A stretch of DNA of 64,000 bases, from the NCBI RefSeq assembly GCF_026712245.1, contig NZ_JAPPUY010000001.1, positions 62,001-126,000 on the forward strand. The letters run 5' to 3'. This stretch comes from Roseateles hydrophilus (lineage in GTDB: Bacteria; Pseudomonadota; Gammaproteobacteria; Burkholderiales; Burkholderiaceae_C). The stretch's first letter is position 1. Every line of letters starts with the position of its first letter. This document shows positions 1 to 64,000 of this stretch, piece by piece. The notes beneath the pieces were generated by a model. It was not told the DNA's origin. It saw nothing but the letters and a program-made list of their open reading frames with translations, and ran no database searches. A program made the position numbers and the translations under genes.

Positions 1-390
1 GCCAACCCCGGCCAGGAAGACGGCTGGGGCAACACCGGCACGCGCGAGAAGCCCACGGGCCTGGCCATCATCAACCTGCGCACGCGCGAGATGACCATCG
101 CCGGCCAGACGCCCTCGGGCAGTGGGCTGTGGCATGTGCACGGCTCGCCAGACGGGCGCTTCGCCGTGGGCGACGACTTCAGTCGCAGCCTCTATCTGAT
201 CGACCGCCGCACGCGCGAGATGGTGATGCTGACCACCGGCCACAAGGACACGGCGCGCGACCACCCCCACCCCACCTTCAGCCCGGACGGAAAGAAGTTC
301 CAGATCCAGTCGGCCATGCTGGCGGCCGACGGCCGCGAGATGAGTATCTGTATCGTGCCGGTGCCGCAGTCGTGGCTGGACAGGAAATAA
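1..390 (+). CDS. C-terminal part of a probable PL22 oligogalacturonate lyase (left-truncated)
   Basis: The reading frame is open from base 1 and stops at 390, so only the last 129 residues are present. They contain beta-propeller-like repeats: a segment with WHVHGSPDGRFAVGD, one with SLYLIDRRTREM, and DHPHPTFSPDGKK near the end. The HPHPxFxPD pattern followed by a final strand resembles the C-terminus of oligogalacturonate lyases (PL22), which cut unsaturated digalacturonate by a metal-assisted beta-elimination. The family call rests on this motif and on the pectinolytic neighbourhood. A generic TolB-like propeller remains possible. The N-terminus, any signal peptide and the start lie outside the window. 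Confidence 0.55.
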   Translation, partial: ANPGQEDGWGNTGTREKPTGLAIINLRTREMTIAGQTPSGSGLWHVHGSPDGRFAVGDDFSRSLYLIDRRTREMVMLTTGHKDTARDHPHPTFSPDGKKFQIQSAMLAADGREMSICIVPVPQSWLDRK

Positions 391-721
391 GCCGCCAAGT
401 GCATGTCGATGGTGAATATCGCGACGCGAAGTTGAATATTCAAAAATAGGAGTTGATTATTTTCAATACTCAACGGCGGCGTTGTGGTTGCTGCAAATGC
501 ACCGCCGAGGTGCGCGCCGCCGCGCATTGAAGTGCTTGATTGCGCAAGGATTTGAGCGATTTGTGCACCGAACCAGGGTTTGCACGAAGCCAAGCAATCA
601 GCGCTGTGATTCTTTGGTGCGTGCCTGAGGGGCGCGGAATCGCGCGCCCTAGACTTGATTGCAGGGGCATGAATAACAAGGCATCCAGTGCCGCCTCGAT
701 GAGTTTCAGGAGAAGTCGCCA
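391..721. other. 331-bp leader region upstream of the TonB-dependent receptor
   Basis: No convincing gene is seen here. Bases 425-475 are strikingly AT-rich for this genome. They carry a perfect 12-bp palindrome TTGAATATTCAA (432-443) and, just downstream, a looser inverted repeat TTGA...TCAA (453-466). This is the most likely regulatory segment for the receptor operon, but I could not assign a clear -35/-10 pair. The last bases before the receptor hold its ribosome-binding site AGGAGAA (about 709-715). Confidence 0.4.
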
Positions 722-3700
722 ATGCTGAAGTTGAATTCCCGCCACGCGCCGGTGCTGCGCTGGTCTCCCCTTGCCATCGCCGTGTCGGCCGCCCTGGCCG
801 GCCCGGTTCAGGCCCAGCAGGCCGCCGCGCCCGCGGCCTCCGCGCCGGCCGCCAAGCCGGCCGCGAAGGAGACCCAGCAGCTGGACACCGTGGTGGTCAG
901 CGGCATCCGCAGCTCCATCCGCAGCGCCAACGATCGCAAGAAGAACGCCGCGACGGTGCAGGACAGCCTGGTGGCCGAGGACATCGACCAGTTCCCTGAC
1001 AAGAACGTTGGCGAGGCGCTGTCGCGCGTGACCGGCGTGCAGCTGTCGCGTGATTTCGGCGAAGGCACGCAGGTGTCCATCCGCGGTGTCGAGCCCGACC
1101 TGAACCGCATCCAGATCGACGGCATGACGGTGCTGAACAGCGGCGGCGGTGCCGGTCGCGGCGCCGACCTGCGCGAGCTGCCGGCCGAGATGATCCAGTC
1201 CATCGACGTGGTCAAGGGCGTCACGGCCAACATGATCGAAGGCGGCGTCGGCGGCACCGTGGACATCGTCAAGCGCAAGCCGCTGGACTTCAAGGAGCGC
1301 ACCGTGTCGCTGCAGCTGGCGGCCGAGCAGGGCAGCCTGCGTGGCGGCGTGCAGCCGCGCGGTTCGCTGCTGCTGGCCGACAAGTTCCTGGACGGCAAGC
1401 TCGGCGTGATGGGCATGCTGGTCTACGACAACGTGCTGACGCGCGGTGACTTCGTGCGCAACACGTCATGGGCCTTCCTGCGCGACTGGGACTTCTCCGA
1501 CGAGAAGACGCTGACCAGCCTGAACCCGGCGGCCGCAGCCATCACCAGCCGCACCGGCTGCTCGGCGTTGACGGGCAACGCCACCAACGTCGCCGACTGC
1601 AATCGGCAATGGTTCGACTACTCGCCGCGCATCTCGCGCTATGGCATCTGGACGCGCGACCACAAGCGCAGCTCGGTCGATGTGACGGCGCAGTACCAGT
1701 TCACCAAGGACTTCGATGTCTACGTGAACCACAACACCAACACCGGCACGTCGACGCTGAACGACCGCAACTTCGGCACCGACTTCTCGGCGACGACACG
1801 CCTGTCCAACGCCGGCAACGCGCCCACCTACTCGGCCACGGCCGTGCCGTCCGGCGGCACCTGCACCGGCGTCAGCGGCAGCGCCACGCCGGCCGGCATG
1901 ACGGTCGAGAACCACCATGTGACGCAGTACACGGTGGGCAACTGCCTGAACGTGGCGGGTGTGGGCGGCCAGGCGGCGTTCAGCACCTCGGCGCGCGACT
2001 TCGCGCAGGACATCGAGTCCAAGTACACCAGCGCCGGCTTCAAGTTCAAGAACGACCGTTGGCGCGTGGAAGGCAAGCTGGTCGATTCGCAGGCTGATTA
2101 CTCGAACGAGACCAACAACCTCATCCTGACGCAGAACGCGCCCGGTCTGGTGGTCAAGCTCGGTGCCGACCGCCTGCCGCAATTCACCTTCCTGGCGAAC
2201 TACAGCCCGGACAACGCCGCCTCCTACGTGCAGGCCCAACTGCAGTACCGACCCACGGCGACCCGGAACACCGAGCGCCAGGGCAAGCTGGACCTGCAAT
2301 ACAACTTCGACCACGACTTCTTCCAGAGCCTGTGGTTTGGTGGCCGGGTCAGCGAGAACAGCGCGCGCCAGTACAACGGCGGCGGCTACCTGCTGCAGAA
2401 CAACGGCAGCCTGAGCGCGACCGACGAGGCCGTGGACATCAACGTCCGCACCGCCAACGTCAACCAGATCATCAACTTCGACCCGCTGTATGCCGGCACG
2501 GCGCAGCGCCCGAACGACACGCAGACCTTCATCAACAGCGGCTACCGCACGTCCTATGTGAACGGCGCGCGCATGCAGGAGATCGTCAACGCGCTGCGCA
2601 CCACGTCGCCCGGCACCTTCATGGGGGGCTACGGCACGTCGGGCCTGCCGGCGAACTGGACGGCGCCGAGCTACGCCGCGGCCGCGGCGTCCGGCATCTT
2701 CGACACCAGCGCGTTCAACCACAACTACCTGTACGAAGCGCCGGGCAGCGACGGCAAGGTCTACCCGCAGATCCCGGCCTTCTTCATCACCGAGAAGGTC
2801 AAGGCGGCCTATGTGCGCCTGGACTGGGGCACCGAGCTGCTGGGCATGATGCTCGACGGCAACGTGGGCGTGCGCTACGCCCGCACCGACGTGACGTCCA
2901 CCGGCGTGCAGGTGGACCGCATCTGCGATCCGGCCGTGCTGAGCAGCTGCACGGCGCGCGTGGTCGCCAACAAGGTGGTGTCCGTCGACAACAGCTACAG
3001 CGACGTGCTGCCCAGCCTGAACGCGGCGCTGCAAGTCATCCCCAACAAGCTGATCGTGCGCGGCGGCTGGGCCAAGGTGATGTCGCGTCCTGCGCTCAAC
3101 CTGCTGGCGCCCAACATCACCTGCACGACCGGCAGCGGTGACACCGGCCGTGGCGGCGACGGTACCGACGACTGCACGGCCGGCAACCCCGACCTCAAGC
3201 CCTACCGTGGCACCAAGTACGACCTGAGCCTGGAGTTCTACCCGAACCGTGACACCAAGCTGTCGCTGGCGCTGTTCCGCACCGGCATCGACACCTATGT
3301 GCGCAACAACATCTACCAGCCGAGCGTGAACTTCTACGGCGACGGCCGGCTGTTCGACGTGACCCAGCCCATCAACGGCCAGGGCGCCAAGACCCAGGGC
3401 ATCGAGCTGGACGGCAACCAGGCGCTGACCTTCCTGCCCGGCTGGCTGAGCGGCTTCGGCGTGAACGCCAACGTCACCCGCATGAGCTTCAGCTACGCCC
3501 CCGGCAACCAGCTGATCAGCCCCTTGGACAACTCGGTGCTGCCCTACCCCGGCATGTCCAAGCTGGCCTACAACGTGGGCCTGTGGTACGACAACAGCGT
3601 GATCAATGCGCGCCTGGCCTACCACCACCGCGACAAGTACTACACCGGCGGCAATGACGTGTCGGGCAACCCGAACTTCCGCGACAAGACCGGCTACCTG

Positions 3701-3865
3701 GACGCCAAGCTGCAGTGGAAGGCCACCAACAACCTGACGCTGTCGGTCGAGGGTAAGAACCTCACCGACCAGGCCGAGCTGAGCTACGCGGGCGACCTGT
3801 CGCGCCCCAACGAGCTGGCGTGGTCGGGCCGCCGCTACTACGTCACGCTGGGCTACAAGCTCTGA
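722..3865 (+). CDS. TonB-dependent receptor, probable pectic-oligosaccharide outer-membrane transporter
   Basis: This 1047-residue protein has a Sec signal peptide (about 1-31, hydrophobic LAIAVSAALAG, cleavage near VQAQQ). An Ala/Pro-rich stretch and a TonB-box-like DTVVVSG (near 55-61) follow. Next comes the plug domain with QDSLVAEDIDQFPDKNVGEAL and VSIRGVEPDLNRIQIDG, typical of the large receptors common in Xanthomonas, Caulobacter and saccharolytic Burkholderiales. The rest is a beta-barrel ending YYVTLGYKL. The ATG at 722 is preceded by AGGAGAA at good spacing. The substrate is inferred from the rhamnogalacturonan lyases directly downstream. No SusD-like partner is present, as expected in Proteobacteria. 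A terminator follows the gene, so the downstream lyase operon may be only partly co-transcribed with it. Confidence 0.9.
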   Translation: MLKLNSRHAPVLRWSPLAIAVSAALAGPVQAQQAAAPAASAPAAKPAAKETQQLDTVVVSGIRSSIRSANDRKKNAATVQDSLVAEDIDQFPDKNVGEALSRVTGVQLSRDFGEGTQVSIRGVEPDLNRIQIDGMTVLNSGGGAGRGADLRELPAEMIQSIDVVKGVTANMIEGGVGGTVDIVKRKPLDFKERTVSLQLAAEQGSLRGGVQPRGSLLLADKFLDGKLGVMGMLVYDNVLTRGDFVRNTSWAFLRDWDFSDEKTLTSLNPAAAAITSRTGCSALTGNATNVADCNRQWFDYSPRISRYGIWTRDHKRSSVDVTAQYQFTKDFDVYVNHNTNTGTSTLNDRNFGTDFSATTRLSNAGNAPTYSATAVPSGGTCTGVSGSATPAGMTVENHHVTQYTVGNCLNVAGVGGQAAFSTSARDFAQDIESKYTSAGFKFKNDRWRVEGKLVDSQADYSNETNNLILTQNAPGLVVKLGADRLPQFTFLANYSPDNAASYVQAQLQYRPTATRNTERQGKLDLQYNFDHDFFQSLWFGGRVSENSARQYNGGGYLLQNNGSLSATDEAVDINVRTANVNQIINFDPLYAGTAQRPNDTQTFINSGYRTSYVNGARMQEIVNALRTTSPGTFMGGYGTSGLPANWTAPSYAAAAASGIFDTSAFNHNYLYEAPGSDGKVYPQIPAFFITEKVKAAYVRLDWGTELLGMMLDGNVGVRYARTDVTSTGVQVDRICDPAVLSSCTARVVANKVVSVDNSYSDVLPSLNAALQVIPNKLIVRGGWAKVMSRPALNLLAPNITCTTGSGDTGRGGDGTDDCTAGNPDLKPYRGTKYDLSLEFYPNRDTKLSLALFRTGIDTYVRNNIYQPSVNFYGDGRLFDVTQPINGQGAKTQGIELDGNQALTFLPGWLSGFGVNANVTRMSFSYAPGNQLISPLDNSVLPYPGMSKLAYNVGLWYDNSVINARLAYHHRDKYYTGGNDVSGNPNFRDKTGYLDAKLQWKATNNLTLSVEGKNLTDQAELSYAGDLSRPNELAWSGRRYYVTLGYKL

Positions 3866-3918
3866 TCTCCGGGCCTGGCCTGAGCGGCCAATCCTGTTGC
3901 ACCTGTTCTGCAGGTGCC

Positions 3919-3943
3919 CGGCCTCGCAAGAGGCCGTTTTTTT
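3919..3943 (+). terminator. Rho-independent terminator after the TonB-dependent receptor
   Basis: A 7-bp perfect stem CGGCCTC / GAGGCCG closes a GCAA tetraloop and is followed by seven T residues. It lies 54 bp after the receptor stop. The same GGCCTC-GCAA-GAGGCC core is reused in the terminator at 39021-39052. Confidence 0.9.
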
Positions 3944-4047
3944 ATGGATGGTGCCCCTCGCCCAGGGGACGGCTTGGGGCGGCACGGCGCTCGGCCCGAG
4001 CACCCGTACGGGCACAACGGCGGCGTGACGATGGAAGGAACACGGAC

Positions 4048-5895
4048 ATGACGATGCGTTCACCGATCTCCAGGCTGGCCTGCGGCCTGTTGCTGGCTGT
4101 GGCGGGCCTGGCGCAGGCCGATGTGCTGCAGGTCGAGAAGCTCGACCGCGGCGTGGTCGCGCTGAGCGCGCCGTCGGGCGTGTTCGTCAGCTGGCGGCTG
4201 CTTGGCAACGAGCCGGCCAGCGTGCGCTTCAACGTCTACCGCGATGGCAGGCGGCTCAACGGCGCACCGCAGGCGCTGACCCACTTCACGGACGCGCAGG
4301 GCCGCGCCGACAGCCTCTACACGGTGCGCGCCGTCATCGACAGCCGCGAGCAGCCGGCCTCGGCGGCCACCGCACCCTGGGCCCAGCCCTACCTGCGCGT
4401 GCCGGTGCACAAGCCCGAGGGCGGCACCACGCCCGATGGCGTGGCCTACACCTACCAGCTCAACGACGGCGCGCCAGCCGACGTCGACGGCGATGGCCAG
4501 TACGAGCTCATCGTCAAGTGGCAGCCCACCAACGCCAAGGACAACTCGCACCGCGGCCACACCGGCCCCACGCTGCTCGACGCTTACCGGCTGGACGGCA
4601 CCCGGCTGTGGCGCATCGACCTGGGCCCCAACATCCGCGCCGGAGCGCACTACACCAGCTTCGTCGCCTACGACTTCGATGGCGACGGCCGTGCCGAGGT
4701 GATGATGAAGACGGCCGACGGCACGGTGGACGGCACCGGCCGGGTGATCGGCGATGCCAAGGCCGACTTCCGCAACGAGGGCGGCTATGTGTTGTCCGGG
4801 CCGGAGTTCCTCACCGTCTTCAACGGTCAGACCGGCGCCGCGATGGCGAGCACCGACTACACGCCGCCGCGCGGCGACGTGGGCGCCTGGGGCGACCGCT
4901 ATGGCAACCGCGTGGACCGCTTCACCGCTGGCGTGGCTTACCTGGACGGCCAGCGGCCCAGCGCCGTGTTCGCGCGGGGCTACTACACGCGTGCTGTCAT
5001 TGCAGCCTGGGACTGGCGTGGCGGACAGCTCACCCAACGCTGGGTGTTCGACAGCGACCGCGATGCCGCCAGCAAGCCCGCGGCCGGGCAGGGCGCACAC
5101 TGGTTCTCGGTGGCCGATGTGGATGGCGACGGCCGGCAGGACATCATCTACGGCGCTGCCACCATTGCCAGCACCGGCCAGCTGCTCTACAGCACCGGTC
5201 TGTGCCATGGCGACGCGCTGCACGTCAGCAATCACGACCCGGATCGCGAGGGTCAGCAGGTCTTCATGGTGCACGAGAGCCCGCGCTGCTACGGCGCGCA
5301 CGGCCTGGAGATGCACGACGGCGCGACCGGCCGGGTTCTATGGAGCATGTCCGGCAACAACACCGACGTGGGCCGCGGCGTGTGCTTCGACATCGATCCC
5401 GCGCACCCGGGCGCCGAGTGCTGGGGCAATGTGGGTGGCCTGATGAACGCCAGCGGCAAGCTCATCAGCGACAAGCACCCCAACCGCTACAACTTCGCTG
5501 CCTGGTGGGACGGCGACCTGCTGCGCGAGTCGCTGGACCATGTCGCCATCGACAAGTGGAACCCGGCCAGCTTCAAGTTCGAGCCGCTGCTGAGCGGCAA
5601 GGCCTTTGGTGCGGCGTCTAACAACGGCACCAAAGGCAACCCAGTGCTGTCAGCCGACCTGCTGGGCGACTGGCGCGAGGAGGTCGTCTGGCGCAACGAG
5701 GACAGCACGGCGCTGCTGGTGTTCTCCACCCCGCACCCGAGCGAGCACCGGCTGGTGACGCTGATGCACGACCCGCAGTACCGCGTGCAGGTGGCAGCGC
5801 AGAACGCCGGCTACAACCAGCCGCCGCACACCAGCTACCACCTGGGCGCCGCGATGAAGACGCCGCGCTACCTGCCCATCAAGGTCACGCCATGA
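4048..5895 (+). CDS. Rhamnogalacturonan lyase, PL11 (copy 1)
   Basis: This 615-residue protein has a Sec signal peptide (MTMRSPISRLACGLLLAVAG, cleavage near AQA). It matches PL11 rhamnogalacturonan endolyases such as YesW/YesX along its length: an N-terminal EKLDRGVVALS strand, then an eight-bladed propeller with Ca-binding-type repeats DVDGDGQYELIVKW, YDFDGDGRAEVMMKTADG and DVDGDGRQDIIYG. It ends with a GDWREEVVWRNED blade. PL11 enzymes cut the Rha-GalA bond of the RG-I backbone by beta-elimination, leaving an unsaturated galacturonyl end. The ATG at 4048 was chosen because GGAAGGA lies 8 nt upstream and the signal peptide starts there; the frame stays open upstream to 3820. Its TGA overlaps the next ATG (ATGA). 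Confidence 0.92.
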   Translation: MTMRSPISRLACGLLLAVAGLAQADVLQVEKLDRGVVALSAPSGVFVSWRLLGNEPASVRFNVYRDGRRLNGAPQALTHFTDAQGRADSLYTVRAVIDSREQPASAATAPWAQPYLRVPVHKPEGGTTPDGVAYTYQLNDGAPADVDGDGQYELIVKWQPTNAKDNSHRGHTGPTLLDAYRLDGTRLWRIDLGPNIRAGAHYTSFVAYDFDGDGRAEVMMKTADGTVDGTGRVIGDAKADFRNEGGYVLSGPEFLTVFNGQTGAAMASTDYTPPRGDVGAWGDRYGNRVDRFTAGVAYLDGQRPSAVFARGYYTRAVIAAWDWRGGQLTQRWVFDSDRDAASKPAAGQGAHWFSVADVDGDGRQDIIYGAATIASTGQLLYSTGLCHGDALHVSNHDPDREGQQVFMVHESPRCYGAHGLEMHDGATGRVLWSMSGNNTDVGRGVCFDIDPAHPGAECWGNVGGLMNASGKLISDKHPNRYNFAAWWDGDLLRESLDHVAIDKWNPASFKFEPLLSGKAFGAASNNGTKGNPVLSADLLGDWREEVVWRNEDSTALLVFSTPHPSEHRLVTLMHDPQYRVQVAAQNAGYNQPPHTSYHLGAAMKTPRYLPIKVTP

Positions 5896-6896
5896 AGCTC
5901 ATCGCCACGCTCACGCTGCTGGCTGCGCTGGCTGCGCTGGCCGGCTGCGCCAGCGCCCCTGAACCCGCGCCGCGCCCGCTCTACCGCGACCCCACGCTGG
6001 ACGGCGCGGCCGACGTGTCCCTCGTCTTCAACCGGGGCCTGAAGCGCTGGGAAATGTTCTACACGAACCGCCGCGCCACGCTGCGGCTGGACGACCCCAA
6101 GGACGTCAGCTGGGTGCACGCCACGCCCATCGGCATTGCGACGACGCAGGATGGCAACCGCTGGACCTTCGACAGCGAGGCGAAGTTCCCTGCCGAATGC
6201 ACCGGCGTCACGCTGTGGGCCCCCGAGATCCAGGAATTCGACGGGCTTTACCACCTGTGGCTCACCATCGTGCCTGGCATCCACAAGAGCTGGACGGGCG
6301 AGCGCCGCATCGAGCATCTCACCAGCACCGACCTGCGCACCTGGACCTGCGCCGGCCGCGTGGACCTGGGCTCGCCCAAGGTCATCGACGCGTCCGTCAT
6401 CCGCGCGCCGCAGGGCGGCTGGCGCATGTGGTTCAAGGACGAGCAGGCCGGCAGCAAGCTCAAGGTGGCCGACAGCCCCGACCTCAAGACCTGGACCGTG
6501 CGCGGCCCCGTCAGCCACCTGCCGGGCGAAGGCCCGACGGTGTTCCGGTTCGGCGGTAAGTGGTGGCTGGTGGCCGACCTGTGGAAGGGCCTGCTGGTGC
6601 TGCGCTCCGATGACGCACTGACCTGGGAGGAGCAACCCACGCGTCTGCTGGCCGGCATCGGCGACCACCCCACCGACCGCGCCAAGGGCCAACACCCCGG
6701 CGTGACCGTCGTGGACGACCGGGCCTACCTCTTCTACTTTACGCACCAGAGCGGCGAGCCCGAGGCGAAGACCGACGACCGCTGGCACCAGCGCACCGTC
6801 ATCCAGGCCGCCGAGCTGACGCTGAAGGACGGCTGGCTCCACGTCGACCGCAACGCGCCGCCGCCCGACCTGCGCGCGGCCTTCAAGGCTCGGTGA
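5892..6896 (+). CDS. GH43-like five-bladed propeller lipoprotein
   Basis: This 334-residue protein begins with a lipoprotein signal (LLAALAALAGC, lipid-modified Cys near residue 19). The mature part has repeated Trp/Asp-rich propeller blades: DPTLDGAADVSLVFN, WAPEIQEFDGLYHLW, GGWRMWFKDE, GEGPTVFRFGGKWWLVAD. This layout resembles GH43-type glycosidases, with an early Asp, a middle Asp and a later Glu as possible catalytic residues. I cannot assign a subfamily or substrate. Arabinan or galactan side chains of RG-I are the contextual guess. The start overlaps the PL11 stop (ATGA), and the stop overlaps the GTG of the next gene (GTGA), so translation is probably coupled. Confidence 0.7.
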   Translation: MKLIATLTLLAALAALAGCASAPEPAPRPLYRDPTLDGAADVSLVFNRGLKRWEMFYTNRRATLRLDDPKDVSWVHATPIGIATTQDGNRWTFDSEAKFPAECTGVTLWAPEIQEFDGLYHLWLTIVPGIHKSWTGERRIEHLTSTDLRTWTCAGRVDLGSPKVIDASVIRAPQGGWRMWFKDEQAGSKLKVADSPDLKTWTVRGPVSHLPGEGPTVFRFGGKWWLVADLWKGLLVLRSDDALTWEEQPTRLLAGIGDHPTDRAKGQHPGVTVVDDRAYLFYFTHQSGEPEAKTDDRWHQRTVIQAAELTLKDGWLHVDRNAPPPDLRAAFKAR

Positions 6897-9331
6897 CCCC
6901 CATGCGCCAGCTGCTGACGTCCCTGTACCTGCTGATGCTGGCCGGCCTCGCCCAGGCCGGGCTGGACGTGTCCACGCGCGCCACGCCCGGTAGCTTGCCG
7001 CTGGACGGCGTCGTCATCGTCGGCAGCCCGTCCGCCGACCCGCTGGAAGCCTTCGTCACGCAAGACCTGGCCGGCGACCTGACGCGCCTGGGCCTGCGCA
7101 CGGCCACCCAAGGCGCTGTGCAGATCTGGGTCGGCACCGCGGGCCGCCATGCGCAGATCGATGCGCAGGCCGAGCGGCTCGGCCTCGGCGCGCTGAAGGG
7201 CTGCTGGGAGTGCTTCCGCATCGCCGTGCTGCGCGACCCGGCGCCGGGCGTGAAGCAGGCCCTCGTCATCGCGGGCGCCGACCTTCGCGGCACGGCCTAC
7301 GGCGTCTACACGCTGAGCCAGGCGCTGGGCGTGTCGCCGTGGGTGTGGTGGGCCGATCTCGCGCCGCGCCAGCGTGGCCCGCTGCACCTGTCGCTCAGTG
7401 AGCCGCTGCAGGACGGTCCTGCCGTGAAGTACCGGGGCCTGTTCATCAACGACGAGGATTGGGGCCTGCACCCCTGGGCCGCCAACACCTTCGAGCCCGA
7501 GGCGCGCAACATCGGGCCCAAGACCTATGAGCAGGTCTTCCGCCTGCTGCTGCGCCTGAAGGCCAACACGCTGTGGCCGGCCATGCACCAGGTCTCCCGC
7601 GCGTTCAACGACAACCCGAAGAACGCCGAGTTGGCACAGCGCTACGGCATCGTCATGGGCAGCTCGCATGCGGAGCCCCTGCTGCGCAACAACGTGTCGG
7701 AATGGACCGCGCCGCACGACCAGTACAACTACGCCACCCACCCGCAGCAGGTGCGCGACTACTGGGCCGAGCGGCTGAAGACCAACGGCCGCTACGAGAG
7801 CCTGTTCACGCTGGGCATGCGCGGCATTCACGATTCCGGCATGCAGGGCGGCGGCACGGTGGCCGAGAAGCAGGCGCTGCTGAACGGGCTGATCGCCGAC
7901 CAGCGCGAGCTAATCCGCCAGCACGTGGGCGACCCGACGACCACGCCGCAGATCTTCGTGCCCTACAAGGAAGTGCTGCCGCTGCTGCCCGGCCTGGCGC
8001 TGCCGGACGACGTGACCCTCGTCTGGCCCGATGACAACTTCGGCTACATCCGCCAGTTCCCCGATGCCGCTCAATCGAGGCGTTCTGGCGGCTCCGGCAT
8101 CTACTACCACCTGAGCTACCTCGGCGCGCCGCTGTCCTACCTGTGGCTGGACACCACGCCGCCCGCGCTGGTGGCCGAGGAGATGGGCCGCGCCTTCGAG
8201 GCCGGCGCGCGTCAGCTGTGGGTGGTCAATGCGGGCGATATCAAGCCGCACGAGGTCAACCTCAGCCACTGGTTCGACCTGGCCTGGAACCCGGCCGCCG
8301 TGCGCGCCCAGGGGCAGGGCGGCTACCTGCGCGAGCTCGCGCAGCGGCTGTTCGGCGTGGCCGACATCAGCGACATCTGGGACGGCCACTACCGCGTCAA
8401 CTTCGAGCGCCGCCCCGAGCACCTGCAGTTCCACCTGGCCGGCGAACGCATGAAGCGCAGCGGCTGGCCGCTGGCTGCGGTGCACGAACGGCTGAACCGC
8501 TTCGCCACGTTGCTGGCCCGGCTGGACGCCGTGCGCCCGCGCGTCGCGGCGGCGCAGCAGGCGGCGTTCTTCCAGCTCGTCGAGTACCCGGTGCGCGCCT
8601 CGGCACTGGCCAACGAGCGCTTCTTCGCGTTGGAGCGCTACGCCGCCACGCTGGAGCGAGACCCCGCCGGCGCCCGCGCCTTCGCCGCGCAAGCCGTGCG
8701 CGCCGATCAGCGCCTCAAGGCCTTGACTGCGCGCTACAACGCCGGCCGCTGGGCCGGCATCCTGGCCGAGGAGCCGGCCGACGGGCTGTGGACCAGCTAC
8801 CGCCAGATCGCGCCGCTGCTGCCCGCGCCGGGCCTTGGGGGCTCGGCGCCTGATGCGCTGACCGAGTTGACCCGGGCCAGTGCCGACCTGGCCCCGCTGC
8901 CGCTGCTCGAACCCGTCGCACCTGCGCTGCGCGTGACGGACAGCGCCGCCTGGCGCCGCGTGCCCGGCCTGGGTCGTGGCGATGGCGTGCTGGCCGCCCG
9001 CCAGCCGGGCGCCACGCTGGAGATCGCCGCCCCCGGCACCGCGCCCGGCCCCAGCTGCTTGCGCGTGCACGTGCTGCCCAGCTACACCGCCACCCCGGGC
9101 GAGGCCTGGGCCGCCGATGTACTGGTGGACGGCCAGACCTTGCCGCTGCGCTGGCCGCGCGGCCCGCAGGACGCCGCCTGGGCCCAGGGTGTGCTCAACA
9201 ACCGGCTGCAGGCGTCGGTAACGCTGCCCGAGCGCAGCGGCCCGCTCAAGCTGCAACTGCGCGCGCAGCAGCGCGACCTGATGTTTGACGGTGCCGAGCT
9301 GCTGCCTGGTGCGTGCAAGACCCATCCATGA
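6893..9331 (+). CDS. GH115 family glycosidase (alpha-glucuronidase type), exported
   Basis: This 812-residue protein has a Sec signal peptide (about 1-23). It matches GH115 through GTAYGVYTLSQALGVSPWVWW, VKYRGLFINDEDWGLHPW, LLRLKANTLWPAMH and GIVMGSSHAEPLLRNN, followed by the central barrel (LVWPDDNFGYIR, YHLSYLGAPLSYLWL) and a C-terminal beta domain. GH115 enzymes remove (4-O-methyl-)glucuronic acid from xylan or arabinogalactan. Beside RG-I lyases, trimming of glucuronidated arabinogalactan side chains is the likely role. The GTG at 6893 overlaps the upstream stop (GTGA); ATG at 6902 is an alternative three codons in. The TGA overlaps the next ATG. Confidence 0.87.
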   Translation: MTPMRQLLTSLYLLMLAGLAQAGLDVSTRATPGSLPLDGVVIVGSPSADPLEAFVTQDLAGDLTRLGLRTATQGAVQIWVGTAGRHAQIDAQAERLGLGALKGCWECFRIAVLRDPAPGVKQALVIAGADLRGTAYGVYTLSQALGVSPWVWWADLAPRQRGPLHLSLSEPLQDGPAVKYRGLFINDEDWGLHPWAANTFEPEARNIGPKTYEQVFRLLLRLKANTLWPAMHQVSRAFNDNPKNAELAQRYGIVMGSSHAEPLLRNNVSEWTAPHDQYNYATHPQQVRDYWAERLKTNGRYESLFTLGMRGIHDSGMQGGGTVAEKQALLNGLIADQRELIRQHVGDPTTTPQIFVPYKEVLPLLPGLALPDDVTLVWPDDNFGYIRQFPDAAQSRRSGGSGIYYHLSYLGAPLSYLWLDTTPPALVAEEMGRAFEAGARQLWVVNAGDIKPHEVNLSHWFDLAWNPAAVRAQGQGGYLRELAQRLFGVADISDIWDGHYRVNFERRPEHLQFHLAGERMKRSGWPLAAVHERLNRFATLLARLDAVRPRVAAAQQAAFFQLVEYPVRASALANERFFALERYAATLERDPAGARAFAAQAVRADQRLKALTARYNAGRWAGILAEEPADGLWTSYRQIAPLLPAPGLGGSAPDALTELTRASADLAPLPLLEPVAPALRVTDSAAWRRVPGLGRGDGVLAARQPGATLEIAAPGTAPGPSCLRVHVLPSYTATPGEAWAADVLVDGQTLPLRWPRGPQDAAWAQGVLNNRLQASVTLPERSGPLKLQLRAQQRDLMFDGAELLPGACKTHP

Positions 9332-11337
9332 AGCTGAACATGACCAAGCCATTCAAGCGCCGTCTGCCCCAGGCCCTGCTGCTGAGCGCGGCAGCCCTTG
9401 GCCTCGCCACGACCGCCGCTGCCGCGCCGCGCTGGATGGAGAAGCTGGATCGCGGCGCCGTCGCCGTGCCGGCGGCCGGCGGCGGCGTGCTCATCAGCTG
9501 GCGACTGCTGGCCACCGACGCGCCCAAGACGGCGTTCGACGTCTACCGCGACGGCACCCAGGTCAACGCCCAGCCGCTGAGCGGGGGCACCAACTTCGTC
9601 GACAAGGCCGGCACGCCGCAGTCGACCTATGTCGTCAAGAGCCGCGTCAACGGTCGCGAGGGCGATGCCAGCCCGCCCGTGCCGGTGTGGGAGCCGGGCT
9701 ACCTCAGCATCGCGCTGCAGCAGCCTGAGGGCGGCGTCACGCCCACCGGCGAGGCCTACACCTACTCGGCCCAGGAGGCCAGCGTGGCCGACCTGGACGG
9801 CGACGGCCGCTACGAGATCGTCCTGAAGTGGGACCCGACCAACGCCAAGGACAACGCCTTCCACGGCTACACCGGTCCGGTCATCCTCGATGCCTACAAG
9901 CTGGACGGCCAGCGCCTGTGGCGCATCAACCTCGGCAAGAACATCCGTGCCGGCGCGCACTACACGCAGTTCCAGGTGTATGACTACGACGGTGACGGCC
10001 GTGCCGAGCTGGCCGTGCGCACCAGCGACGGCACGGTGGACGGCACCGGCCGCGTGCTGGGCGATGCGAACGCCGATTGGCGCGAGGCCGATGGCGAGGT
10101 GCCGTCGACCGACCGCACTGGTGGCAAGCCGCAGCCCGAAGGCGGTTTCGTCGCGCCCTTGCAGGGCCGCATCCTGAAAGGCCCGGAGTTCCTGACCGTC
10201 TTCGACGGCCTGACCGGCAAGGCGCTGGCCAGCGAGCCCTACTGGCCGGCCCGCGATCCGCGCACCGATGCGCCGACCGCTGCGCAGATGAAGGAGGTCT
10301 GGGATGACGGCTACGCCAACCGCTCGGACCGCTTCCTCGCCGGCACCGCCTACCTGGACGGCGAGCGGCCCAGCATCATCATGGCGCGGGGCTACTACGG
10401 TCGCACGGCGCTGGCCGCCTGGGACTGGCGTGACGGCAAGCTGACCCGGCGCTGGACCTTTGACAGCGCAGCGCCCGGCAACGCCGCGTTTGGCGGCCAG
10501 GGCAACCACCAGCTCAGCGTGGCCGATGTGGACGGCGATGGCCGCGACGAGATCATCTACGGCGCCATGACCGTGGACGACAACGGCAAGGGGCTGTGGA
10601 GTGCCGGCCTGCTGCACGGTGATGCGATGGGTGTGGGCGATCTCGACCCCGCCAACCCTGGCCTGGAGAAGTTCGGCGTGCACGAGGTGGTGAGGCACAA
10701 CGGCGGCATCGGCGCCGCCATGCTGGACGCGCGCACGGGCAAGCTGCTGTGGAGCGCGCCGGCAACGCAGGACACCGGCCGCGGCGTGGCCGCCGACATC
10801 GACCCGCGCTTCCCCGGCGCCGAGGCCTGGGCCACCAACCAGGACGTGCTCTATACCGCGCAAGGCCAGCCCATCCCCGGCGTCAAGCGCCCGCGCGAGC
10901 AGAGCTTCCTGGTCTGGTGGGACGGCGACGAGCTGCGCGAACTGTTCGACCGCAACCGCATCAACAAGTGGGACTGGACGGCGGGCAAGTCCACCACGCT
11001 GCTGGAGGCCAGCGGCGTGGTGCACAGCAATGGCACGAAGAACGTGCCGGTCGTGTCGGCCGACCTGCTGGGCGACTGGCGCGAGGAGGTGGTCTGGCGC
11101 ACGCCCGACGAGAAGTTCCTGCGCATCTACACCACGCCCCATGCGACCGAGCGGCGCCTGGTCACGCTGATGCACGACGCGCAGTACCGCGTGGCCATCG
11201 CGTGGCAGAACACGGCCTACAACCAGCCGCCCTACCCGAGCTTCCAGCTGGGCCACGGCATGCAGGAGCCCGCTGTGCCGCAGATCGTCGTGCCAGCGGG
11301 CAAGGCGGCCGTGAACCAGGGCGCTGCCCGGCCATGA
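9328..11337 (+). CDS. Rhamnogalacturonan lyase, PL11 (copy 2)
   Basis: This 669-residue protein has a Sec signal peptide (about 1-32, ending TAAAAP). It is a paralogue of the PL11 at 4048-5895, sharing the order of EKLDRGAVAVP, DLDGDGRYEIVLKWDPTNAKDN, YDYDGDGRAELAVRTSDG, DVDGDGRDEIIYGAM and GDWREEVVWRTPDE. It differs by two insertions: about 20 residues after GDANADWRE (containing PSTDRTGGKPQPEG) and about 15 residues around DAPTAAQMKEVWDDGY. These may change the cleft and so endo/exo preference. The start is placed at ATG 9328, which overlaps the GH115 stop (ATGA); a GTG at 9313 would add five residues inside GH115. Confidence 0.92.
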   Translation: MKLNMTKPFKRRLPQALLLSAAALGLATTAAAAPRWMEKLDRGAVAVPAAGGGVLISWRLLATDAPKTAFDVYRDGTQVNAQPLSGGTNFVDKAGTPQSTYVVKSRVNGREGDASPPVPVWEPGYLSIALQQPEGGVTPTGEAYTYSAQEASVADLDGDGRYEIVLKWDPTNAKDNAFHGYTGPVILDAYKLDGQRLWRINLGKNIRAGAHYTQFQVYDYDGDGRAELAVRTSDGTVDGTGRVLGDANADWREADGEVPSTDRTGGKPQPEGGFVAPLQGRILKGPEFLTVFDGLTGKALASEPYWPARDPRTDAPTAAQMKEVWDDGYANRSDRFLAGTAYLDGERPSIIMARGYYGRTALAAWDWRDGKLTRRWTFDSAAPGNAAFGGQGNHQLSVADVDGDGRDEIIYGAMTVDDNGKGLWSAGLLHGDAMGVGDLDPANPGLEKFGVHEVVRHNGGIGAAMLDARTGKLLWSAPATQDTGRGVAADIDPRFPGAEAWATNQDVLYTAQGQPIPGVKRPREQSFLVWWDGDELRELFDRNRINKWDWTAGKSTTLLEASGVVHSNGTKNVPVVSADLLGDWREEVVWRTPDEKFLRIYTTPHATERRLVTLMHDAQYRVAIAWQNTAYNQPPYPSFQLGHGMQEPAVPQIVVPAGKAAVNQGAARP

Positions 11338-12314
11338 AGCGTGTGTCGTTGCTGTTGCTGTGGGCCTTGCTCGTCACCTCGGTCCACGCCCAAAACCCAC
11401 TCAAGCTCGGCCAAGACCTGCGCACCGCCGATCCGTCCGCCCATGTGTGGAAGGACGGTCGCCTGTGGCTCTACACCTCACACGACGAGGAATGCCAGGC
11501 CGACTTCCACATGAAGGACTGGTATGCCTTCTCGTCTACCGACCTGGTGAACTGGACGAACCACGGCGCCGTGCTGTCGGTGAAGGACCTGGCCTGGGCC
11601 AACGACTACGCCTGGGCGCCCGATGCGGCCTACAAGAACGGCAAGTACTACCTGGTCTTCCCGGCCGGCACCGGCATCAAGGACCGCCAGAACCCCAAGA
11701 ACAGCACCAAGTGGATGGGCATCGGCATCGCCGAAAGTGACAACCCCGCCGGCCCCTTCAAGGACATGATCGGCGCGCCGCTGTGGCGCAAGCCCTATGC
11801 GAACGACCCGGTGCTGTTCATCGACGACGACGGCCGCGCCTACCTCTACAGCCGCACCTCAGGAAAAAACTACCTCGTGGCCGAGATGGCCGACGACATG
11901 CGCAGCATCAAGGGCGAGCTGCAGCCGATGGACATGGGCGGCTATGAGCCGCCGATGGAGGGGCCGTGGGTGTTCAAGCGCAAGGGCCTCTACTACTTCA
12001 CGATGCCGGAGCACAACCGCATCCTGACTTACTACACCGCCACCTCGCCCACCGGCCCATGGACGTATCGCGGTGTTTTCATGGAGCAGGAGAACAACGC
12101 CAACAACCACCACTCCATCGTGGAGTACCAGGGCCAGTGGCTGCTGTTCTATCACCGCTGGCTGGACACACCCGGCGCGGCCTGTGCGAACAAGAAGCAG
12201 CGCCATGTGACGGCTGAATACCTGCACTTCAACAACGACGGGACGATCCGCAAGGTGGAGCGGACGCAGGACGGTGTCAACGACTTTTCCCGGCGGGTGC
12301 GCAGTGGGCGCTGA
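11334..12314 (+). CDS. GH43 family glycosidase (arabinofuranosidase/galactosidase type), exported
   Basis: This 326-residue protein has a Sec signal peptide (about 1-19, ending SVHAQ). It has the GH43 catalytic triad pattern: an early Asp in TADPSAHVW (D33), Asp in WAPDAAYKNGKYYLVF, and Glu in PPMEGPWVFKRKGLYYF. GH43 members release arabinose, xylose or galactose; the subfamily cannot be told by eye. Its ATG overlaps the PL11 stop (ATGA), making it the last gene of a five-gene run coupled by 4-bp overlaps from 4048. It converges with the mipA-like gene downstream. Confidence 0.87.
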   Translation: MKRVSLLLLWALLVTSVHAQNPLKLGQDLRTADPSAHVWKDGRLWLYTSHDEECQADFHMKDWYAFSSTDLVNWTNHGAVLSVKDLAWANDYAWAPDAAYKNGKYYLVFPAGTGIKDRQNPKNSTKWMGIGIAESDNPAGPFKDMIGAPLWRKPYANDPVLFIDDDGRAYLYSRTSGKNYLVAEMADDMRSIKGELQPMDMGGYEPPMEGPWVFKRKGLYYFTMPEHNRILTYYTATSPTGPWTYRGVFMEQENNANNHHSIVEYQGQWLLFYHRWLDTPGAACANKKQRHVTAEYLHFNNDGTIRKVERTQDGVNDFSRRVRSGR

Positions 12315-12342
12315 GGCTGCAGCTGGCGGATGCGAAGGCCCG

Positions 12343-12378
12343 TGCCGGGAAGCCACCCACCGGGGTGGAATCCCGGCA
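12343..12378. terminator. Interrupted hairpin between convergent genes (possible bidirectional terminator)
   Basis: The outer arms TGCCGGGA (12343-12350) and TCCCGGCA (12371-12378) and the inner arms CCACCC (12353-12358) and GGGTGG (12363-12368) pair perfectly around an ACCG loop, with one 2x2 internal loop. There is no T tract, so a role in termination is inferred only from its position between converging genes. Confidence 0.45.
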
Positions 12379-12425
12379 ACACCGCTGCCTGAAAGGCACC
12401 GTGGCGAGCCGCATCAGTCCGGCAT

Positions 12426-13190
12426 TCAGAACCGGTACAACCACCCCGCAAACACACTCGCCTGGTAGCGCCGCGCCACCAGCGGGCTGTTCTCCACCGG
12501 CCGGCCCAGCTTCAGGCCTGACAGGTCGGCGAACAGCATCTCGTTCTTGCCCGTCGCGTACGCCAGGCGCAGGCCGGCTTCGACCTGCGTGGCCGAGTCG
12601 CCGACGTAGACGGGCCGGCCCGTGAGGGCCTCGGTCGGGCGCACGCCGAAGTAGTAGTCCACGTACTTGCGGTCCACGCCGCGCAGTCCGGCGCGGGGCG
12701 TGACGGCAAGGTCGCCGAACTCGAATCGCTTCTCGTACTGCAGCGCGAAGACGCGGCCCTTGCTGTGGCCCAGCGCATCGGCGACGGCTTCCACGGACAG
12801 CTCGCCCAGCGGGCCGGCGTCCCAGATGGCGGCGCTGCCCAGCCACAGGCTTTCCTTGCGGCGCGCCATGCCGGCGAGGAAGGCTGAGTCCTTGGGCTTG
12901 TAGCCGTCGAAGCCGAAGCGCGTGCGCAGCCGCCAGCTCACCGGGCCGGTGTGGCCCAGCTTCACGTCCACGGTGGGCAGGGCCACGGACACCCAGCGGT
13001 TCTCGTAGATCAAGAGCGGCAGCACGCGGGTGCGGGTCTTCATGCCGCGGTAGGGCTCGCGCACCGCGCCGCCGCCCAGGCCGGCAATGGTCACCGAGTC
13101 GGGCGGCCCGGCCTCGGGCGGGGTGGCCTGGGCCAGCGCCGGCAGGGCCGTCATCAGCAAGGTGGCGAGAAGGGAGGTGCAGACATGCAT
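12426..13190 (-). CDS. MipA/OmpV family outer-membrane protein
   Basis: This 254-residue protein has a Sec signal peptide (about 1-21, ending LAQA). The rest is alternating beta-strand sequence with MipA/OmpV hallmarks: GGGAVREPYRGMKTRTRVLPLLIYEN near the mature N-terminus, YYFGVRPTEA in the middle, and a C-terminal strand ending AGWLYRF, with the terminal Phe expected of outer-membrane barrels. Members act as murein-scaffolding or small-solute outer-membrane proteins, and in many Proteobacteria sit next to a two-component system that controls them. Here the OmpR-type regulator is divergent, 138 bp away, with repeated motifs in the shared intergenic region. A link to pectin use is not evident. 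Confidence 0.85.
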   Translation of the reverse strand: MHVCTSLLATLLMTALPALAQATPPEAGPPDSVTIAGLGGGAVREPYRGMKTRTRVLPLLIYENRWVSVALPTVDVKLGHTGPVSWRLRTRFGFDGYKPKDSAFLAGMARRKESLWLGSAAIWDAGPLGELSVEAVADALGHSKGRVFALQYEKRFEFGDLAVTPRAGLRGVDRKYVDYYFGVRPTEALTGRPVYVGDSATQVEAGLRLAYATGKNEMLFADLSGLKLGRPVENSPLVARRYQASVFAGWLYRF

Positions 13191-13244
13191 GGGAGCGTCC
13201 TTGAAGGCGTGAGTCAGTCAACGCCGTGCAGGCTAGAAGCCACG

Positions 13245-13265
13245 ACTTAGCCAGGCCTTAGCCAG
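13245..13265. promoter_or_regulatory. Tandem TTAGCCAG repeat, candidate response-regulator operator
   Basis: TTAGCCAG occurs at 13247-13254 and again at 13258-13265, an exact 11-bp period, which is the geometry OmpR/PmrA/QseB-type dimers use on DNA. It lies between the divergent mipA-like gene and the response regulator. A related pair of TTAAG motifs sits just upstream of the regulator at 13301-13305 and 13315-13319. Binding by the adjacent regulator is inferred. Confidence 0.5.
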
Positions 13266-13328
13266 CGCAGCGACGGCGGGCCGGGCATCCTCACGAAGCC
13301 TTAAGTCAGCCCGATTAAGCTGCCGCGC

Positions 13329-14003
13329 ATGCGCGCACTGCTGGTGGAAGACGACGAGATGATCGGCAACAGCCTGACCCAGGCGCTGGCACGGGCCGGC
13401 TGGTCGGTGGACTGGGTGCGTGACGGCGAACCGGCCCGTGCCGCGCTCACTGATGGCGGCTACGCCTGCGTGCTGCTGGACCTGGGGCTGCCGCGGCTGG
13501 ACGGCCTGGCCCTGCTGCGCCTGCTGCGCGGGCGCGGCGAGTTGACGCCGGTGCTGGTGCTGACCGCGCGCGACGGTGTGGAGGACCGCATCGCCGGCTT
13601 GGACCTCGGTGCCGACGACTACCTCGTGAAGCCCTTCGAACTGGGCGAGCTGCTGGCCCGCATGCGCGCGCTGCTGCGCCGCGCCAGCGGTGCCGCGCAA
13701 TCCCTGCTGGGCGTGGGCGCCGCGCTGCAGCTGGACCTCAACACCCGTGAGGCCCTGCGCGGCGGCCAGCGCGAGGCGCTGACGGCGCGGGAGTTCGCGC
13801 TGCTGCGAGCCTTGCTGGAGCGGCCTGGCGCCATCCTGTCGCGCGAGCAGCTGGAGCAGCGCATCTACGGCTGGGGCGAGGAGGTGGGCAGCAACATGAT
13901 CGACGTGCTCATCCACGGCATGCGCCGCAAGCTCGGGGCCGACGCCATCCGCAACGTGCGCGGCCTGGGCTGGCGCGTCGCGCTGGCCGACGCCGCTGCA
14001 TGA
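13329..14003 (+). CDS. OmpR-family response regulator (QseB/PmrA-like)
   Basis: This 224-residue protein has a receiver domain (1-115): acidic pair EDD at 7-9, phospho-acceptor D51 in LLDLGLPRLDG, and the conserved Lys in DDYLVKPF. A winged-helix DNA-binding domain follows (about 125-220) with LTAREFALLRALLE, SREQLEQRIYGW, IDVLIHGMRRKLG and VRGLGWRV, typical of the QseB/PmrA/TctD branch. It overlaps the kinase gene by ATGA, so the two are one operon. The divergent MipA-like gene and the 11-bp-spaced repeats between them suggest it controls mipA and itself. Confidence 0.93.
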   Translation: MRALLVEDDEMIGNSLTQALARAGWSVDWVRDGEPARAALTDGGYACVLLDLGLPRLDGLALLRLLRGRGELTPVLVLTARDGVEDRIAGLDLGADDYLVKPFELGELLARMRALLRRASGAAQSLLGVGAALQLDLNTREALRGGQREALTAREFALLRALLERPGAILSREQLEQRIYGWGEEVGSNMIDVLIHGMRRKLGADAIRNVRGLGWRVALADAAA

Positions 14004-15337
14004 CGCGCCGCCGCCTGCGCCCGGGCTGGCCGCGCTCGCTGCAGGGGCAGCTGGTGCTGTGGCTGCTGCCGCTGCAGCTGCTGATGACCGGCGGGCTGGC
14101 CTGGCTGTTCGCCGACAGTTACGCCGTCACGGTGTTCGAGTTCATGGACGGGCAGATGCAGGCATTGGCCCGCTCCCACGCGGCGCGCAGCTGCGCCAGC
14201 CTGGACCTGCCGGTGTCGCCGCAGCCGGAGCAGGAGGTGCATGAGGGCGGGCAGTTCGTCGTGCAGATCTGGTGCGCGCAAGACCCGGCACGCCATGTCA
14301 GCGACCTGCCATCGCTGGCCTTGCCCTTGCACCCCGGCGCCGGCTGGCACGAGGTGCAGGCGAGCGGCTCGCCCTGGCATGTGTACACGGCGGCGGCGAG
14401 TGGCAGCGAGGTGCGCGTGCAGGTGGCCCAGAGCCTGGTGTTCCGTCAGCGCGAGGTGGGCGCGCGCACATTCCTGGCCAGCCTGGTGGGCTTGCTGTTG
14501 CTGCCCATCTCGGTGATGGTGACCGTGCGCGTGGTGGGCCGTACCTCGCGCCGGCTGGAGCAGTCGGCCCAGCAGCTGGCGCGGCGCGATGAACACAGCG
14601 GCGCGGTGGCCGAGCTGCAGGTGCCCTGCGAGATCGAGCCGTTGGTGCAGGCCTTCGAGGGCGTGCTGGCGCGGCTGCGCGGCGCGCTGGCCTCGCAGCG
14701 GCGCTTCGTGCAGGACGCGGCCCACGAGCTGCGCACGCCGCTGACGGCACTCAGCCTGCAGCTGGAGAACCTGCGCCCCCATCTGCAGTCGGCCGGCAGT
14801 GAGTTCGAGCAGCTGCAGCAGGGCATGCGCCGCGCCAGCCACCTGCTGGACCAGATGCTCAGCCTGTCACGGCAAGACCTGGCGCCCAGCCTGCCGCTGC
14901 AGCCGCTGGACCTGCGCGAGCTGCTGCGCGCCAGCATCGCATTGGGCCTGGCCGAGGCCGACCGGCGCGGCGTGGAGATGGGCTTTGTCGATGCCGCCGA
15001 CGGCGCCGTGGTGCTGCCCGCCGTGGAGGGCGACCTGCGCAGCCTGTTCGACAACCTCATCAGCAATGCGCTGCGCCACACGCCACCGGGCGGCGAGGTG
15101 GAGCTGAGGCTGACGCCGCAGTGGGTGGACATCATCGACAGCGGCCCGGGCCTGCCCGAGGCCATGCGCGAGCGCGTGTTCGACCGCTTCTTCCGCATGC
15201 CCGACGCACCGCCCGGCGGCAGTGGCCTGGGCCTGGCGATTGCGCGGCAGGCGGGCTTGCGGCACGGGCTGCGCATCGAGCTGCGCGCCCGGGACGACGG
15301 GCAGACCGGGCTGCTCGCCCGGGTGCATCTGCCCTAA
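14000..15337 (+). CDS. Two-component sensor histidine kinase
   Basis: This 445-residue membrane protein has TM1 at about 17-37, a periplasmic sensor segment of about 120 residues, and TM2 at about 158-178. A HAMP-like linker leads to the HisKA motif FVQDAAHELRTPLTA (phospho-acceptor H242), the N-box DNLISNALRHTPPGG, G1 DSGPGLPE and G2 GGSGLGLAIARQ. It is the partner of the response regulator with which it shares an ATGA overlap. The small sensor domain has no recognisable ligand fold; the QseC/PmrB class is the nearest match. The stimulus is unknown. Confidence 0.93.
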   Translation: MTRRRLRPGWPRSLQGQLVLWLLPLQLLMTGGLAWLFADSYAVTVFEFMDGQMQALARSHAARSCASLDLPVSPQPEQEVHEGGQFVVQIWCAQDPARHVSDLPSLALPLHPGAGWHEVQASGSPWHVYTAAASGSEVRVQVAQSLVFRQREVGARTFLASLVGLLLLPISVMVTVRVVGRTSRRLEQSAQQLARRDEHSGAVAELQVPCEIEPLVQAFEGVLARLRGALASQRRFVQDAAHELRTPLTALSLQLENLRPHLQSAGSEFEQLQQGMRRASHLLDQMLSLSRQDLAPSLPLQPLDLRELLRASIALGLAEADRRGVEMGFVDAADGAVVLPAVEGDLRSLFDNLISNALRHTPPGGEVELRLTPQWVDIIDSGPGLPEAMRERVFDRFFRMPDAPPGGSGLGLAIARQAGLRHGLRIELRARDDGQTGLLARVHLP

Positions 15338-15372
15338 GTCCAGATTCATTCATGCCGCCTAGATTGAGCGGC

Positions 15373-16029
15373 ATGAAGACCTCCTCACCTGCTCATCCCA
15401 TCCGCCTGGCCGCCTACGAGCTGCTGCTGGTGTTGTCCGTGCTCACCGGCGTGATGGCGCTGCGCTATGCGCTGCCGGGCCAGCCCTTCGCGCCGCCGCT
15501 GCCCAATCTGACGCTGCAGCGCGAGTTGCTGGTGCTGCATGCGGTGGCCGGTGGCCTGGCGCTGATGCTGGGGCCGTGGCAGTTCTCGACACGCTTGCGC
15601 CAGCGCCGCCCGCAGCTGCACCGTGCGCTGGGCTGGGCCTATGCGGCCTGCCTGCTGCTGGGCGGGCTGGCGGCGCTGCCGCTGGCCGCGCAGTCCGACG
15701 GCGGCCCCATCGCGCAGTGGGGCTTCGGGCTGCTGGGTGGGCTGTGGCTGGCGAGCACGGCCGTCGCGCTGATCCACATCCGCGCCCGTCGCATCGCCCA
15801 GCACCGCCGCTGGATGCTGCGCAGCTTCGCGCTGACGGCTGGCGGCATCACGCTGCGGCTGCAGATCGTGGCGGGCAACTTGGCTGGCCTGCCCATCGAG
15901 GCCTACTACACGGCCCTGGCCTGGACGTCGTGGCTGCCGCAGGCGCTGTGGCTGGAGTGGTGGTTGCACCGTCCCGCGCCTGGCGCGCGCACGGGCGATG
16001 CCTGGGCCGAGACCCGCATCGACGCCTAG
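15373..16029 (+). CDS. DUF2306 family membrane protein
   Basis: This protein of about 218 residues has four or more hydrophobic helices (YELLLVLSVLTGVMAL, LLVLHAVAGGLALMLGPW, GWAYAACLLLGGLAAL, FGLLGGLWLASTAVALIHI). It carries the conserved HRALGWAY and HRRWMLRSFALT segments with His/Arg residues characteristic of DUF2306. Function is unknown; members resemble small cytochrome-b-like four-helix proteins. The ATG at 15373 (MKTSSP) is preferred; an ATG at 15352 would add seven residues, and neither has a strong ribosome-binding site. It follows the kinase by 35 bp and may share its transcript. Its stop codon shares the bases CTAG with the stop of the convergent PL1 gene. Confidence 0.75.
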   Translation: MKTSSPAHPIRLAAYELLLVLSVLTGVMALRYALPGQPFAPPLPNLTLQRELLVLHAVAGGLALMLGPWQFSTRLRQRRPQLHRALGWAYAACLLLGGLAALPLAAQSDGGPIAQWGFGLLGGLWLASTAVALIHIRARRIAQHRRWMLRSFALTAGGITLRLQIVAGNLAGLPIEAYYTALAWTSWLPQALWLEWWLHRPAPGARTGDAWAETRIDA

Positions 16030-17852
16030 TGGCAGGTCTCGTCCACGCCGATCAGTGCGTGGTCGTCGAAGCGCCAGACGCCTGCCACCTTCCTGAACAG
16101 ATAGCTGTGCGCCTGCGGGTTTTTGCGGAACAGGTCGTGGTGGATGGCGGTGAACGACAGCCGGTCGTCGCCGCAGACCTGCCAGCCGCCAACGCGTGCA
16201 ACGCCCAGCCGTTGGCTCTGCCTGCTCATTGGCAACTGGCGCAGCACGCTGCGGCCGTGCTCGGTCAGCACCTCGCGGCTGACGCTGTTCGGCAGATCCA
16301 CGTAGCTGCCGGCCACCAGCAACCGCATGATGGGCGTGATGGCCTCGGCTATCACGCGGGCCTCATGGGCCGTCGTGATGGACGAGGTGTCCAGCGCCTG
16401 CTTGGCCTTGCGGAAAGGCTCCTGCGCCACGAAGGACAGGTCGGGCCGCGGCTCGGCCGCCGTGGCGCCGGGCAGGTGGGCCACCAGGCCGTTCAGATAG
16501 CGCTCCAGCGCCGTGTAGCCGGTGGCGGGGTCCACGCGCGCGGCGTCTGACGCGTTGCGCGGGTTCAGGCCTTGCTGCGTTTCCCACGCATCCGGCATGC
16601 CGTCGCCGTCGCTGTCCAGCGGTGCGGGCCGGCTCTGCAGCACCGGCCAGCCGCCCACCTCGGTCTGGCTGTTGATGAGCGTGCCGCGGCGCTGGCGCAC
16701 GTCTTCGATGATGCGCAGGTCCACCGCGTCGCGCACCAGCGAGGCGCCCACGCCGTCCAGTACCCGCGCCAGCGTCCGGTTGGGCGCCTCGACCGTGACC
16801 GGCGCCAGGCGGAAGGGGCCCGGCTGCTGGTAGCCCAGCGGCAGGCCGGCGGGCAGGTGGCCCTTGTGGGCGCGCACCAGCGCCCACGGGTCGGCTGGCA
16901 ACTGGCCGTCCATGCTGTTCCACGCGAAGAAGGCGCTGGCGCCGGGGTTGCTCTCCTCGAACGCGAACGCGCCCTTGGAGCTGGGCCCGCGCAGGTAGAC
17001 GTTGCCGACGAAGTTGTAGCTGGCGCGCTCGCCATGGCGGTCCAGGTTGTAGCCCGAGCGCTCGGTGCCCCAGTTGTAGAACACGTTGGCGCGCAGGTCG
17101 TAGAAGCCGCCCAGCTTGTCCTTGTCCGGCGTGAGGTAGTTGCCTGGGCGAGGCATGCGGTCCTGATGGTGGGCCCAGAGGTTGTGGTGCAGGGACAGCC
17201 GCGTGCCGTGTGCGCCGCGCAGCAGGCTGCCGAAACCGTGGCAAGCGCCCTTCTTGGCGGTGTTGCAGTTCAGCGATTCGCCAATCAGGCTCCACTGCAC
17301 GGTGACGTGCTGGTAGGCCGGCCGGCCCAGGTCCGGCCGCGCGACCGAGACCGACAGCGACTCGTCGCTGGACCAACTGGTGGACACATGATCCAGGATG
17401 ATGCGCTGGCCCGAGCCGACGCTGATCGCGTCGTCGTCCGCGTTGGCCTCGTCTCCCAGCCGTGAGCGGATGAAGCGCACGACGACATCGTCCGCGTCGA
17501 TCATCAGCGGATGGTCGCGCAGCGTGATGCCGTCGCCCGGCGCGGTCTGGCCGGCGATGGTGATGCGGCTTTCGGTGATGCGCAGCGGCTTCCTCAGCGC
17601 GATGGTGCCGGACACGGCGAACACGACGGTGCGCGGGCCGCTGGCCTCGACGGCGGCGCGCAGCGAGCCCGGGCCGTCGTCGGCCAGCGTCGTCACGTAG
17701 ATCGCCCGGCCGCCGCGGCCGCCGACGGAGATCGCGCCTTCGCCCTCGGCACCGGGGAAGGCGGGTGGCGTGAGCTGTGGCGATGAGGGTGTCGCGCAGG
17801 CGGCGAGCAGACAAGCCATGGCCAGCGAGATGAGCGGAGCGTGTTTGCGCAT
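16026..17852 (-). CDS. PL1-type pectate lyase-like lipoprotein with extra C-terminal domain
   Basis: This 608-residue protein starts MRKHAPLISLAMACLLAAC, a lipoprotein signal with the lipid Cys near residue 19. A right-handed beta-helix domain (about 30-400) carries pectate-lyase family 1 features: PAFPGAEGEGA, RTVVFAVSGTI, LDHVSTSWSSDESLSV, and HHNLWAHHQDRMPRPG, whose Arg is the expected catalytic base. A DSDGDGMPDAWE calcium-loop motif of the thrombospondin-3 type follows. The last 140 or so residues (from about LSFVAQEPF) match no family I recognise. The frame is open to 18143, but the signal peptide fixes the start at 17852. Predicted role: cleavage of homogalacturonan at the cell surface. 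Confidence 0.85.
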   Translation of the reverse strand: MRKHAPLISLAMACLLAACATPSSPQLTPPAFPGAEGEGAISVGGRGGRAIYVTTLADDGPGSLRAAVEASGPRTVVFAVSGTIALRKPLRITESRITIAGQTAPGDGITLRDHPLMIDADDVVVRFIRSRLGDEANADDDAISVGSGQRIILDHVSTSWSSDESLSVSVARPDLGRPAYQHVTVQWSLIGESLNCNTAKKGACHGFGSLLRGAHGTRLSLHHNLWAHHQDRMPRPGNYLTPDKDKLGGFYDLRANVFYNWGTERSGYNLDRHGERASYNFVGNVYLRGPSSKGAFAFEESNPGASAFFAWNSMDGQLPADPWALVRAHKGHLPAGLPLGYQQPGPFRLAPVTVEAPNRTLARVLDGVGASLVRDAVDLRIIEDVRQRRGTLINSQTEVGGWPVLQSRPAPLDSDGDGMPDAWETQQGLNPRNASDAARVDPATGYTALERYLNGLVAHLPGATAAEPRPDLSFVAQEPFRKAKQALDTSSITTAHEARVIAEAITPIMRLLVAGSYVDLPNSVSREVLTEHGRSVLRQLPMSRQSQRLGVARVGGWQVCGDDRLSFTAIHHDLFRKNPQAHSYLFRKVAGVWRFDDHALIGVDETCH

Positions 17853-18048
17853 GTGGGTGTCTATCGAGGTGCGGGCAGCCGCTGGTCCAGTGGGGCACGG
17901 TGCGCGCCATCCTTGCGGTGCGTGCCGCCGTTTGCTTGCGCGATCTTGGCGAGCTGCAGGCCGAGACCTCATCAATCCGGCGACGTGGCCTGGGGCGGTC
18001 AGGATGCTGCTGCGGGCATAGTTCGTCTGGACAGGGGGACTCAAGACA

Positions 18049-18624
18049 ATGCCTTTGATTGGAAAGTTACGGACCTGGCACGACGACAAGGGGTTCGGCT
18101 TCATCGCACCCAGCCATGGCGGTGCAGAAATCTTTGTCCACATTGGTGACTTGCCGCGTGATGGCAGTCGGCCGGTGGTCGGTGAAACGCTGCGCTACGA
18201 GCTGGGGCGCGGCGAGGATGGGCGCCCGCGCGCCGTCCGTGTGGTTCGGCTGGCGGTCGGCACGCCGCCCGCGCGGCGCCCGGTGGCCCGGCCACGGGGT
18301 GGTTCCAGCGGGTTGTTGTCCACGCTTCTGTCTGGCGCGCTGGTCTTGGCAGTGCTGGCCGGCGGGGCTACCTGGGTCTATCGCTCGTTCGAGGCGCAGA
18401 ACCACCGCCGTCATCTGGAAGACCAACCCGCCAGCGTGGCGCCCCAACCGGCGGCCGCTGCGGATGCGGGCTTTCGTTGCGATGGGCGCACCCATTGCTC
18501 GCAGATGAATTCCTGCGCCGAGGCAACGTGGTTCATCAACCACTGCCCCGGAACGCAGATGGACGGCAATCACGACGGCGTACCTTGCGAGCAGCAGTTG
18601 TGCACGGGTTCGCTCGGCCGCTGA
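18049..18624 (+). CDS. Cold-shock-domain / transmembrane / Excalibur-domain protein
   Basis: This 191-residue protein has three parts. Residues 1-65 form a cold-shock domain (GKLRTWHDDKGFGFIAPS, EIFVHIGDLP). A basic Pro/Arg linker and one transmembrane helix (about 88-107, LLSGALVLAVLAGGATWVY) follow. The C-terminal 45 residues are a Cys-rich Excalibur calcium-binding domain (FRCDGRTHCSQMNSCAEA ... DGNHDGVPCE). The first part should bind nucleic acid in the cytoplasm, and the Cys/Ca-binding tail should lie in the periplasm. The ligand is unknown. AGGGGG lies 11 nt before the ATG. It is divergent from the PL1 gene and converges with the operon end 9 bp downstream. Confidence 0.85.
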   Translation: MPLIGKLRTWHDDKGFGFIAPSHGGAEIFVHIGDLPRDGSRPVVGETLRYELGRGEDGRPRAVRVVRLAVGTPPARRPVARPRGGSSGLLSTLLSGALVLAVLAGGATWVYRSFEAQNHRRHLEDQPASVAPQPAAAADAGFRCDGRTHCSQMNSCAEATWFINHCPGTQMDGNHDGVPCEQQLCTGSLGR

Positions 18625-18633
18625 GGTCGTTGC

Positions 18634-19404
18634 TCAGACTGCCAGCAGGCGCTGCAGCCACCGCGCCACCAGCCCCGGCCACTGATCCTGCGTGCCGTCC
18701 AGCCCGCGCAGCGCGAAGCCGTGTTCGGCTTGCGGGAAGACGTGCGCCTCCACATCCAGCTGGTGCTGCTGCGCCGCGACGATGAGGTTGAGCGCATGCT
18801 GCACCGGCACGACGGGGTCGTGCAGCGCATAGGCCAGGAACACGGGGCACTTGGGCAGGCCGTGGGGCTCGGTGGCGATGCCGATGGGCCAGGCGTCGTA
18901 GAAGGCCTGCTTCTCGGGCGGCGGGAAGTCGGGCTTGCCTGGCGGGAACTTGTGGCTGCGGTGGTTGGCGTTCAGCGGCGCGTAGGCGATGACGGCGCCG
19001 GCACTGTCACGCTGGCAGGCCATCACGCCGGCCAGGTGGCCGCCGGAGGACAGGCCCACGTGCAGCAGCGGCAGCGGCGGCAGCGTGGCCAGCACGTCCA
19101 GCGCGCGCAGGCCGTCCTGCAGCGCGATGTCGAAGGGGTGGCCGTCGTGGCCGGGCAGGCGGTGCACCAGCACGTAGGCGTCCAGCCCCAGCGTGTTCAG
19201 CCACTGCGCGACCTCCACGCCCTCCTTGTCGTGCATCAGCTGCAGGTAGCCGCCACCGGCGTAGACGAGGGCGCGGCCGCGGGCGGGTGTGGGTGACGGG
19301 TAGGCGTGTAGCTCGGCGCGCGTGGGGCGGCGGCAGATGCGGTCCGGCGCGCTGCCGTCGAAGGTGTTGGGGGCGCCGTCGGTCAGGGCGATCACGGCGC
19401 TCAT
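18634..19404 (-). CDS. Alpha/beta-hydrolase, probable carbohydrate acetylesterase
   Basis: This 256-residue protein has no signal peptide. The alpha/beta-hydrolase core shows an oxyanion-type GRALVYAGGGYLQL strand, nucleophile elbow GLSSGGH, acid residue in YALHDPVVP, and catalytic His in AEHGF. These resemble BD-FAE/acetyl-xylan-esterase-like proteins that deacetylate plant oligosaccharides. It is the last gene of the 12-gene rhamnose/RG-I operon and overlaps the GH43 gene by ATGA. Without a leader it should act on imported acetylated oligosaccharides in the cytoplasm. The exact substrate is inferred from context. Confidence 0.78.
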   Translation of the reverse strand: MSAVIALTDGAPNTFDGSAPDRICRRPTRAELHAYPSPTPARGRALVYAGGGYLQLMHDKEGVEVAQWLNTLGLDAYVLVHRLPGHDGHPFDIALQDGLRALDVLATLPPLPLLHVGLSSGGHLAGVMACQRDSAGAVIAYAPLNANHRSHKFPPGKPDFPPPEKQAFYDAWPIGIATEPHGLPKCPVFLAYALHDPVVPVQHALNLIVAAQQHQLDVEAHVFPQAEHGFALRGLDGTQDQWPGLVARWLQRLLAV

Positions 19405-20441
19405 CGCTGCGTCTCCTTCAGCGGCTGGCCGAAGTCGGGCATGCCGTCGGCCGTGAACGCGAGCGGCTGCACGCGGGTGGCGCGGCCGGTGTCCTTCAGC
19501 GGGTCACCCTTGACGTCGCGGTAGTTGCGGGCGTGGAAGACATTGAGCACCGTGCCGTCGGGCTCGACGAGGAAGCTGTTGTGGCCGGGGCCGTACTGGC
19601 TGTTCTCTGCGCTGCTGCTGAACACCGGGCCGGGCGACTTGCGCCAGCTCTTCGGGTCCAGCAGGTCGGCGTTCTCGTCGGCCCACAGCAGGCCCAGGCA
19701 GTACTCGGCGCCGGTGCCGGCGGCCGAGTAGGTCATGAACACGCGGCCGCCGCGGACCAGCACGGCCGGCGCCTCGTTGACCTGGTGGCGCACCTTCTCC
19801 CATGCGTACTCGGGCTGGGTCAGGCGCACCTGTGGCCCTTCCAGCTCGGTGGGGCTCTTCATGCGCGAGAGGTAGATGTCGGTGCTGTGGTTCTTCTTGG
19901 CCGGATCCGTCTGGGCCCAGGCCATGTAGCGCTGGCCGCGGTGCTCGAAGACGGTGGCGTCCAGCGTGAACGTGTCCCACGCGGTCTTGACCTGGCCGCG
20001 CTCCACCCACTCGCCTTGCATCGGGTCGGGGGACGTGTTCTCCAGCGTCCACAGGCGGATCTTCCAGGGCTCCTTCGCTTCACCGGCGCTGAAATGGATG
20101 AACCAGCGGCCGTCCAGCAAGGCCAGCTCAGGCGCCCAGATGTGGCGGCTCATGGGGCCGCTGTCGTGCTTGCGCCAGATGACCTTGGCGTCGGCCGTGG
20201 CGAGGCCGGCAATGCTGCGGGCACGGCGCAGTTCCAGCAGGTCGTAGGCGGGCACGGTGGCCATCAGGTAGTACCAGCCGTCGTGGCGCAGGATCTGAGG
20301 GTCGGCGCGCTGGGTGACCAGCGGATTGGGCCAGGGCAGGGCGGCCGGGGCGGGTGCGGCGGGCGCCTGCGCGAGCGCGGGCAGGGCAGGCGTGAGCAGG
20401 GCAGCGGCCAGCAGGTGGCGTCGGTTCAATGCGTGGGTCAT
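19401..20441 (-). CDS. GH43 family glycosidase with Tat-like signal
   Basis: This 346-residue protein opens MTHALNRRHLLAAALL, an RR-containing leader that looks Tat-type, ending near ALAQ. The GH43 propeller follows: Asp in QRADPQILRHDGWYYLM, Asp-equivalent region in IWAPELALLDGRWFIHF, and Glu in NEAPAVLVRGGRVFMTYSA. It probably removes arabinose or a related side-chain sugar. The frame is open much further upstream, but that part is inside GH95 in another frame; the ATG at 20441 lies 5 bp after the GH95 stop. Its stop overlaps the esterase start (ATGA). Confidence 0.85.
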   Translation of the reverse strand: MTHALNRRHLLAAALLTPALPALAQAPAAPAPAALPWPNPLVTQRADPQILRHDGWYYLMATVPAYDLLELRRARSIAGLATADAKVIWRKHDSGPMSRHIWAPELALLDGRWFIHFSAGEAKEPWKIRLWTLENTSPDPMQGEWVERGQVKTAWDTFTLDATVFEHRGQRYMAWAQTDPAKKNHSTDIYLSRMKSPTELEGPQVRLTQPEYAWEKVRHQVNEAPAVLVRGGRVFMTYSAAGTGAEYCLGLLWADENADLLDPKSWRKSPGPVFSSSAENSQYGPGHNSFLVEPDGTVLNVFHARNYRDVKGDPLKDTGRATRVQPLAFTADGMPDFGQPLKETQR

Positions 20442-20446
20442 GGGTC

Positions 20447-22819
20447 TCAGAGGCGTTGCAGCCGGCCGTCGCGGCGTTCGAAGCGGGCGGTCTGGCCGGC
20501 CGCGAGTTTCAGGGGCAATTGGCCGCCGCGCCAGCGCAGTTCTGTACTGCCGCCAATCTTGCTGGCGATGCTCAGCGTCTGCAGCTCGCCGCCCCGCCAG
20601 CTGAACGCCAGCTCGAAGCCGCCGCGCGCGCACAGCCCGCGCACGCGGCCGTCGGGCCAGGCCTTGGGGCAGGCGGGCAGCAGCGTGATGCGCCCGCGGT
20701 GCGACTGCAGCAGCAGCTCGGCAATGCCGGCCGCACCGCCGAAGTTGCCGTCGATCTGGAAGGGCGGGTGCGCGTCGAACAGGTTGGGGTAGCTGCGCTT
20801 GGGGTGCAGCAGGCGGTTCAGCGTCGCGTAGGCCTGCTCGCCGTCCTGCAGGCGCGCCCACAGGTTGATGCGCCAGCCTATGCCCCAGCCGGTGGTGTCG
20901 TCACCGCGGCGCACCATCACGTTGCGGGCGGCGGCGGCCAGTGCCGGCGTGTCCTCGGGCGTGATCTGTGCCGACGGGTACAGCGCATACAGGTGCGACA
21001 CATGGCGGTGCTGCAGCTCCGGGGCCTGCAGGTCCCAGTCCTCCAGCCATTCCTGCAGCTGGCCGGCCTGGCCGATGCGGTCGGGCGGCAGGCGGTCGCG
21101 CATGGCCAGGCAGTCGCGAGCGAACGGCCGGTCGGTGCGCAGCTCGCGCGCGGCCTCGGCGGCGTAGGCGAACAGGTCGCGCAGCAGCTGGCTGTCCATG
21201 GCCGGGCCGGCGCAGACGGAGGAGCCGTGCGGGTGGCTGTTTTCGGGCGAGACGCTGGGGTTGGTGACCATGAAGCCGCTCTTCGGGTCCTTCACCAGCG
21301 TGGCGAGCTGGAACTCGGCGGCGCCCTTCAGCAGCGGGTACAGGCGCCGCAGCAGCGCCGGGTCACGCCGGAACAGCCAGCTCTCCCACAGCGTATTCAC
21401 CAGCCACACGCCACCCATGGGCCACAGGCCCCACTGGGCGCCGTCGGTCGGTGCGGCCACGCGCCAGCCGTCGGTGTTGTGGAAGGCCACCCAGCCCGGG
21501 GCGCCGAACATCTTCTGCGCCACGCCCGCGCCGGTGATGGCCAGGTCCTCCACCATCGCGAACAGCGGCTCCACGGTCTCGCCGAGGTTGCACAGCTCGG
21601 CGGGCCAGTAGTTCATCTCCGTGTTGATGTTGATGGTCCACTTGGACCCCCAAGACGGGTTGGTCTTTTCGTTCCACAGCCCCTGCAGGTTGGCCGGGAA
21701 GCGCGAGCCCGGGCGTGAGCTGGCCAGCAGCAGGTAGCGGCCGTACTGCAGGTACAGCGCGGCCAGGCCGGGGTCGCGCCCCTCGGCGAAGCGGGCGATG
21801 CGCTCGTCGGTGGGCAGGGCGCCGTTGGGGCCGGTGCCGAGGTCGATGGCCACGCGCTGGAACAGCGCCTGGTGATCCTCGCGGTGGGCCTGCCGCAGTG
21901 CCTCGGGCCCGCGTGCCAGGGCGGCAGCCAGCGTCTGCGCGTTCAGCGCGGCCGGGTCGGCGGAGATGTCATCGAAGCGCTTGTAGCCGGTGGCGCCAGC
22001 GATGAGGATGAACACCTCGTCGGCCCCTTGCACGGCCAGGCCGCCGTTGCGGGCCGAGACCTTGCCGCCGCGTGCGATGAGCTGCAGCCGGCACTCGAAG
22101 GGCAGCCGGCCTTCGATGCCGCCCACCGTGGGGCTGGTGCCGGCCACCCACAGCGTGTGCTGGCCTTCACCGCCACTGGACTTCTGGTGCGGCGCGGTTA
22201 GCGTGATGTCGGCGGTGATCCATTTGGGCTTGTCGGCGGACAGGCGCACGACGATGAGCTGGTCGGCTGCCGATGCGTAGACCTCGCGTGTCAACGTCGC
22301 GCTGCCGGCACGAAAGCGCGTGGTGGCGACGGCCTCGTCCAGGTCCAGGCTGCGTTCGTAGTCGCGCACGCCGTCCAGGCCGGGGAAGACCAGCAGCAGC
22401 TCGGCCAGCGGCTGGTAGCTCATCTGGCGGTTGGGCGTGCCCAGCAGCGTCTCGTTGGCCAGCTTCTCGGCCTCGGCGTAGCGGCCGGCAAACACCAGCT
22501 CGCGCACCTTGGGCAGGCCTTCGCGCGCCTTCGGGTTGGTCGTGTCGTAGGGCCCGCCGGAGAAGAAGCTGTTCTCGTTGAGCTGCAGCCGCTCCATGTG
22601 CGTGCCGCCGAACACCATGGCGCCCAGTCGTCCATTGCCTACCGGCAGCGCCTGCACCCATTCATCGGCGGGGCGGCGGTACCAGAGGCGGTGTTCGCTG
22701 CCGGCGGCCTGCGCTTGGGTCGGAGCGGCCAGCAAGGGCATGAGGGGCACGCCCAGGCGCAGCAGTGCGGCCTGGGACGCCTGCTGTTGCAGCCAGCTGC
22801 GGCGCGTGGTGTCGGTCAC
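20447..22819 (-). CDS. GH95 family glycosidase (alpha-L-fucosidase/alpha-L-galactosidase)
   Basis: This 790-residue protein has an RR-containing leader (TRRSWLQQQ ... AQAAG). GH95 hallmarks appear in order: WVQALPVGNGRLGAMVFGG, LQLNENSFFSGGPYD, FPANLQGLWNEKTNPSWGS, NTEMNYWPAELCNLGE, HRHVSHLYALYPSAQITP and PPFQIDGNFGGAAGIAELL. These regions carry the Glu, Asn and Asp residues used in GH95 inverting catalysis. Members remove terminal L-fucose or L-galactose, sugars found on pectin side chains. The start is a GTG at 22819 with AGGAGA 6 nt upstream. It begins 36 bp after the stop of the upstream GH28. Confidence 0.9.
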   Translation of the reverse strand: MTDTTRRSWLQQQASQAALLRLGVPLMPLLAAPTQAQAAGSEHRLWYRRPADEWVQALPVGNGRLGAMVFGGTHMERLQLNENSFFSGGPYDTTNPKAREGLPKVRELVFAGRYAEAEKLANETLLGTPNRQMSYQPLAELLLVFPGLDGVRDYERSLDLDEAVATTRFRAGSATLTREVYASAADQLIVVRLSADKPKWITADITLTAPHQKSSGGEGQHTLWVAGTSPTVGGIEGRLPFECRLQLIARGGKVSARNGGLAVQGADEVFILIAGATGYKRFDDISADPAALNAQTLAAALARGPEALRQAHREDHQALFQRVAIDLGTGPNGALPTDERIARFAEGRDPGLAALYLQYGRYLLLASSRPGSRFPANLQGLWNEKTNPSWGSKWTININTEMNYWPAELCNLGETVEPLFAMVEDLAITGAGVAQKMFGAPGWVAFHNTDGWRVAAPTDGAQWGLWPMGGVWLVNTLWESWLFRRDPALLRRLYPLLKGAAEFQLATLVKDPKSGFMVTNPSVSPENSHPHGSSVCAGPAMDSQLLRDLFAYAAEAARELRTDRPFARDCLAMRDRLPPDRIGQAGQLQEWLEDWDLQAPELQHRHVSHLYALYPSAQITPEDTPALAAAARNVMVRRGDDTTGWGIGWRINLWARLQDGEQAYATLNRLLHPKRSYPNLFDAHPPFQIDGNFGGAAGIAELLLQSHRGRITLLPACPKAWPDGRVRGLCARGGFELAFSWRGGELQTLSIASKIGGSTELRWRGGQLPLKLAAGQTARFERRDGRLQRL

Positions 22820-22855
22820 GGGGTGTCTCCTGTGGTGTTGTTGTGGTGCCGAGTG

Positions 22856-24274
22856 TCAATCTGCGATGTCGACCTGCTGGGCGTGGCGGTGGTCGTGGGC
22901 GCCGCCCAGCAGCCGCTGCACGCGCACGCGCCGGATGCGGACACCCCGCACCGGCAGCGACGCCTCCCCGCGCAGCCGGCTCACGTGCTGGGCCTCGGCC
23001 ACCTCGACGTCGGACACGAACACCCCCTCGATGGGCGTGAGGCGCTTCTCCAGCGTCGGCATCAGCGTGCGCCACTGGTAGAGCACGTCCATGTCCACGT
23101 CCAGCACGCTGCCCACCAGCCGGTGCGCCTTCACGCGGCGCAGGTGGATGTTGCGCACGTGTCCGCCGCGGCGCTCGTTGGTCTTCACGAACAGCAGGTT
23201 GAACAGCTGCACCTTGTGCGTGCTGGCGCGGTTGTCGACCTCGCAGTCCTCCACCAGCACCTCCGACACGCCACCCGCCAGCTCGCTGCCGATGGCCATC
23301 AGCTGGTGGCCGTTGAGCACCTTGCAGCGCCGCACTACGATGTGCCGCGACGGTGTGGCCAGCCGCCAGCCGTCGCGCTCGCGGCCGGACTTGACGGAGA
23401 TGGCGTCGTCGCCTTGGTCGAACGTGCAGTCCTCGATGAGCACGCGCTGGCTCATCTCGGGGTCGATGCCGTCGTTGTTGTGGCCGTGGGCGCGGATGCT
23501 GATGCCGCGGATCAACACGTCCTCGCAGAGGAAGGGATGCACCGTCCAGAACGGACTGTTGACGATGCGCACGCCCTCCAGCCGCACGCGCTGGCAGCGG
23601 TTGAAGTGCAGGAAGGGCGGGCGCAGCCGCGCGCCGGGCATGAAGGCCTCGTCCGTCATGCGCCGCTCGGTGGCGGGCACGCCGTCGACGGACATGCGGT
23701 ACAGCGCCACCAGCGCATCCATGTGCGATTTGGGCCGCGTGAACCACTGCGTCCACACGTCCATGCCGGCTTCCAGCGTGCCGGCGCCGCTGACGGCGAT
23801 GTCCTCGGCGCCGAAGGCGTAGACCAGGGGCGAATGGATCATGCACTCCAGCCCTTCCCAGCTGGCCTGCACCGCGGGCAGGTAGTCGGCCGGGTCGGAA
23901 GAGAAGTGCAGCGTGGCGCCCGCCTTCAGGTGCAGCTCGACACGGCTTTTGAGGTGCACCGGCCCGGTGGGCCAGCGGCCGGGCGGCACGATGACGGTGC
24001 CGCCACCGGCGCCATGCGCGGCGGCAATGGCCGCAGCCAGCGCGGCCGACGTGGCGGCCTGGCTGTCGACGCGGGCGCCGAAGTCGGTGATCGTGAAGCG
24101 CGGCCGACCGGTGAAGACCGGCAGCGTCAGCGCCGGCATGTCGAAGGGCGTGGGCCCGACCGGCAGGCGCTCGGTGGCCAGCGGCCGGGCCGCCGGCACG
24201 GCGCAGCCCGTCAGCGTGCTGCTGGCGGCCGCTGCGGTGCCGGCGGCCAGCAGCGTGCGGCGGCTCAGCCTCAC
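22856..24274 (-). CDS. GH28 family pectin glycosidase, Tat lipoprotein
   Basis: This 472-residue protein begins RLSRRTLLAAG, a Tat-type motif, and runs to a lipobox (SSTLTGC), suggesting a Tat-exported lipoprotein. The GH28 beta-helix follows: TDFGARVDSQAATSAALAAA, catalytic Asp motifs NNDGIDPEM and QGDDAISVKSG, and FVKTNERRGG in place of RIK. The usual GHG is replaced by NGHQLMAIGSE. Substrates of bacterial GH28 include polygalacturonate and rhamnogalacturonan ends. The start is the GTG at 24274, which overlaps the PL26 stop as GTGA; the open frame upstream to 24355 lies inside PL26. Confidence 0.87.
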   Translation of the reverse strand: MRLSRRTLLAAGTAAAASSTLTGCAVPAARPLATERLPVGPTPFDMPALTLPVFTGRPRFTITDFGARVDSQAATSAALAAAIAAAHGAGGGTVIVPPGRWPTGPVHLKSRVELHLKAGATLHFSSDPADYLPAVQASWEGLECMIHSPLVYAFGAEDIAVSGAGTLEAGMDVWTQWFTRPKSHMDALVALYRMSVDGVPATERRMTDEAFMPGARLRPPFLHFNRCQRVRLEGVRIVNSPFWTVHPFLCEDVLIRGISIRAHGHNNDGIDPEMSQRVLIEDCTFDQGDDAISVKSGRERDGWRLATPSRHIVVRRCKVLNGHQLMAIGSELAGGVSEVLVEDCEVDNRASTHKVQLFNLLFVKTNERRGGHVRNIHLRRVKAHRLVGSVLDVDMDVLYQWRTLMPTLEKRLTPIEGVFVSDVEVAEAQHVSRLRGEASLPVRGVRIRRVRVQRLLGGAHDHRHAQQVDIAD

Positions 24275-26994
24275 GGCAGCAGGCCGGCGGCGCGGGCGGC
24301 TTCGTCCAGCGAGTCGCCGATGAGCGCCAGGTTCTGGATGGCGGCCAGGCCCCATTGCGACGAGTCGTTGGTGCTGATGCTGGCCTGCTCTTGCAGCGGC
24401 CGCAGCACGGCCGGGCCGCTGATGCGCCGCACGGTGCCGCCGCCCTTGAGCGCGCGCGAAGCGAAGAACTCGCGCCAGGCGCGCAGCGCCAGCGCACGGT
24501 CGCGCTCGTGGAAGGCGGCGTAGGCGGTCATGCGCGAGCCGGTGTCGGCGAGGTTGCGGCCGCCGGGGTCGCGGCCCAGCAGCGCGGCGATCTCGGCCTT
24601 GGGGGCGTTGTAGTAGCGGCAGTACTCCAGCCAGGCGTGGCGGTAGGCCGGCACGTCCACCAGCGTCAGCAGCTCCGAGTTCATCTCGATGAGCCCGAAC
24701 ACGGCGTTCAGGTGCGAGATCTGCACCACGTCGCCCGGGCCGGCGAAGCGGCCGGTCTTGGCGTCATAGGGCGCGCCGCCGGCAAACCAGCGGCGCTGCA
24801 TGCCGCCGATGCTCTGCATGCCGGCGACGATCTTGTCGCGCCAGCGCGTGTTGCCGGTGCGCTCCCACTCGGCCAGCCAGGCCGCGATCCACGAGCCCCA
24901 GCTGGTGCCGAAACCCACGCCGGGCAGGTCGGTCTGCGGCGGGGCGGCGCTGCGGGCGAGCTTGCGCGAGATGTCGACCTTGGCGATGTCGGCGTCGGAG
25001 TCCAGCAGCTCGCGCATCAGGTCGCCGACGCGCTCGTCGGCGGTGAGGAAGTAGTAGATGCGCCGGTAGGCCGCGTTGGAGACGCGCGGCTGCTTGGACG
25101 AGTCGGACCAGTGCTGCACGCCGTGCCGCGTGCCGAAACCCTTGAAGCGGCCGAGGTGATACACGTCCACCTCGCCGGTGTGGCGCGTCATGGCCTCGGC
25201 CAGCCGGAACACGTCGGCGCGGCCGTTGCGCAGGTAGCTCATCCACAGCCACAGGTCGGGCGACAGCTCGGAGTTGGCCCAGGCGTAGCCGCCGATGTCG
25301 TAGCGCCACATGTGGCGGTCGGCGTCGTAGCTGTGCATCACGTCGCCGTAGTGCCAGAAGCCGTACCAGCGGTGCTGCTCCACCTCGCGCAGGTACTGGT
25401 CCAGCTGCAGCGTGAGCCGGTCTTCCAGCAGCTTGCGGCCGGGCGTGCTGGCGTCCACCGGGTCCCAGTCGCCGAACACGCCGGCCGCGTGCAGGCGCTG
25501 CGGCGTCAGCACCGGGCGCGCCGGGCGGGCCACCTGCTCCGCCATGTCGGACAGCACCTGGTGCGACGGCGTGCCGCCCAGCACCCACAGCTGCAGCTCG
25601 GAGCTGCGGGCGATGCCGACCGACGAGTCCCAGCCGGCCTCGTAGTCCTCGTAGGTGATGTTGAGGCCTTCGATCTCCTTCTCGTGCGTGTCCATGCCGC
25701 CCACAGCGCGGTAGGAGCGCATGTCCATCGCCGGGGCGGAGGGCGAGTACAGCCAGGCCGTCACCGTGGCCAGCGGCGTGGCCGCGCCGCGCACGTCCAG
25801 CCGCACGGGCGCGCGTTGCCAGAAGTCCTTCAGCCCCAGCGCCACGCCGCCCGCGGCGCCGCCGGCGTACACGAGGCCCTGGCTGCGGGTGCCGCCGTTG
25901 GCGTCGATCCAGGCGTGGCCGGGCTGGGTGCGCTTGGTGATGGTGAAGCCGTCGGCGTTCGCCTGCGACAGCGAGAAATCACTCCATTCCGGAATCCACT
26001 TCAGCCCGTTGAAGACCGGGCGGGCCATGCCGTCCAGCGGCGGCAGCGCGCGGCCGGCGACCTGGGCGTCCTTGAAGGCCTGGCCGGGGTCGCGGCGCAG
26101 GCCGGTGACGGGGCGCACGGCCTCGCCCCACACGCCCACGCCCTCGCCCGAGAAGCGCACGTGGCGGTCGAAGGTGGCGTCCGACATGGGCACCTGCGCC
26201 GTCACGCCAAGGCCGGCGATGAAGTCACGGGCCGGGTCGCCGTCCCAGATGAAGCTGTGCACCAGTCGCACGCTCTCGGTGCCGGCGTAGAAGTACAGCC
26301 GCACCGAGAACGGCAGCCAGTCGCGGCTCTGGCCGTCGCCCGTCGCGCGGTGGGTGCCGTCGAGCTTGAGCACGGCGCGCACGGGGCCTTGCTGCTCGAC
26401 GGTCACGGTGTGGACCTGGCTGCTGAAGGCCTGGCGGGCCGTCTTGCCGGCCAGCTCGGGCTCGGCGCCGTCCTGGCGCAGCGCGACGAGCTGCAGGTTC
26501 TGCATCGTCACGCGGCCGGCGCGCGTGGCCTGCTCGATGAGCACGGTGCCGCGCGTGGGCACCGTCCATTGCAAGTCACCGACGCTGATGACGATCTGCG
26601 TGGCGGACTGCGTCAGGCTCAGGCCGCCCGGCGCCGGCTTGCCGGTGCCCAGCGTCAGCGGGCCTGGCGGCGTGCCGCCGGCCAGCGCATGCGCCGTCCA
26701 CTTCAGCGAGCCGTCGGGCCAGAAGGCCAGCGGCCAGGACTGCACCGGGTGGTTGCCCAGCTTGAAGTCGGGCTTGCCGCGCAGCTGGCCGCGCGGCCAG
26801 GGCACGCCGAAGGTGGCCCCTTCGAAGCGCGCAGGGGCGGCGCCGTCCAGCCAGCGCAGCGTCGTGTCGCTGACCGGTGTGGTGGTGGTCGGCACGTTGG
26901 CCGTGGCGGCCTGGCCCGGCTGGGGCAGGGTGCTGGCGAGCGAGGCGGCGGCGGTGGCTTGCAGGAAGCCGCGACGGGAAGGGAATGCGGGCAT
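24271..26994 (-). CDS. PL26-type exo-rhamnogalacturonan lyase (PcRGLX/YetA-like), Tat-exported
   Basis: This 907-residue protein has a classical Tat leader (PSRRGFLQATAAASLASTL). An N-terminal beta domain (LRWLDGAAPARFEGATFGVPWPRG) leads to a large region matching the exo-rhamnogalacturonan lyase/YetA family. Hallmarks are RDWLPFSVRLYFYAGTESVRLVHSF, NLNITYEDYEAGWDSSVG-type sequence, HRWYGFWHYGDVMHSYD, RYDIGGYAWANSELSPDLWLW and HTGEVDVYHLGRFKGFGTRHGVQHW. Its fungal homologue in PL26 releases unsaturated GalA-Rha disaccharides from RG-I ends. The ATG has GGAGA 6-7 nt upstream. It follows GH2 by 19 bp and overlaps GH28 by GTGA. Confidence 0.85.
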   Translation of the reverse strand: MPAFPSRRGFLQATAAASLASTLPQPGQAATANVPTTTTPVSDTTLRWLDGAAPARFEGATFGVPWPRGQLRGKPDFKLGNHPVQSWPLAFWPDGSLKWTAHALAGGTPPGPLTLGTGKPAPGGLSLTQSATQIVISVGDLQWTVPTRGTVLIEQATRAGRVTMQNLQLVALRQDGAEPELAGKTARQAFSSQVHTVTVEQQGPVRAVLKLDGTHRATGDGQSRDWLPFSVRLYFYAGTESVRLVHSFIWDGDPARDFIAGLGVTAQVPMSDATFDRHVRFSGEGVGVWGEAVRPVTGLRRDPGQAFKDAQVAGRALPPLDGMARPVFNGLKWIPEWSDFSLSQANADGFTITKRTQPGHAWIDANGGTRSQGLVYAGGAAGGVALGLKDFWQRAPVRLDVRGAATPLATVTAWLYSPSAPAMDMRSYRAVGGMDTHEKEIEGLNITYEDYEAGWDSSVGIARSSELQLWVLGGTPSHQVLSDMAEQVARPARPVLTPQRLHAAGVFGDWDPVDASTPGRKLLEDRLTLQLDQYLREVEQHRWYGFWHYGDVMHSYDADRHMWRYDIGGYAWANSELSPDLWLWMSYLRNGRADVFRLAEAMTRHTGEVDVYHLGRFKGFGTRHGVQHWSDSSKQPRVSNAAYRRIYYFLTADERVGDLMRELLDSDADIAKVDISRKLARSAAPPQTDLPGVGFGTSWGSWIAAWLAEWERTGNTRWRDKIVAGMQSIGGMQRRWFAGGAPYDAKTGRFAGPGDVVQISHLNAVFGLIEMNSELLTLVDVPAYRHAWLEYCRYYNAPKAEIAALLGRDPGGRNLADTGSRMTAYAAFHERDRALALRAWREFFASRALKGGGTVRRISGPAVLRPLQEQASISTNDSSQWGLAAIQNLALIGDSLDEAARAAGLLP

Positions 26995-27013
26995 GTATGT
27001 CTCCGGCGCCGGC

Positions 27014-28858
27014 TCAGCGAGCCTGGCGTTGGTAGTGGTCGGCCATCACGTCGAAGGCCTGCTTGCGCTGGCCGGTCTCGGAGATCAGGCCCTTGCGGTT
27101 CCAGCCGTTCTGGAAGATGGGGTGCTCGCGGCGCGGGGACCGGAAGTCCTTCAGCACCCAGGGCGACAGGCCGCGCAGGTTGGGGATGCGGCTGAGCATC
27201 TGCAGCGTGGCGCGGTAGTAGGCGGCCTGGAACTCCTCGCTCCACTTCCTGGGTTGTTCGCCCAGGTCGTGATGGCCGGCCAGCGCGTCGGCGCCGAACT
27301 CGGAGATGACGAGCGGCTTGTCGGTTGGCAGCGCCCAGCGGATCTTGGCCAGGTCGGCCAGCGTGTCGTTGCCGTACCAGCCCGCATAGGTGTTGACGGC
27401 CATCACATCCAGGTGCGGCAGCAGCGGGTCGGCGATCTTCACCGTGTCGCCCTCGCGCTCCACCAGCAGCGCGGCGCTGATGAGGCGGCTGGGGTCCAGC
27501 GCGCGCACGGTGGCGGCGAGCGCGGCGTGGAAGCGCGTGCGGTTGTCAGCCACCGGCGTCTCGTTGCCCACGCTCCACAACGCGAGCGCGGCGCGGTTGC
27601 GGTCGCGGTAGAGGGTCTCGGCCTGCATGCGGCGGGCCTTCAGCAGCACGGCGGGGTTGTCCCAGTCCACGGTCCAGTAGACGGGGATCTCGCTCCAGAC
27701 GATCAGGCCCAGCTCGTCGGCCACGCGCAGCATGGTTTCGTTGTGCGGGTAGTGGGACAGGCGCACGTAGTTGCCGTTCAGGCCGGTCTTCACCTCGGTC
27801 AGCAGCGCACGCGCGGCCGATTCGGTCAGGCGGCGGGCCGGATTGGCGCCCAGCTCTTCCTCGTGGATGGACACGCCGCGCAGCGTGATGGGCTTGCCGT
27901 TGAGCAGGATGTCAGCACCCTTGACGGCCAGTGTGCGAAAGCCCATGCGCTCGTTCACGGCGTCGGCACCGGCCGCGAAGCGCACCGCGTACAGCTGTGG
28001 CGACTCCGGCGACCAGCGCTTCAGCGTTGCCGGCGCGGGCAGGTCAAAGCGCGCCTCGCCGTCGGCGCCGGTGGTCGCCTGCGCCTTCAGGCCCAGTGCA
28101 GCGATCTGCAGGCTCACGGCCTGGCCGGCGGCCTGCGCGCCGTTGAGCTGCACGCTGCCCACCAGCCGGCCGGCGTCGGTGAGGCGCAGCGTCGCGTCGT
28201 CAATGAAGGTGGCGGGCACGCGGATCAGCGTCACGGGGCGTGTGATGCCGCCGTAGAGATCCCAGTCGGTGATCTCGCCGGGGATGCTCTGCGCGTCGTG
28301 CTTGGCGTCCACGCCGACCACGAGGCGGTTGCCGCTGGCGCGCAGCGCGTCGGTGACCTCCAGCACGAAGGGCGTGAAGCCGCCCTCGTGCCGGCCGACT
28401 TCCTTGCCGTTCAGGTAGACGTGGGCGCGGTAGTTGACGCCCTCGAAGCGCAGGAAGCTGCGCTCACCGGCCAGCGGCGGCTTCACGTCAAAGCGCCGCT
28501 GGAACCAGATCAGCCCGTCGTACCAGCGCAGCTCGGGCTCGGCGGCGTTCCAGGCACCGGGGATCTGCATGCCGGGCGCGCGGTCCAGGTCGAACTCGAA
28601 GAAGCCGGTGCCGGGCTTGGCCTCCTCGGCCGCGATGTCCACGTCACGGTGGCGCTGCATGCGGCTCTTGGCGACCCAGCCGTTGATGTCGGTGAGGCCG
28701 GTGCGGTAGTAGTCCTTGGAGTAGGTCCAGCGGCCGGAGAGGTCCTGCACGTCGGCGCGCTGGCCGGTCAGGAGCAGCGGCGGGCGCAGCGTGTCTGCCG
28801 CCAGCACCGGCGCGGCCACCAGCGCGACCAGCGCCACCAGGGCGAGCAGGCGCTTCAT
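27014..28858 (-). CDS. GH2 family glycosidase, probable beta-galactosidase, exported
   Basis: This 614-residue protein has a Sec signal peptide (MKRLLALVALVALVAAPVLAA). The GH2 order is sugar-binding jelly roll (LIWFQRRFDVKPPLAGERSFLRFEGVNYRAHVYLNG region), immunoglobulin-like domain (about 220-310), then the TIM barrel. The barrel carries LRGVSIHEEELG, acid/base Glu in LALWSVGNET and nucleophile Glu in LVISEFGADA. It is shorter than LacZ and close to compact exported GH2 beta-galactosidases and beta-glucuronidases. Removing galactan side chains from RG-I is likely. The frame is open to 29560, but the signal peptide fixes the start at 28858, overlapping the GH51 stop by ATGA. Confidence 0.87.
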   Translation of the reverse strand: MKRLLALVALVALVAAPVLAADTLRPPLLLTGQRADVQDLSGRWTYSKDYYRTGLTDINGWVAKSRMQRHRDVDIAAEEAKPGTGFFEFDLDRAPGMQIPGAWNAAEPELRWYDGLIWFQRRFDVKPPLAGERSFLRFEGVNYRAHVYLNGKEVGRHEGGFTPFVLEVTDALRASGNRLVVGVDAKHDAQSIPGEITDWDLYGGITRPVTLIRVPATFIDDATLRLTDAGRLVGSVQLNGAQAAGQAVSLQIAALGLKAQATTGADGEARFDLPAPATLKRWSPESPQLYAVRFAAGADAVNERMGFRTLAVKGADILLNGKPITLRGVSIHEEELGANPARRLTESAARALLTEVKTGLNGNYVRLSHYPHNETMLRVADELGLIVWSEIPVYWTVDWDNPAVLLKARRMQAETLYRDRNRAALALWSVGNETPVADNRTRFHAALAATVRALDPSRLISAALLVEREGDTVKIADPLLPHLDVMAVNTYAGWYGNDTLADLAKIRWALPTDKPLVISEFGADALAGHHDLGEQPRKWSEEFQAAYYRATLQMLSRIPNLRGLSPWVLKDFRSPRREHPIFQNGWNRKGLISETGQRKQAFDVMADHYQRQAR

Positions 28859-30408
28859 GGCTGCACGTCCAGCACCAGCACGGACTTGGCCGGCACCGTG
28901 AGCGCGAGTAGGCCGTTCTTCGCCTCGGCCTTGAAGGCTTGCGGCTTCACGCGGTCCGGCGTGTCGAACCAGTTCTGGGCGTCCATCGCAGCGGCGGTCA
29001 GCAACTGGCCGCTCACGGCGCGCACGGGCTTGCCGCCCACGGCGAGCTGCAGCGGCAGCGGCTGATGGGGGTGGGTGTTGGTCAGGCTCAGGACCAGCTT
29101 GCCGTCGGCCGCCTTGGCGGCGCTGGCGCTCAGGGCCGGGATGCTGTACTGGCCCAGTGTGTACCCGGGCACGCCGCTCAGTTGCACCGGCAGCGAGGTG
29201 GCGTCCATGAAGGGCAGGTGCATCGCGAACGCGTGGTAGGTCGGCGTCAGCACCATGCGTTCCTTGTCCGTGACGATCATGGCCTGCAGCACGTTGACCA
29301 TCTGGGCCATGTTGGCCATCTTCACGCGCTCGGCATGGCGGTGGAACACATGGAAGTGCAGCGCCGCCAGCACCGCGTCGCGCAGCGTGTTGCGCTGGAC
29401 GAGGAAGCCGGGGTCGGTGCCGGGCTCGGGGTCGTACCAGCTGCCCCACTCGTCGAAGTAGATGGCGAACTTCTTGGCCGGATCGTTGCGGTCCAGGATC
29501 TCGCGGTGCTTGGCGAGGTAGTTGTCGATGGTCTGGGGCACGGCCAGCGTGGAGATCCACTCGGCCTCGGGGAAGCCCACAGCCGCGCCCTTCTTCTTCC
29601 AGTCACGCGTGGGCAGCGAGTACTGATGGTGGGTGATGGCGCTCATCTGTTTGATCTCGGCGCTGAGCGTCTCGGTCCAGTGCAGCTCCAGCTCCTGGCC
29701 GCCGCTGGCGACGAGCTTGGGGCGGTTGCCGCGTGGCGCCTTGGCGAAGGTGGCCCAGTGCTTGTAGAGGTCGGCGTAGTAGCTGGGCTTCATGTTGCCG
29801 CCACAGCCCCAGCTCTCGTTGCCGATGCCCCAGTACTGCACGCGCCAGGGCTTGTCGCGGCCGTTCGCGCGGCGCTCGCGGGCCAGCGCGGTGTCGCCCT
29901 CGGCCGTCAGGTATTCCAGCCACTGCGCCATCTCCTGCACGGTGCCTGAGCCCAGGTTGGCGTTGATGTAGACCTCGGTGCCGAGCTGGTCGGCCAGGTC
30001 CATGAACTCGTGCGTGCCCACCGTGTTGGGCTCGATGACGCCACCCCAGCTGGTGTTCACGCGTGGCGGACGCTGGGCTTGGGGGCCGATGCCGTCGCGC
30101 CAGTGGTACTCGTCGGCGAAGCAGCCGCCGGGCCAGCGCAGCACCGGCACCTTGACGGCCTTCAGCGCGCCCACGACATCGCTGCGCCAGCCGCGCACGT
30201 TGGGGATCTTGCTGTCCGTGCCTACCCACAGGCCGCCATAAATGCCGCTGCCAAGGTGCTCGGCGAACTGACCGTAGATCTGCCGCGCGATGACGGGGCC
30301 AGGTTGATCGGCCTGGATGTCCAGCTTCACCGGCTCCACCGCCTGCGCAGCGATCGTGGTCAGGGAACTGAGCGCGAGGCTGAGGGCGGGGAGCATGTGT
30401 TTCATCAT
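28855..30408 (-). CDS. GH51 alpha-L-arabinofuranosidase, exported
   Basis: This 517-residue protein has a Sec signal peptide (MMKHMLPALSLALSSLTTIAAQA). The GH51 barrel shows YGQFAEHLGSGIYGGLWVG, VLRWPGGCFADEYHWRDGIG, acid/base Glu in YWGIGNESWGCGG, and nucleophile Glu in FAIYFDEWGSWYD. A C-terminal beta-sandwich begins near VQLSGVPGYTLGQY. GH51 enzymes remove alpha-L-arabinofuranose from arabinan and arabinogalactan. The usual bacterial GH51 is cytoplasmic, so the leader suggests periplasmic or surface action here. The start overlaps the DUF6250 stop, and the stop overlaps GH2 (both ATGA). Confidence 0.93.
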   Translation of the reverse strand: MMKHMLPALSLALSSLTTIAAQAVEPVKLDIQADQPGPVIARQIYGQFAEHLGSGIYGGLWVGTDSKIPNVRGWRSDVVGALKAVKVPVLRWPGGCFADEYHWRDGIGPQAQRPPRVNTSWGGVIEPNTVGTHEFMDLADQLGTEVYINANLGSGTVQEMAQWLEYLTAEGDTALARERRANGRDKPWRVQYWGIGNESWGCGGNMKPSYYADLYKHWATFAKAPRGNRPKLVASGGQELELHWTETLSAEIKQMSAITHHQYSLPTRDWKKKGAAVGFPEAEWISTLAVPQTIDNYLAKHREILDRNDPAKKFAIYFDEWGSWYDPEPGTDPGFLVQRNTLRDAVLAALHFHVFHRHAERVKMANMAQMVNVLQAMIVTDKERMVLTPTYHAFAMHLPFMDATSLPVQLSGVPGYTLGQYSIPALSASAAKAADGKLVLSLTNTHPHQPLPLQLAVGGKPVRAVSGQLLTAAAMDAQNWFDTPDRVKPQAFKAEAKNGLLALTVPAKSVLVLDVQP

Positions 30409-31160
30409 TGGCAGCGAAGGATTTGGAAATCTCTGATCTGCAAACGGCTGGCTGTTGTCCTCAGCGCGAAGTGGCCGTGCAGGCGTGGATTGGCGTCGGC
30501 GCGTGTAAAGAGTTCGTTGCTGTCGGCCCGCCAGCGCAGGTGAACGGGGTCGCTGGCCGTGGGTTGACGCGAAACAATCTCGATGCTGATTGGTTGGCCC
30601 GTTCGCAAGCGGGTCGCGCGCGTCATCGGCTGTTCGCCGGGCTCGACGCCTGCACCGTCGGCGAAGCCCGCCAGCAGCCGGCGCTCGCTGCCGGTGTAGT
30701 GGCGCAGCCGCGTGGTGGTGTTGGCGTTCGCGCCGAAGCCCACGTAGTAGGTGGGCAGCGTGTCGTAGCCAGCGAACTTGCCGGTGCGTGGATAGGGCTC
30801 GCTGCCGTCGGCTTCGAGCGCATTCCAGAACATGTTCAGGTCGGAGATGCGGCCTGCGTGCGGCCCGGCGCTGGCCGGTGCGGGCAGGGCTACGGCCGTG
30901 AAGCTCACGGCGTAGTCGCCAGACAGCGGCTCGCGCCACCACAAGCTCAAGCCTGCAGGTGTGGCGATGTCCAGCACACCGCCTGCGGCAGTGACGACGG
31001 CGCGCGTGTCTTCGGCCTCCAGCCGCCAGCGGGTGAGGCCGGCGTGGAAGTCGTCAGCGGCGACTTGCTCCAGCTTCTTGGGTGCCTCGCACCACGCCGC
31101 TGCAGCCAGCGGCGCGACGAGGATCAGCCCGCAAAGTGGAAGACAGACGGCAGGTCCCAT
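30405..31160 (-). CDS. DUF6250-like exported protein (lectin-like fold suspected)
   Basis: This 251-residue protein has a probable Sec signal peptide (MGPAVCLPLCGLILVAPLAAAA). The mature part has the order of DUF6250 proteins: ISDLNMFWNALEADG, RTGKFAGYDTLPTYYVGFG, NANTTTRLRHYTG, VHLRWRADSNELF and a final RLQIRDFQIL strand. This resembles a concanavalin-like jelly roll. Such genes are found beside pectin-degrading enzymes, and I know of no established activity; carbohydrate binding or a lyase role is speculative. The start at 31160 lies 37 bp inside the mutarotase gene, an unusually long overlap for this operon. Confidence 0.72.
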   Translation of the reverse strand: MGPAVCLPLCGLILVAPLAAAAWCEAPKKLEQVAADDFHAGLTRWRLEAEDTRAVVTAAGGVLDIATPAGLSLWWREPLSGDYAVSFTAVALPAPASAGPHAGRISDLNMFWNALEADGSEPYPRTGKFAGYDTLPTYYVGFGANANTTTRLRHYTGSERRLLAGFADGAGVEPGEQPMTRATRLRTGQPISIEIVSRQPTASDPVHLRWRADSNELFTRADANPRLHGHFALRTTASRLQIRDFQILRCQ

Positions 31161-31447
31161 TGGCGCGGCTTGTTGTCGGGTTCGACCTCCATCAGCGGGG
31201 CCATGTAGTCCCACCAGCGGCGCATGACGGGTTGCAAAGGCAGCTCGGCGATGGGGTAGCCAGGCTTGAGCTTGAGCACGGCGAACAGGCTCAGCGTGCT
31301 CTCGTCCAGGAAGATGGAGTAGTCGTGAATGCCGGCGCCGCGCAGCGCTTCGGCCAGGTCGGGCCACAGCTCGTCATGGCGCTTCTTGTACTCGGCGACC
31401 ACGCCGGGCTTGAGCTGCATCTTGAAGGCGCGAATCTCGTCGCTCAT
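31124..31447 (-). CDS. rhaM: L-rhamnose mutarotase
   Basis: This 107-residue protein has the size and sequence of RhaM/RhaU: FKMQLKPGVVAEYKKRHDELWPDL, GIHDYSIFLDESTLSLFAVL and MRRWWDYMAPLMEVEPDNKP, with the conserved His, Tyr and paired Trp of the active site. It interconverts alpha- and beta-L-rhamnopyranose, feeding the anomer the isomerase uses. AGGAGA lies about 9 nt before its ATG. It sits between a cytoplasmic GH28 and the DUF6250 gene, which it overlaps by 37 bp. Confidence 0.95.
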   Translation of the reverse strand: MSDEIRAFKMQLKPGVVAEYKKRHDELWPDLAEALRGAGIHDYSIFLDESTLSLFAVLKLKPGYPIAELPLQPVMRRWWDYMAPLMEVEPDNKPRQWDLPSVFHFAG

Positions 31448-31468
31448 GGGGGTTTGTCTCCTGTTTGC

Positions 31469-32851
31469 TCAGAGCACGTCCTGCTCGGCCATGCTCAGGG
31501 TGGACACGTCACGGCGCTGTAGCGCGGCGTCGGCCAGGGTGGTGTGGGGCGGCAGGCCGGCGAGCTCACAGCGGGTGCCGACGCGGATGGGGCTGGCCAG
31601 CTGCAGCCGGCAATCGCTGCCGAACTGCCAGCCGCGCACGTCCTGCACATGGCCGCCGCGGCGGGCCTGGATGTCGAGCGCGTTGAACTCGAAGTCGCGC
31701 AGCGGCACTTCGTCGGTGGCGTCCACCTCGAAGGCCACGTCCGCGCCCTGCGCGCTGAGTCGGGTGAGTCGCACGCCCTCGACACGGGTGCGGCCTTGTT
31801 CGGCCGAAACCGGTGCGGCCAGCGTGTGCCAGTGGGGCGGGGCGTGTGCTGCCTCGGCCTCGGGCAGCGTGGCGCGGCTGTAGGCGGGGTTCCAGTTCAT
31901 CGTGGCGCGCAGGGCCACGGGCACGTTCAGCAGTTGCAGGTCGGTGATGCGCAGGTCCTGCACGAAGCCGCCGCGTGTGGGCGCGGACTTGAACAGCAGG
32001 CCGACAGGCACCGGGCCGTGCACGGTGATGCGCTCGGCGGTGATGCGGCGGATGCCGCCCGAGGTCTCGCTGCCGAAGGTCAGGCCGGCGGCGCCCTCGC
32101 GGACGACGCAGTCGCTGATGTGGATGTCCTCGCAGACGCGCGCGACACGCAGGCCGTCGGCATCGCGGCCAGCCTTCAGGCACAGCGCGTCGTCGTTGAC
32201 GGCGATGTCGGCATGGCGGATGGTCACGCGGCGCGAGGAGTCGATGTCGATGCCGTCGGTGGACGGGCCGTGCGCGTCCTCGTTGTTACGGATGGTGACG
32301 CCGTCGACAGTGATGTCTTCCGAGTAGCAGAGGTGCAGCGTCCAGAAGCCCGAGCGGCGCAGCAGCAGCCCGCCGCCGATGTGAATGCGCGCGGACTCGA
32401 AGACCTGGATCAGCCGTGGGCGCTGGCAGTCGTAGTCCGAGGCCCAGCGCAGGCCGCGCGGCTCGTAGGTGGCGCGCAGCGCCCAGTAGCTGTCCCAAAA
32501 GACCTGGCCATCACCATCGATGCAGCCCTCGCCGGTCAGGGTGACGTCCTGCTCGCCATAGACGTTGACCAGTGCGGCCGGCCAGCGCATTTCGATGCCG
32601 GCCACGCGGGTGGGCAGCAGCGGGTAATCAGCCAGGTCGCGAGAGCCGAGCAGCGTGGCGCCATGCGCCAGGTGCAGCGTCATGCCGCTCTTCAGGAACA
32701 GCGCGCCTGTCAGGTAGACGCCGGGGCCTAGACGCAACTCCGCGCCCTGCAGAGCCGCCGCATCGATAGCGGCCTGCAGGGCGCGGGTGTTGAGGGTGCA
32801 CCCGTCGCCGCGTGCACCGTAGGCCTGCGCTTGCACGCAAGCCCGCGTCAT
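31469..32851 (-). CDS. GH28 family glycosidase without signal peptide (probably cytoplasmic)
   Basis: This 460-residue protein starts MTRACVQAQAYGARGDG, straight into the GH28 N-terminal strand with no leader. Catalytic Asp motifs are STDGIDIDSS and VNDDALCLKAG. The GHG position reads GAAGLTFGSET, and LLFKSAPTRGG replaces RIK. It is placed between L-rhamnose isomerase and mutarotase, so hydrolysis of imported rhamnogalacturonan oligomers is plausible, but the exact bond is unknown. Its ATG shares one base with the isomerase stop (TGATG). Confidence 0.87.
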   Translation of the reverse strand: MTRACVQAQAYGARGDGCTLNTRALQAAIDAAALQGAELRLGPGVYLTGALFLKSGMTLHLAHGATLLGSRDLADYPLLPTRVAGIEMRWPAALVNVYGEQDVTLTGEGCIDGDGQVFWDSYWALRATYEPRGLRWASDYDCQRPRLIQVFESARIHIGGGLLLRRSGFWTLHLCYSEDITVDGVTIRNNEDAHGPSTDGIDIDSSRRVTIRHADIAVNDDALCLKAGRDADGLRVARVCEDIHISDCVVREGAAGLTFGSETSGGIRRITAERITVHGPVPVGLLFKSAPTRGGFVQDLRITDLQLLNVPVALRATMNWNPAYSRATLPEAEAAHAPPHWHTLAAPVSAEQGRTRVEGVRLTRLSAQGADVAFEVDATDEVPLRDFEFNALDIQARRGGHVQDVRGWQFGSDCRLQLASPIRVGTRCELAGLPPHTTLADAALQRRDVSTLSMAEQDVL

Positions 32852-34149
32852 CAGACGATGCCGGAGCCGCTGGCGCCAGCCTTGGGCGGACGCTTGACGG
32901 CGACCTGCTCGCGATAGCCGGCAGCGCGGTAGGCCGCCACCGGGTCGATCGCGCCGCCCGAGCGCAGGCGGGCCATCGCGAGGATGGGGCTCACGTCGGT
33001 GCGGAAGGCCTTCTTCAGTGTCTGCGCTGCTTGCAGCACGTCGTTGGATTCCTGGAAGCCGGCAAGGGCAACGCGGTCCACCATCGACGCCTGCACGAAG
33101 GCGCGCTGCACTTCGACGGCGCTGCTCATCAGGCTCTCGATCGGATCGGTCACGTTGTGCGACTGGTCCAGCATGTACGACGGGTTGAAGCCGGCGCCGT
33201 CACGGGCTTGCGAGTCCGCCAGCTCGTTGAAGATCAGGAACAGCTGGAACGGGTCGATGGAACCCGAGTCCAGGTCGTCGTCGCCGTACTTGCTGTCGTT
33301 GAAGTGGAAGCCACCGAGCTTGCCGAACTGCGCCAGGCGCGCCACGATCATCTCGATGTTGGTGTTGGGCGCGTGGTGGCCCAGGTCCACCAGGCACTTC
33401 GCCTTGGGGCCCAAGGTCTGCGCGACGGCAAAGCTGGTGCCCCAGTCGGCGATGACGGAGCAGTAGAACGCCGGCTCGAACAGCTTGTGCTCGATGTACA
33501 TCTGCCAGTCGTCCGGCAGGGCGGCGTAGATGCCGCGGGCAGAGTCGATGTAGCGCTCCAGCGCACCGCGCAGGTTGCTCTGGCCGGGGAAGTTGGCGCC
33601 GTCGCCCACCCACACCGTCAGGCCCTTGGAGCCCAGCGTCTTGCCCAGCTCGATGCAGTCGATGTTGTGCTGCACGGCCAGCTCGCGCGAGGCCTTGTTG
33701 GTGCTGGTCAGGCTACCGAACTTGTAGGTGGCGGGCTGGCCGGCCTGGTCCTGGAAGGTGTTGCTGTTGACAGCGTCAAAGCCCAGGCCGAGCTCGTCGG
33801 CCTGCTGGCGCAGGGCCTTGGGGTCAGCGGGCTTGTCCCACGGGAAGTGCAGCGACACGGCCGGTGTGGCGCGGGTCAGCTGGTGGATGACGGCGCAGTC
33901 TTCCAGCTTCTCGGTCACGTCACGCGGCTCGCCCTTGCCGGGGAAGCGCGCAAAGCGCGTGCCGCCGGTGCCTGCGCCCCAGCTGGGCACGGCCACGCCG
34001 AAGGTCTGGGCCTTGGCGGTGAGGGCCTCGATGTCCACGCCGCGGCGCGACAGCATGCCGCCCAGCGCGTCGTAGTCGGCCTGCAGCTCGGCCTTGAGCT
34101 TGGCGTTGTGCTGTTCGACCTGGGCCGCGTCGATGATGTGCTTGGTCAT
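32851..34149 (-). CDS. rhaI: L-rhamnose isomerase (RhaI type)
   Basis: This 432-residue cytoplasmic protein matches the Pseudomonas/Rhizobium-type L-rhamnose isomerase rather than E. coli RhaA. Motifs are VPSWGAGTGGTRFARFPG, VSLHFPWDKP, IELGKTLGSKGLTVWVGDG, metal-binding LVDLGHHAPNTNIE and GGFHFNDSKYGDDDLDSG. It converts L-rhamnose to L-rhamnulose. AGGAGA is 5 nt upstream of the ATG. The gene is second in the operon, 20 bp after the aldolase/dehydrogenase, and shares one base with the GH28 start. Confidence 0.95.
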   Translation of the reverse strand: MTKHIIDAAQVEQHNAKLKAELQADYDALGGMLSRRGVDIEALTAKAQTFGVAVPSWGAGTGGTRFARFPGKGEPRDVTEKLEDCAVIHQLTRATPAVSLHFPWDKPADPKALRQQADELGLGFDAVNSNTFQDQAGQPATYKFGSLTSTNKASRELAVQHNIDCIELGKTLGSKGLTVWVGDGANFPGQSNLRGALERYIDSARGIYAALPDDWQMYIEHKLFEPAFYCSVIADWGTSFAVAQTLGPKAKCLVDLGHHAPNTNIEMIVARLAQFGKLGGFHFNDSKYGDDDLDSGSIDPFQLFLIFNELADSQARDGAGFNPSYMLDQSHNVTDPIESLMSSAVEVQRAFVQASMVDRVALAGFQESNDVLQAAQTLKKAFRTDVSPILAMARLRSGGAIDPVAAYRAAGYREQVAVKRPPKAGASGSGIV

Positions 34150-34169
34150 GTTCGTCTCCTGGCGGCTTT

Positions 34170-36278
34170 TTATCGCGTGAACGCGGCGGCGTTGCCGGCA
34201 TCCACGTTCAGCACGTTACCCGTGCTCTTGCCGGACTTGTCGCTGGCCAGGAAGTACACGGCTTCCGCGATGTCCTCCGGCAGCACGCTGAGCTTGAGCA
34301 TGCTGCGCTGGCGGTAGAACTCTTCGATGTTGTCGCTGTCGATCTTGTTCGACGCGGCACGCTCTTCCTTCCACTTGCCGTCCCAGATGCGCGAGCCGCG
34401 AATGACGGCGTCGGGGTTGACGACGTTGACGCGCACGCCGACGGCCGCGCCTTCCAGCGCGATGCAGCGGGCCAGGTGGATTTCAGCGGCCTTGGCCGTG
34501 CAGTAGGCCGAGGCGCCGGCAGAGGCAACCAGGCCGTTCTTGCTGGCCACGAACACCATGGAGCCACCGATCTTCTGCTGCTTCATCAGGCGGAAGGCAC
34601 CGCGGCCGACCAGGAAGTAGCCGGTGACCAGGATGTCCTGGTTGCGCTGCCAGATTTCCAGCGTCGTGTCTTCCAGCGGGGCCGCGGAGGCGATGCCGGC
34701 GTTGGAGACGAGGATGTCCAGGCCGCCGAAGCGCAGCGCGGTGGCCGACAGCACGGCCTCCACTTCCTTCTCGGAGGTGATGTTGCCCTGCACGGTGGCG
34801 ACGTTGTCCTTGCCCGCCACCTTGACCAGGTTGGCGTGGGCTTCGGCCAGCGCGCCGGCGTCGATGTCGGTCAGCATGACGCAGGCACCTTCCTGCAGCA
34901 GCTGGCGGGCGACGGCCTGGCCGATGCCACCGGCGCCGCCGGTGACCAGAGCCACGCGGCCGGCCAGGCTCTTGGGCTTGGGCATGCGCTGCAGCTTGGC
35001 TTCTTCGAGCAGCCAGTACTCGATGTCGAAGGCTTCCTGCTCGGGCAGGCCGACGTATTTGTCGACGCCGTTGGCGCCGCGCATCACGTTGATCGCGTTG
35101 ATGTAGAACTCGCCGGCGATGCGGGCGGTGGCCTTGTCCTTGGCGAAGGACAGCATGCCGACGCCGGGGATCAGGTAGATGACGGGGTTGGCGTCACGCA
35201 CGGCCGGGCTGTTGGCGCGCTTGCAGCGCTCGTAGTAGGCCGTGTAGTCGGCGCGGTAGTCTTCCAGCGCCTTGTCCAGGCCGGCCAGCAGCGCGTCGAC
35301 GTCGGGCTTGGCGGGGTCGAAGTCCAGCACCAGCGGGCGGATCTTGGTGCGCAGGAAGTGGTCGGGGCAGGAGGTGCCCAGCGCGGCCAGCGCGGCCAGG
35401 TCGTTGCTGGCGACGAACTGCAGCACGGCGTCGCTGTCGTTGAAGTCGCCCAGCTTGCGCTCGCCGGCGCTGATGCGGCCGCGCAGTGCGGGCATCAGCT
35501 GTGCGGCGATGGCGGCGCGCTGCTCGGCGGGCAGCGTGATGGTCTTGACGCCGCCGAACACCGGCTGCTTGACGTTCTCGCCCAGCCACTGCTCGGCCAG
35601 GCGGATCATCTCCAGCGTGATCTCATAGCAGCTCTTGGCGGTGTCACCCCAGGTGAACAGGCCGTGGCCTTCCAGGATGATGCCCTTGAGCTGCGGCTGC
35701 GAGGTGGCCAGCGCTTCGAGCTTCAGGCCCAGGTCGTAGCCGGGGCGCTGCCAGGGCAGCCAGCCCAGCTGACCGCCGAAGATGACTTCGGTCAGACGCT
35801 TGCTGTCGGCGCAGGCGGCGATGGCGATGATGGCGTCCGGGTGCATGTGGTCCACATGCGCCTTCGGGATGTAGGCGTGCAGCGGGGTGTCGATGCTGGC
35901 GGCGCGCGGGTTCAGGTTGAACGTGCAGTGCGGCAGGTAATCCACCATCTCGTCTTCATGTTCCAGGCCGCGATAACGCTTCTTCAGCGCATTCAGCTTG
36001 TCCATGTAGAGCGTGGAGAAACCATCGAGCTTGATGGAACCCAGGTCGCCGCCCGAGCCCTTGACCCACAGCACCTGCACGTCTTCACCGGTCAGGTGGT
36101 CGCGCATCGTGACCTTGGCCGAGGTATTGCCGCCGCCGAAATTCGTCACGCGCAAATCAGAGCCGAGCAGATTCGAGCGATACAGCAGCAGTTCGGGTTC
36201 GCTCAAGGAGGCCGCCACGGCGTCATCCCACTTGGAGACGATGGGAGTTTGCGCAGAGGTTTGGGAATTTGCAGTCAT
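34170..36278 (-). CDS. rhaEW: Bifunctional rhamnulose-1-phosphate aldolase / L-lactaldehyde dehydrogenase
   Basis: This 702-residue protein is a fusion. Residues 1 to about 430 are a class II aldolase (RVTNFGGGNTSAKV, HVDHMHPDAIIAIAA, LEGHGLFTWGDTA). The last 260 or so are a short-chain dehydrogenase (RVALVTGGAGGIGQ, NAGIASAAP, Ser in VASKNG, catalytic YCTAK). The aldolase splits L-rhamnulose-1-phosphate into DHAP and L-lactaldehyde, and the second domain oxidises the aldehyde to L-lactate. The same fusion is known in Rhizobium, Bacillus and Chloroflexus rhamnose pathways. It is the first gene of the 12-gene operon; the frame is open to 36335, but MTANSQ at 36278 is the family-like start. The leader has two dyads. 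Confidence 0.95.
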   Translation of the reverse strand: MTANSQTSAQTPIVSKWDDAVAASLSEPELLLYRSNLLGSDLRVTNFGGGNTSAKVTMRDHLTGEDVQVLWVKGSGGDLGSIKLDGFSTLYMDKLNALKKRYRGLEHEDEMVDYLPHCTFNLNPRAASIDTPLHAYIPKAHVDHMHPDAIIAIAACADSKRLTEVIFGGQLGWLPWQRPGYDLGLKLEALATSQPQLKGIILEGHGLFTWGDTAKSCYEITLEMIRLAEQWLGENVKQPVFGGVKTITLPAEQRAAIAAQLMPALRGRISAGERKLGDFNDSDAVLQFVASNDLAALAALGTSCPDHFLRTKIRPLVLDFDPAKPDVDALLAGLDKALEDYRADYTAYYERCKRANSPAVRDANPVIYLIPGVGMLSFAKDKATARIAGEFYINAINVMRGANGVDKYVGLPEQEAFDIEYWLLEEAKLQRMPKPKSLAGRVALVTGGAGGIGQAVARQLLQEGACVMLTDIDAGALAEAHANLVKVAGKDNVATVQGNITSEKEVEAVLSATALRFGGLDILVSNAGIASAAPLEDTTLEIWQRNQDILVTGYFLVGRGAFRLMKQQKIGGSMVFVASKNGLVASAGASAYCTAKAAEIHLARCIALEGAAVGVRVNVVNPDAVIRGSRIWDGKWKEERAASNKIDSDNIEEFYRQRSMLKLSVLPEDIAEAVYFLASDKSGKSTGNVLNVDAGNAAAFTR

Positions 36279-36370
36279 CAGCTTGCCTGGTTTCAGTCGT
36301 ATTCGTTGCCCGGGGCTTGTGCGGCGCGCCGGCACCTGTCAGCGACGGGTGATCCATGGTGGAAACGGGC

Positions 36371-36394
36371 CGCAGTGTGAGCCGAAACACTGCG
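36371..36394. promoter_or_regulatory. 8-bp inverted repeat in the rhaEW leader
   Basis: CGCAGTGT (36371-36378) and ACACTGCG (36387-36394) are perfect inverted repeats around an 8-base spacer, 93 bp upstream of the rhaEW start. It could be an operator or an RNA hairpin in the operon leader. No matching protein family is identified. Confidence 0.4.
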
Positions 36395-36460
36395 CCCGGC
36401 GCGGCGCTCCCGCAGGAAATCAAAAGGATGATCGAAAGCGCGCACCGCCGCGGTGCCGCT

Positions 36461-36492
36461 CAAGAAACGCTCATGGCCGTGAGCGTTTCTTG
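36461..36492. promoter_or_regulatory. 13-bp inverted repeat, candidate RhaR operator
   Basis: CAAGAAACGCTCA (36461-36473) and TGAGCGTTTCTTG (36480-36492) form a perfect inverted repeat with a 6-bp spacer in the divergent rhaEW-rhaR intergenic region. It ends two bases before the predicted -35 of the rhaR promoter. Length and position fit a DeoR-family operator; binding by RhaR is inferred. Confidence 0.7.
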
Positions 36493-36493
36493 A

Positions 36494-36522
36494 TTGACGC
36501 TGTCATTCGACTGACGTAATCT
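36494..36522 (+). promoter_or_regulatory. Predicted sigma-70 promoter for the regulator/kinase operon
   Basis: TTGACG (36494-36499) and TAATCT (36517-36522) are separated by exactly 17 bp. Start of transcription would fall near 36529, giving a leader of about 210 nt. The 13-bp inverted repeat abuts the -35, and the direct repeat at 36552 lies just past the start, so operator sites bracket the promoter. Confidence 0.6.
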
Positions 36523-36551
36523 GCTTTCGGAACCGTGTTTCACCTGCGATC

Positions 36552-36567
36552 TGAGCGTTCTTGATTG
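36552..36567 (+). promoter_or_regulatory. Second copy of the candidate RhaR half-site
   Basis: TGAGCGTTCTTGATTG at this position repeats TGAGCGTTTCTTGATTG at 36480-36496 with one T missing. It lies about 20-40 bp downstream of the predicted transcription start, where a repressor could block or loop. Confidence 0.55.
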
Positions 36568-36737
36568 CACTGCAACATGGCGACGGCACCCGGCGGCCTG
36601 CTGCAGGGGTGTGACCCGAGGGGGCGCCAGCGAAGGCGCCGTCCGGCAAAGCGATGCCCACCCCAAGAGGTCGGGCAACTCCCGAGAGACAACGGTCGCC
36701 GCCGCTGCAGGAGGGCGCCCGAGAACAAGGTGACTCC

Positions 36738-37619
36738 ATGATCAATCACAAACGGCACAAGCGTCTGCTCAAACTGCTGGACGAGCGTGAGCACGCCAGC
36801 GTTCAGCAATTGATGGAATGGTTGTCGGCATCGGCCGCAACCGTGCGCCGGGATATTTCCTGGCTGGCCGCGAAAAACCAGCTGACGCGCACGCGCGGTG
36901 GCGCTCAGCGCCTGGAGCAAAAGAAAAAGGCCTATACGCTGTCGAGCGAGACCTTTCAAAACAACGCGCAGCAACATACTGCGGCCAAACGTGCCATTGC
37001 CCGTTATGCCACCTCGATGTGCAATAACGGCGAAACCATCATCATCAACGGCGGTACCACCACGTTCATGATGGCGGAGTTTCTCGTCGAGAAACAGCTG
37101 AAGATTCTGACCAATTCGTTCCTGATGGCCGAGCGCCTGCTCGTCACCAGTGACAACGAGATCATCCTGCCCGGCGGCCGCGTCTACCGCGAGCAGAACG
37201 TCATCCTGAGCCCGTTCGAGAACGATGTGGCCCAGCACCACTACGCGGCCAAGATGTTCATGGGCGTCTACGGCCTGTCCATCCTGGGTCTGATGGAGGC
37301 CGACCCGCTGCTGATCCAGGCCGAGAAGCGCCTCATCGGCCAGGCGGAGGAGCTCGTCGTGCTGGTGGACAGCAGCAAGTTCCAGCGCAAGGCGGGCCTG
37401 GTGCTGTGCGGGCTGAACCGCGTGTCCACCGTCATCACCGACACCGGCGCCTCTGACAGCGCGGTGCAGCTGCTGGAGCACTACGGCGTGCGCGTGATCA
37501 CCGTGGAGCCGGAACCCGTGGACCCTCGCGTGGTGGAGGCTTCGGCGATGAGTTCGCATGACTATGCGGCCGTGCTGGAGTCGGGCGCTTACCACCGTCA
37601 CGCGGGGCTGAACTCTTGA
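36738..37619 (+). CDS. rhaR: DeoR-family transcriptional regulator of rhamnose use
   Basis: This 293-residue protein has an N-terminal winged helix (about 5-60: RHKRLLKLLDEREHASVQQLM, SAATVRRDISWLA) and the DeoR effector domain (about 75-260: KRAIARYATSM, TTTFMMAEFLVEKQLKILTNS, GGRVYREQNVILSP, KMFMGVYG, LVDSSKF). DeoR regulators usually repress sugar operons and are released by a phosphorylated sugar, here possibly L-rhamnulose-1-phosphate. The ATG at 36738 has AAGG 7 nt upstream; the longer open frame from 36654 adds a low-complexity leader and is unlikely. It is divergent from rhaEW and overlaps the kinase gene by TTGA. Confidence 0.92.
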   Translation: MINHKRHKRLLKLLDEREHASVQQLMEWLSASAATVRRDISWLAAKNQLTRTRGGAQRLEQKKKAYTLSSETFQNNAQQHTAAKRAIARYATSMCNNGETIIINGGTTTFMMAEFLVEKQLKILTNSFLMAERLLVTSDNEIILPGGRVYREQNVILSPFENDVAQHHYAAKMFMGVYGLSILGLMEADPLLIQAEKRLIGQAEELVVLVDSSKFQRKAGLVLCGLNRVSTVITDTGASDSAVQLLEHYGVRVITVEPEPVDPRVVEASAMSSHDYAAVLESGAYHRHAGLNS

Positions 37620-38998
37620 GCGCTTTGTCTCCCGGAACCGTTGTTCTCGACATTGGCAAGACCAACGCGAAGCTGACCCTGATCGACGCCGACGGCCACA
37701 CGCTGGCCGAGGTGCGCACGCCCAACACGGTGCGCAACCTGGGCCCCTACCCGCACCACGACACGGAGCGGCTGTGGGCCTGGATGCTGGGTCAGCTGCG
37801 TGAGCTGTCGCAGCGGGCGCACATCCGTGCCATCGTGCCGGTCACGCATGGCGCGACGGCGGCGCTGGTGGATGACGCCGGCCTGGTGTTGCCGGTGCTG
37901 GACTACGAGCATGTGCCCGGCGACGCCGCCGACGCGTCGCGTTATGCCGGGCTGCGGCCGGTGTTCGCCGACAGCGGATCGCCCGCGCTGCCGGCCGGCC
38001 TCAACCTTGGCCGCCAGCTGGACTGGCTGGCTGCGCGCTTCCCGGCCGAGTTCGCACGGGCCAAACATGTGCTGATGTACCCGCAGTACTGGGCCTGGCG
38101 CCTGTGCGGCGTGGCGGCCAGCGAGGTCACCTCGCTGGGTTGCCACACCGATCTGTGGCGGCCCGCCGTGGGGCGCTTCTCCAGCCTCGTCGAGCGGCTG
38201 GGCTGGGAGCCGCTGTTCCCGCCGCGCCGCGACGCCTGGGCGCGCTTGGGCGTGCTGCGGCCAGAACTGACGGCCGATACGGGCCTGCCCGCCGACTGCG
38301 AGGTCGTCTGCGGCATCCACGACAGCAATGCCTCGCTGCTGCGCCACCTGCTGACACTCAAACAGAGCGGCCCTTGCACGGTACTGTCCACGGGCACGTG
38401 GCTGATTGCCGCGGCGCTGGGCTCGGCCACCAAGCCGCTGGTCGAGGCGCAGGACATGCTCGCCAACTGCGATGTCTTCGGTGAGGCCGTGCCCTGCATG
38501 CGCTTCATGGGCGGCCGTGAGTTTGGTGCACTCGCAGGCGAGCGACCGGCGCCGTTCACGGCGGCGGATGTCGAGCGCCTGATCGGGCAGCAGACGATGG
38601 CGCTGCCGTGCTTTGCCGAAACCGGCGGGCCGTTCGCTGGTCAGGCTGGTCGTGTGGCCGGGCCCATGCCGCAGAGCGATGCCGAGCGCGCCGCGCTGGC
38701 CACGCTCTACGTCGTGCTGATGACCGATCACTGCCTGCAGGCGCTGGGTGCCAGCGGCCGCGTGGTCGTGGAAGGGGCGTTCACGGTCAACCCGTGGTTC
38801 GGCCCGTTGCTGGCCGGGTTGGCGGATGGGCGCGACGTGGCGGTGTCCGACGACGGCAGTGGCACGACCTGCGGTGCCTGGCTGCTGGCGGCCTGGGGCC
38901 GCGAGGCTGCGCCGGCGCCCGCGCCGGTGGCGGCGTGGTGCCCGCCGGGGTGGCTGGCCTACCGCGATCTGTGGCGCCAGCAGGCGGGCGCGCAGTGA
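37616..38998 (+). CDS. rhaB: FGGY-family rhamnulokinase
   Basis: This 460-residue cytoplasmic kinase has the FGGY/actin-fold motifs TVVLDIGKTNAKLTL (phosphate 1), VTHGATAALVDD, KHVLMYPQYWAWRLCG, CGIHDSNASLLRHL and STGTWLIAAALG, with the C-terminal GAFTVNPWFGPLLAGL. It phosphorylates L-rhamnulose to the 1-phosphate used by the aldolase. No ATG lies before the first strand. The start is TTG at 37616, overlapping the regulator stop (TTGA), or TTG at 37625. It is co-transcribed with rhaR and followed by a strong terminator. Confidence 0.88.
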   Translation: MSALSPGTVVLDIGKTNAKLTLIDADGHTLAEVRTPNTVRNLGPYPHHDTERLWAWMLGQLRELSQRAHIRAIVPVTHGATAALVDDAGLVLPVLDYEHVPGDAADASRYAGLRPVFADSGSPALPAGLNLGRQLDWLAARFPAEFARAKHVLMYPQYWAWRLCGVAASEVTSLGCHTDLWRPAVGRFSSLVERLGWEPLFPPRRDAWARLGVLRPELTADTGLPADCEVVCGIHDSNASLLRHLLTLKQSGPCTVLSTGTWLIAAALGSATKPLVEAQDMLANCDVFGEAVPCMRFMGGREFGALAGERPAPFTAADVERLIGQQTMALPCFAETGGPFAGQAGRVAGPMPQSDAERAALATLYVVLMTDHCLQALGASGRVVVEGAFTVNPWFGPLLAGLADGRDVAVSDDGSGTTCGAWLLAAWGREAAPAPAPVAAWCPPGWLAYRDLWRQQAGAQ

Positions 38999-39020
38999 CG
39001 CGCTGACGCTTCGCCAGTGA

Positions 39021-39052
39021 AAAGGGCCGGCCTCGCAAGAGGCCGGCCCTTT
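39021..39052. terminator. Strong bidirectional terminator between rhaB and the PEP-CTERM gene
   Basis: A 14-bp perfect stem (39021-39034 with 39039-39052) closes a GCAA tetraloop, with A and T runs on its two flanks. It serves the converging rhaB and PEP-CTERM transcripts. Its core is identical to the terminator at 3919-3943. Confidence 0.88.
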
Positions 39053-39071
39053 GTTCATGGGCGCTTCCCGG

Positions 39072-39734
39072 TCAGCCGCGGCGGCGACGCACGCCCGCCA
39101 GGCCCAGGCCGGCCAGCGCGACCAGCGCCAGCGAGCCCGGCTCGGGCAGGGTGAAGGCCCGCACGCTGTCGATCTCGGCGCGGCTGTAGCCGCTGGTGTC
39201 GGTGGCGCTGTCGAACGCGTAGATGCGCACCTCGTCGAAGCCCGCCAGGTCGCTCAGGCCCAGCACGCCGCCGACGAGCTGGCTGCCCAGCCCGACGTTG
39301 CCGCTGCCGGTGACAGCGCCGTCCAGCAGCGTCACCCAGCGCGCGTAGATGTTGCTGAAGCCCGAGCTGACGGCCAGCTCGATGCCGTGCAGGTCAGCGC
39401 CCGCGCTGCGGATGGACACGTAGGCATTGGTGCCGGCCGTGCCGAAGAAGTTGCCGCTGAAGGCCTCGGTGTAGATGTCGGCCGGATCGACCAGGCAGTC
39501 CAGCCCGGCGAAGCCGCAGCCGCCGTTGTCGTTGCCGATGCCGGTGTGCGAGATGACCAGGCCGCCTTCCGCCCAGGGGCTGGCCAGCGTGACGTTGGCT
39601 TCAAAGTCGGCCACATAGGACAGGTGCGCAGCCTGGCCGGGCGTGGTGTTGCCGGCGCCGGTGGTCTGCACAACGGCGGCCATGGCGGGCGCGGCGAACA
39701 GCGCGGCCATCAGGGAGAGGAGTTTGGTTTTCAT
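39072..39734 (-). CDS. PEP-CTERM sorting-domain protein
   Basis: This 220-residue protein has a Sec signal peptide (MKTKLLSLMAALFAAPAMAA). The beta-rich body has Gly, Asn and Ser and two Cys residues (CGFAGLDC). The last 24 residues are a textbook PEP-CTERM tail: LPEPGSL, hydrophobic helix ALVALAGLGLAGV, and RRRR. Such proteins are processed by an exosortase (not in this window) and placed on the surface or in exopolysaccharide. It follows the PL4 lyase so closely that an alternative ATG at 39749 shares a base with that gene's stop (TGATG); the start at 39734 gives the better signal peptide. The function of the body is unknown. Confidence 0.87.
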   Translation of the reverse strand: MKTKLLSLMAALFAAPAMAAVVQTTGAGNTTPGQAAHLSYVADFEANVTLASPWAEGGLVISHTGIGNDNGGCGFAGLDCLVDPADIYTEAFSGNFFGTAGTNAYVSIRSAGADLHGIELAVSSGFSNIYARWVTLLDGAVTGSGNVGLGSQLVGGVLGLSDLAGFDEVRIYAFDSATDTSGYSRAEIDSVRAFTLPEPGSLALVALAGLGLAGVRRRRG

Positions 39735-39748
39735 GGTGTGCTCAGGCA

Positions 39749-41575
39749 TCAGTTGGCCGCAACGAGGTCGATGGCGTCGAAGGACAGGGACGGGCTCAGG
39801 AAGCCGGCGCCGGCCGTGCCGCTGACGGTCCAGATGGTCAGCACGTTGGTGCCCACGACGAGCTGGCTGGCCGGGATGTCGTAGGTGTAGGTGCGGTTGA
39901 AGCCGCGGTAGGTGCCCACGGTCATGTTGCGCGACACCTTGGGCGGGGCGGACGGGATGGCCGAGCTCCAGCTGTTCACCGTGACCTGCGGGCGGGCGCT
40001 GTTGAAGTCAGCGCTGATGCCCAGGCGCAGCCGCAGCGGCGCGGTGTTCTGGCCGCGCTTGAGCACGAAGCGCACCTGCAGGCCGTTGTTGTGGTCCTTC
40101 CACTGGTAGGCCGGCCAGTGCAGGGCCGGTGTGGACTGGCCCACCACGTAGGGCCCGACCTTCCACGAGGCCATGCGCACATCGCTGGGGTGCATGAAGG
40201 TCAGCTTGTCGCCATTGATGAACTCCTGCGGCGTGCCGTCCCAGCGGCCGATGCGCCACAGCGCCGGCGTGGCCTCGGGGTCGGCGGTGATGGCCACGGT
40301 GTTCAGCGCGTAGCTGGTGTTGGCGGTCACGGTGACAGGCGCCGTCTGCACCGCCAGCTCGCCCTTGTAGACCGTCATCGTGTAGGTGCCCGGCAGCATG
40401 CCTTGCATGCTGAAGTGGCCGTCGACCGGGTCGGCATCCACCCAGTACTGGGCCTGCGCATTGGCAAAGCCGACGGTGTAAGGCACGCCGGCCACGCGGC
40501 CGCTGAGGCCGGCGACGGTCACGCCACCGCGCCCCTGCGGCGGCACGTAGCCCACCATGCCCACCTGGCCGTACCAGCTGGTGTCAGGCCTGGCCGTCGG
40601 TGTGCTGCCGTCGTTGAAGATCATCGTGTAGGTGTTCAGCACGTTCAGGCGGAAGGGCTCCGTCTGCGCCTCGCCGTAATTGACCATGTAGGTCAGCTCG
40701 TTGTGCGTGCTGGTGATCTGCTGCAGCAGGCTGCGGTAGAACGGGCCGCTGGAGCCGCCCTCGTTGTTGTCACGCCAGAACCAGATGCCCACGCCGGGGC
40801 CGGTGCCGCCGAGGAACTCCCAGTCCTTCAGGCGACGGTTGGCGTAGTGCTTGGAGCGCGACTGGCCGTAGCGCGGGTCGGTGCTCGGGAAGCCGAACAC
40901 GTCGCTGGCCTCGATGGCGCCGCTGGTGCCGCGCAGGTCCTCGGCCCAGTAGCTCTCGCCGTTGTAGGTCACCAGGCCGCCCGCGGCGTTGGCCGGGCCG
41001 CCGTTGGGCAGCTTGGCGATGGGCACGCGCGCGATGAAGCGCACCAGGCCGTGCACATCGGGCTGCTCGGTGAAGTGCGTGCCCATGTGGATGTTGGTCT
41101 CGCCGCGCTTGACGACGTAGTAGTGCGTGAACACGCCGCCCTTGGTGCTCGTGCTGGTGACGGTCACGCGGATGTAGTCGCTCGCGTTGACGACGCCGCC
41201 GTTCGTGGTGGCCGCGGGCGTCACGGTGCCGTTGGCGCTGAGCGCTTCGACCTTCAGGCCCACGGCACTGACGCCGTTGTAGAGCCAGTCGGCGCCCGAG
41301 TTCACCTGCGTGCCGCGTGCCGGGTCGGCGTACTCCACACCCTTGTAGACCATGCTCGAGATGTCGCCGATGGCCGTGGTGCTGCTGCTTTCGTAGCCAC
41401 GGATCTTGAAGACCAGCCCGCCATCGGTGTCGATGATGTATTGCGGGCGCGCCGGGTTGTTGCTGTCGTGGACGGTGGTGATGCTGAAGGCGGCCATGGC
41501 CGCGGGCGCGGCCACGGCCAGCAGGCCTGTGGCCAGCCAGCGCAACCCGCGTGTGCGCAAACACGTCGTGTGCAT
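39749..41575 (-). CDS. Rhamnogalacturonan lyase, PL4 (RhiE/RGL4 type)
   Basis: This 608-residue protein has a Sec signal peptide (about 1-28, ending AAMA). Three domains follow as in PL4 lyases: a beta-sandwich catalytic domain (about 30-340, with YIIDTDGGLVFKIRGYESSSTTAIGD-type sequence, MGTHFTEQPDVHGLVRFIARV and SKHYANRRLKDWEF), a fibronectin-III-like domain (about 345-430, VAGLSGRVAGVPYTV, HFSMQGMLPGTYTMTVYKG), and a CBM-like jelly roll (LWRIGRWDGTPQEFIN, TYTYDIPASQLVVGTNVLTIW). PL4 enzymes cleave RG-I by beta-elimination. AGGAGA precedes the ATG. A dyad related to the RhaR operator lies about 100 bp upstream. Confidence 0.92.
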   Translation of the reverse strand: MHTTCLRTRGLRWLATGLLAVAAPAAMAAFSITTVHDSNNPARPQYIIDTDGGLVFKIRGYESSSTTAIGDISSMVYKGVEYADPARGTQVNSGADWLYNGVSAVGLKVEALSANGTVTPAATTNGGVVNASDYIRVTVTSTSTKGGVFTHYYVVKRGETNIHMGTHFTEQPDVHGLVRFIARVPIAKLPNGGPANAAGGLVTYNGESYWAEDLRGTSGAIEASDVFGFPSTDPRYGQSRSKHYANRRLKDWEFLGGTGPGVGIWFWRDNNEGGSSGPFYRSLLQQITSTHNELTYMVNYGEAQTEPFRLNVLNTYTMIFNDGSTPTARPDTSWYGQVGMVGYVPPQGRGGVTVAGLSGRVAGVPYTVGFANAQAQYWVDADPVDGHFSMQGMLPGTYTMTVYKGELAVQTAPVTVTANTSYALNTVAITADPEATPALWRIGRWDGTPQEFINGDKLTFMHPSDVRMASWKVGPYVVGQSTPALHWPAYQWKDHNNGLQVRFVLKRGQNTAPLRLRLGISADFNSARPQVTVNSWSSAIPSAPPKVSRNMTVGTYRGFNRTYTYDIPASQLVVGTNVLTIWTVSGTAGAGFLSPSLSFDAIDLVAAN

Positions 41576-41672
41576 GAAGTCTCCTGGTTTGTGTCGTTGT
41601 TCACGCGACAGGCTGTTCGCCTGTCCGTGGCGGCGGACTCTAGGGAGACATGGCAGCGCCGTGCGGTCAACC

Positions 41673-41689
41673 GCATGAGCGTTTCATGC
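41673..41689. promoter_or_regulatory. Dyad related to the candidate RhaR operator, upstream of PL4
   Basis: GCATGA-GCGTT-TCATGC is a perfect 6-bp inverted repeat. Within it TGAGCGTTTCATG (41676-41688) matches 12 of 13 bases of the operator arm TGAGCGTTTCTTG at 36480-36492. It sits about 100 bp upstream of the PL4 start, in the only sizeable gap (194 bp) of block C. Confidence 0.55.
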
Positions 41690-41769
41690 AGGTACGGCGT
41701 TGGTGCGCTCTGCTATGCCGGCACGTGATACGGCCGTGCAAAAAGCTGATGGCTGCGGGCCCGAAATGC

Positions 41770-43008
41770 CTACTTGATCAGGGCCTGGTAGGTCAGGTTG
41801 CGCACGCGGTGGTTGAGCGTCGAGCCGCCGGCCGGGCGCAGCTGCGTCATGAACAGGATGATCAGGCGCTCCTGCGGGTCCACCGTGTACTGCGGGAAGT
41901 AGGCGCTGCCCCAGCCGTAGGCGCCTTCGCTGCCCAGCTCCTTGAAGCCGCCGGTCTTCACGTTGACCCAGAAGCCCAGGCCGAAGCCGTCGGCGTCGCC
42001 GCGCGCCTTGTCCCCCAGGTGGTTGGCCGTCATCAGCGCCACGGTCTTGGGCGACAGCAGCCGCACGCCGTCGAGCTCGCCCTGGTTCAGCAGCATCTGC
42101 AGAAAGCGCGTGTAGTCACCGGCGGTGGACAGCAGCCCGGCGCCGCCGGAGAACAGCTTGCGTGGGCCGTTGACGAAGTCGCTGCGGGCCGGCGTCTCCA
42201 GCAACTTGAGCTGGCCGCCCTCCAGGCCGTAGACGTTGGCCAGGCGGCCCACCTTCTCGGCCGGCAGGAAGAAGTGCGTGTCCGGCATGCGCAGCGGGCC
42301 GGTGATGCGCGTCTGGATGAAGCGCTCCAGCGACTGGCCCGACACCACCTCCACCAGGCGCCCCAGCACATCGGTCGCGTAGCCGTAGATGTATTGCTCG
42401 CCCGGCTGGCTTTGCAGCGGCAGCGCGGCCAGGCGGTCGGTCCAGGCGGCCAGCGTCTCGTCGTGGCCGACGAGGTACCAGTCCTTCATGCCCGCCGCGT
42501 CGTAGGCCGCCTTGGCCGGGCCGGCGCCGTAGCTCATGCCGGCCGTGTGGGTCAGCAGGTCGTGGATGGTCAGCGCGCGGCGTGCCTTCTCGGTGCCGCC
42601 GTCGGCTTTGGCCACCTGCAGGTTGGCGAAGGCCGGCAGGAACTTGGCCACCGGGTCCTTCAGCAGGAAGCGGCCTTCCTCGTACAGCATCATTACGGCC
42701 ACCGAGGTCAGCGCCTTGGTCATGGACGCGATGCGGAAGATGGTGTCCGTGCGCATGGGCTGCGCGTTCTCGAGGTCGCGCTGGCCGTAGGCCTTGAAGA
42801 CGACCGGCTTGCCGTCGCGCATCACCACCATCACGCCGCCGGCCAGCTGCTGACGCGCGATGTCCTCCGCGATGGCGGCATCCAGCCGCTGCAGGCGCTC
42901 GGCCGAGAAGCCGGCTGTCAGCGCTGGCTGGCGCGGCGCGGCGGTCGTGGCGGGTGCGTGGGTCAGCGCGGCGCAGGCCAGCGCCACGGCAAGGGCGATG
43001 TGCTTCAT
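41770..43008 (-). CDS. Class-C beta-lactamase-fold serine hydrolase (probable esterase), exported
   Basis: This 412-residue protein has a Sec signal peptide (about 1-23). The penicillin-binding/EstB-like fold is shown by the SxxK motif in RIASMTKAL (S95, K98), LTIHDLLTHTAGMSYG, and YGYATDVLG where class C enzymes have YxN. A C-terminal LIILFMTQL strand also fits. Members include carboxylesterases, D-aminopeptidases and beta-lactamases. Being 8 bp downstream of a CE12 acetylesterase in a pectin operon, removal of an ester from pectic sugars is the preferred guess, with no direct evidence for substrate. Confidence 0.82.
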   Translation of the reverse strand: MKHIALAVALACAALTHAPATTAAPRQPALTAGFSAERLQRLDAAIAEDIARQQLAGGVMVVMRDGKPVVFKAYGQRDLENAQPMRTDTIFRIASMTKALTSVAVMMLYEEGRFLLKDPVAKFLPAFANLQVAKADGGTEKARRALTIHDLLTHTAGMSYGAGPAKAAYDAAGMKDWYLVGHDETLAAWTDRLAALPLQSQPGEQYIYGYATDVLGRLVEVVSGQSLERFIQTRITGPLRMPDTHFFLPAEKVGRLANVYGLEGGQLKLLETPARSDFVNGPRKLFSGGAGLLSTAGDYTRFLQMLLNQGELDGVRLLSPKTVALMTANHLGDKARGDADGFGLGFWVNVKTGGFKELGSEGAYGWGSAYFPQYTVDPQERLIILFMTQLRPAGGSTLNHRVRNLTYQALIK

Positions 43009-43016
43009 GGCAGGAC

Positions 43017-44282
43017 TCAGTCGCCCAAGGGGCGGAGTTGGGTGTAGCCGGGGCTGATGGCGACGCGGAACTGCTCGGGCGCCTGCGGCTGGGCCGGCAC
43101 GATGGCGCCCAGGTCGTCGCGCAGCTGCGCGGCCACCGGCACCCGGGCTTCCCGCAGGCCCAGCGCCACCAAACGGGCCAACTGCATGGCGCCGTAGTTG
43201 TTGTGGTGGGTGTTGTCCAGCTTGCCGTTGTTCAGCGGGTGGGCCGCCTGCGAACGCTCGGGGCCCAGCGCCTCGTAGAGCTGGATGCTCATGGCATTGA
43301 GGTCGATGTAGGCCAGCTTCATGTCCTGTGCGACGGCACGGGCGGCGTTTGCGTACTCGGTCAGGCTGGGGCGCAGCTTGCCCGTGGCCGGGTCGAAGTT
43401 GCGGCGCTCCATGGACGACACGATGACCGGCACGCCGCCACGCGCCAGGATGGCCTCGGCATGGGTGCGCATCTCGGCCTGGTAGGTCTGGGCGTTGCCG
43501 CTGCCGTCCTTTTGCTGCTTCTGGTCGTTGTGACCGAACTGCAGCAGCACGGTGTCGCCGGGCTGCAGCGTGGACAGGATCTTGTCGATGCGGCGGCGCG
43601 CCAGCGAATCACGGAAGGTCTCACCCGACTCGGCATGGTTGGACACGGCCACCGTCGGCTTGAACAGCACGGTCAGCATCTGGCCCCAGCTGGCGTAGGG
43701 CTCGCCGTGCTGGTCGGCCACCGTGGAGTCACCCAGCAGGTAGACGGTGGGCACGCTGACGGGCGCGATGGCGAGGCTGCGCAGCGCTGGCTGCGCGCCG
43801 TTGATCTCCAGCGTCAGTCGGCGGTCCCAGGCCCAGGCCTCGCTCTGGATCTCGCGCTCCTTGAGCTTGACGCGGCCGGCCGCAATGGGGGGCTCGCCGG
43901 GCACGGCGGCGATGTTGGCCGTGCGCACGTTGACGATGAAGCTGTGCGTCTCGGTGCGGCCGGCGGCCACGCGCACGCTGTCCAGCTGCAGGCGGCGCAA
44001 CTCGGCCTTGATCGTCGTGTCGCTGGCGGCCGGGCCGCCCAGCGTGGCGGTGACGCGGTAGTTGCCGTCGGGCAGGTCCACCGAGAAGAAGTAGGGCAGG
44101 CCGGCGCCGTTGCGCGCCTCGCCCGCCTCGAAGCCGTGGCCGCGCTCCCGGCTGTAGGCCGTGTCAGCCGATACGGCGCGCTCGCCTGGGGCGGGCTGGC
44201 CGTCGAAGTTGAAGCGCAGCACCTCGGCGCCCCAGGCGGGCGCGGCGAGCAGGCAGGCGGCAAGGAGCAGGGTGGGCTTCAT
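43017..44282 (-). CDS. Rhamnogalacturonan acetylesterase, CE12 (GDSL/SGNH)
   Basis: This 421-residue protein has a Sec signal peptide (about 1-18). An N-terminal beta-sandwich (about 20-175; FSVDLPDGNYRVTATLGG) precedes the SGNH hydrolase. The hydrolase carries block I LLGDSTVAD (Ser in 184-190), ASWGQMLTVLF, block III LLQFGHNDQKQ, and block V DNTHHNNYGA with the catalytic Asp/His. This two-domain layout is that of YesT/RhgT-like CE12 enzymes that remove acetyl groups from RG-I galacturonate, making it accessible to lyases. It lies between the transporter and the serine hydrolase with gaps under 20 bp. Confidence 0.92.
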   Translation of the reverse strand: MKPTLLLAACLLAAPAWGAEVLRFNFDGQPAPGERAVSADTAYSRERGHGFEAGEARNGAGLPYFFSVDLPDGNYRVTATLGGPAASDTTIKAELRRLQLDSVRVAAGRTETHSFIVNVRTANIAAVPGEPPIAAGRVKLKEREIQSEAWAWDRRLTLEINGAQPALRSLAIAPVSVPTVYLLGDSTVADQHGEPYASWGQMLTVLFKPTVAVSNHAESGETFRDSLARRRIDKILSTLQPGDTVLLQFGHNDQKQQKDGSGNAQTYQAEMRTHAEAILARGGVPVIVSSMERRNFDPATGKLRPSLTEYANAARAVAQDMKLAYIDLNAMSIQLYEALGPERSQAAHPLNNGKLDNTHHNNYGAMQLARLVALGLREARVPVAAQLRDDLGAIVPAQPQAPEQFRVAISPGYTQLRPLGD

Positions 44283-44300
44283 GGCGTGTCGGCCTGCGGT

Positions 44301-45956
44301 TCAGCTGCGCTGGGGCAGCGGGCTCAGCGTGGAGTCGGCGGCGTGGCCGCTGGCGCGGCCCCACAGCTGCTCATAGCGCCAGCCGGTCAGGTCCTCGACG
44401 ATGCGGCGGTTCTCGTCGCTCTCGGCCTCGGTGGCGCCGTTGCGCAGACGCTCGACCTCGTGCACCAGCACCGCATGCGTGCTGGCGTTGAGGCGGAATT
44501 TCCACGACGCCAGTGCACCCAGCACCAGCATCAGCAGCGGGCCTCCCACCATCAGCAGCGTCACGGTCTGGATGGCCTCGGGCGTTTGCACGACCACCTC
44601 GCCGGGCTTGGTCTTGATGTAGCCGCCCAGGTCGATGATCCAGCCGCTGGCTATGATGGCGGCGCTCTGCGCGAGCTTGCGCACCAGCGTCATCACGCCG
44701 GCGAAGATGCCCTCGCGGCGCTGGCCGGTGACGGCTTCGTCCACGTCGGGCAGGTAGTTGTAGACCGACCAGGGCACGAAGTTCAGCGTGCCGCGGCCCA
44801 GGCCCGCCAGCACGATGGGCACGAACAGCCAGAACACCAGGCTCAGCGAGAAGTGCTCGCCCGCCGGGTTCAGGGCGCCGAACAGGTTGGTGCCCAGCGC
44901 GTTGAAGCTCGCGGCGAAGCCCTCGGGGCGCACCAGGTAGAAGGCCAGGTACAGCAGCAGCGCGGCGCCGAACAGCGAGCCCGCCAGCCGGTAGGCCAGC
45001 ACGGGGCCGGTGCGGATGACGATCTGGATGGCCACCATCACCGAGATCAGCTGCGCCACGTACATCACTGTCATCAGCTGCGAGATGACGAGCGTGGCGC
45101 CCATCAGCACGGTGGCCACGAAGAACGCGAAGGCGCTGTTGAAGATGTCCTGCGACAGGTAGCCGCCCAGGTAGATGGACAGGTGCTGGCGGAAGGCGCG
45201 GATCTTCAGCGTGGAGAACAGGTCGCGGAACATCTTGACGGGGATGTTCAGCACCACCTTGAGGCTGACGCCGCCATAGGTCTGCGAGAGCACGGCCAGC
45301 TCACGCGGGCCGTAGGGGCGCTCCCAGCTCGTCAGCACGACGATGGTGACCACCAGCGAGAAGATGCCGCCGAAGATGGCTGCCATCCAGAAGAAGGTGT
45401 CTGGCGAGTCCTTGCCGCCGAACTGGTTGATCAGCAGCGTGGGCAGGTAGGAGGCCAGGATGGCCGAGCTCTGCGCCACGATCATGCGCGCGCCGGCGAA
45501 CTTGGCCTTCTCCTTGTAGTCCTTGGTCATCTCGGCCGCCAGCGTCTCCCAGGGGATGAGAAACATCGTGTACAGCAGCTCGAAGAAGATGAAGACGAGC
45601 AGGTAGTAATAGAAGGTGTGGCCGGTGCGGAAGATCAGCGCGAAGCTGGGCAGCAGCGGGATGGTGATCAGCAGGAACAGCTTGCGCCGGCCGATCTTGC
45701 GGCCCACCCAGGTGTGGCGCAGGTTGTCCGACACGTAGCCGATCAGCGGGCAGGTGATGGCCTCGATCAACCGCGGCAGGCCCAGCACCAGGCCGGCCTC
45801 GGCCGCGCTCAGGCCGCAAAAGGTCGTGAAGAAATAGAACAGCCAGCCGGTGATGACGGCCTGCGCGCCGGCCCCGAGCATGTCGCCCGAGCCCCAGCCC
45901 CAGTAATTGACCCAGGTGGGTTGTCGGGCTGCTGGGTGAAGGTTCTTGGTGATCAT
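44301..45956 (-). CDS. GPH-type sugar/cation symporter, probable rhamnogalacturonide transporter
   Basis: This 551-residue inner-membrane protein has about 12 hydrophobic helices and GPH/MelB-like motifs: WGSGDMLGAGAQAVITGW near the first helix, the loop DNLRHTWVGRKIGRRKLFLL, and YNYLPDVDEAVTGQRREGIFAG between helices 10 and 11. A cytoplasmic tail of about 65 charged residues (HAVLVHEVERLRNG ... RYEQLWGRA) follows. RhiT of Dickeya, a rhamnogalacturonide transporter, belongs to the same broad group. With GH105 directly upstream it most likely imports unsaturated RG-I oligosaccharides. Confidence 0.88.
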   Translation of the reverse strand: MITKNLHPAARQPTWVNYWGWGSGDMLGAGAQAVITGWLFYFFTTFCGLSAAEAGLVLGLPRLIEAITCPLIGYVSDNLRHTWVGRKIGRRKLFLLITIPLLPSFALIFRTGHTFYYYLLVFIFFELLYTMFLIPWETLAAEMTKDYKEKAKFAGARMIVAQSSAILASYLPTLLINQFGGKDSPDTFFWMAAIFGGIFSLVVTIVVLTSWERPYGPRELAVLSQTYGGVSLKVVLNIPVKMFRDLFSTLKIRAFRQHLSIYLGGYLSQDIFNSAFAFFVATVLMGATLVISQLMTVMYVAQLISVMVAIQIVIRTGPVLAYRLAGSLFGAALLLYLAFYLVRPEGFAASFNALGTNLFGALNPAGEHFSLSLVFWLFVPIVLAGLGRGTLNFVPWSVYNYLPDVDEAVTGQRREGIFAGVMTLVRKLAQSAAIIASGWIIDLGGYIKTKPGEVVVQTPEAIQTVTLLMVGGPLLMLVLGALASWKFRLNASTHAVLVHEVERLRNGATEAESDENRRIVEDLTGWRYEQLWGRASGHAADSTLSPLPQRS

Positions 45957-46035
45957 GGTTGTCCGTGTCTGCGCGCCTGTCTCTGCCGCGCGTTTTTCTT
46001 CGATGCCGGGCGGGCCGTCGCCGGCCCGGCCGGGC

Positions 46036-47199
46036 TCAGATGAAGCGCACCAGCAGCTCGCCCATCGCCAGCAGCGCCATGGCCTGCCCGAACGGCATGG
46101 AGGTCAGCGGGATGTCCTTGTATTCCTGCAGCGTGTTGAACACCGGCGTGCCGAAGCTCACCTGCGTCAGCTCGCCGGCGTCGTTGATGTGCTTGCGCAC
46201 CGCCAGCGCCGCCTTCACGCCGAAGGCCTCGTAGTCCTTGGAGATGTAGCCCTTGCGAACGGCCTTCAGGATGCCGTAGGCAAAGCCTGCGGAGGCCGCG
46301 GCCTCGTCGTAGGAAGTCGGGTCGTCCAGCAGCGTGGGCCACAGGCCCGACGGCGACTGAAACTGCGCCAACGCCTTGACCTGCGCCTCCAGCGTGGACA
46401 CCAGGTGCTGGCGGAAGGCATCACCCTCCGGCAGGTTCAGCAGCTCCAGGAACTCGGGGATGACGATGGTGACCCACGAGTTGCCGCGCGCCCACAGCGC
46501 GTTGGCGAAGTTGTGGCGGCCGTCGAAGGTCCAGCCGTGGAACCACAGGCCCGTCTTGCGATCCGACAGGTACTTGATGTGGACGAGGAACTGGCGCTTG
46601 GCTTCCTCGACGTAGTGGGGGCGGTTCAGGAGCAGGCCGAACTTGGCCAGCGGCAGCACCGACATCATCAGCGTGTCGTCCCACAGCTGCTGGTGGTTCA
46701 CGCTGTTGTAGACGATGTGCTGGAAGCCGCCTTCCTCGGTGCGCGGCAGCTCGTGGTAGACCCACTCGGCCCAGCGGTCGATGTAGGGCAGGTAGCGGCG
46801 GTCACCCGTGCGGTCGAACAGGTAGGCCAGCGTCAGGAAGGGCGCGACCGTGTTGATGTTGCGGCTGGGCATGCCTTCGGCAAAGCGCGCCTCAAACCAG
46901 CTGGTCATGATGTCCCAGGCCTTGGGGTCGCCCGTCAGCTCCCAGACCTTGTAGACGCCGTACAGGCCCACGCCATGGGTCCACTCGAAGCCGTTCCAGC
47001 CCTTGGTGTCCAGCACGCGGCCATCGTCCAGGCGCAGCAGGAACTTGCCGTCCTTGTCCTCGATGTTGATCAGGTTGTGGATCAGCCGGTCGATGGCGCC
47101 ACGGATGTCGTCGCGGTCCGCGCCGAGGTGGGCCGTGTGGTGGGCCAGCAGCGGGTGGATCTTGGAGGAGTCGACGGGCTTGAGGATCTGGTTGGACAT
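46036..47199 (-). CDS. GH105 unsaturated rhamnogalacturonyl hydrolase, cytoplasmic
   Basis: This 387-residue protein has no signal peptide. The (alpha/alpha)6-barrel family is recognised from FEWTHGVGLYGVYKVWELTGD, MPSRNINTVAPFLTLAYLFDRTGD, WDDTLMMSVLPLAKFG with its catalytic-type Asp, NALWARGNSWVTIVIPEFL and the final PFGQAMALLAMGE. YteR-type GH105 enzymes add water to the unsaturated galacturonate that lyases leave on RG-I oligomers, releasing it from rhamnose. The ATG at 47199 has GAGAGAC upstream; the open frame to 47349 overlaps the GH35 gene and is rejected. Confidence 0.92.
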   Translation of the reverse strand: MSNQILKPVDSSKIHPLLAHHTAHLGADRDDIRGAIDRLIHNLINIEDKDGKFLLRLDDGRVLDTKGWNGFEWTHGVGLYGVYKVWELTGDPKAWDIMTSWFEARFAEGMPSRNINTVAPFLTLAYLFDRTGDRRYLPYIDRWAEWVYHELPRTEEGGFQHIVYNSVNHQQLWDDTLMMSVLPLAKFGLLLNRPHYVEEAKRQFLVHIKYLSDRKTGLWFHGWTFDGRHNFANALWARGNSWVTIVIPEFLELLNLPEGDAFRQHLVSTLEAQVKALAQFQSPSGLWPTLLDDPTSYDEAAASAGFAYGILKAVRKGYISKDYEAFGVKAALAVRKHINDAGELTQVSFGTPVFNTLQEYKDIPLTSMPFGQAMALLAMGELLVRFI

Positions 47200-47239
47200 G
47201 GGTTGTCTCTCGGGTACTACTTGAGGGTCGGGGCGCAGC

Positions 47240-50200
47240 TCAGCGCTGCAGGGTACGCGGTTGCGGCACGGGTTCCAGCGGCACGCCGCCGCGCGCCACG
47301 GCCAGCGGCACCAGCTTGACAGGCTCCAGCGCGTTGGCGGCGTCGCCATCGGTCGTGACGGCCAGCGTCAGCGTGTTGTCGCCGTTGGGATTGAGGATGC
47401 CGGGCGGCAGCACGAAGGTGCGCTGCGGGCCGATGTGGGCGATGAACTGGCCCAGGTTCCAGCCGTTCACGAAGATCAGTGCGCGGTTTTCGCGTGCCGA
47501 GCGCGGCTTGGTGGTGTCACCAAAGGCCAGGCCCAGTTGCACGTCGTGACCGGCCGGCATGTCCAGCTTGAAGTTCGTACGCAGCCAGTAGGTGCCCGGG
47601 GCCGGCGGTGCTGCGCCCACGGTGGTGGCGGCCCAGTCCTTTTGCGGCTTGGCCGGGTCCACCGGCAGGTGCCAGCCCATGCGCTCGCCATGCAGGCCGC
47701 CGTTGTTCTTGGGTCCGCGCACCAGGTCGGCAATGTCCTCGCCGCCCTTGTTGCCCTGGATCTTCCAGGCGATGGGGGTGCCGAAGCGGGTGCCGCCCTT
47801 GGGCGTGAGCGAGGCGGAGATCAGGCCGCGGGCTTCCTTGTGCACGTCGTCGGCGAACAGGTCCCAGTTGTGCGAGTTGTTGCGCACGACGACGGCGATG
47901 ACGTGCTCGCCGGGCGGCAGGTCTTTGAGCGTCGCGCGGAAGGTGTCGGTCGTCTCGGGGAAGGGGCGGCCGGTGTCGAGGTCCTGCTGGCCGATGAACT
48001 TGCCGTCCACCCAGACCTGGATCATGCCGGCGCCGCCGCCGCCGAAGAACAGCTCCAGCTGCTGCGCCTTGTTGTCGGTGGTGCTGAAGCGGCCGCGGTA
48101 CCAGACATCGCCCGGGTGGAAGCCGTAGTCGCTCATGGCCAGCACGGGCTGGCCCTTGTCGGTGGCGGTGTAGACGTTGGCGGCGGAGACGGACGCGTCC
48201 GTCTTGCGCCAGGCGCTGTCGTCGAAGGCCGGGTCGGCCTCCAGCGAGTCGAAGCGGCGTGTCCAGGCCTGCTGCATCAGATCGGGCAGCTTGATGGCGT
48301 CGGGACCCGGCAGCGTGGCGCGGCCCACGAGGCTCTGGTCCTGTGCGCTGGCAGCGACCGTCTGGCCGTTGAAGCTCAGGCCGGTGATGCCGTCCGGCGT
48401 CCATGCCCGCAGCGTGCTGGTGGCGGTGGTGTCACCGGTGAGCGCCAGCGTCTTGCCGCTGATGGCGGCGCTGCGGATCAGGGCCGGGCTGCGCACCAGC
48501 ACGCTGTGCTCGCCAGCTTTCAGACGCGAGAACTCCCAGCCGGTCTTCTCGTCGGCCAGCAGCAGCAGCAGCGGTGCGCGGCCGCCGCCGCTGATCAGCA
48601 CCTCGATCAGGCCCTTGTGCGCGTAGTTCAGGCGCAGGTCGCCGGTCTTGGCGTCCCAGCTCACTTGGGCGTTGCCGCGCAGGAACTTCACCGTCGGCTT
48701 GGTCGAGTAGCGCAGCACGGTCTCGCCGTCGTCGCCGTCGCGGCCGTACAGCAGCGCCAGGTCCCGCTCACCCTGCTGCAGATGGGTCTGCAGCTCGGAG
48801 GTGGAATAGACCAGGTGCTGGCGCTCCAGCGCGTAGGACGCGAACAGCATCTTGGCGTCCTGGCCCGTCAGCGTCAGCTTGCCGGCCTGCGGGATGGCGT
48901 AGCTGCCGTCACGCGTCGTGAGCTTGATGCTGAAGGCCTCGGTGCCCGACAGGTGGTTGTGCTGGGCCAGCAGCACATGCGTGCCCAGCGCCTTGTTGAT
49001 GTTGTGATACAGCCGCACCTTGGCGTTGCGCGGGTCGATGGGCTCGGCCTTGTCCTGCGCGGCCAGCACGGGCGTGGCGGCCTGCACCATGCTGCCCATC
49101 TGGCGCAGCACATAGGCCTTGTCGCGCAGCGCGCGGCTTTCGTTGATGGGCGAGCCGTAGTCGTAGCTGGTGTAGACCACCGGCCCGGCCAGCCAGCCCC
49201 AGCTGGTGCCGCCGAAGGCCATGTAGAGGGAGTGGATGGTCAGCGAGTTGATGAGGCTGCTGCCATAGAACACGCGCTGGTAGCCCGGGCCCTGGCGCTT
49301 GGCGGTGCACTCGTAGGTGCCGTTGCTGCCCCAGTAGTCGAACCAGCCGGCGCCGATCTCGGCGACGAAGCCCGGCGTGTTGGGCGAAGCCAGCGAGCCG
49401 ACGCGGGGGAAGTTCTTGCCGTAGATGCCCCAGTCCGGCGCCGGGGCCGGCGTGCCAGGCTGGCCGAACACATCGCAGACGCCGCCGGGATAGCCGTCGA
49501 AGGCGTAAATGTCGGTCGGGCCGGGGTTGGCGAAGGGCGCGGTCGAGTTCTTGGGCGTCCAGTCGGGCAGGCGCGAGGCGGCGTTGTGGAACAGCGGCAC
49601 GGTGATGCCGTCGGCGCGCGCCTTGTCCGCCAGATGCTGCATGTGGCGGATGTTCTTGGGGTTCACCGCGAACAGCTCGTTCTCCAGCTGGTACGCAATG
49701 ATGTTGCCGCCGCCGTTGGTGATCTGGTGGCGCGCGAGGATGGCGTTGATCTGCGTCATCCACTCGTCGGTGGCGGCCTGGTAGTCGGCCGCATCGGTGC
49801 GGGCCTCGGCGCGCTGGCGCAACAGCCAGCCAGGGAAGCCGCCGGCACTCAGCTCGGCGTTCACGTACGGGCCCATGCGGGCGATGACGTACATGCCTTC
49901 TTCCTTGGCGATCTCCAGCGCACGTTCGACGTTGCGGATGCCCGTGAAGTCGTAGTGGCCCGGCTTGGCCGAGTGATAGCCCCACGCGAAGTAGAAGGCC
50001 ACGGCATTCAGGCCCGAGGCCTTCATCTTCTGCAGCACGTCGCGCCACAGGCTGGGCGAGGGCAGGCGGAAGGGATGGAACTCGCCGCCGAAGATCATCT
50101 CGCGCTTGCCGTCGATGATCAGCGAGTGGCGGTCCCAGGCCACCGTCTTGGGTTTGGCCCTGGGCGCCGTCGCGCGCTCCAGCTGCGCCGTGTCTTCGGC

Positions 50201-51139
50201 GATGACGGTGAAGTGCCGCACCGTGCCCGACACGCCGCCCAGCTCCTTCTTCGGCGTCCAGGTCTTGAACCCGTCAAAGCTGTCGCTGTACCAGTAGCGC
50301 TTGGTCGTGTACTCGTCGAAGTAGATGCGCCAGCCGGGTTTGCCGTCCGCGCCCTTGATGGGCACCAGCGCCGGGCCTTCCGTCCAGTTGCCCCAGCCGG
50401 CCCAGTCGCCGGTCTTCTCCAGCGTCCACGGCCCGTTCAGCGACGGCGCGGTGGCCAACTCGATGTGCTTGGTGGTCTCGTTCTTCGTGAAGGCCACGTA
50501 GCGGCCCTCGTGCTGCACGACGAAGGTGTCGATGAAGTTGTTCTCCAGGCCGGCCATGGGCACGGGGTCGGAGAACTTGGTGAAGCCGGCGTCCAGCGCC
50601 TTCATGGTGTAGGCCGTGAACGGGCCCTTGGTGCCGCCCTTGGAGAGGCTCATCACCAGATGCAGGCTGCCGTCCGTGTCGCGGAACCATTCGGGCGCCC
50701 AGACGTTGGTGATGCCGGGCAGCTTGACCGTCACATCGCCGATGTGAGTCCAGCTCTTCAGGTCGGCGGACTTGGCGATGCCGAAGGTCGAGCCGTCCCA
50801 GTTGGTGGTGTAGGCGATGTAGTACAGGCCGTCGGCGGCGCGGATGATGGACGGGTCGCGCAGCAGGTCCTTGGGCGGCTGGTAAACCTCGGAACCCAGC
50901 GATGTGAAGTTCACGCCGTCGCTTGAGGAGAACAGGCTGAGCTTGTTCTGCGACGTGGCCATGAAGGCTGACATCAGGAAGGTCTTCTCGCCCTTGACCA
51001 CCGGCTTGAGCGGCAGCGCCGGCGTGCTGACCGCGGTGGGCGGTTGCTGTCCGGGCAAGTCCTGGGCCAGCGCGCTGGTGCACAGCAGCAGGGCGGCGAG
51101 CGGGATGGACCGGAGGACGGAAGGCAGGGCAGCGTGCAT
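47240..51139 (-). CDS. Two-enzyme fusion: GH43-like propeller joined to GH35 beta-galactosidase
   Basis: This 1299-residue exported protein has a Sec signal peptide (about 1-25). Residues 28-315 are a GH43-like propeller: Asp in DLLRDPSIIR (D95), ITNVWAPEWF, NNFIDTFVV, and Glu in NWTEGPALV (E254). A short Ala/Pro linker (about 316-333) leads to a GH35 barrel with IFGGEFHPFRLPSPSLW, acid/base Glu in YQLENELF (E488) and nucleophile Glu in FVAEIGAGWFDYWG (E594). C-terminal jelly-roll domains include VWVDGKFIGQQD and FVNGWNLGQFI. The two modules probably act together on galactan or arabinogalactan side chains. It is the promoter-proximal gene of block C, divergent from ftsY. Confidence 0.9.
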   Translation of the reverse strand: MHAALPSVLRSIPLAALLLCTSALAQDLPGQQPPTAVSTPALPLKPVVKGEKTFLMSAFMATSQNKLSLFSSSDGVNFTSLGSEVYQPPKDLLRDPSIIRAADGLYYIAYTTNWDGSTFGIAKSADLKSWTHIGDVTVKLPGITNVWAPEWFRDTDGSLHLVMSLSKGGTKGPFTAYTMKALDAGFTKFSDPVPMAGLENNFIDTFVVQHEGRYVAFTKNETTKHIELATAPSLNGPWTLEKTGDWAGWGNWTEGPALVPIKGADGKPGWRIYFDEYTTKRYWYSDSFDGFKTWTPKKELGGVSGTVRHFTVIAEDTAQLERATAPRAKPKTVAWDRHSLIIDGKREMIFGGEFHPFRLPSPSLWRDVLQKMKASGLNAVAFYFAWGYHSAKPGHYDFTGIRNVERALEIAKEEGMYVIARMGPYVNAELSAGGFPGWLLRQRAEARTDAADYQAATDEWMTQINAILARHQITNGGGNIIAYQLENELFAVNPKNIRHMQHLADKARADGITVPLFHNAASRLPDWTPKNSTAPFANPGPTDIYAFDGYPGGVCDVFGQPGTPAPAPDWGIYGKNFPRVGSLASPNTPGFVAEIGAGWFDYWGSNGTYECTAKRQGPGYQRVFYGSSLINSLTIHSLYMAFGGTSWGWLAGPVVYTSYDYGSPINESRALRDKAYVLRQMGSMVQAATPVLAAQDKAEPIDPRNAKVRLYHNINKALGTHVLLAQHNHLSGTEAFSIKLTTRDGSYAIPQAGKLTLTGQDAKMLFASYALERQHLVYSTSELQTHLQQGERDLALLYGRDGDDGETVLRYSTKPTVKFLRGNAQVSWDAKTGDLRLNYAHKGLIEVLISGGGRAPLLLLLADEKTGWEFSRLKAGEHSVLVRSPALIRSAAISGKTLALTGDTTATSTLRAWTPDGITGLSFNGQTVAASAQDQSLVGRATLPGPDAIKLPDLMQQAWTRRFDSLEADPAFDDSAWRKTDASVSAANVYTATDKGQPVLAMSDYGFHPGDVWYRGRFSTTDNKAQQLELFFGGGGAGMIQVWVDGKFIGQQDLDTGRPFPETTDTFRATLKDLPPGEHVIAVVVRNNSHNWDLFADDVHKEARGLISASLTPKGGTRFGTPIAWKIQGNKGGEDIADLVRGPKNNGGLHGERMGWHLPVDPAKPQKDWAATTVGAAPPAPGTYWLRTNFKLDMPAGHDVQLGLAFGDTTKPRSARENRALIFVNGWNLGQFIAHIGPQRTFVLPPGILNPNGDNTLTLAVTTDGDAANALEPVKLVPLAVARGGVPLEPVPQPRTLQR

Positions 51140-51263
51140 GGCGGACCGGGAGTGCGGGGATCTTCAAGAAGTTTCACCCGGTTCCCCGGCGCCAAAAAAT
51201 CAAGCGCATGCGAGAAAGCGGCCTCGGCAGCGCCGTCATGGCGACAGGCGAAAATGGCGGCCT

Positions 51264-52508
51264 ATGTTCAGTTTCTTCAAGAAGAAGTCGGCCCCGGCGC
51301 CCGTGCCCGACGAAGCCCCGGCGCTGCTGCCCGAGGGCTGGGCCACCAGGCCCGCGGCTGCACCCGCACCTGTGGCTGCGCCCGCCGCCGCTCCCGTGCC
51401 AGAGGCGCTGCCGGTGGCCGTGGTGGTGCCGCCGCCAGCCCCGGTGCCAGCGCCCAGCCCGGCACCCGTCCCGGTGCCGCAGCAGCCGCCCGCCGTGGTG
51501 CAGGCCGCCGCGCCTGCGGTGCGGCCTGTGGCTGCGCCCGTCCCGGTGCCAGCCCCTGTGGTCAACGTCGTGCCGCCGCCGGCACCCGTGGCCGCCCCGG
51601 CGCCGCCGCCGCGTGCCAGCTGGATGGAGCGCCTGCGCGCCGGCCTGCGCAAGACGGGCGGCAGCATCGCCAGCGTCTTCACCGGCACCAAGATCGACGA
51701 GCAACTCTACGAGGAGCTGGAAGAGGCGCTGCTGCTGGCCGACGCCGGCGTCAAGGCCACGCAGTTCCTGCTGGATGACCTGAAGCGCCGCGTCAAGGAC
51801 GCCAGGGCCACCGACCCGCAGGCCGTGCGCGCGCTGCTGGTCGATGCGCTGGCCGAGCTGCTCAAGCCGCTGGAGAAGGGCCTGGAGGTGGGGCGCTTCA
51901 CGCCCACGGTGATGATGGTCGTCGGCGTCAACGGCGCCGGCAAGACCACCAGCATCGGCAAGCTGACCCGCCACCTGGCGGACTCCGACCAGAAGGTGCT
52001 GCTGGCGGCTGCCGACACCTTCCGCGCTGCCGCCCGCGAGCAGCTGGGCGTGTGGGCCGACCGCGCCCAGGTGGAGATCATCAGCCAGGAGGGGGGCGAC
52101 CCGGCGGCCGTGTCCTTCGACGCTGTCAACGCCGGCCGCGCGCGCGGGGCTGATGTCGTCATCGCCGACACCGCCGGCCGCCTGCCCACGCAGATCCACC
52201 TGATGGAGGAGCTGAAGAAGATCAAGCGCGTCATCACCAAGGCGCAGGAGGGCGCGCCGCACGAGGTGCTGCTGGTGGTGGACGGCAACACCGGTCAGAA
52301 CGCGCTGAACCAGGTCAAGGCCTTCGACGAGGCGCTGAACCTGACGGGCCTCATCGTCACCAAGCTGGACGGCACGGCCAAGGGCGGCGTGCTCGCGGCC
52401 ATCGCGCGCGAGCGGCCCGTGCCGGTCTACTTCATCGGCGTGGGCGAGAAGCTGGAAGACCTCGAAACCTTCAGCGCGCGCGAGTTCGCCCGCGCGTTGC
52501 TCGAGTAA
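51264..52508 (+). CDS. ftsY: Signal recognition particle receptor FtsY
   Basis: This 414-residue protein starts MFSFFKKKS, a membrane-targeting basic helix. Residues 30-118 are an unusually pure Ala/Pro/Val linker. The four-helix N domain (about 119-205) and the GTPase G domain follow: G1 GVNGAGKTTS (221-230), AAADTFRAAAREQL, G3 DTAGRLPTQ, G4 TKLDGTAKGG and closing GVGEKLEDLETFSAREFA. It docks the SRP-ribosome complex at the inner membrane; its partner Ffh is 3 kb downstream. The acidic A domain usual in FtsY is replaced by the Pro/Ala stretch. Confidence 0.96.
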   Translation: MFSFFKKKSAPAPVPDEAPALLPEGWATRPAAAPAPVAAPAAAPVPEALPVAVVVPPPAPVPAPSPAPVPVPQQPPAVVQAAAPAVRPVAAPVPVPAPVVNVVPPPAPVAAPAPPPRASWMERLRAGLRKTGGSIASVFTGTKIDEQLYEELEEALLLADAGVKATQFLLDDLKRRVKDARATDPQAVRALLVDALAELLKPLEKGLEVGRFTPTVMMVVGVNGAGKTTSIGKLTRHLADSDQKVLLAAADTFRAAAREQLGVWADRAQVEIISQEGGDPAAVSFDAVNAGRARGADVVIADTAGRLPTQIHLMEELKKIKRVITKAQEGAPHEVLLVVDGNTGQNALNQVKAFDEALNLTGLIVTKLDGTAKGGVLAAIARERPVPVYFIGVGEKLEDLETFSAREFARALLE

Positions 52509-52520
52509 GGCTGTCGGGCC

Positions 52521-52544
52521 GCGCCCGCCTCAAAGGCGGCGCGC
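52521..52544. terminator. GC-rich hairpin between convergent ftsY and DUF2726-like genes
   Basis: CCGCCT (52525-52530) and AGGCGG (52534-52539) pair around a CAA loop, extended by GCGC on both sides with one bulged C. It fills most of the 46-bp gap between two converging stops. No T tract is present, so termination is inferred. Confidence 0.4.
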
Positions 52545-52554
52545 GTCAGGCACG

Positions 52555-53094
52555 TCAATGGGCGTGCGGCGTGTCGCTGTACTGGCCGCTGCTGGCCAGG
52601 CGCGGAAACAGCGTGGTGCGCAGGCGCTGAGCGTCATGCTCGGCCTGCCACTCCCGGTCCCACAGTGCGACGGGCAGGCCGGTGGCCTCCAGCACGCGCA
52701 GCAGCCGCTCGCGCTTGCGGCGCGGGCGCAGTTGGTCATCGGGCAGCGGCATCAGCACGATGGCGCGCACCACGCCGTGCTCGTCGCACAGCGCGAAGTC
52801 CACCGTCAACAGCCCGGTGCGCGACAGCCACTCGCGGTAGGAGTTCTGCTTGGGCACGCGCACCAGCTTGTGCAGCGGCACCTGCGCCAGCAGGAAGCCC
52901 TTGGGATGCTCCAGCGCCAGCGCCCGCGCAATGCACTTGTGGGCGTGGCGCTCACCGCTGGCCAGCACGCGCGCCGGTGTGGGCGGCCAGCGCATGACGG
53001 TGTCGCTAGCGTCGACGGGCAGCGGTGCGCCATCCTGGCCGGTCAGGCGGTTCAGCAGCGCGCCGACGGCGCGGGGGAGGTGGAGATTCATCAT
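52555..53094 (-). CDS. DUF2726-like protein
   Basis: This 179-residue cytoplasmic protein contains the DUF2726 outline: a PTPARVLASGERHAHKCIARAL start, QVPLHKLVRVPK, TVDFALCDEHGVVRAIVLM and a final RLLRVLEATGLPVALWDREW. The domain looks like a restriction-endonuclease-type fold with a VDF...vl motif, but the function is unknown. The start at the paired ATGs (MMNLHLP, 53094) is preferred over an upstream ATG with a low-complexity N-terminus. It converges on ftsY. Confidence 0.6.
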   Translation of the reverse strand: MMNLHLPRAVGALLNRLTGQDGAPLPVDASDTVMRWPPTPARVLASGERHAHKCIARALALEHPKGFLLAQVPLHKLVRVPKQNSYREWLSRTGLLTVDFALCDEHGVVRAIVLMPLPDDQLRPRRKRERLLRVLEATGLPVALWDREWQAEHDAQRLRTTLFPRLASSGQYSDTPHAH

Positions 53095-53283
53095 GGGCTG
53101 CACGCTAGCGGCCGTGTCGGGTCTTGACCACGCCGCCATGTCCCTCGAACTTGGGGGCAAATGTGAGCGCATGTGTCGCGCTCAGCGGCAACCCTTAAGG
53201 GATGACCGTCGGCCGCCCCCTGACGGACGGCATGGGGCGCCGGACTGCCTATGCTGCGAGTTTTTCATCTGATCGAGGCTCGC

Positions 53284-55335
53284 ATGTCCCGTTCTCTGAC
53301 CCTGCTTCCGCTGACCCTGGCGCTGGCCGCTGCGCTGCCGACGGCCGCGCTCGCTGCTGACGCCCGCAAGGCCACCATCACCGTGGGCGACACGCCGCTG
53401 ATCTCGCGCGCGGCGCTGTTCGGCAACCCGGTGAAGTCCGGCGCCCAGCTCAGCCCCGACGGCCAGTGGCTGTCGTGGATGGCACCCGTCAACGGCGTGA
53501 TGAACGTCTGGGTGGCGCCTGCCGCCAAGCCCGAGGCGGCCAAGGCCGTCACTGACTCCAAGGACCGCCCCATCCCCGGCCACTTCTGGTCGGGCAACAG
53601 CGAGCAGCTGCTGTTCGTGAAGGACAACGCCGGCGACGAGAACTTCCGCCTCTACGGCGTGGACGTGAAGACCGGCGCACAGCGCGACTACACGCCCTTC
53701 GACAAGGTGCGCGTGCGCATGATGGGCACGTCGCGCAAGCGCGTGGATGAGGTGCTGGTGGGCATCAACAACCGCGACCCGCGCTGGCATGACGTGCACC
53801 TGCTGAACCTGAAGACCGGCGAACTCAAGCTGGTCATGAAGGCCGACGGCTTCGCCGGCTTCCAGACCGACGAGGACCTGCAGGTGCGCATGGGCGCCCG
53901 CCCGAACGCAGCCGGCGGCATCGACTACTTCCAGGTCAAGGACGGCGCGGTGGCCGACAAGCCCTTCCTGAGCACCAACCTGGAAGACAACGCGACCAGC
54001 CCGCTGGGCTACACCGCCGACGGCAAGACGCTGTACTGGATGGACTCGCGCGACCGTGACACCACGGCCGTGTTCGCCGAAGACACCGCCACCGGCGCCC
54101 GCAAGCTCATCGCCCAGGATGCCCGCGCCGACCTCGGCGCCACGCTGCGCAACACCCTCACCGGCGAGGTGCAGGCCTATGCAGTGGACTACCTGACGAC
54201 CGAGTGGCACTTCATCGACAAGTCCCTCAAGGCCGACTTCGACTGGCTGCAGCAGCAACTGGGCAAGGGCGAGGTCTTCGTGGCCAGCCGCACCCGCGCG
54301 GACGACAAGTGGATCGTCGGCATCGACCCGGTGTCCAAGGTGTCCGCGACCTACCTGTACGACCGCAAGGCCAAGAAGCTGTCGCCGCTGTATGTGGCCC
54401 GGCCCGAGCTGCAGAACGCACCGCTGGTGTCCATGCATGCGGTGGAGATCAAGTCCCGTGACGGCCTGACGCTGCCCAGCTACCTGACGCTGCCGCAGGG
54501 CGCCGACAAGAACGGCGACGGCAAGGCCGAGCAGGCCGTGCCCCTGGTGCTGCTGGTGCACGGCGGCCCCTGGGCGCGCGACGGCTACGGCTACAACGGC
54601 ACGCACCAGTGGCTGGCCAACCGCGGCTATGCCGTGCTGTCGGTGAACTTCCGCGCCTCCACGGGCTTTGGCAAGAAGTTCCTGAATGCCGGCAACAAGC
54701 AGTGGGGCCTCGCCATGCACAACGACCTGATCGACGCCGTCGATTGGGCCGTCAAGCAAGGCGTCACGAGCGCCGACAAGGTCGCCATCATGGGCGGCAG
54801 CTACGGCGGCTACGCGGCGCTGGCCGGCCTGACCTTCACGCCCACGACCTTCGCCTGCGCGGTCGACATCGTCGGGCCGTCCAACCTGGAGACGCTGCTG
54901 GGCACCATCCCGCCGTACTGGGAGGCTGGCAAGAAGCAGATGTACAGCCGCATGGGCGACCCGACAACTGACGAGGGCAAGGCCATCCTGCGTGCCGCGT
55001 CGCCGTTGTACAAGGCCGACCAGATCGTGCGCCCGCTGCTGATCGGGCAGGGCGCCAACGACCCGCGCGTCAAGCAGGCCGAGAGCGACCAGATCGTCCA
55101 GGCCATGCAGGCCAAGAACATCCCGGTCACCTATGTGCTGTACCCGGACGAAGGCCACGGCTTCGCCAAGCCCAACAACCGCATCGGCTTCAACGCGATT
55201 GCCGAGAGCTTCCTGGGCAACTGCCTGGGCGGCCGTGTCGAGCCGCTGGGCGAGACGGTGCGTGCGTCCACCGCGCAGATCGTGCACGGCGCCGACTTCC
55301 TGCCGGGCCTGAAGGCCGCGGCCGAGAAGAAGTAA
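53284..55335 (+). CDS. S9 family (prolyl oligopeptidase-type) serine peptidase, exported
   Basis: This 683-residue protein has a Sec signal peptide (MSRSLTLLPLTLALAAALPTAALAA). A beta-propeller region (about 40-400: LSPDGQWLSWM, WSGNSEQLLFVKD, LGYTADGKTLYWMD) precedes the alpha/beta-hydrolase domain. That domain carries nucleophile Ser in MGGSYGGYAAL, Asp in QGANDPRVKQAESDQ and His in DEGHGFAKPNN. It cleaves short peptides in the periplasm or outside the cell. The ATG at 53284 has GAGG 5 nt upstream and gives a clean leader; an in-frame ATG at 53251 is less likely. Confidence 0.92.
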   Translation: MSRSLTLLPLTLALAAALPTAALAADARKATITVGDTPLISRAALFGNPVKSGAQLSPDGQWLSWMAPVNGVMNVWVAPAAKPEAAKAVTDSKDRPIPGHFWSGNSEQLLFVKDNAGDENFRLYGVDVKTGAQRDYTPFDKVRVRMMGTSRKRVDEVLVGINNRDPRWHDVHLLNLKTGELKLVMKADGFAGFQTDEDLQVRMGARPNAAGGIDYFQVKDGAVADKPFLSTNLEDNATSPLGYTADGKTLYWMDSRDRDTTAVFAEDTATGARKLIAQDARADLGATLRNTLTGEVQAYAVDYLTTEWHFIDKSLKADFDWLQQQLGKGEVFVASRTRADDKWIVGIDPVSKVSATYLYDRKAKKLSPLYVARPELQNAPLVSMHAVEIKSRDGLTLPSYLTLPQGADKNGDGKAEQAVPLVLLVHGGPWARDGYGYNGTHQWLANRGYAVLSVNFRASTGFGKKFLNAGNKQWGLAMHNDLIDAVDWAVKQGVTSADKVAIMGGSYGGYAALAGLTFTPTTFACAVDIVGPSNLETLLGTIPPYWEAGKKQMYSRMGDPTTDEGKAILRAASPLYKADQIVRPLLIGQGANDPRVKQAESDQIVQAMQAKNIPVTYVLYPDEGHGFAKPNNRIGFNAIAESFLGNCLGGRVEPLGETVRASTAQIVHGADFLPGLKAAAEKK

Positions 55336-55356
55336 GCCGTCGCGAGCTGAAAAACG

Positions 55357-55378
55357 AAAAGGCCCCACGGGGCCTTTT
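55357..55378. terminator. Bidirectional terminator between the S9 peptidase and ffh
   Basis: AAAAGGCCC (55357-55365) pairs with GGGCCTTTT (55370-55378) around a CACG loop. A and T runs on the flanks make it work for both converging transcripts. Confidence 0.88.
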
Positions 55379-55396
55379 CTCGTGGTGGCGCTGAGG

Positions 55397-56782
55397 TCAG
55401 CCGCCCATGCCGGGCAGGCCTTTCATGCCGCCCATCTTCTTCATCATCTTCATCAGGCCGCCGCCGCGCATCTTCTTCATCATGCCCTGCATCTGATCGA
55501 ACTGGTTCAGCAGGCGGTTGACGTCCTGGATCTGCACGCCGGCACCGGCGGCGATGCGGCGCTTGCGGCTGGCCTTGCTCTTGCCGTCCATCAGCAGCGT
55601 GGGCTGGGCGCGCTCCTTGGCGGTCATGGCGCGCAGGATGCCTTCCATGCGCTTCATGTCGCGCTCGGCACGGTCCATGTCGGCTTGGCCGGGCTGCTTG
55701 TTGCCCATCATGTTCTGTGGCAGCTTGTCCATCAGGCCGCCGAGGCCGCCCATCTTCTTCATCTGCGCGATCTGCTGCAGGAAGTCGTTCAGGTCGAAGC
55801 CGCTGCCGCTCTTGAGCTTCTCCGCCATGGCCTGGGCCGAGGCCATGTCCACGCTGGCCGTGACCTGCTCCACCAGCGCGACGATGTCGCCCATGCCCAG
55901 CACGCGGCCGGCGTGGCGGTCGGCGTCGAAGACCTCCAGGCCGTCGATCTTCTCGGACACGCCAGCGAACTTGATCGGCGCGCCGGTGATCTGGCGCACC
56001 GACAGCGCCGCGCCACCGCGCGAGTCGCCGTCCAGCTTGGTCAGGATGACGCCAGTCAGCGGCAGGGCGTCCTTGAAGGCCTTGGCGGTGTTGACCGCGT
56101 CCTGGCCCTGCATCGCGTCGACGACGAACAGCGTCTCGACCGGGTTGACCGTCGCGTGCAGGTCCTTGATCTCGGCCATCAGCGCTTCGTCGATGGCCAG
56201 GCGGCCGGCCGTGTCGACCAGCAGCACGTCGAAGTAGTGGCGCTTGGCGTGGTCCAGCGCGGCCAGCGCGATGTCGCGCGGCTTCTGGTCGGGCGCAGAC
56301 GGGAACCACTCGCCACCAGCCTGCTTCGTGACGGTCTTGAGCTGCTCGATGGCGGCCGGGCGGTAGACGTCGGCCGAGACTGTCAGCACCTTCTTCTTGC
56401 GCTTCTCGATCAGGTGCTTGGTGAGCTTGGCGGTCGTCGTCGTCTTGCCGGCGCCCTGCAGGCCAGCCATCAGGATGACGGCGGGCGGCTGGGTGGCGAG
56501 GTTGATGTCGGCCACGCCTTCGCCCATGGTCGCGGCGAGTTCCTTGTGGACGACCGACACCAGCACCTGGCCCGGGTTCAGCGAGCCGACGACCTCCTGG
56601 CCGAGCGCCTTCTCCTTCACGCGGGCGATGAAGTCGCGCACCACGGGCAGGGCCACGTCGGCCTCCAGCAGAGCCATGCGCACCTCGCGCAGCATGTCCT
56701 GCACATTGCTTTCGGTGATGCGGGCCTGCCCGCGCATCGTCTTGACGAGGCGACTCAGGCGGTCGGTGAGGGTGGATGCCAT
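55397..56782 (-). CDS. ffh: Signal recognition particle protein Ffh
   Basis: This 461-residue protein has an N domain (1-85: LTDRLSRLVKTMRGQARITESNVQDML), a G domain with G1 GLQGAGKTTTTAKL, DVYRPAAIEQL, DTAGRLAIDE and G4 TKLDGDSRGGAAL, and a Met-rich M domain (about 310-461) ending in GMMKKMRGGGLMKMMKKMGGMKGLPGMGG-type repeats that bind signal sequences and 4.5S RNA. The start MASTLTDRL at 56782 is the family start. It is divergent from the CcsA-like gene by 57 bp, an arrangement comparable to ffh-ypjD in other Proteobacteria. Confidence 0.97.
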   Translation of the reverse strand: MASTLTDRLSRLVKTMRGQARITESNVQDMLREVRMALLEADVALPVVRDFIARVKEKALGQEVVGSLNPGQVLVSVVHKELAATMGEGVADINLATQPPAVILMAGLQGAGKTTTTAKLTKHLIEKRKKKVLTVSADVYRPAAIEQLKTVTKQAGGEWFPSAPDQKPRDIALAALDHAKRHYFDVLLVDTAGRLAIDEALMAEIKDLHATVNPVETLFVVDAMQGQDAVNTAKAFKDALPLTGVILTKLDGDSRGGAALSVRQITGAPIKFAGVSEKIDGLEVFDADRHAGRVLGMGDIVALVEQVTASVDMASAQAMAEKLKSGSGFDLNDFLQQIAQMKKMGGLGGLMDKLPQNMMGNKQPGQADMDRAERDMKRMEGILRAMTAKERAQPTLLMDGKSKASRKRRIAAGAGVQIQDVNRLLNQFDQMQGMMKKMRGGGLMKMMKKMGGMKGLPGMGG

Positions 56783-56839
56783 GGTGGGGGAGGGGCGTGA
56801 TTGGCCAGAACGGCGACAGCCCAAAAGTACACTGCTGCC

Positions 56840-57724
56840 ATGAGTTTATCGCCCGCCCTCCTTGCTGATGCCGCTGGTGCCGCCTCGGGTGCCGCCGTCG
56901 GGCCGGGCCTGGCGCTGGCCATTGCCAGCGCACTGGCCCTGGTGGGCTACATCTGGGTCGGCCTGCTGCGCCCGACGGCCGCGCCGGGCGAGGCGGTGGT
57001 GCGCCGCCCGCTGCGCTCCGTGCCGCCCATGGCGCTGGCCTGGACGGCACAGTTTGCGGCCCTGTTCATCGACATCAGCGGCTACGGGCTGGCCACGCCC
57101 GGTGCGCGCTTCGGCTTTGCGCCTGCGCTGTCGATGACGGCCTGGCTGGTGCTGACGGTGTATCTGATCGAAAGCCGTTTCCTGCCCCTGCACAGTGTGC
57201 GGCGCGTGCTGGCCTGGCTGGCAGCGGCCGCGGTGCTGCTGGCCTGGAGCTTTCCCGGCGAAAGCCGGCCGCAGGCGGCGTCGCCGTGGGCGCCGCTGCA
57301 TTGGGTGCTGGGCTTGGCGTCCTATGGCCTGTTTGGCGTGGCGGTGTTGCACGCGGCGCTGATGAACCGCGCCGAGGCGCGGCTGCGCCACCAGCGCGCC
57401 ACGCCCGGCGGGCTGCCCTTGCTGCGGCTGGAGCGCCTGACCTTTAATTTCGTGGCCGCCGGCGTGGGCGTGCTGTCGCTGGCCATCCTGCTGGGCTGGT
57501 GGTTCACACCGCAGTGGAAGTGGGATCACAAGAACCTGCTGGCCGTGCTGGGCTGGCTGGTGCTGACCGGCCTGCTGGTGGGCCGGCGCATCTACGGCTG
57601 GCGCGGCCGCCGTGCGACGCGCTGGCTGTACGCCGGGGCGGCGATGCTGCTGCTGTCCTACGTCGGCTCGCGCTTCGTGCTGGAGGTGTTGCTGCAGCGC
57701 GGTGTCCAGGGCGGTGGCGCATGA
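56840..57724 (+). CDS. CcsA/YpjD-like cytochrome c assembly-type membrane protein
   Basis: This 294-residue inner-membrane protein has about eight hydrophobic helices and the CcsA/HemX-type outline: LLAWSFPGES, WAPLHWVLGLASYGLFGVAVLHAALM, LERLTFNFVAAGVGVLSLAILLGWWF, and KWDHKNLLAVLGWLVLTGLLVGRR. Conserved His residues (HWVLG, HKNLL) are candidate heme ligands. Position beside ffh matches ypjD-type genes, whose role in heme or cytochrome c handling is not firmly known. ATG 56840 is chosen over 56801. It overlaps the next gene (ATGA). Confidence 0.85.
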   Translation: MSLSPALLADAAGAASGAAVGPGLALAIASALALVGYIWVGLLRPTAAPGEAVVRRPLRSVPPMALAWTAQFAALFIDISGYGLATPGARFGFAPALSMTAWLVLTVYLIESRFLPLHSVRRVLAWLAAAAVLLAWSFPGESRPQAASPWAPLHWVLGLASYGLFGVAVLHAALMNRAEARLRHQRATPGGLPLLRLERLTFNFVAAGVGVLSLAILLGWWFTPQWKWDHKNLLAVLGWLVLTGLLVGRRIYGWRGRRATRWLYAGAAMLLLSYVGSRFVLEVLLQRGVQGGGA

Positions 57725-57951
57725 AGTACTTGTTGCTGCTGCTGGTGCTGGCCGTGTTGGCGCTGCTGTGGGGCGCGCGCCGGGCGCGCCCGCGCTCACC
57801 CGAAGCACGCACGCCGCCGCCGCCCGCCGGGCCGCAGGCCATGCTGCGCTGCGCGGAATGCGGCATGCACCTGCCGGTGGACGAGGCCCTGCCGGGCAAG
57901 GGCGGCGCCTTCTGCAGCGCAGCGCACCGGGCCAGCTTTGAAGCCCGCTGA
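57721..57951 (+). CDS. PP0621-like small membrane-anchored zinc-ribbon protein
   Basis: This 76-residue protein has an N-terminal hydrophobic helix (MKYLLLLLVLAVLALLWG), a short basic/Pro linker, then a Cys cluster CAECGMHLPVDEA ... FCSAAHRASFEA suited to a zinc ribbon. The layout is that of the PP0621 family, often found between the ccsA-like gene and pilS in Burkholderiales and Pseudomonas. Function is unknown. The start overlaps the upstream stop by ATGA. Confidence 0.8.
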   Translation: MKYLLLLLVLAVLALLWGARRARPRSPEARTPPPPAGPQAMLRCAECGMHLPVDEALPGKGGAFCSAAHRASFEAR

Positions 57952-57961
57952 GGCCGTGGCC

Positions 57962-59616
57962 ATGGCCGGCACAGGCTGGTTCGTCGAGTCGCCGCCGGCC
58001 GAGCCGGCCGAGGGCAGTGCGTCGTTCGACCGCCTGTACCGCGCGTTCTTGAGTGCGCGAGCCGCGCTGGGCTTGGCGCTGGTGGCCGCGCAGCTGATCT
58101 CGTCGGCGCTGTCCACGCCGCCGCCGCGCACAACGCTGGTGCTGTGCATCACCTATGCCGCGGCCGCCATCGCGCTGTGGCTGCTGCCGCGCTTGCGCCT
58201 GGGCGCCAGCGCCCGCAGCCTGGCGCGCATCAGCAGCCTGCATTGGTGGGCGGCGATCGGGCTGGACCTGCTGCTGTTCGGGGCCCTGCACGCGCTGGAC
58301 CCAGGCGGCGTCAACTACGGCGCGCTGTTCGTCATGCCTGTGCTGATGGCGGCCGTGCTGTGCCCGCGCCGGCTGGCGCTGGCCACGGCAGCGATGGCGG
58401 CACTCGGTCTGTTGGCCGCAGCGGGGTGGCCGATGCTGATGGACCTGGACGTGGGCGTGAAGACGACGCAGGCGGGCCTGGTGGGGGGCGGCCTGTTCGC
58501 CGTCAGCCTGCTGGCCGGTGAACTGAGTGCTCGGCTGGCGCGCGAGGAAAAGGCAGCGCGCGGCAGCCTGGCGCTGGCGCGGCAGCAGGAGTCGCTGAAC
58601 CGGCTGGTCATCGACGAGATGCAGGAGGGCGTGCTGGTGGTGGACCGTCGCGGCCGCGTGCGCGCGATGAACCCGGCCGCCCGCACGCTGCTTGATGCCG
58701 ATGGCGGCGAGCTGAGCTGGCAGCTGCGCGGCCGCCCCGACTGGCAGCCGTTGGCGCAGGCGCTGGAGCAGGCCCATGCGACCGGCCGGGGCAGCGAGCA
58801 GGACGTGGCGCTGCCGCTGGCCAGTGGCGTCATGCGCAGCCTGCGCCTGCGCCTGCGCTTCACGCGTCAGCGCGAGGGCAGCGAGGAGCTGTGCGTGCTG
58901 TTTGTGGAGGACAACCGCGAACTGCTCGCGCGCTCGCGCCAGGAGAAGCTGGCGGCGATGGGGCGGGTGTCGGCTGGCATTGCGCATGAGATCCGCAACC
59001 CGCTGGCAGCCATCGCCCAGGCCAATGCGCTGATTGCCGAGGACGTGGCCGGCCTGCGCGCCGAGCCGCTGACGCGCATGGTGGCGTCCAACGTGCAGCG
59101 GCTGAAGCGGCTGGTGGATGACGTGACGGAACTTGCGCCCGGCGTGCAGCCCGACACGCAGGCGCTGGACCTCAGCGAACTGGTGCACGAGACCTGTGTG
59201 GATTGGGTGGTCGTCAACGGCCTGGACGCCGGAGCGCAGAGCCGCTTCCGGCTGCAGATCGAGGCGCCCGCGCTGGTGGGGCGTTTTGATGCCGAGCACC
59301 TGCGCCGCGTGCTCGTCAACCTGCTGGACAACGCGCTGCGCCATGCTGACGACGGCCCGGGCACCATCCGCGTGCTGCTGAGCCGGGAGGACGACGGCCT
59401 GGCCCTGGTGGTGCGCAGCGCCGGCCCGCCGGTGGCGCCGGAGGTGGAGCGGCACTTGTTCGAGCCCTTCTTCTCCACGCGCAGCCGGGGCTCGGGCCTG
59501 GGCCTGTACATCTGTCGTGAGCTGTGCGAGCGCCACGGCGCCCGTATCGAATTCCGCCGCGCCAGCGGCGCTGATGCCAACGAGTTCTGTGTGCTTTTGC
59601 GCACGCACGCTGCCCC

Positions 59617-59620
<4 letters not shown>
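57962..59620 (+). CDS. pilS: PilS-type sensor histidine kinase
   Basis: This 552-residue protein has six hydrophobic helices in the first 190 residues, as in PilS. A PAS-like domain follows (about 210-320: LNRLVIDEMQEGVLVVDRRGRVRAMNPAA), then HisKA MGRVSAGIAHEIRNPLAAIAQ, N-box LVNLLDNALRHADDG and G2 RGSGLGLYICRELCERHGA. PilS phosphorylates PilR to control pilin and type IV pilus genes. The start at ATG 57962 has GAGG 8 nt upstream; a TTG at 57938 inside the previous gene is an alternative. It overlaps pilR by ATGA. Confidence 0.9.
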
Positions 59621-61071
<1,451 letters not shown>

Positions 61072-61309
61072 GCTCGGCCTCTCGCGCTCGCCTCCTGACG
61101 GCAGCCTCGGGATTTGCCCTTGTTGAAATTCCCGTGCGGTGCTCGCCGGGCGGGTGCCGTCCACCACGGGTCCAGCAATGGCGGGGCTTTGCGGGGTGTT
61201 TCGGCCCGCCAGCCCAATGCCGATGCGGGTCGTGCGCTGCGACCCCCGATCTGATGGGCCTGGAGGGCCGGAAGGGCCCGTTTGGGGGTGCTGAACCACG
61301 CCGGGTTTC

Positions 61310-61325
61310 ACACTAGCGGTAGTGC
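61310..61325. promoter_or_regulatory. NrdR-like box 1
   Basis: ACACTAGCGGTAGTGC is a dyad (CACTA/TAGTG) matching 11 of 16 positions of the NrdR consensus ACACWAWATATWGTGT. It ends exactly at the predicted -35. Confidence 0.65.
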
Positions 61326-61354
61326 TTGAGGGGGGTACTGGCCATAGATATAGT
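61326..61354 (+). promoter_or_regulatory. Predicted sigma-70 promoter of nrdA
   Basis: TTGAGG (61326-61331) and TATAGT (61349-61354) are spaced by 17 bp. The -10 lies inside NrdR-like box 2, and box 1 abuts the -35, the arrangement expected for repression by NrdR. Transcription would begin near 61361. Confidence 0.65.
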
Positions 61355-61356
61355 GT
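61341..61356. promoter_or_regulatory. NrdR-like box 2
   Basis: GCCATAGATATAGTGT matches 12 of 16 positions of the NrdR consensus. It starts exactly 31 bp after box 1, about three helical turns, the normal spacing of paired NrdR boxes. Confidence 0.7.
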
Positions 61357-61599
61357 TCCTTCGTGGTATCCTGCTGACTCAGTCGACCCCCCATGAACAT
61401 CTTCTCGGCATCGCTGTTTGCAGTGGCTAGTCCACGGCGGCAAAGCACCCGAGACACCAGCCGGAACGCCGGTTTGGTGATGGACCGGCAGGGCCGAAGA
61501 ACTCCCACTGAAGCAACGCACGATGCGCTGATCCAGCCCTGGAATTTCCGGGCTCGGGCCGCGCATTTGCCCGTCATTTCTCGATAAAAGGATCTCTCC

Positions 61600-64000
<2,401 letters not shown>

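Follow-up and report, generated by a model that had tools for sequence, protein, structure and literature searches.

The DeoR-family repressors DeoR and GlpR of Escherichia coli use several spaced operators, and DNA looping is known for DeoR. The locus described here also has several spaced operators, but the half-sites of DeoR and GlpR differ in sequence from its TGAKYG hexamer, and the operators of DeoR lie hundreds of base pairs apart, against 51 bp here. In Rhizobium and Sinorhizobium, the RhaR of the divergent rhaDI - rhaRSTPQUK locus is a homologue of the regulator studied here, with 44-53% identity over 80% of the query among the Rhizobiaceae matches listed. As in our locus, rhaEW is divergent from rhaR and the hexamer is TGATTG or TGATCG, which in the rhizobial locus lies beside both -35 elements. 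However, the rhizobial hexamers are placed head-to-tail at 10 bp (the 6-bp dyad occurs in 0/42 non-Burkholderiales loci) whereas here they form an inverted dyad, and rhaR is followed there by ABC-transporter genes and here by a kinase gene. This DeoR-type RhaR is a negative regulator of the rha locus in R. leguminosarum (PMC9025865), in an article whose available part does not contain the word operator. Rodionova et al. (2013; PMC3870299, available part) reported DeoR-type RhaR motifs in four groups, which they called non-orthologous, all of them tandem with repeats of 10-11 bp; in Chloroflexus there are four TCGAAA sites in tandem and the inducer shown was L-rhamnulose. The word stem Burkholder is absent from the main text of that article as available. 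These operators are like ours in serving a local rha repressor and in having direct repeats at 10-11 bp (here, 11-bp pairs in 65/83 loci and a 10-bp pair at 36552-36567), but their overall tandem symmetry differs from the 6-bp inverted dyad of 78/83 Burkholderiales loci (PMC3870299, same part). Among the matches listed, no title or abstract start mentioned a RhaR operator of Burkholderiales; RegPrecise and subscription journals were outside the scope of this search, and an earlier description may exist there.

As judged from sequence comparison, the repeats at rhaR are very probably landing sites of RhaR, kept in relatives and arranged as mirror images where related repressors have same-direction rows. 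Evolution thus appears to have rewired this rhamnose switch. This gives a specific, searchable candidate operator for rhamnose catabolism in Burkholderiales.

The rhaR gene and its promoter region

The features of the locus are listed in Table 1, with positions in the window, i.e., the whole 64,000-nucleotide stretch of Roseateles hydrophilus DNA that was analysed. The product of rhaR matches PF08220 (5e-15) and PF00455 (1e-38), both above the cut-off, and has a DeoR-type helix-turn-helix and a DeoRC sensor. None of the NCBIfam equivalog models reached its cut-off for this protein (the best was UlaR, with 195 of 244 bits), nor for the kinase. The gene lies between the sugar kinase gene and rhaEW-rhaI and is divergent from rhaEW, which agrees with the original prediction of a DeoR-type gene divergent from a catabolic operon. 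The GH28 gene is probably in one operon with rhaI. Since the neighbourhood also includes rhamnogalacturonan lyase, arabinofuranosidase, GDSL esterase, and MFS genes, we describe it as a pectin and rhamnose locus.

Table 1. Positions of genes, promoter elements, and candidate operator sites in the window
Feature	Position	Strand	Description
GH28 glycosidase	31469-32851	-	PF00295; one base in common with rhaI
rhaI	32851-34149	-	L-rhamnose catabolism isomerase; TIGR02629 above cut-off
rhaEW	34170-36278	-	bifunctional rhamnulose-1-phosphate aldolase / short-chain dehydrogenase; NF006189 and TIGR02632 above cut-off
O2, second dyad	36417-36434	.	AAATCA-AAAGGA-TGATCG; second best dyad score in the window
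O1, candidate main operator	36457-36496	.	CGCTCA-5-CGCTCA-6-TGAGCG-5-TGATTG; four half-sites, spacings 5, 6, 5
O1 half-site 1	36457-36462	-	
O1 half-site 2	36468-36473	-	
O1 half-site 3	36480-36485	+	
O1 half-site 4	36491-36496	+	
rhaR -35	36494-36499	+	TTGACG; shares bases with the last O1 half-site; aligns in 13/13 genus genomes
rhaR -10	36517-36522	+	TAATCT; 17 bp from the -35; 3/6 match to TATAAT
Third site	36552-36567	+	TGAGCGTTCTTGATTG; TGAGCG-4-TGATTG in tandem with a period of 10 bp, beyond the expected start
rhaR	36738-37619	+	DeoR-type regulator; start ATG at 36738
Sugar kinase, likely rhaK	37616-38998	+	FGGY family; 4-base overlap with the end of rhaR

The perfect 13-bp inverted repeat from which this work started is present (CAAGAAACGCTCA at 36461-36473 and TGAGCGTTTCTTG at 36480-36492, with a 6-bp spacer). 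Its perfect arms reach 14 bp (36460-36493) and, counting the spacer, the repeat extends to 17 bp at 94% complementarity. It is one of 12 inverted repeats listed for the window at a length of at least 13 bp with arms at most 60 bp apart. The other perfect 14-bp repeat among them (39021-39052) has A and T flanks, separates the kinase gene from a convergent gene, and looks like a two-way terminator. An exact search for a single O1 arm gives 2 matches in the 64 kb, both of them the arms of O1, and a search allowing up to 3 mismatches gives 4 against 2.2 expected, which is near the chance level; it is the pairing of the arms that stands out. The whole 13-bp arm had been counted as a half-site. Yet the conserved part is the hexamer TGAKYG (TGATTG or TGATCG in most relatives), and a recognition unit of 13-14 bp was rejected, as the stretch separating the half-sites varies among relatives. 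From these comparisons, the predicted recognition unit of RhaR is the hexamer. The count of three half-sites given at first was too low, since it overlooked the outermost half-site of O1 and the O2 dyad. The latter appears in the alignment of the genus as a second block, AAATCAAAAGGATGAKCG, a dyad with the same half-site as O1. Another dyad in the window, at 41664, has a score of 12.1 and does not surpass a chance site at 30575.

The last half-site of O1 overlaps the -35 element of rhaR. The hexamers and the 17-bp spacing announced for this promoter are present and align in all 13 relatives, own genome included (the -10 is once TAGTCT), but calling the promoter good was too strong given the 3/6 match of its -10, and a consensus promoter scan of the window did not list it. 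The third copy of the arm, one T short, is where it had been placed, but is conserved only partially: the strict tandem pair occurs in 8/13 Roseateles.

Three other blocks of the gap are specific to Roseateles, where their patterns occur in 13/13 loci against 0/65 others. The first, at the expected rhaR start site (36529-36543, GGAACCGTGTTTCAC), could conceal an additional weak half-site. The second (GAGACAACGGTCGCC, 36686-36700; pattern GAGACAACGG) is in the rhaR leader and had no match in an Rfam search. The third (36369-36388), GCCGCAGTGTG...CGAAAC with a GCAGTGTG-type core, lies between O2 and rhaEW and is possibly the Roseateles promoter or leader of rhaEW.

Conservation in Roseateles and in other Burkholderiales

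We compared 20 genomes of the genus, of which 13, own included, have a RhaR at at least 91% identity. Among named organisms, the closest ones belong to Roseateles and Pelomonas, and Roseateles in the counts of 13 loci stands for the window, L061-L071, and L076. It had been stated that the operator reading would be refuted if relatives with an unchanged gene order lacked the arms; we searched for such a loss and found instead that the half-sites of both arms align in 13/13 rhaR genomes. The right arm is altered past its half-site in one genome (L011/G007), which is the exception when paired arms are sought at rhaR with up to 2 mismatches (12/13). Away from rhaR, paired arms were found at 2 mismatches once each in G000, G008, and G011, the last of which lacks rhaR, and a reversed-pattern control gave one match (in G015). 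The genes rhaR and rhaEW are found together in the 13 genomes; G014 carries a part of rhaEW and lacks a close rhaR. Because the two genes co-occur, their co-occurrence cannot separate RhaR from another factor acting at these promoters.

Homologues as close as these are rare in the order (3/399 genomes at 1e-40, own included). Of the named Burkholderiales loci (the best 80 of 100), 77 have rhaEW divergent from rhaR, as does the window. The resulting 78 gaps (of 81) leave out L138-L140, which lack a divergent rhaEW and are counted in the 83-locus comparison below. These gaps contain 450 TGAKYG half-sites, against 39 in one block shuffle. The half-sites form 49 inverted pairs at 6 bp and 61 direct pairs at 5 bp, whereas 50 block shuffles give means of 0.0 for both. 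The patterns (TGA[GT][CT]G for this count, TGA[GT][CT][GA] for the comparison of 83 with 42 loci) were drawn from these very loci, which makes the enrichment of the hexamer partly circular, but not that of its orientation and spacing; the shuffles and the Fisher tests ignore shared ancestry. When 70 loci are aligned, conservation is 93-97% in the TGA core of the dyad half-sites and 59-81% at their outer positions, and most spacer columns are near background. Eight loci lacked the anchor of this alignment and four were out of register (L061, L064, L104, and L134), the first three of which were re-anchored in the analysis with the symmetric score.

That score gave 221 matches in the 78 gaps, compared with 3.25 in mononucleotide shuffles, with dyads at position 0 in 76 gaps; 63 gaps have one at -51 and 47 have one at -78. 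Anchor and score were both derived from O1 sites, so the frequency at position 0 follows by construction, and the independent result is given by the peaks at -51 and -78. The first of these is O2: its distance from the O1 dyad is exactly 51 bp in 63/78 Burkholderiales loci (63/76 once L133 and L134, also dropped from the module comparison, are removed) and in 13/13 Roseateles. Roseateles differs strongly from the remaining loci in the DNA separating O2 from O1, where identity is just 34%. A constant spacing with diverged intervening sequence speaks against chance or a neutral relic.

After the O1 dyad comes a half-site that reads TGATTGAC (63 of 76 loci), CGATTGAC (10), TTGTTGAC (2), or TGATTGAT (1), its -35-like ending TTGA(C/T) being built into the anchor pattern. 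The dyad at -78 or -77 is found in 49 loci, all within L077-L136 (Massilia, Duganella, and kin), where the module formed by a dyad, 8 bp, and TTGAC is mirrored at rhaEW, with GTCAA at one distance in 49/49. A TTGAC-TYTWCT-like pair facing rhaEW was present in 60/63 non-Roseateles loci (by a loose pattern, used without a chance control), and a rhaEW promoter of this type in 0/13 Roseateles. The fourth, left outer half-site of O1 shows the opposite distribution, with 13/13 Roseateles against 0/63 other loci.

A pattern of three half-sites, with at most one mismatch, had 22 matches in 13 Burkholderiales genomes and none in the control. Seventeen of the 22 read as rhaR loci, with at least one in every genome, and 5 lie elsewhere. 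The 6-bp dyad is also present at L229, which is from another family of Burkholderiales and has a RhaR that is 62% identical. By the pattern used, it is missing from 5 of the 83 loci (L074, L133, and L138-L140). In the last three, from Rubrivivax rivuli and two relatives, rhaR adjoins a GH28-like gene (by sequence reading) and not rhaEW, and the region upstream of rhaR has TGAGCG and TGATTG 22 bp apart.

Proposed regulation by RhaR and alternative explanations

These comparisons support the probable RhaR operator array of the original prediction, with its anatomy redrawn, and we consider it highly likely that O1 and O2 are operators of the DeoR-type repressor RhaR. The sequence itself shows the half-sites, their spacings, their conservation, and the overlap with the promoter; the following mechanism is inferred, including RhaR as the binder, the operons, and the position of the rhaEW promoter. 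Each RhaR subunit would read one TGAKYG hexamer, a dimer would sit on the 6-bp-spaced dyad of O1, and more subunits would be added head-to-tail 11 bp outward on each side. As the last half-site reaches the -35, bound RhaR would keep RNA polymerase from transcribing rhaR and the kinase gene, resulting in autorepression. O2, which is 51 bp away (about five helical turns, near the same face), would be occupied jointly with O1, probably through a bridging tetramer, and occupancy of both would block the divergent rhaEW-rhaI-GH28 operon. A rhaEW promoter of the kind seen elsewhere was found in 0/13 Roseateles loci, so the way in which O2 would repress rhaEW is a proposal. Rhamnulose or rhamnulose phosphate would release RhaR: the inducer proposed earlier was L-rhamnulose-1-phosphate, but it may instead be L-rhamnulose, which released the DeoR-type RhaR of another group (PMC3870299, available part).

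A search of the 20 genus genomes with the triple pattern revealed, in 7 of them, a one-mismatch place in the gap that separates a pectate-lyase gene from a phosphoesterase gene. As the third half-site there runs into the start codon of the latter gene, we count only the dyad. This dyad, CGATCA-6-TGAGCG, is about 90 bp upstream of the pectate-lyase gene (PF09492; L193:4114-4131, C8, in the own genome). We found 15 lyase loci in 13 genus genomes, 10 of which have the dyad upstream. Of the 10 best loci in genomes with rhaR, 9 have it (the exception, G012, has a 5-bp spacer). It occurs in one of the three genomes without a close rhaR (in G014, and not in G019 or G011) and at neither of the two second lyase copies. 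The rha locus of G014 may have been cut by the assembly, as part of rhaEW is present. This site has no linkage to either the rhaEW or the rhaR promoter, so it is fresh support for reading the dyads as RhaR operators and slightly raises our confidence in that reading. It also suggests that the distant pectate-lyase gene could belong to the RhaR regulon, which provides a candidate link from the rhamnose operator to pectate lyase. At C6:393695 of the own genome, an exact triple match directly precedes a TonB-dependent receptor gene; it was left as chance, none being listed for the other 19 genomes. Duganella sp. OV510 has a second rha cluster, in which a dyad array (L136:742-890) precedes a GH28-like gene (by sequence reading) and contains GCTCACACAGTTGATCG, as found upstream of the Roseateles pectate-lyase gene.

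The lyase dyad would also fit a pectin regulator, and its presence in G014 is in line with the main alternative, in which the sites serve another regulator of the same gap (e.g., a carbon or pectin regulator), RhaR having its own sites at other places. The gap does hold further conserved blocks, the binding of RhaR is read from sequence, and the co-occurrence of rhaR and rhaEW means that the correlation with rhaR is not independent. However, the site of a global regulator would be expected to recur, yet only 5 of the 22 triple matches lie away from rhaR, and the hexamer is also found at rhaR homologues outside Burkholderiales. We thus regard this alternative as unlikely. We give far less credit to the idea that the inverted repeat is an RNA hairpin, either a terminator or a leader structure. 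The arms in the window could pair as a 14-bp stem, and position 6 of the half-sites matches between arms in 45/63 loci, against 30.1, with 0/1000 shuffles as high, although shared ancestry could cause this. Yet outside Roseateles the perfect stem is of 3-4 bp in 53/63 loci, which retain the half-sites, and positions 4 and 5 show no covariation. The repeat also lies upstream of the rhaR -35, hence outside its transcript, the scan gave no terminator-like site, and there was no Rfam family at E up to 1. We rejected the hairpin on the short stems of the relatives and the lack of terminator-like site and Rfam family. That the repeats are chance or a neutral relic of promoter DNA is just as improbable, for all that one arm is near the chance level in 64 kb and the third copy is not strict in 5/13 Roseateles, since half-sites and spacing are held across genera despite the diverged intervening DNA.

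Operator geometry outside Burkholderiales

If the dyads are indeed operators of RhaR, their geometry can be compared with that of more distant loci. The 300 bp upstream of rhaR were compared between 83 Burkholderiales loci (the 80 named ones, best of 100, the window, L200, and L229) and 42 others, i.e., 11 named alphaproteobacterial plasmid records and 31 loci from genomes in the same phylum or class, some of which are distant (34-44% identity) and may not be orthologues. In Alphaproteobacteria, the hexamer is likewise found beside the -35 elements of the rhaEW/rhaR gap. The 6-bp dyad is present in 78/83 Burkholderiales and 0/42 other loci, and the 11-bp tandem in 65/83 and 2/42. In contrast, the 10-bp head-to-tail tandem is present in 11/83 Burkholderiales and 38/42 other loci (38/44 if one counts as misses L197, a Sphingobium where rhaEW is not adjacent, and L232, with one half-site in 330 bp, both omitted from the set). 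This is a natural case where the half-site of a repressor is constant and its orientation and spacing are altered, and hybrid operators, with dyad plus tandem, persist in Roseateles.

The RhaR proteins of both sets have in common the core ATxRRD of the recognition helix. They differ in majority in the N-terminal arm, where MHEKERH becomes MVNHKRRKR in Burkholderiales, and at positions 33, 41, 42, and 44. In a tree of 22 of the 83 Burkholderiales proteins and the 42 others, the groups split at 100/100, but this tree is midpoint-rooted and has long branches. Similarity and synteny are in agreement with a possible common descent of alphaproteobacterial and Burkholderiales RhaR. One scenario, to which we give even chances, is a single switch of the operator grammar, at the base of the RhaR group of Burkholderiales or earlier, in which the hexamer was kept. 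The 10-bp rows would have been replaced by a 6-bp dyad plus a half-site in 11-bp tandem that is tied to the -35, with a mirrored module at the divergent promoter. The switch would go with the rebuilt N-terminal arm, which may set the pairing of subunits, and the dyad would have reached pectin genes as well, which would turn RhaR into a regulator of both pectin and rhamnose use. The step from tandem to dyad is a single observed change, so its tie to the N-terminal arm is a correlation only. The passage of a repressor between tandem and palindromic operators becomes testable with few proteins and short DNAs. The two sets also differ in the length of RhaR, which is of 280-309 residues in 73/83 Burkholderiales and of 250-279 in the 42 others, the difference being a C-terminal extension.
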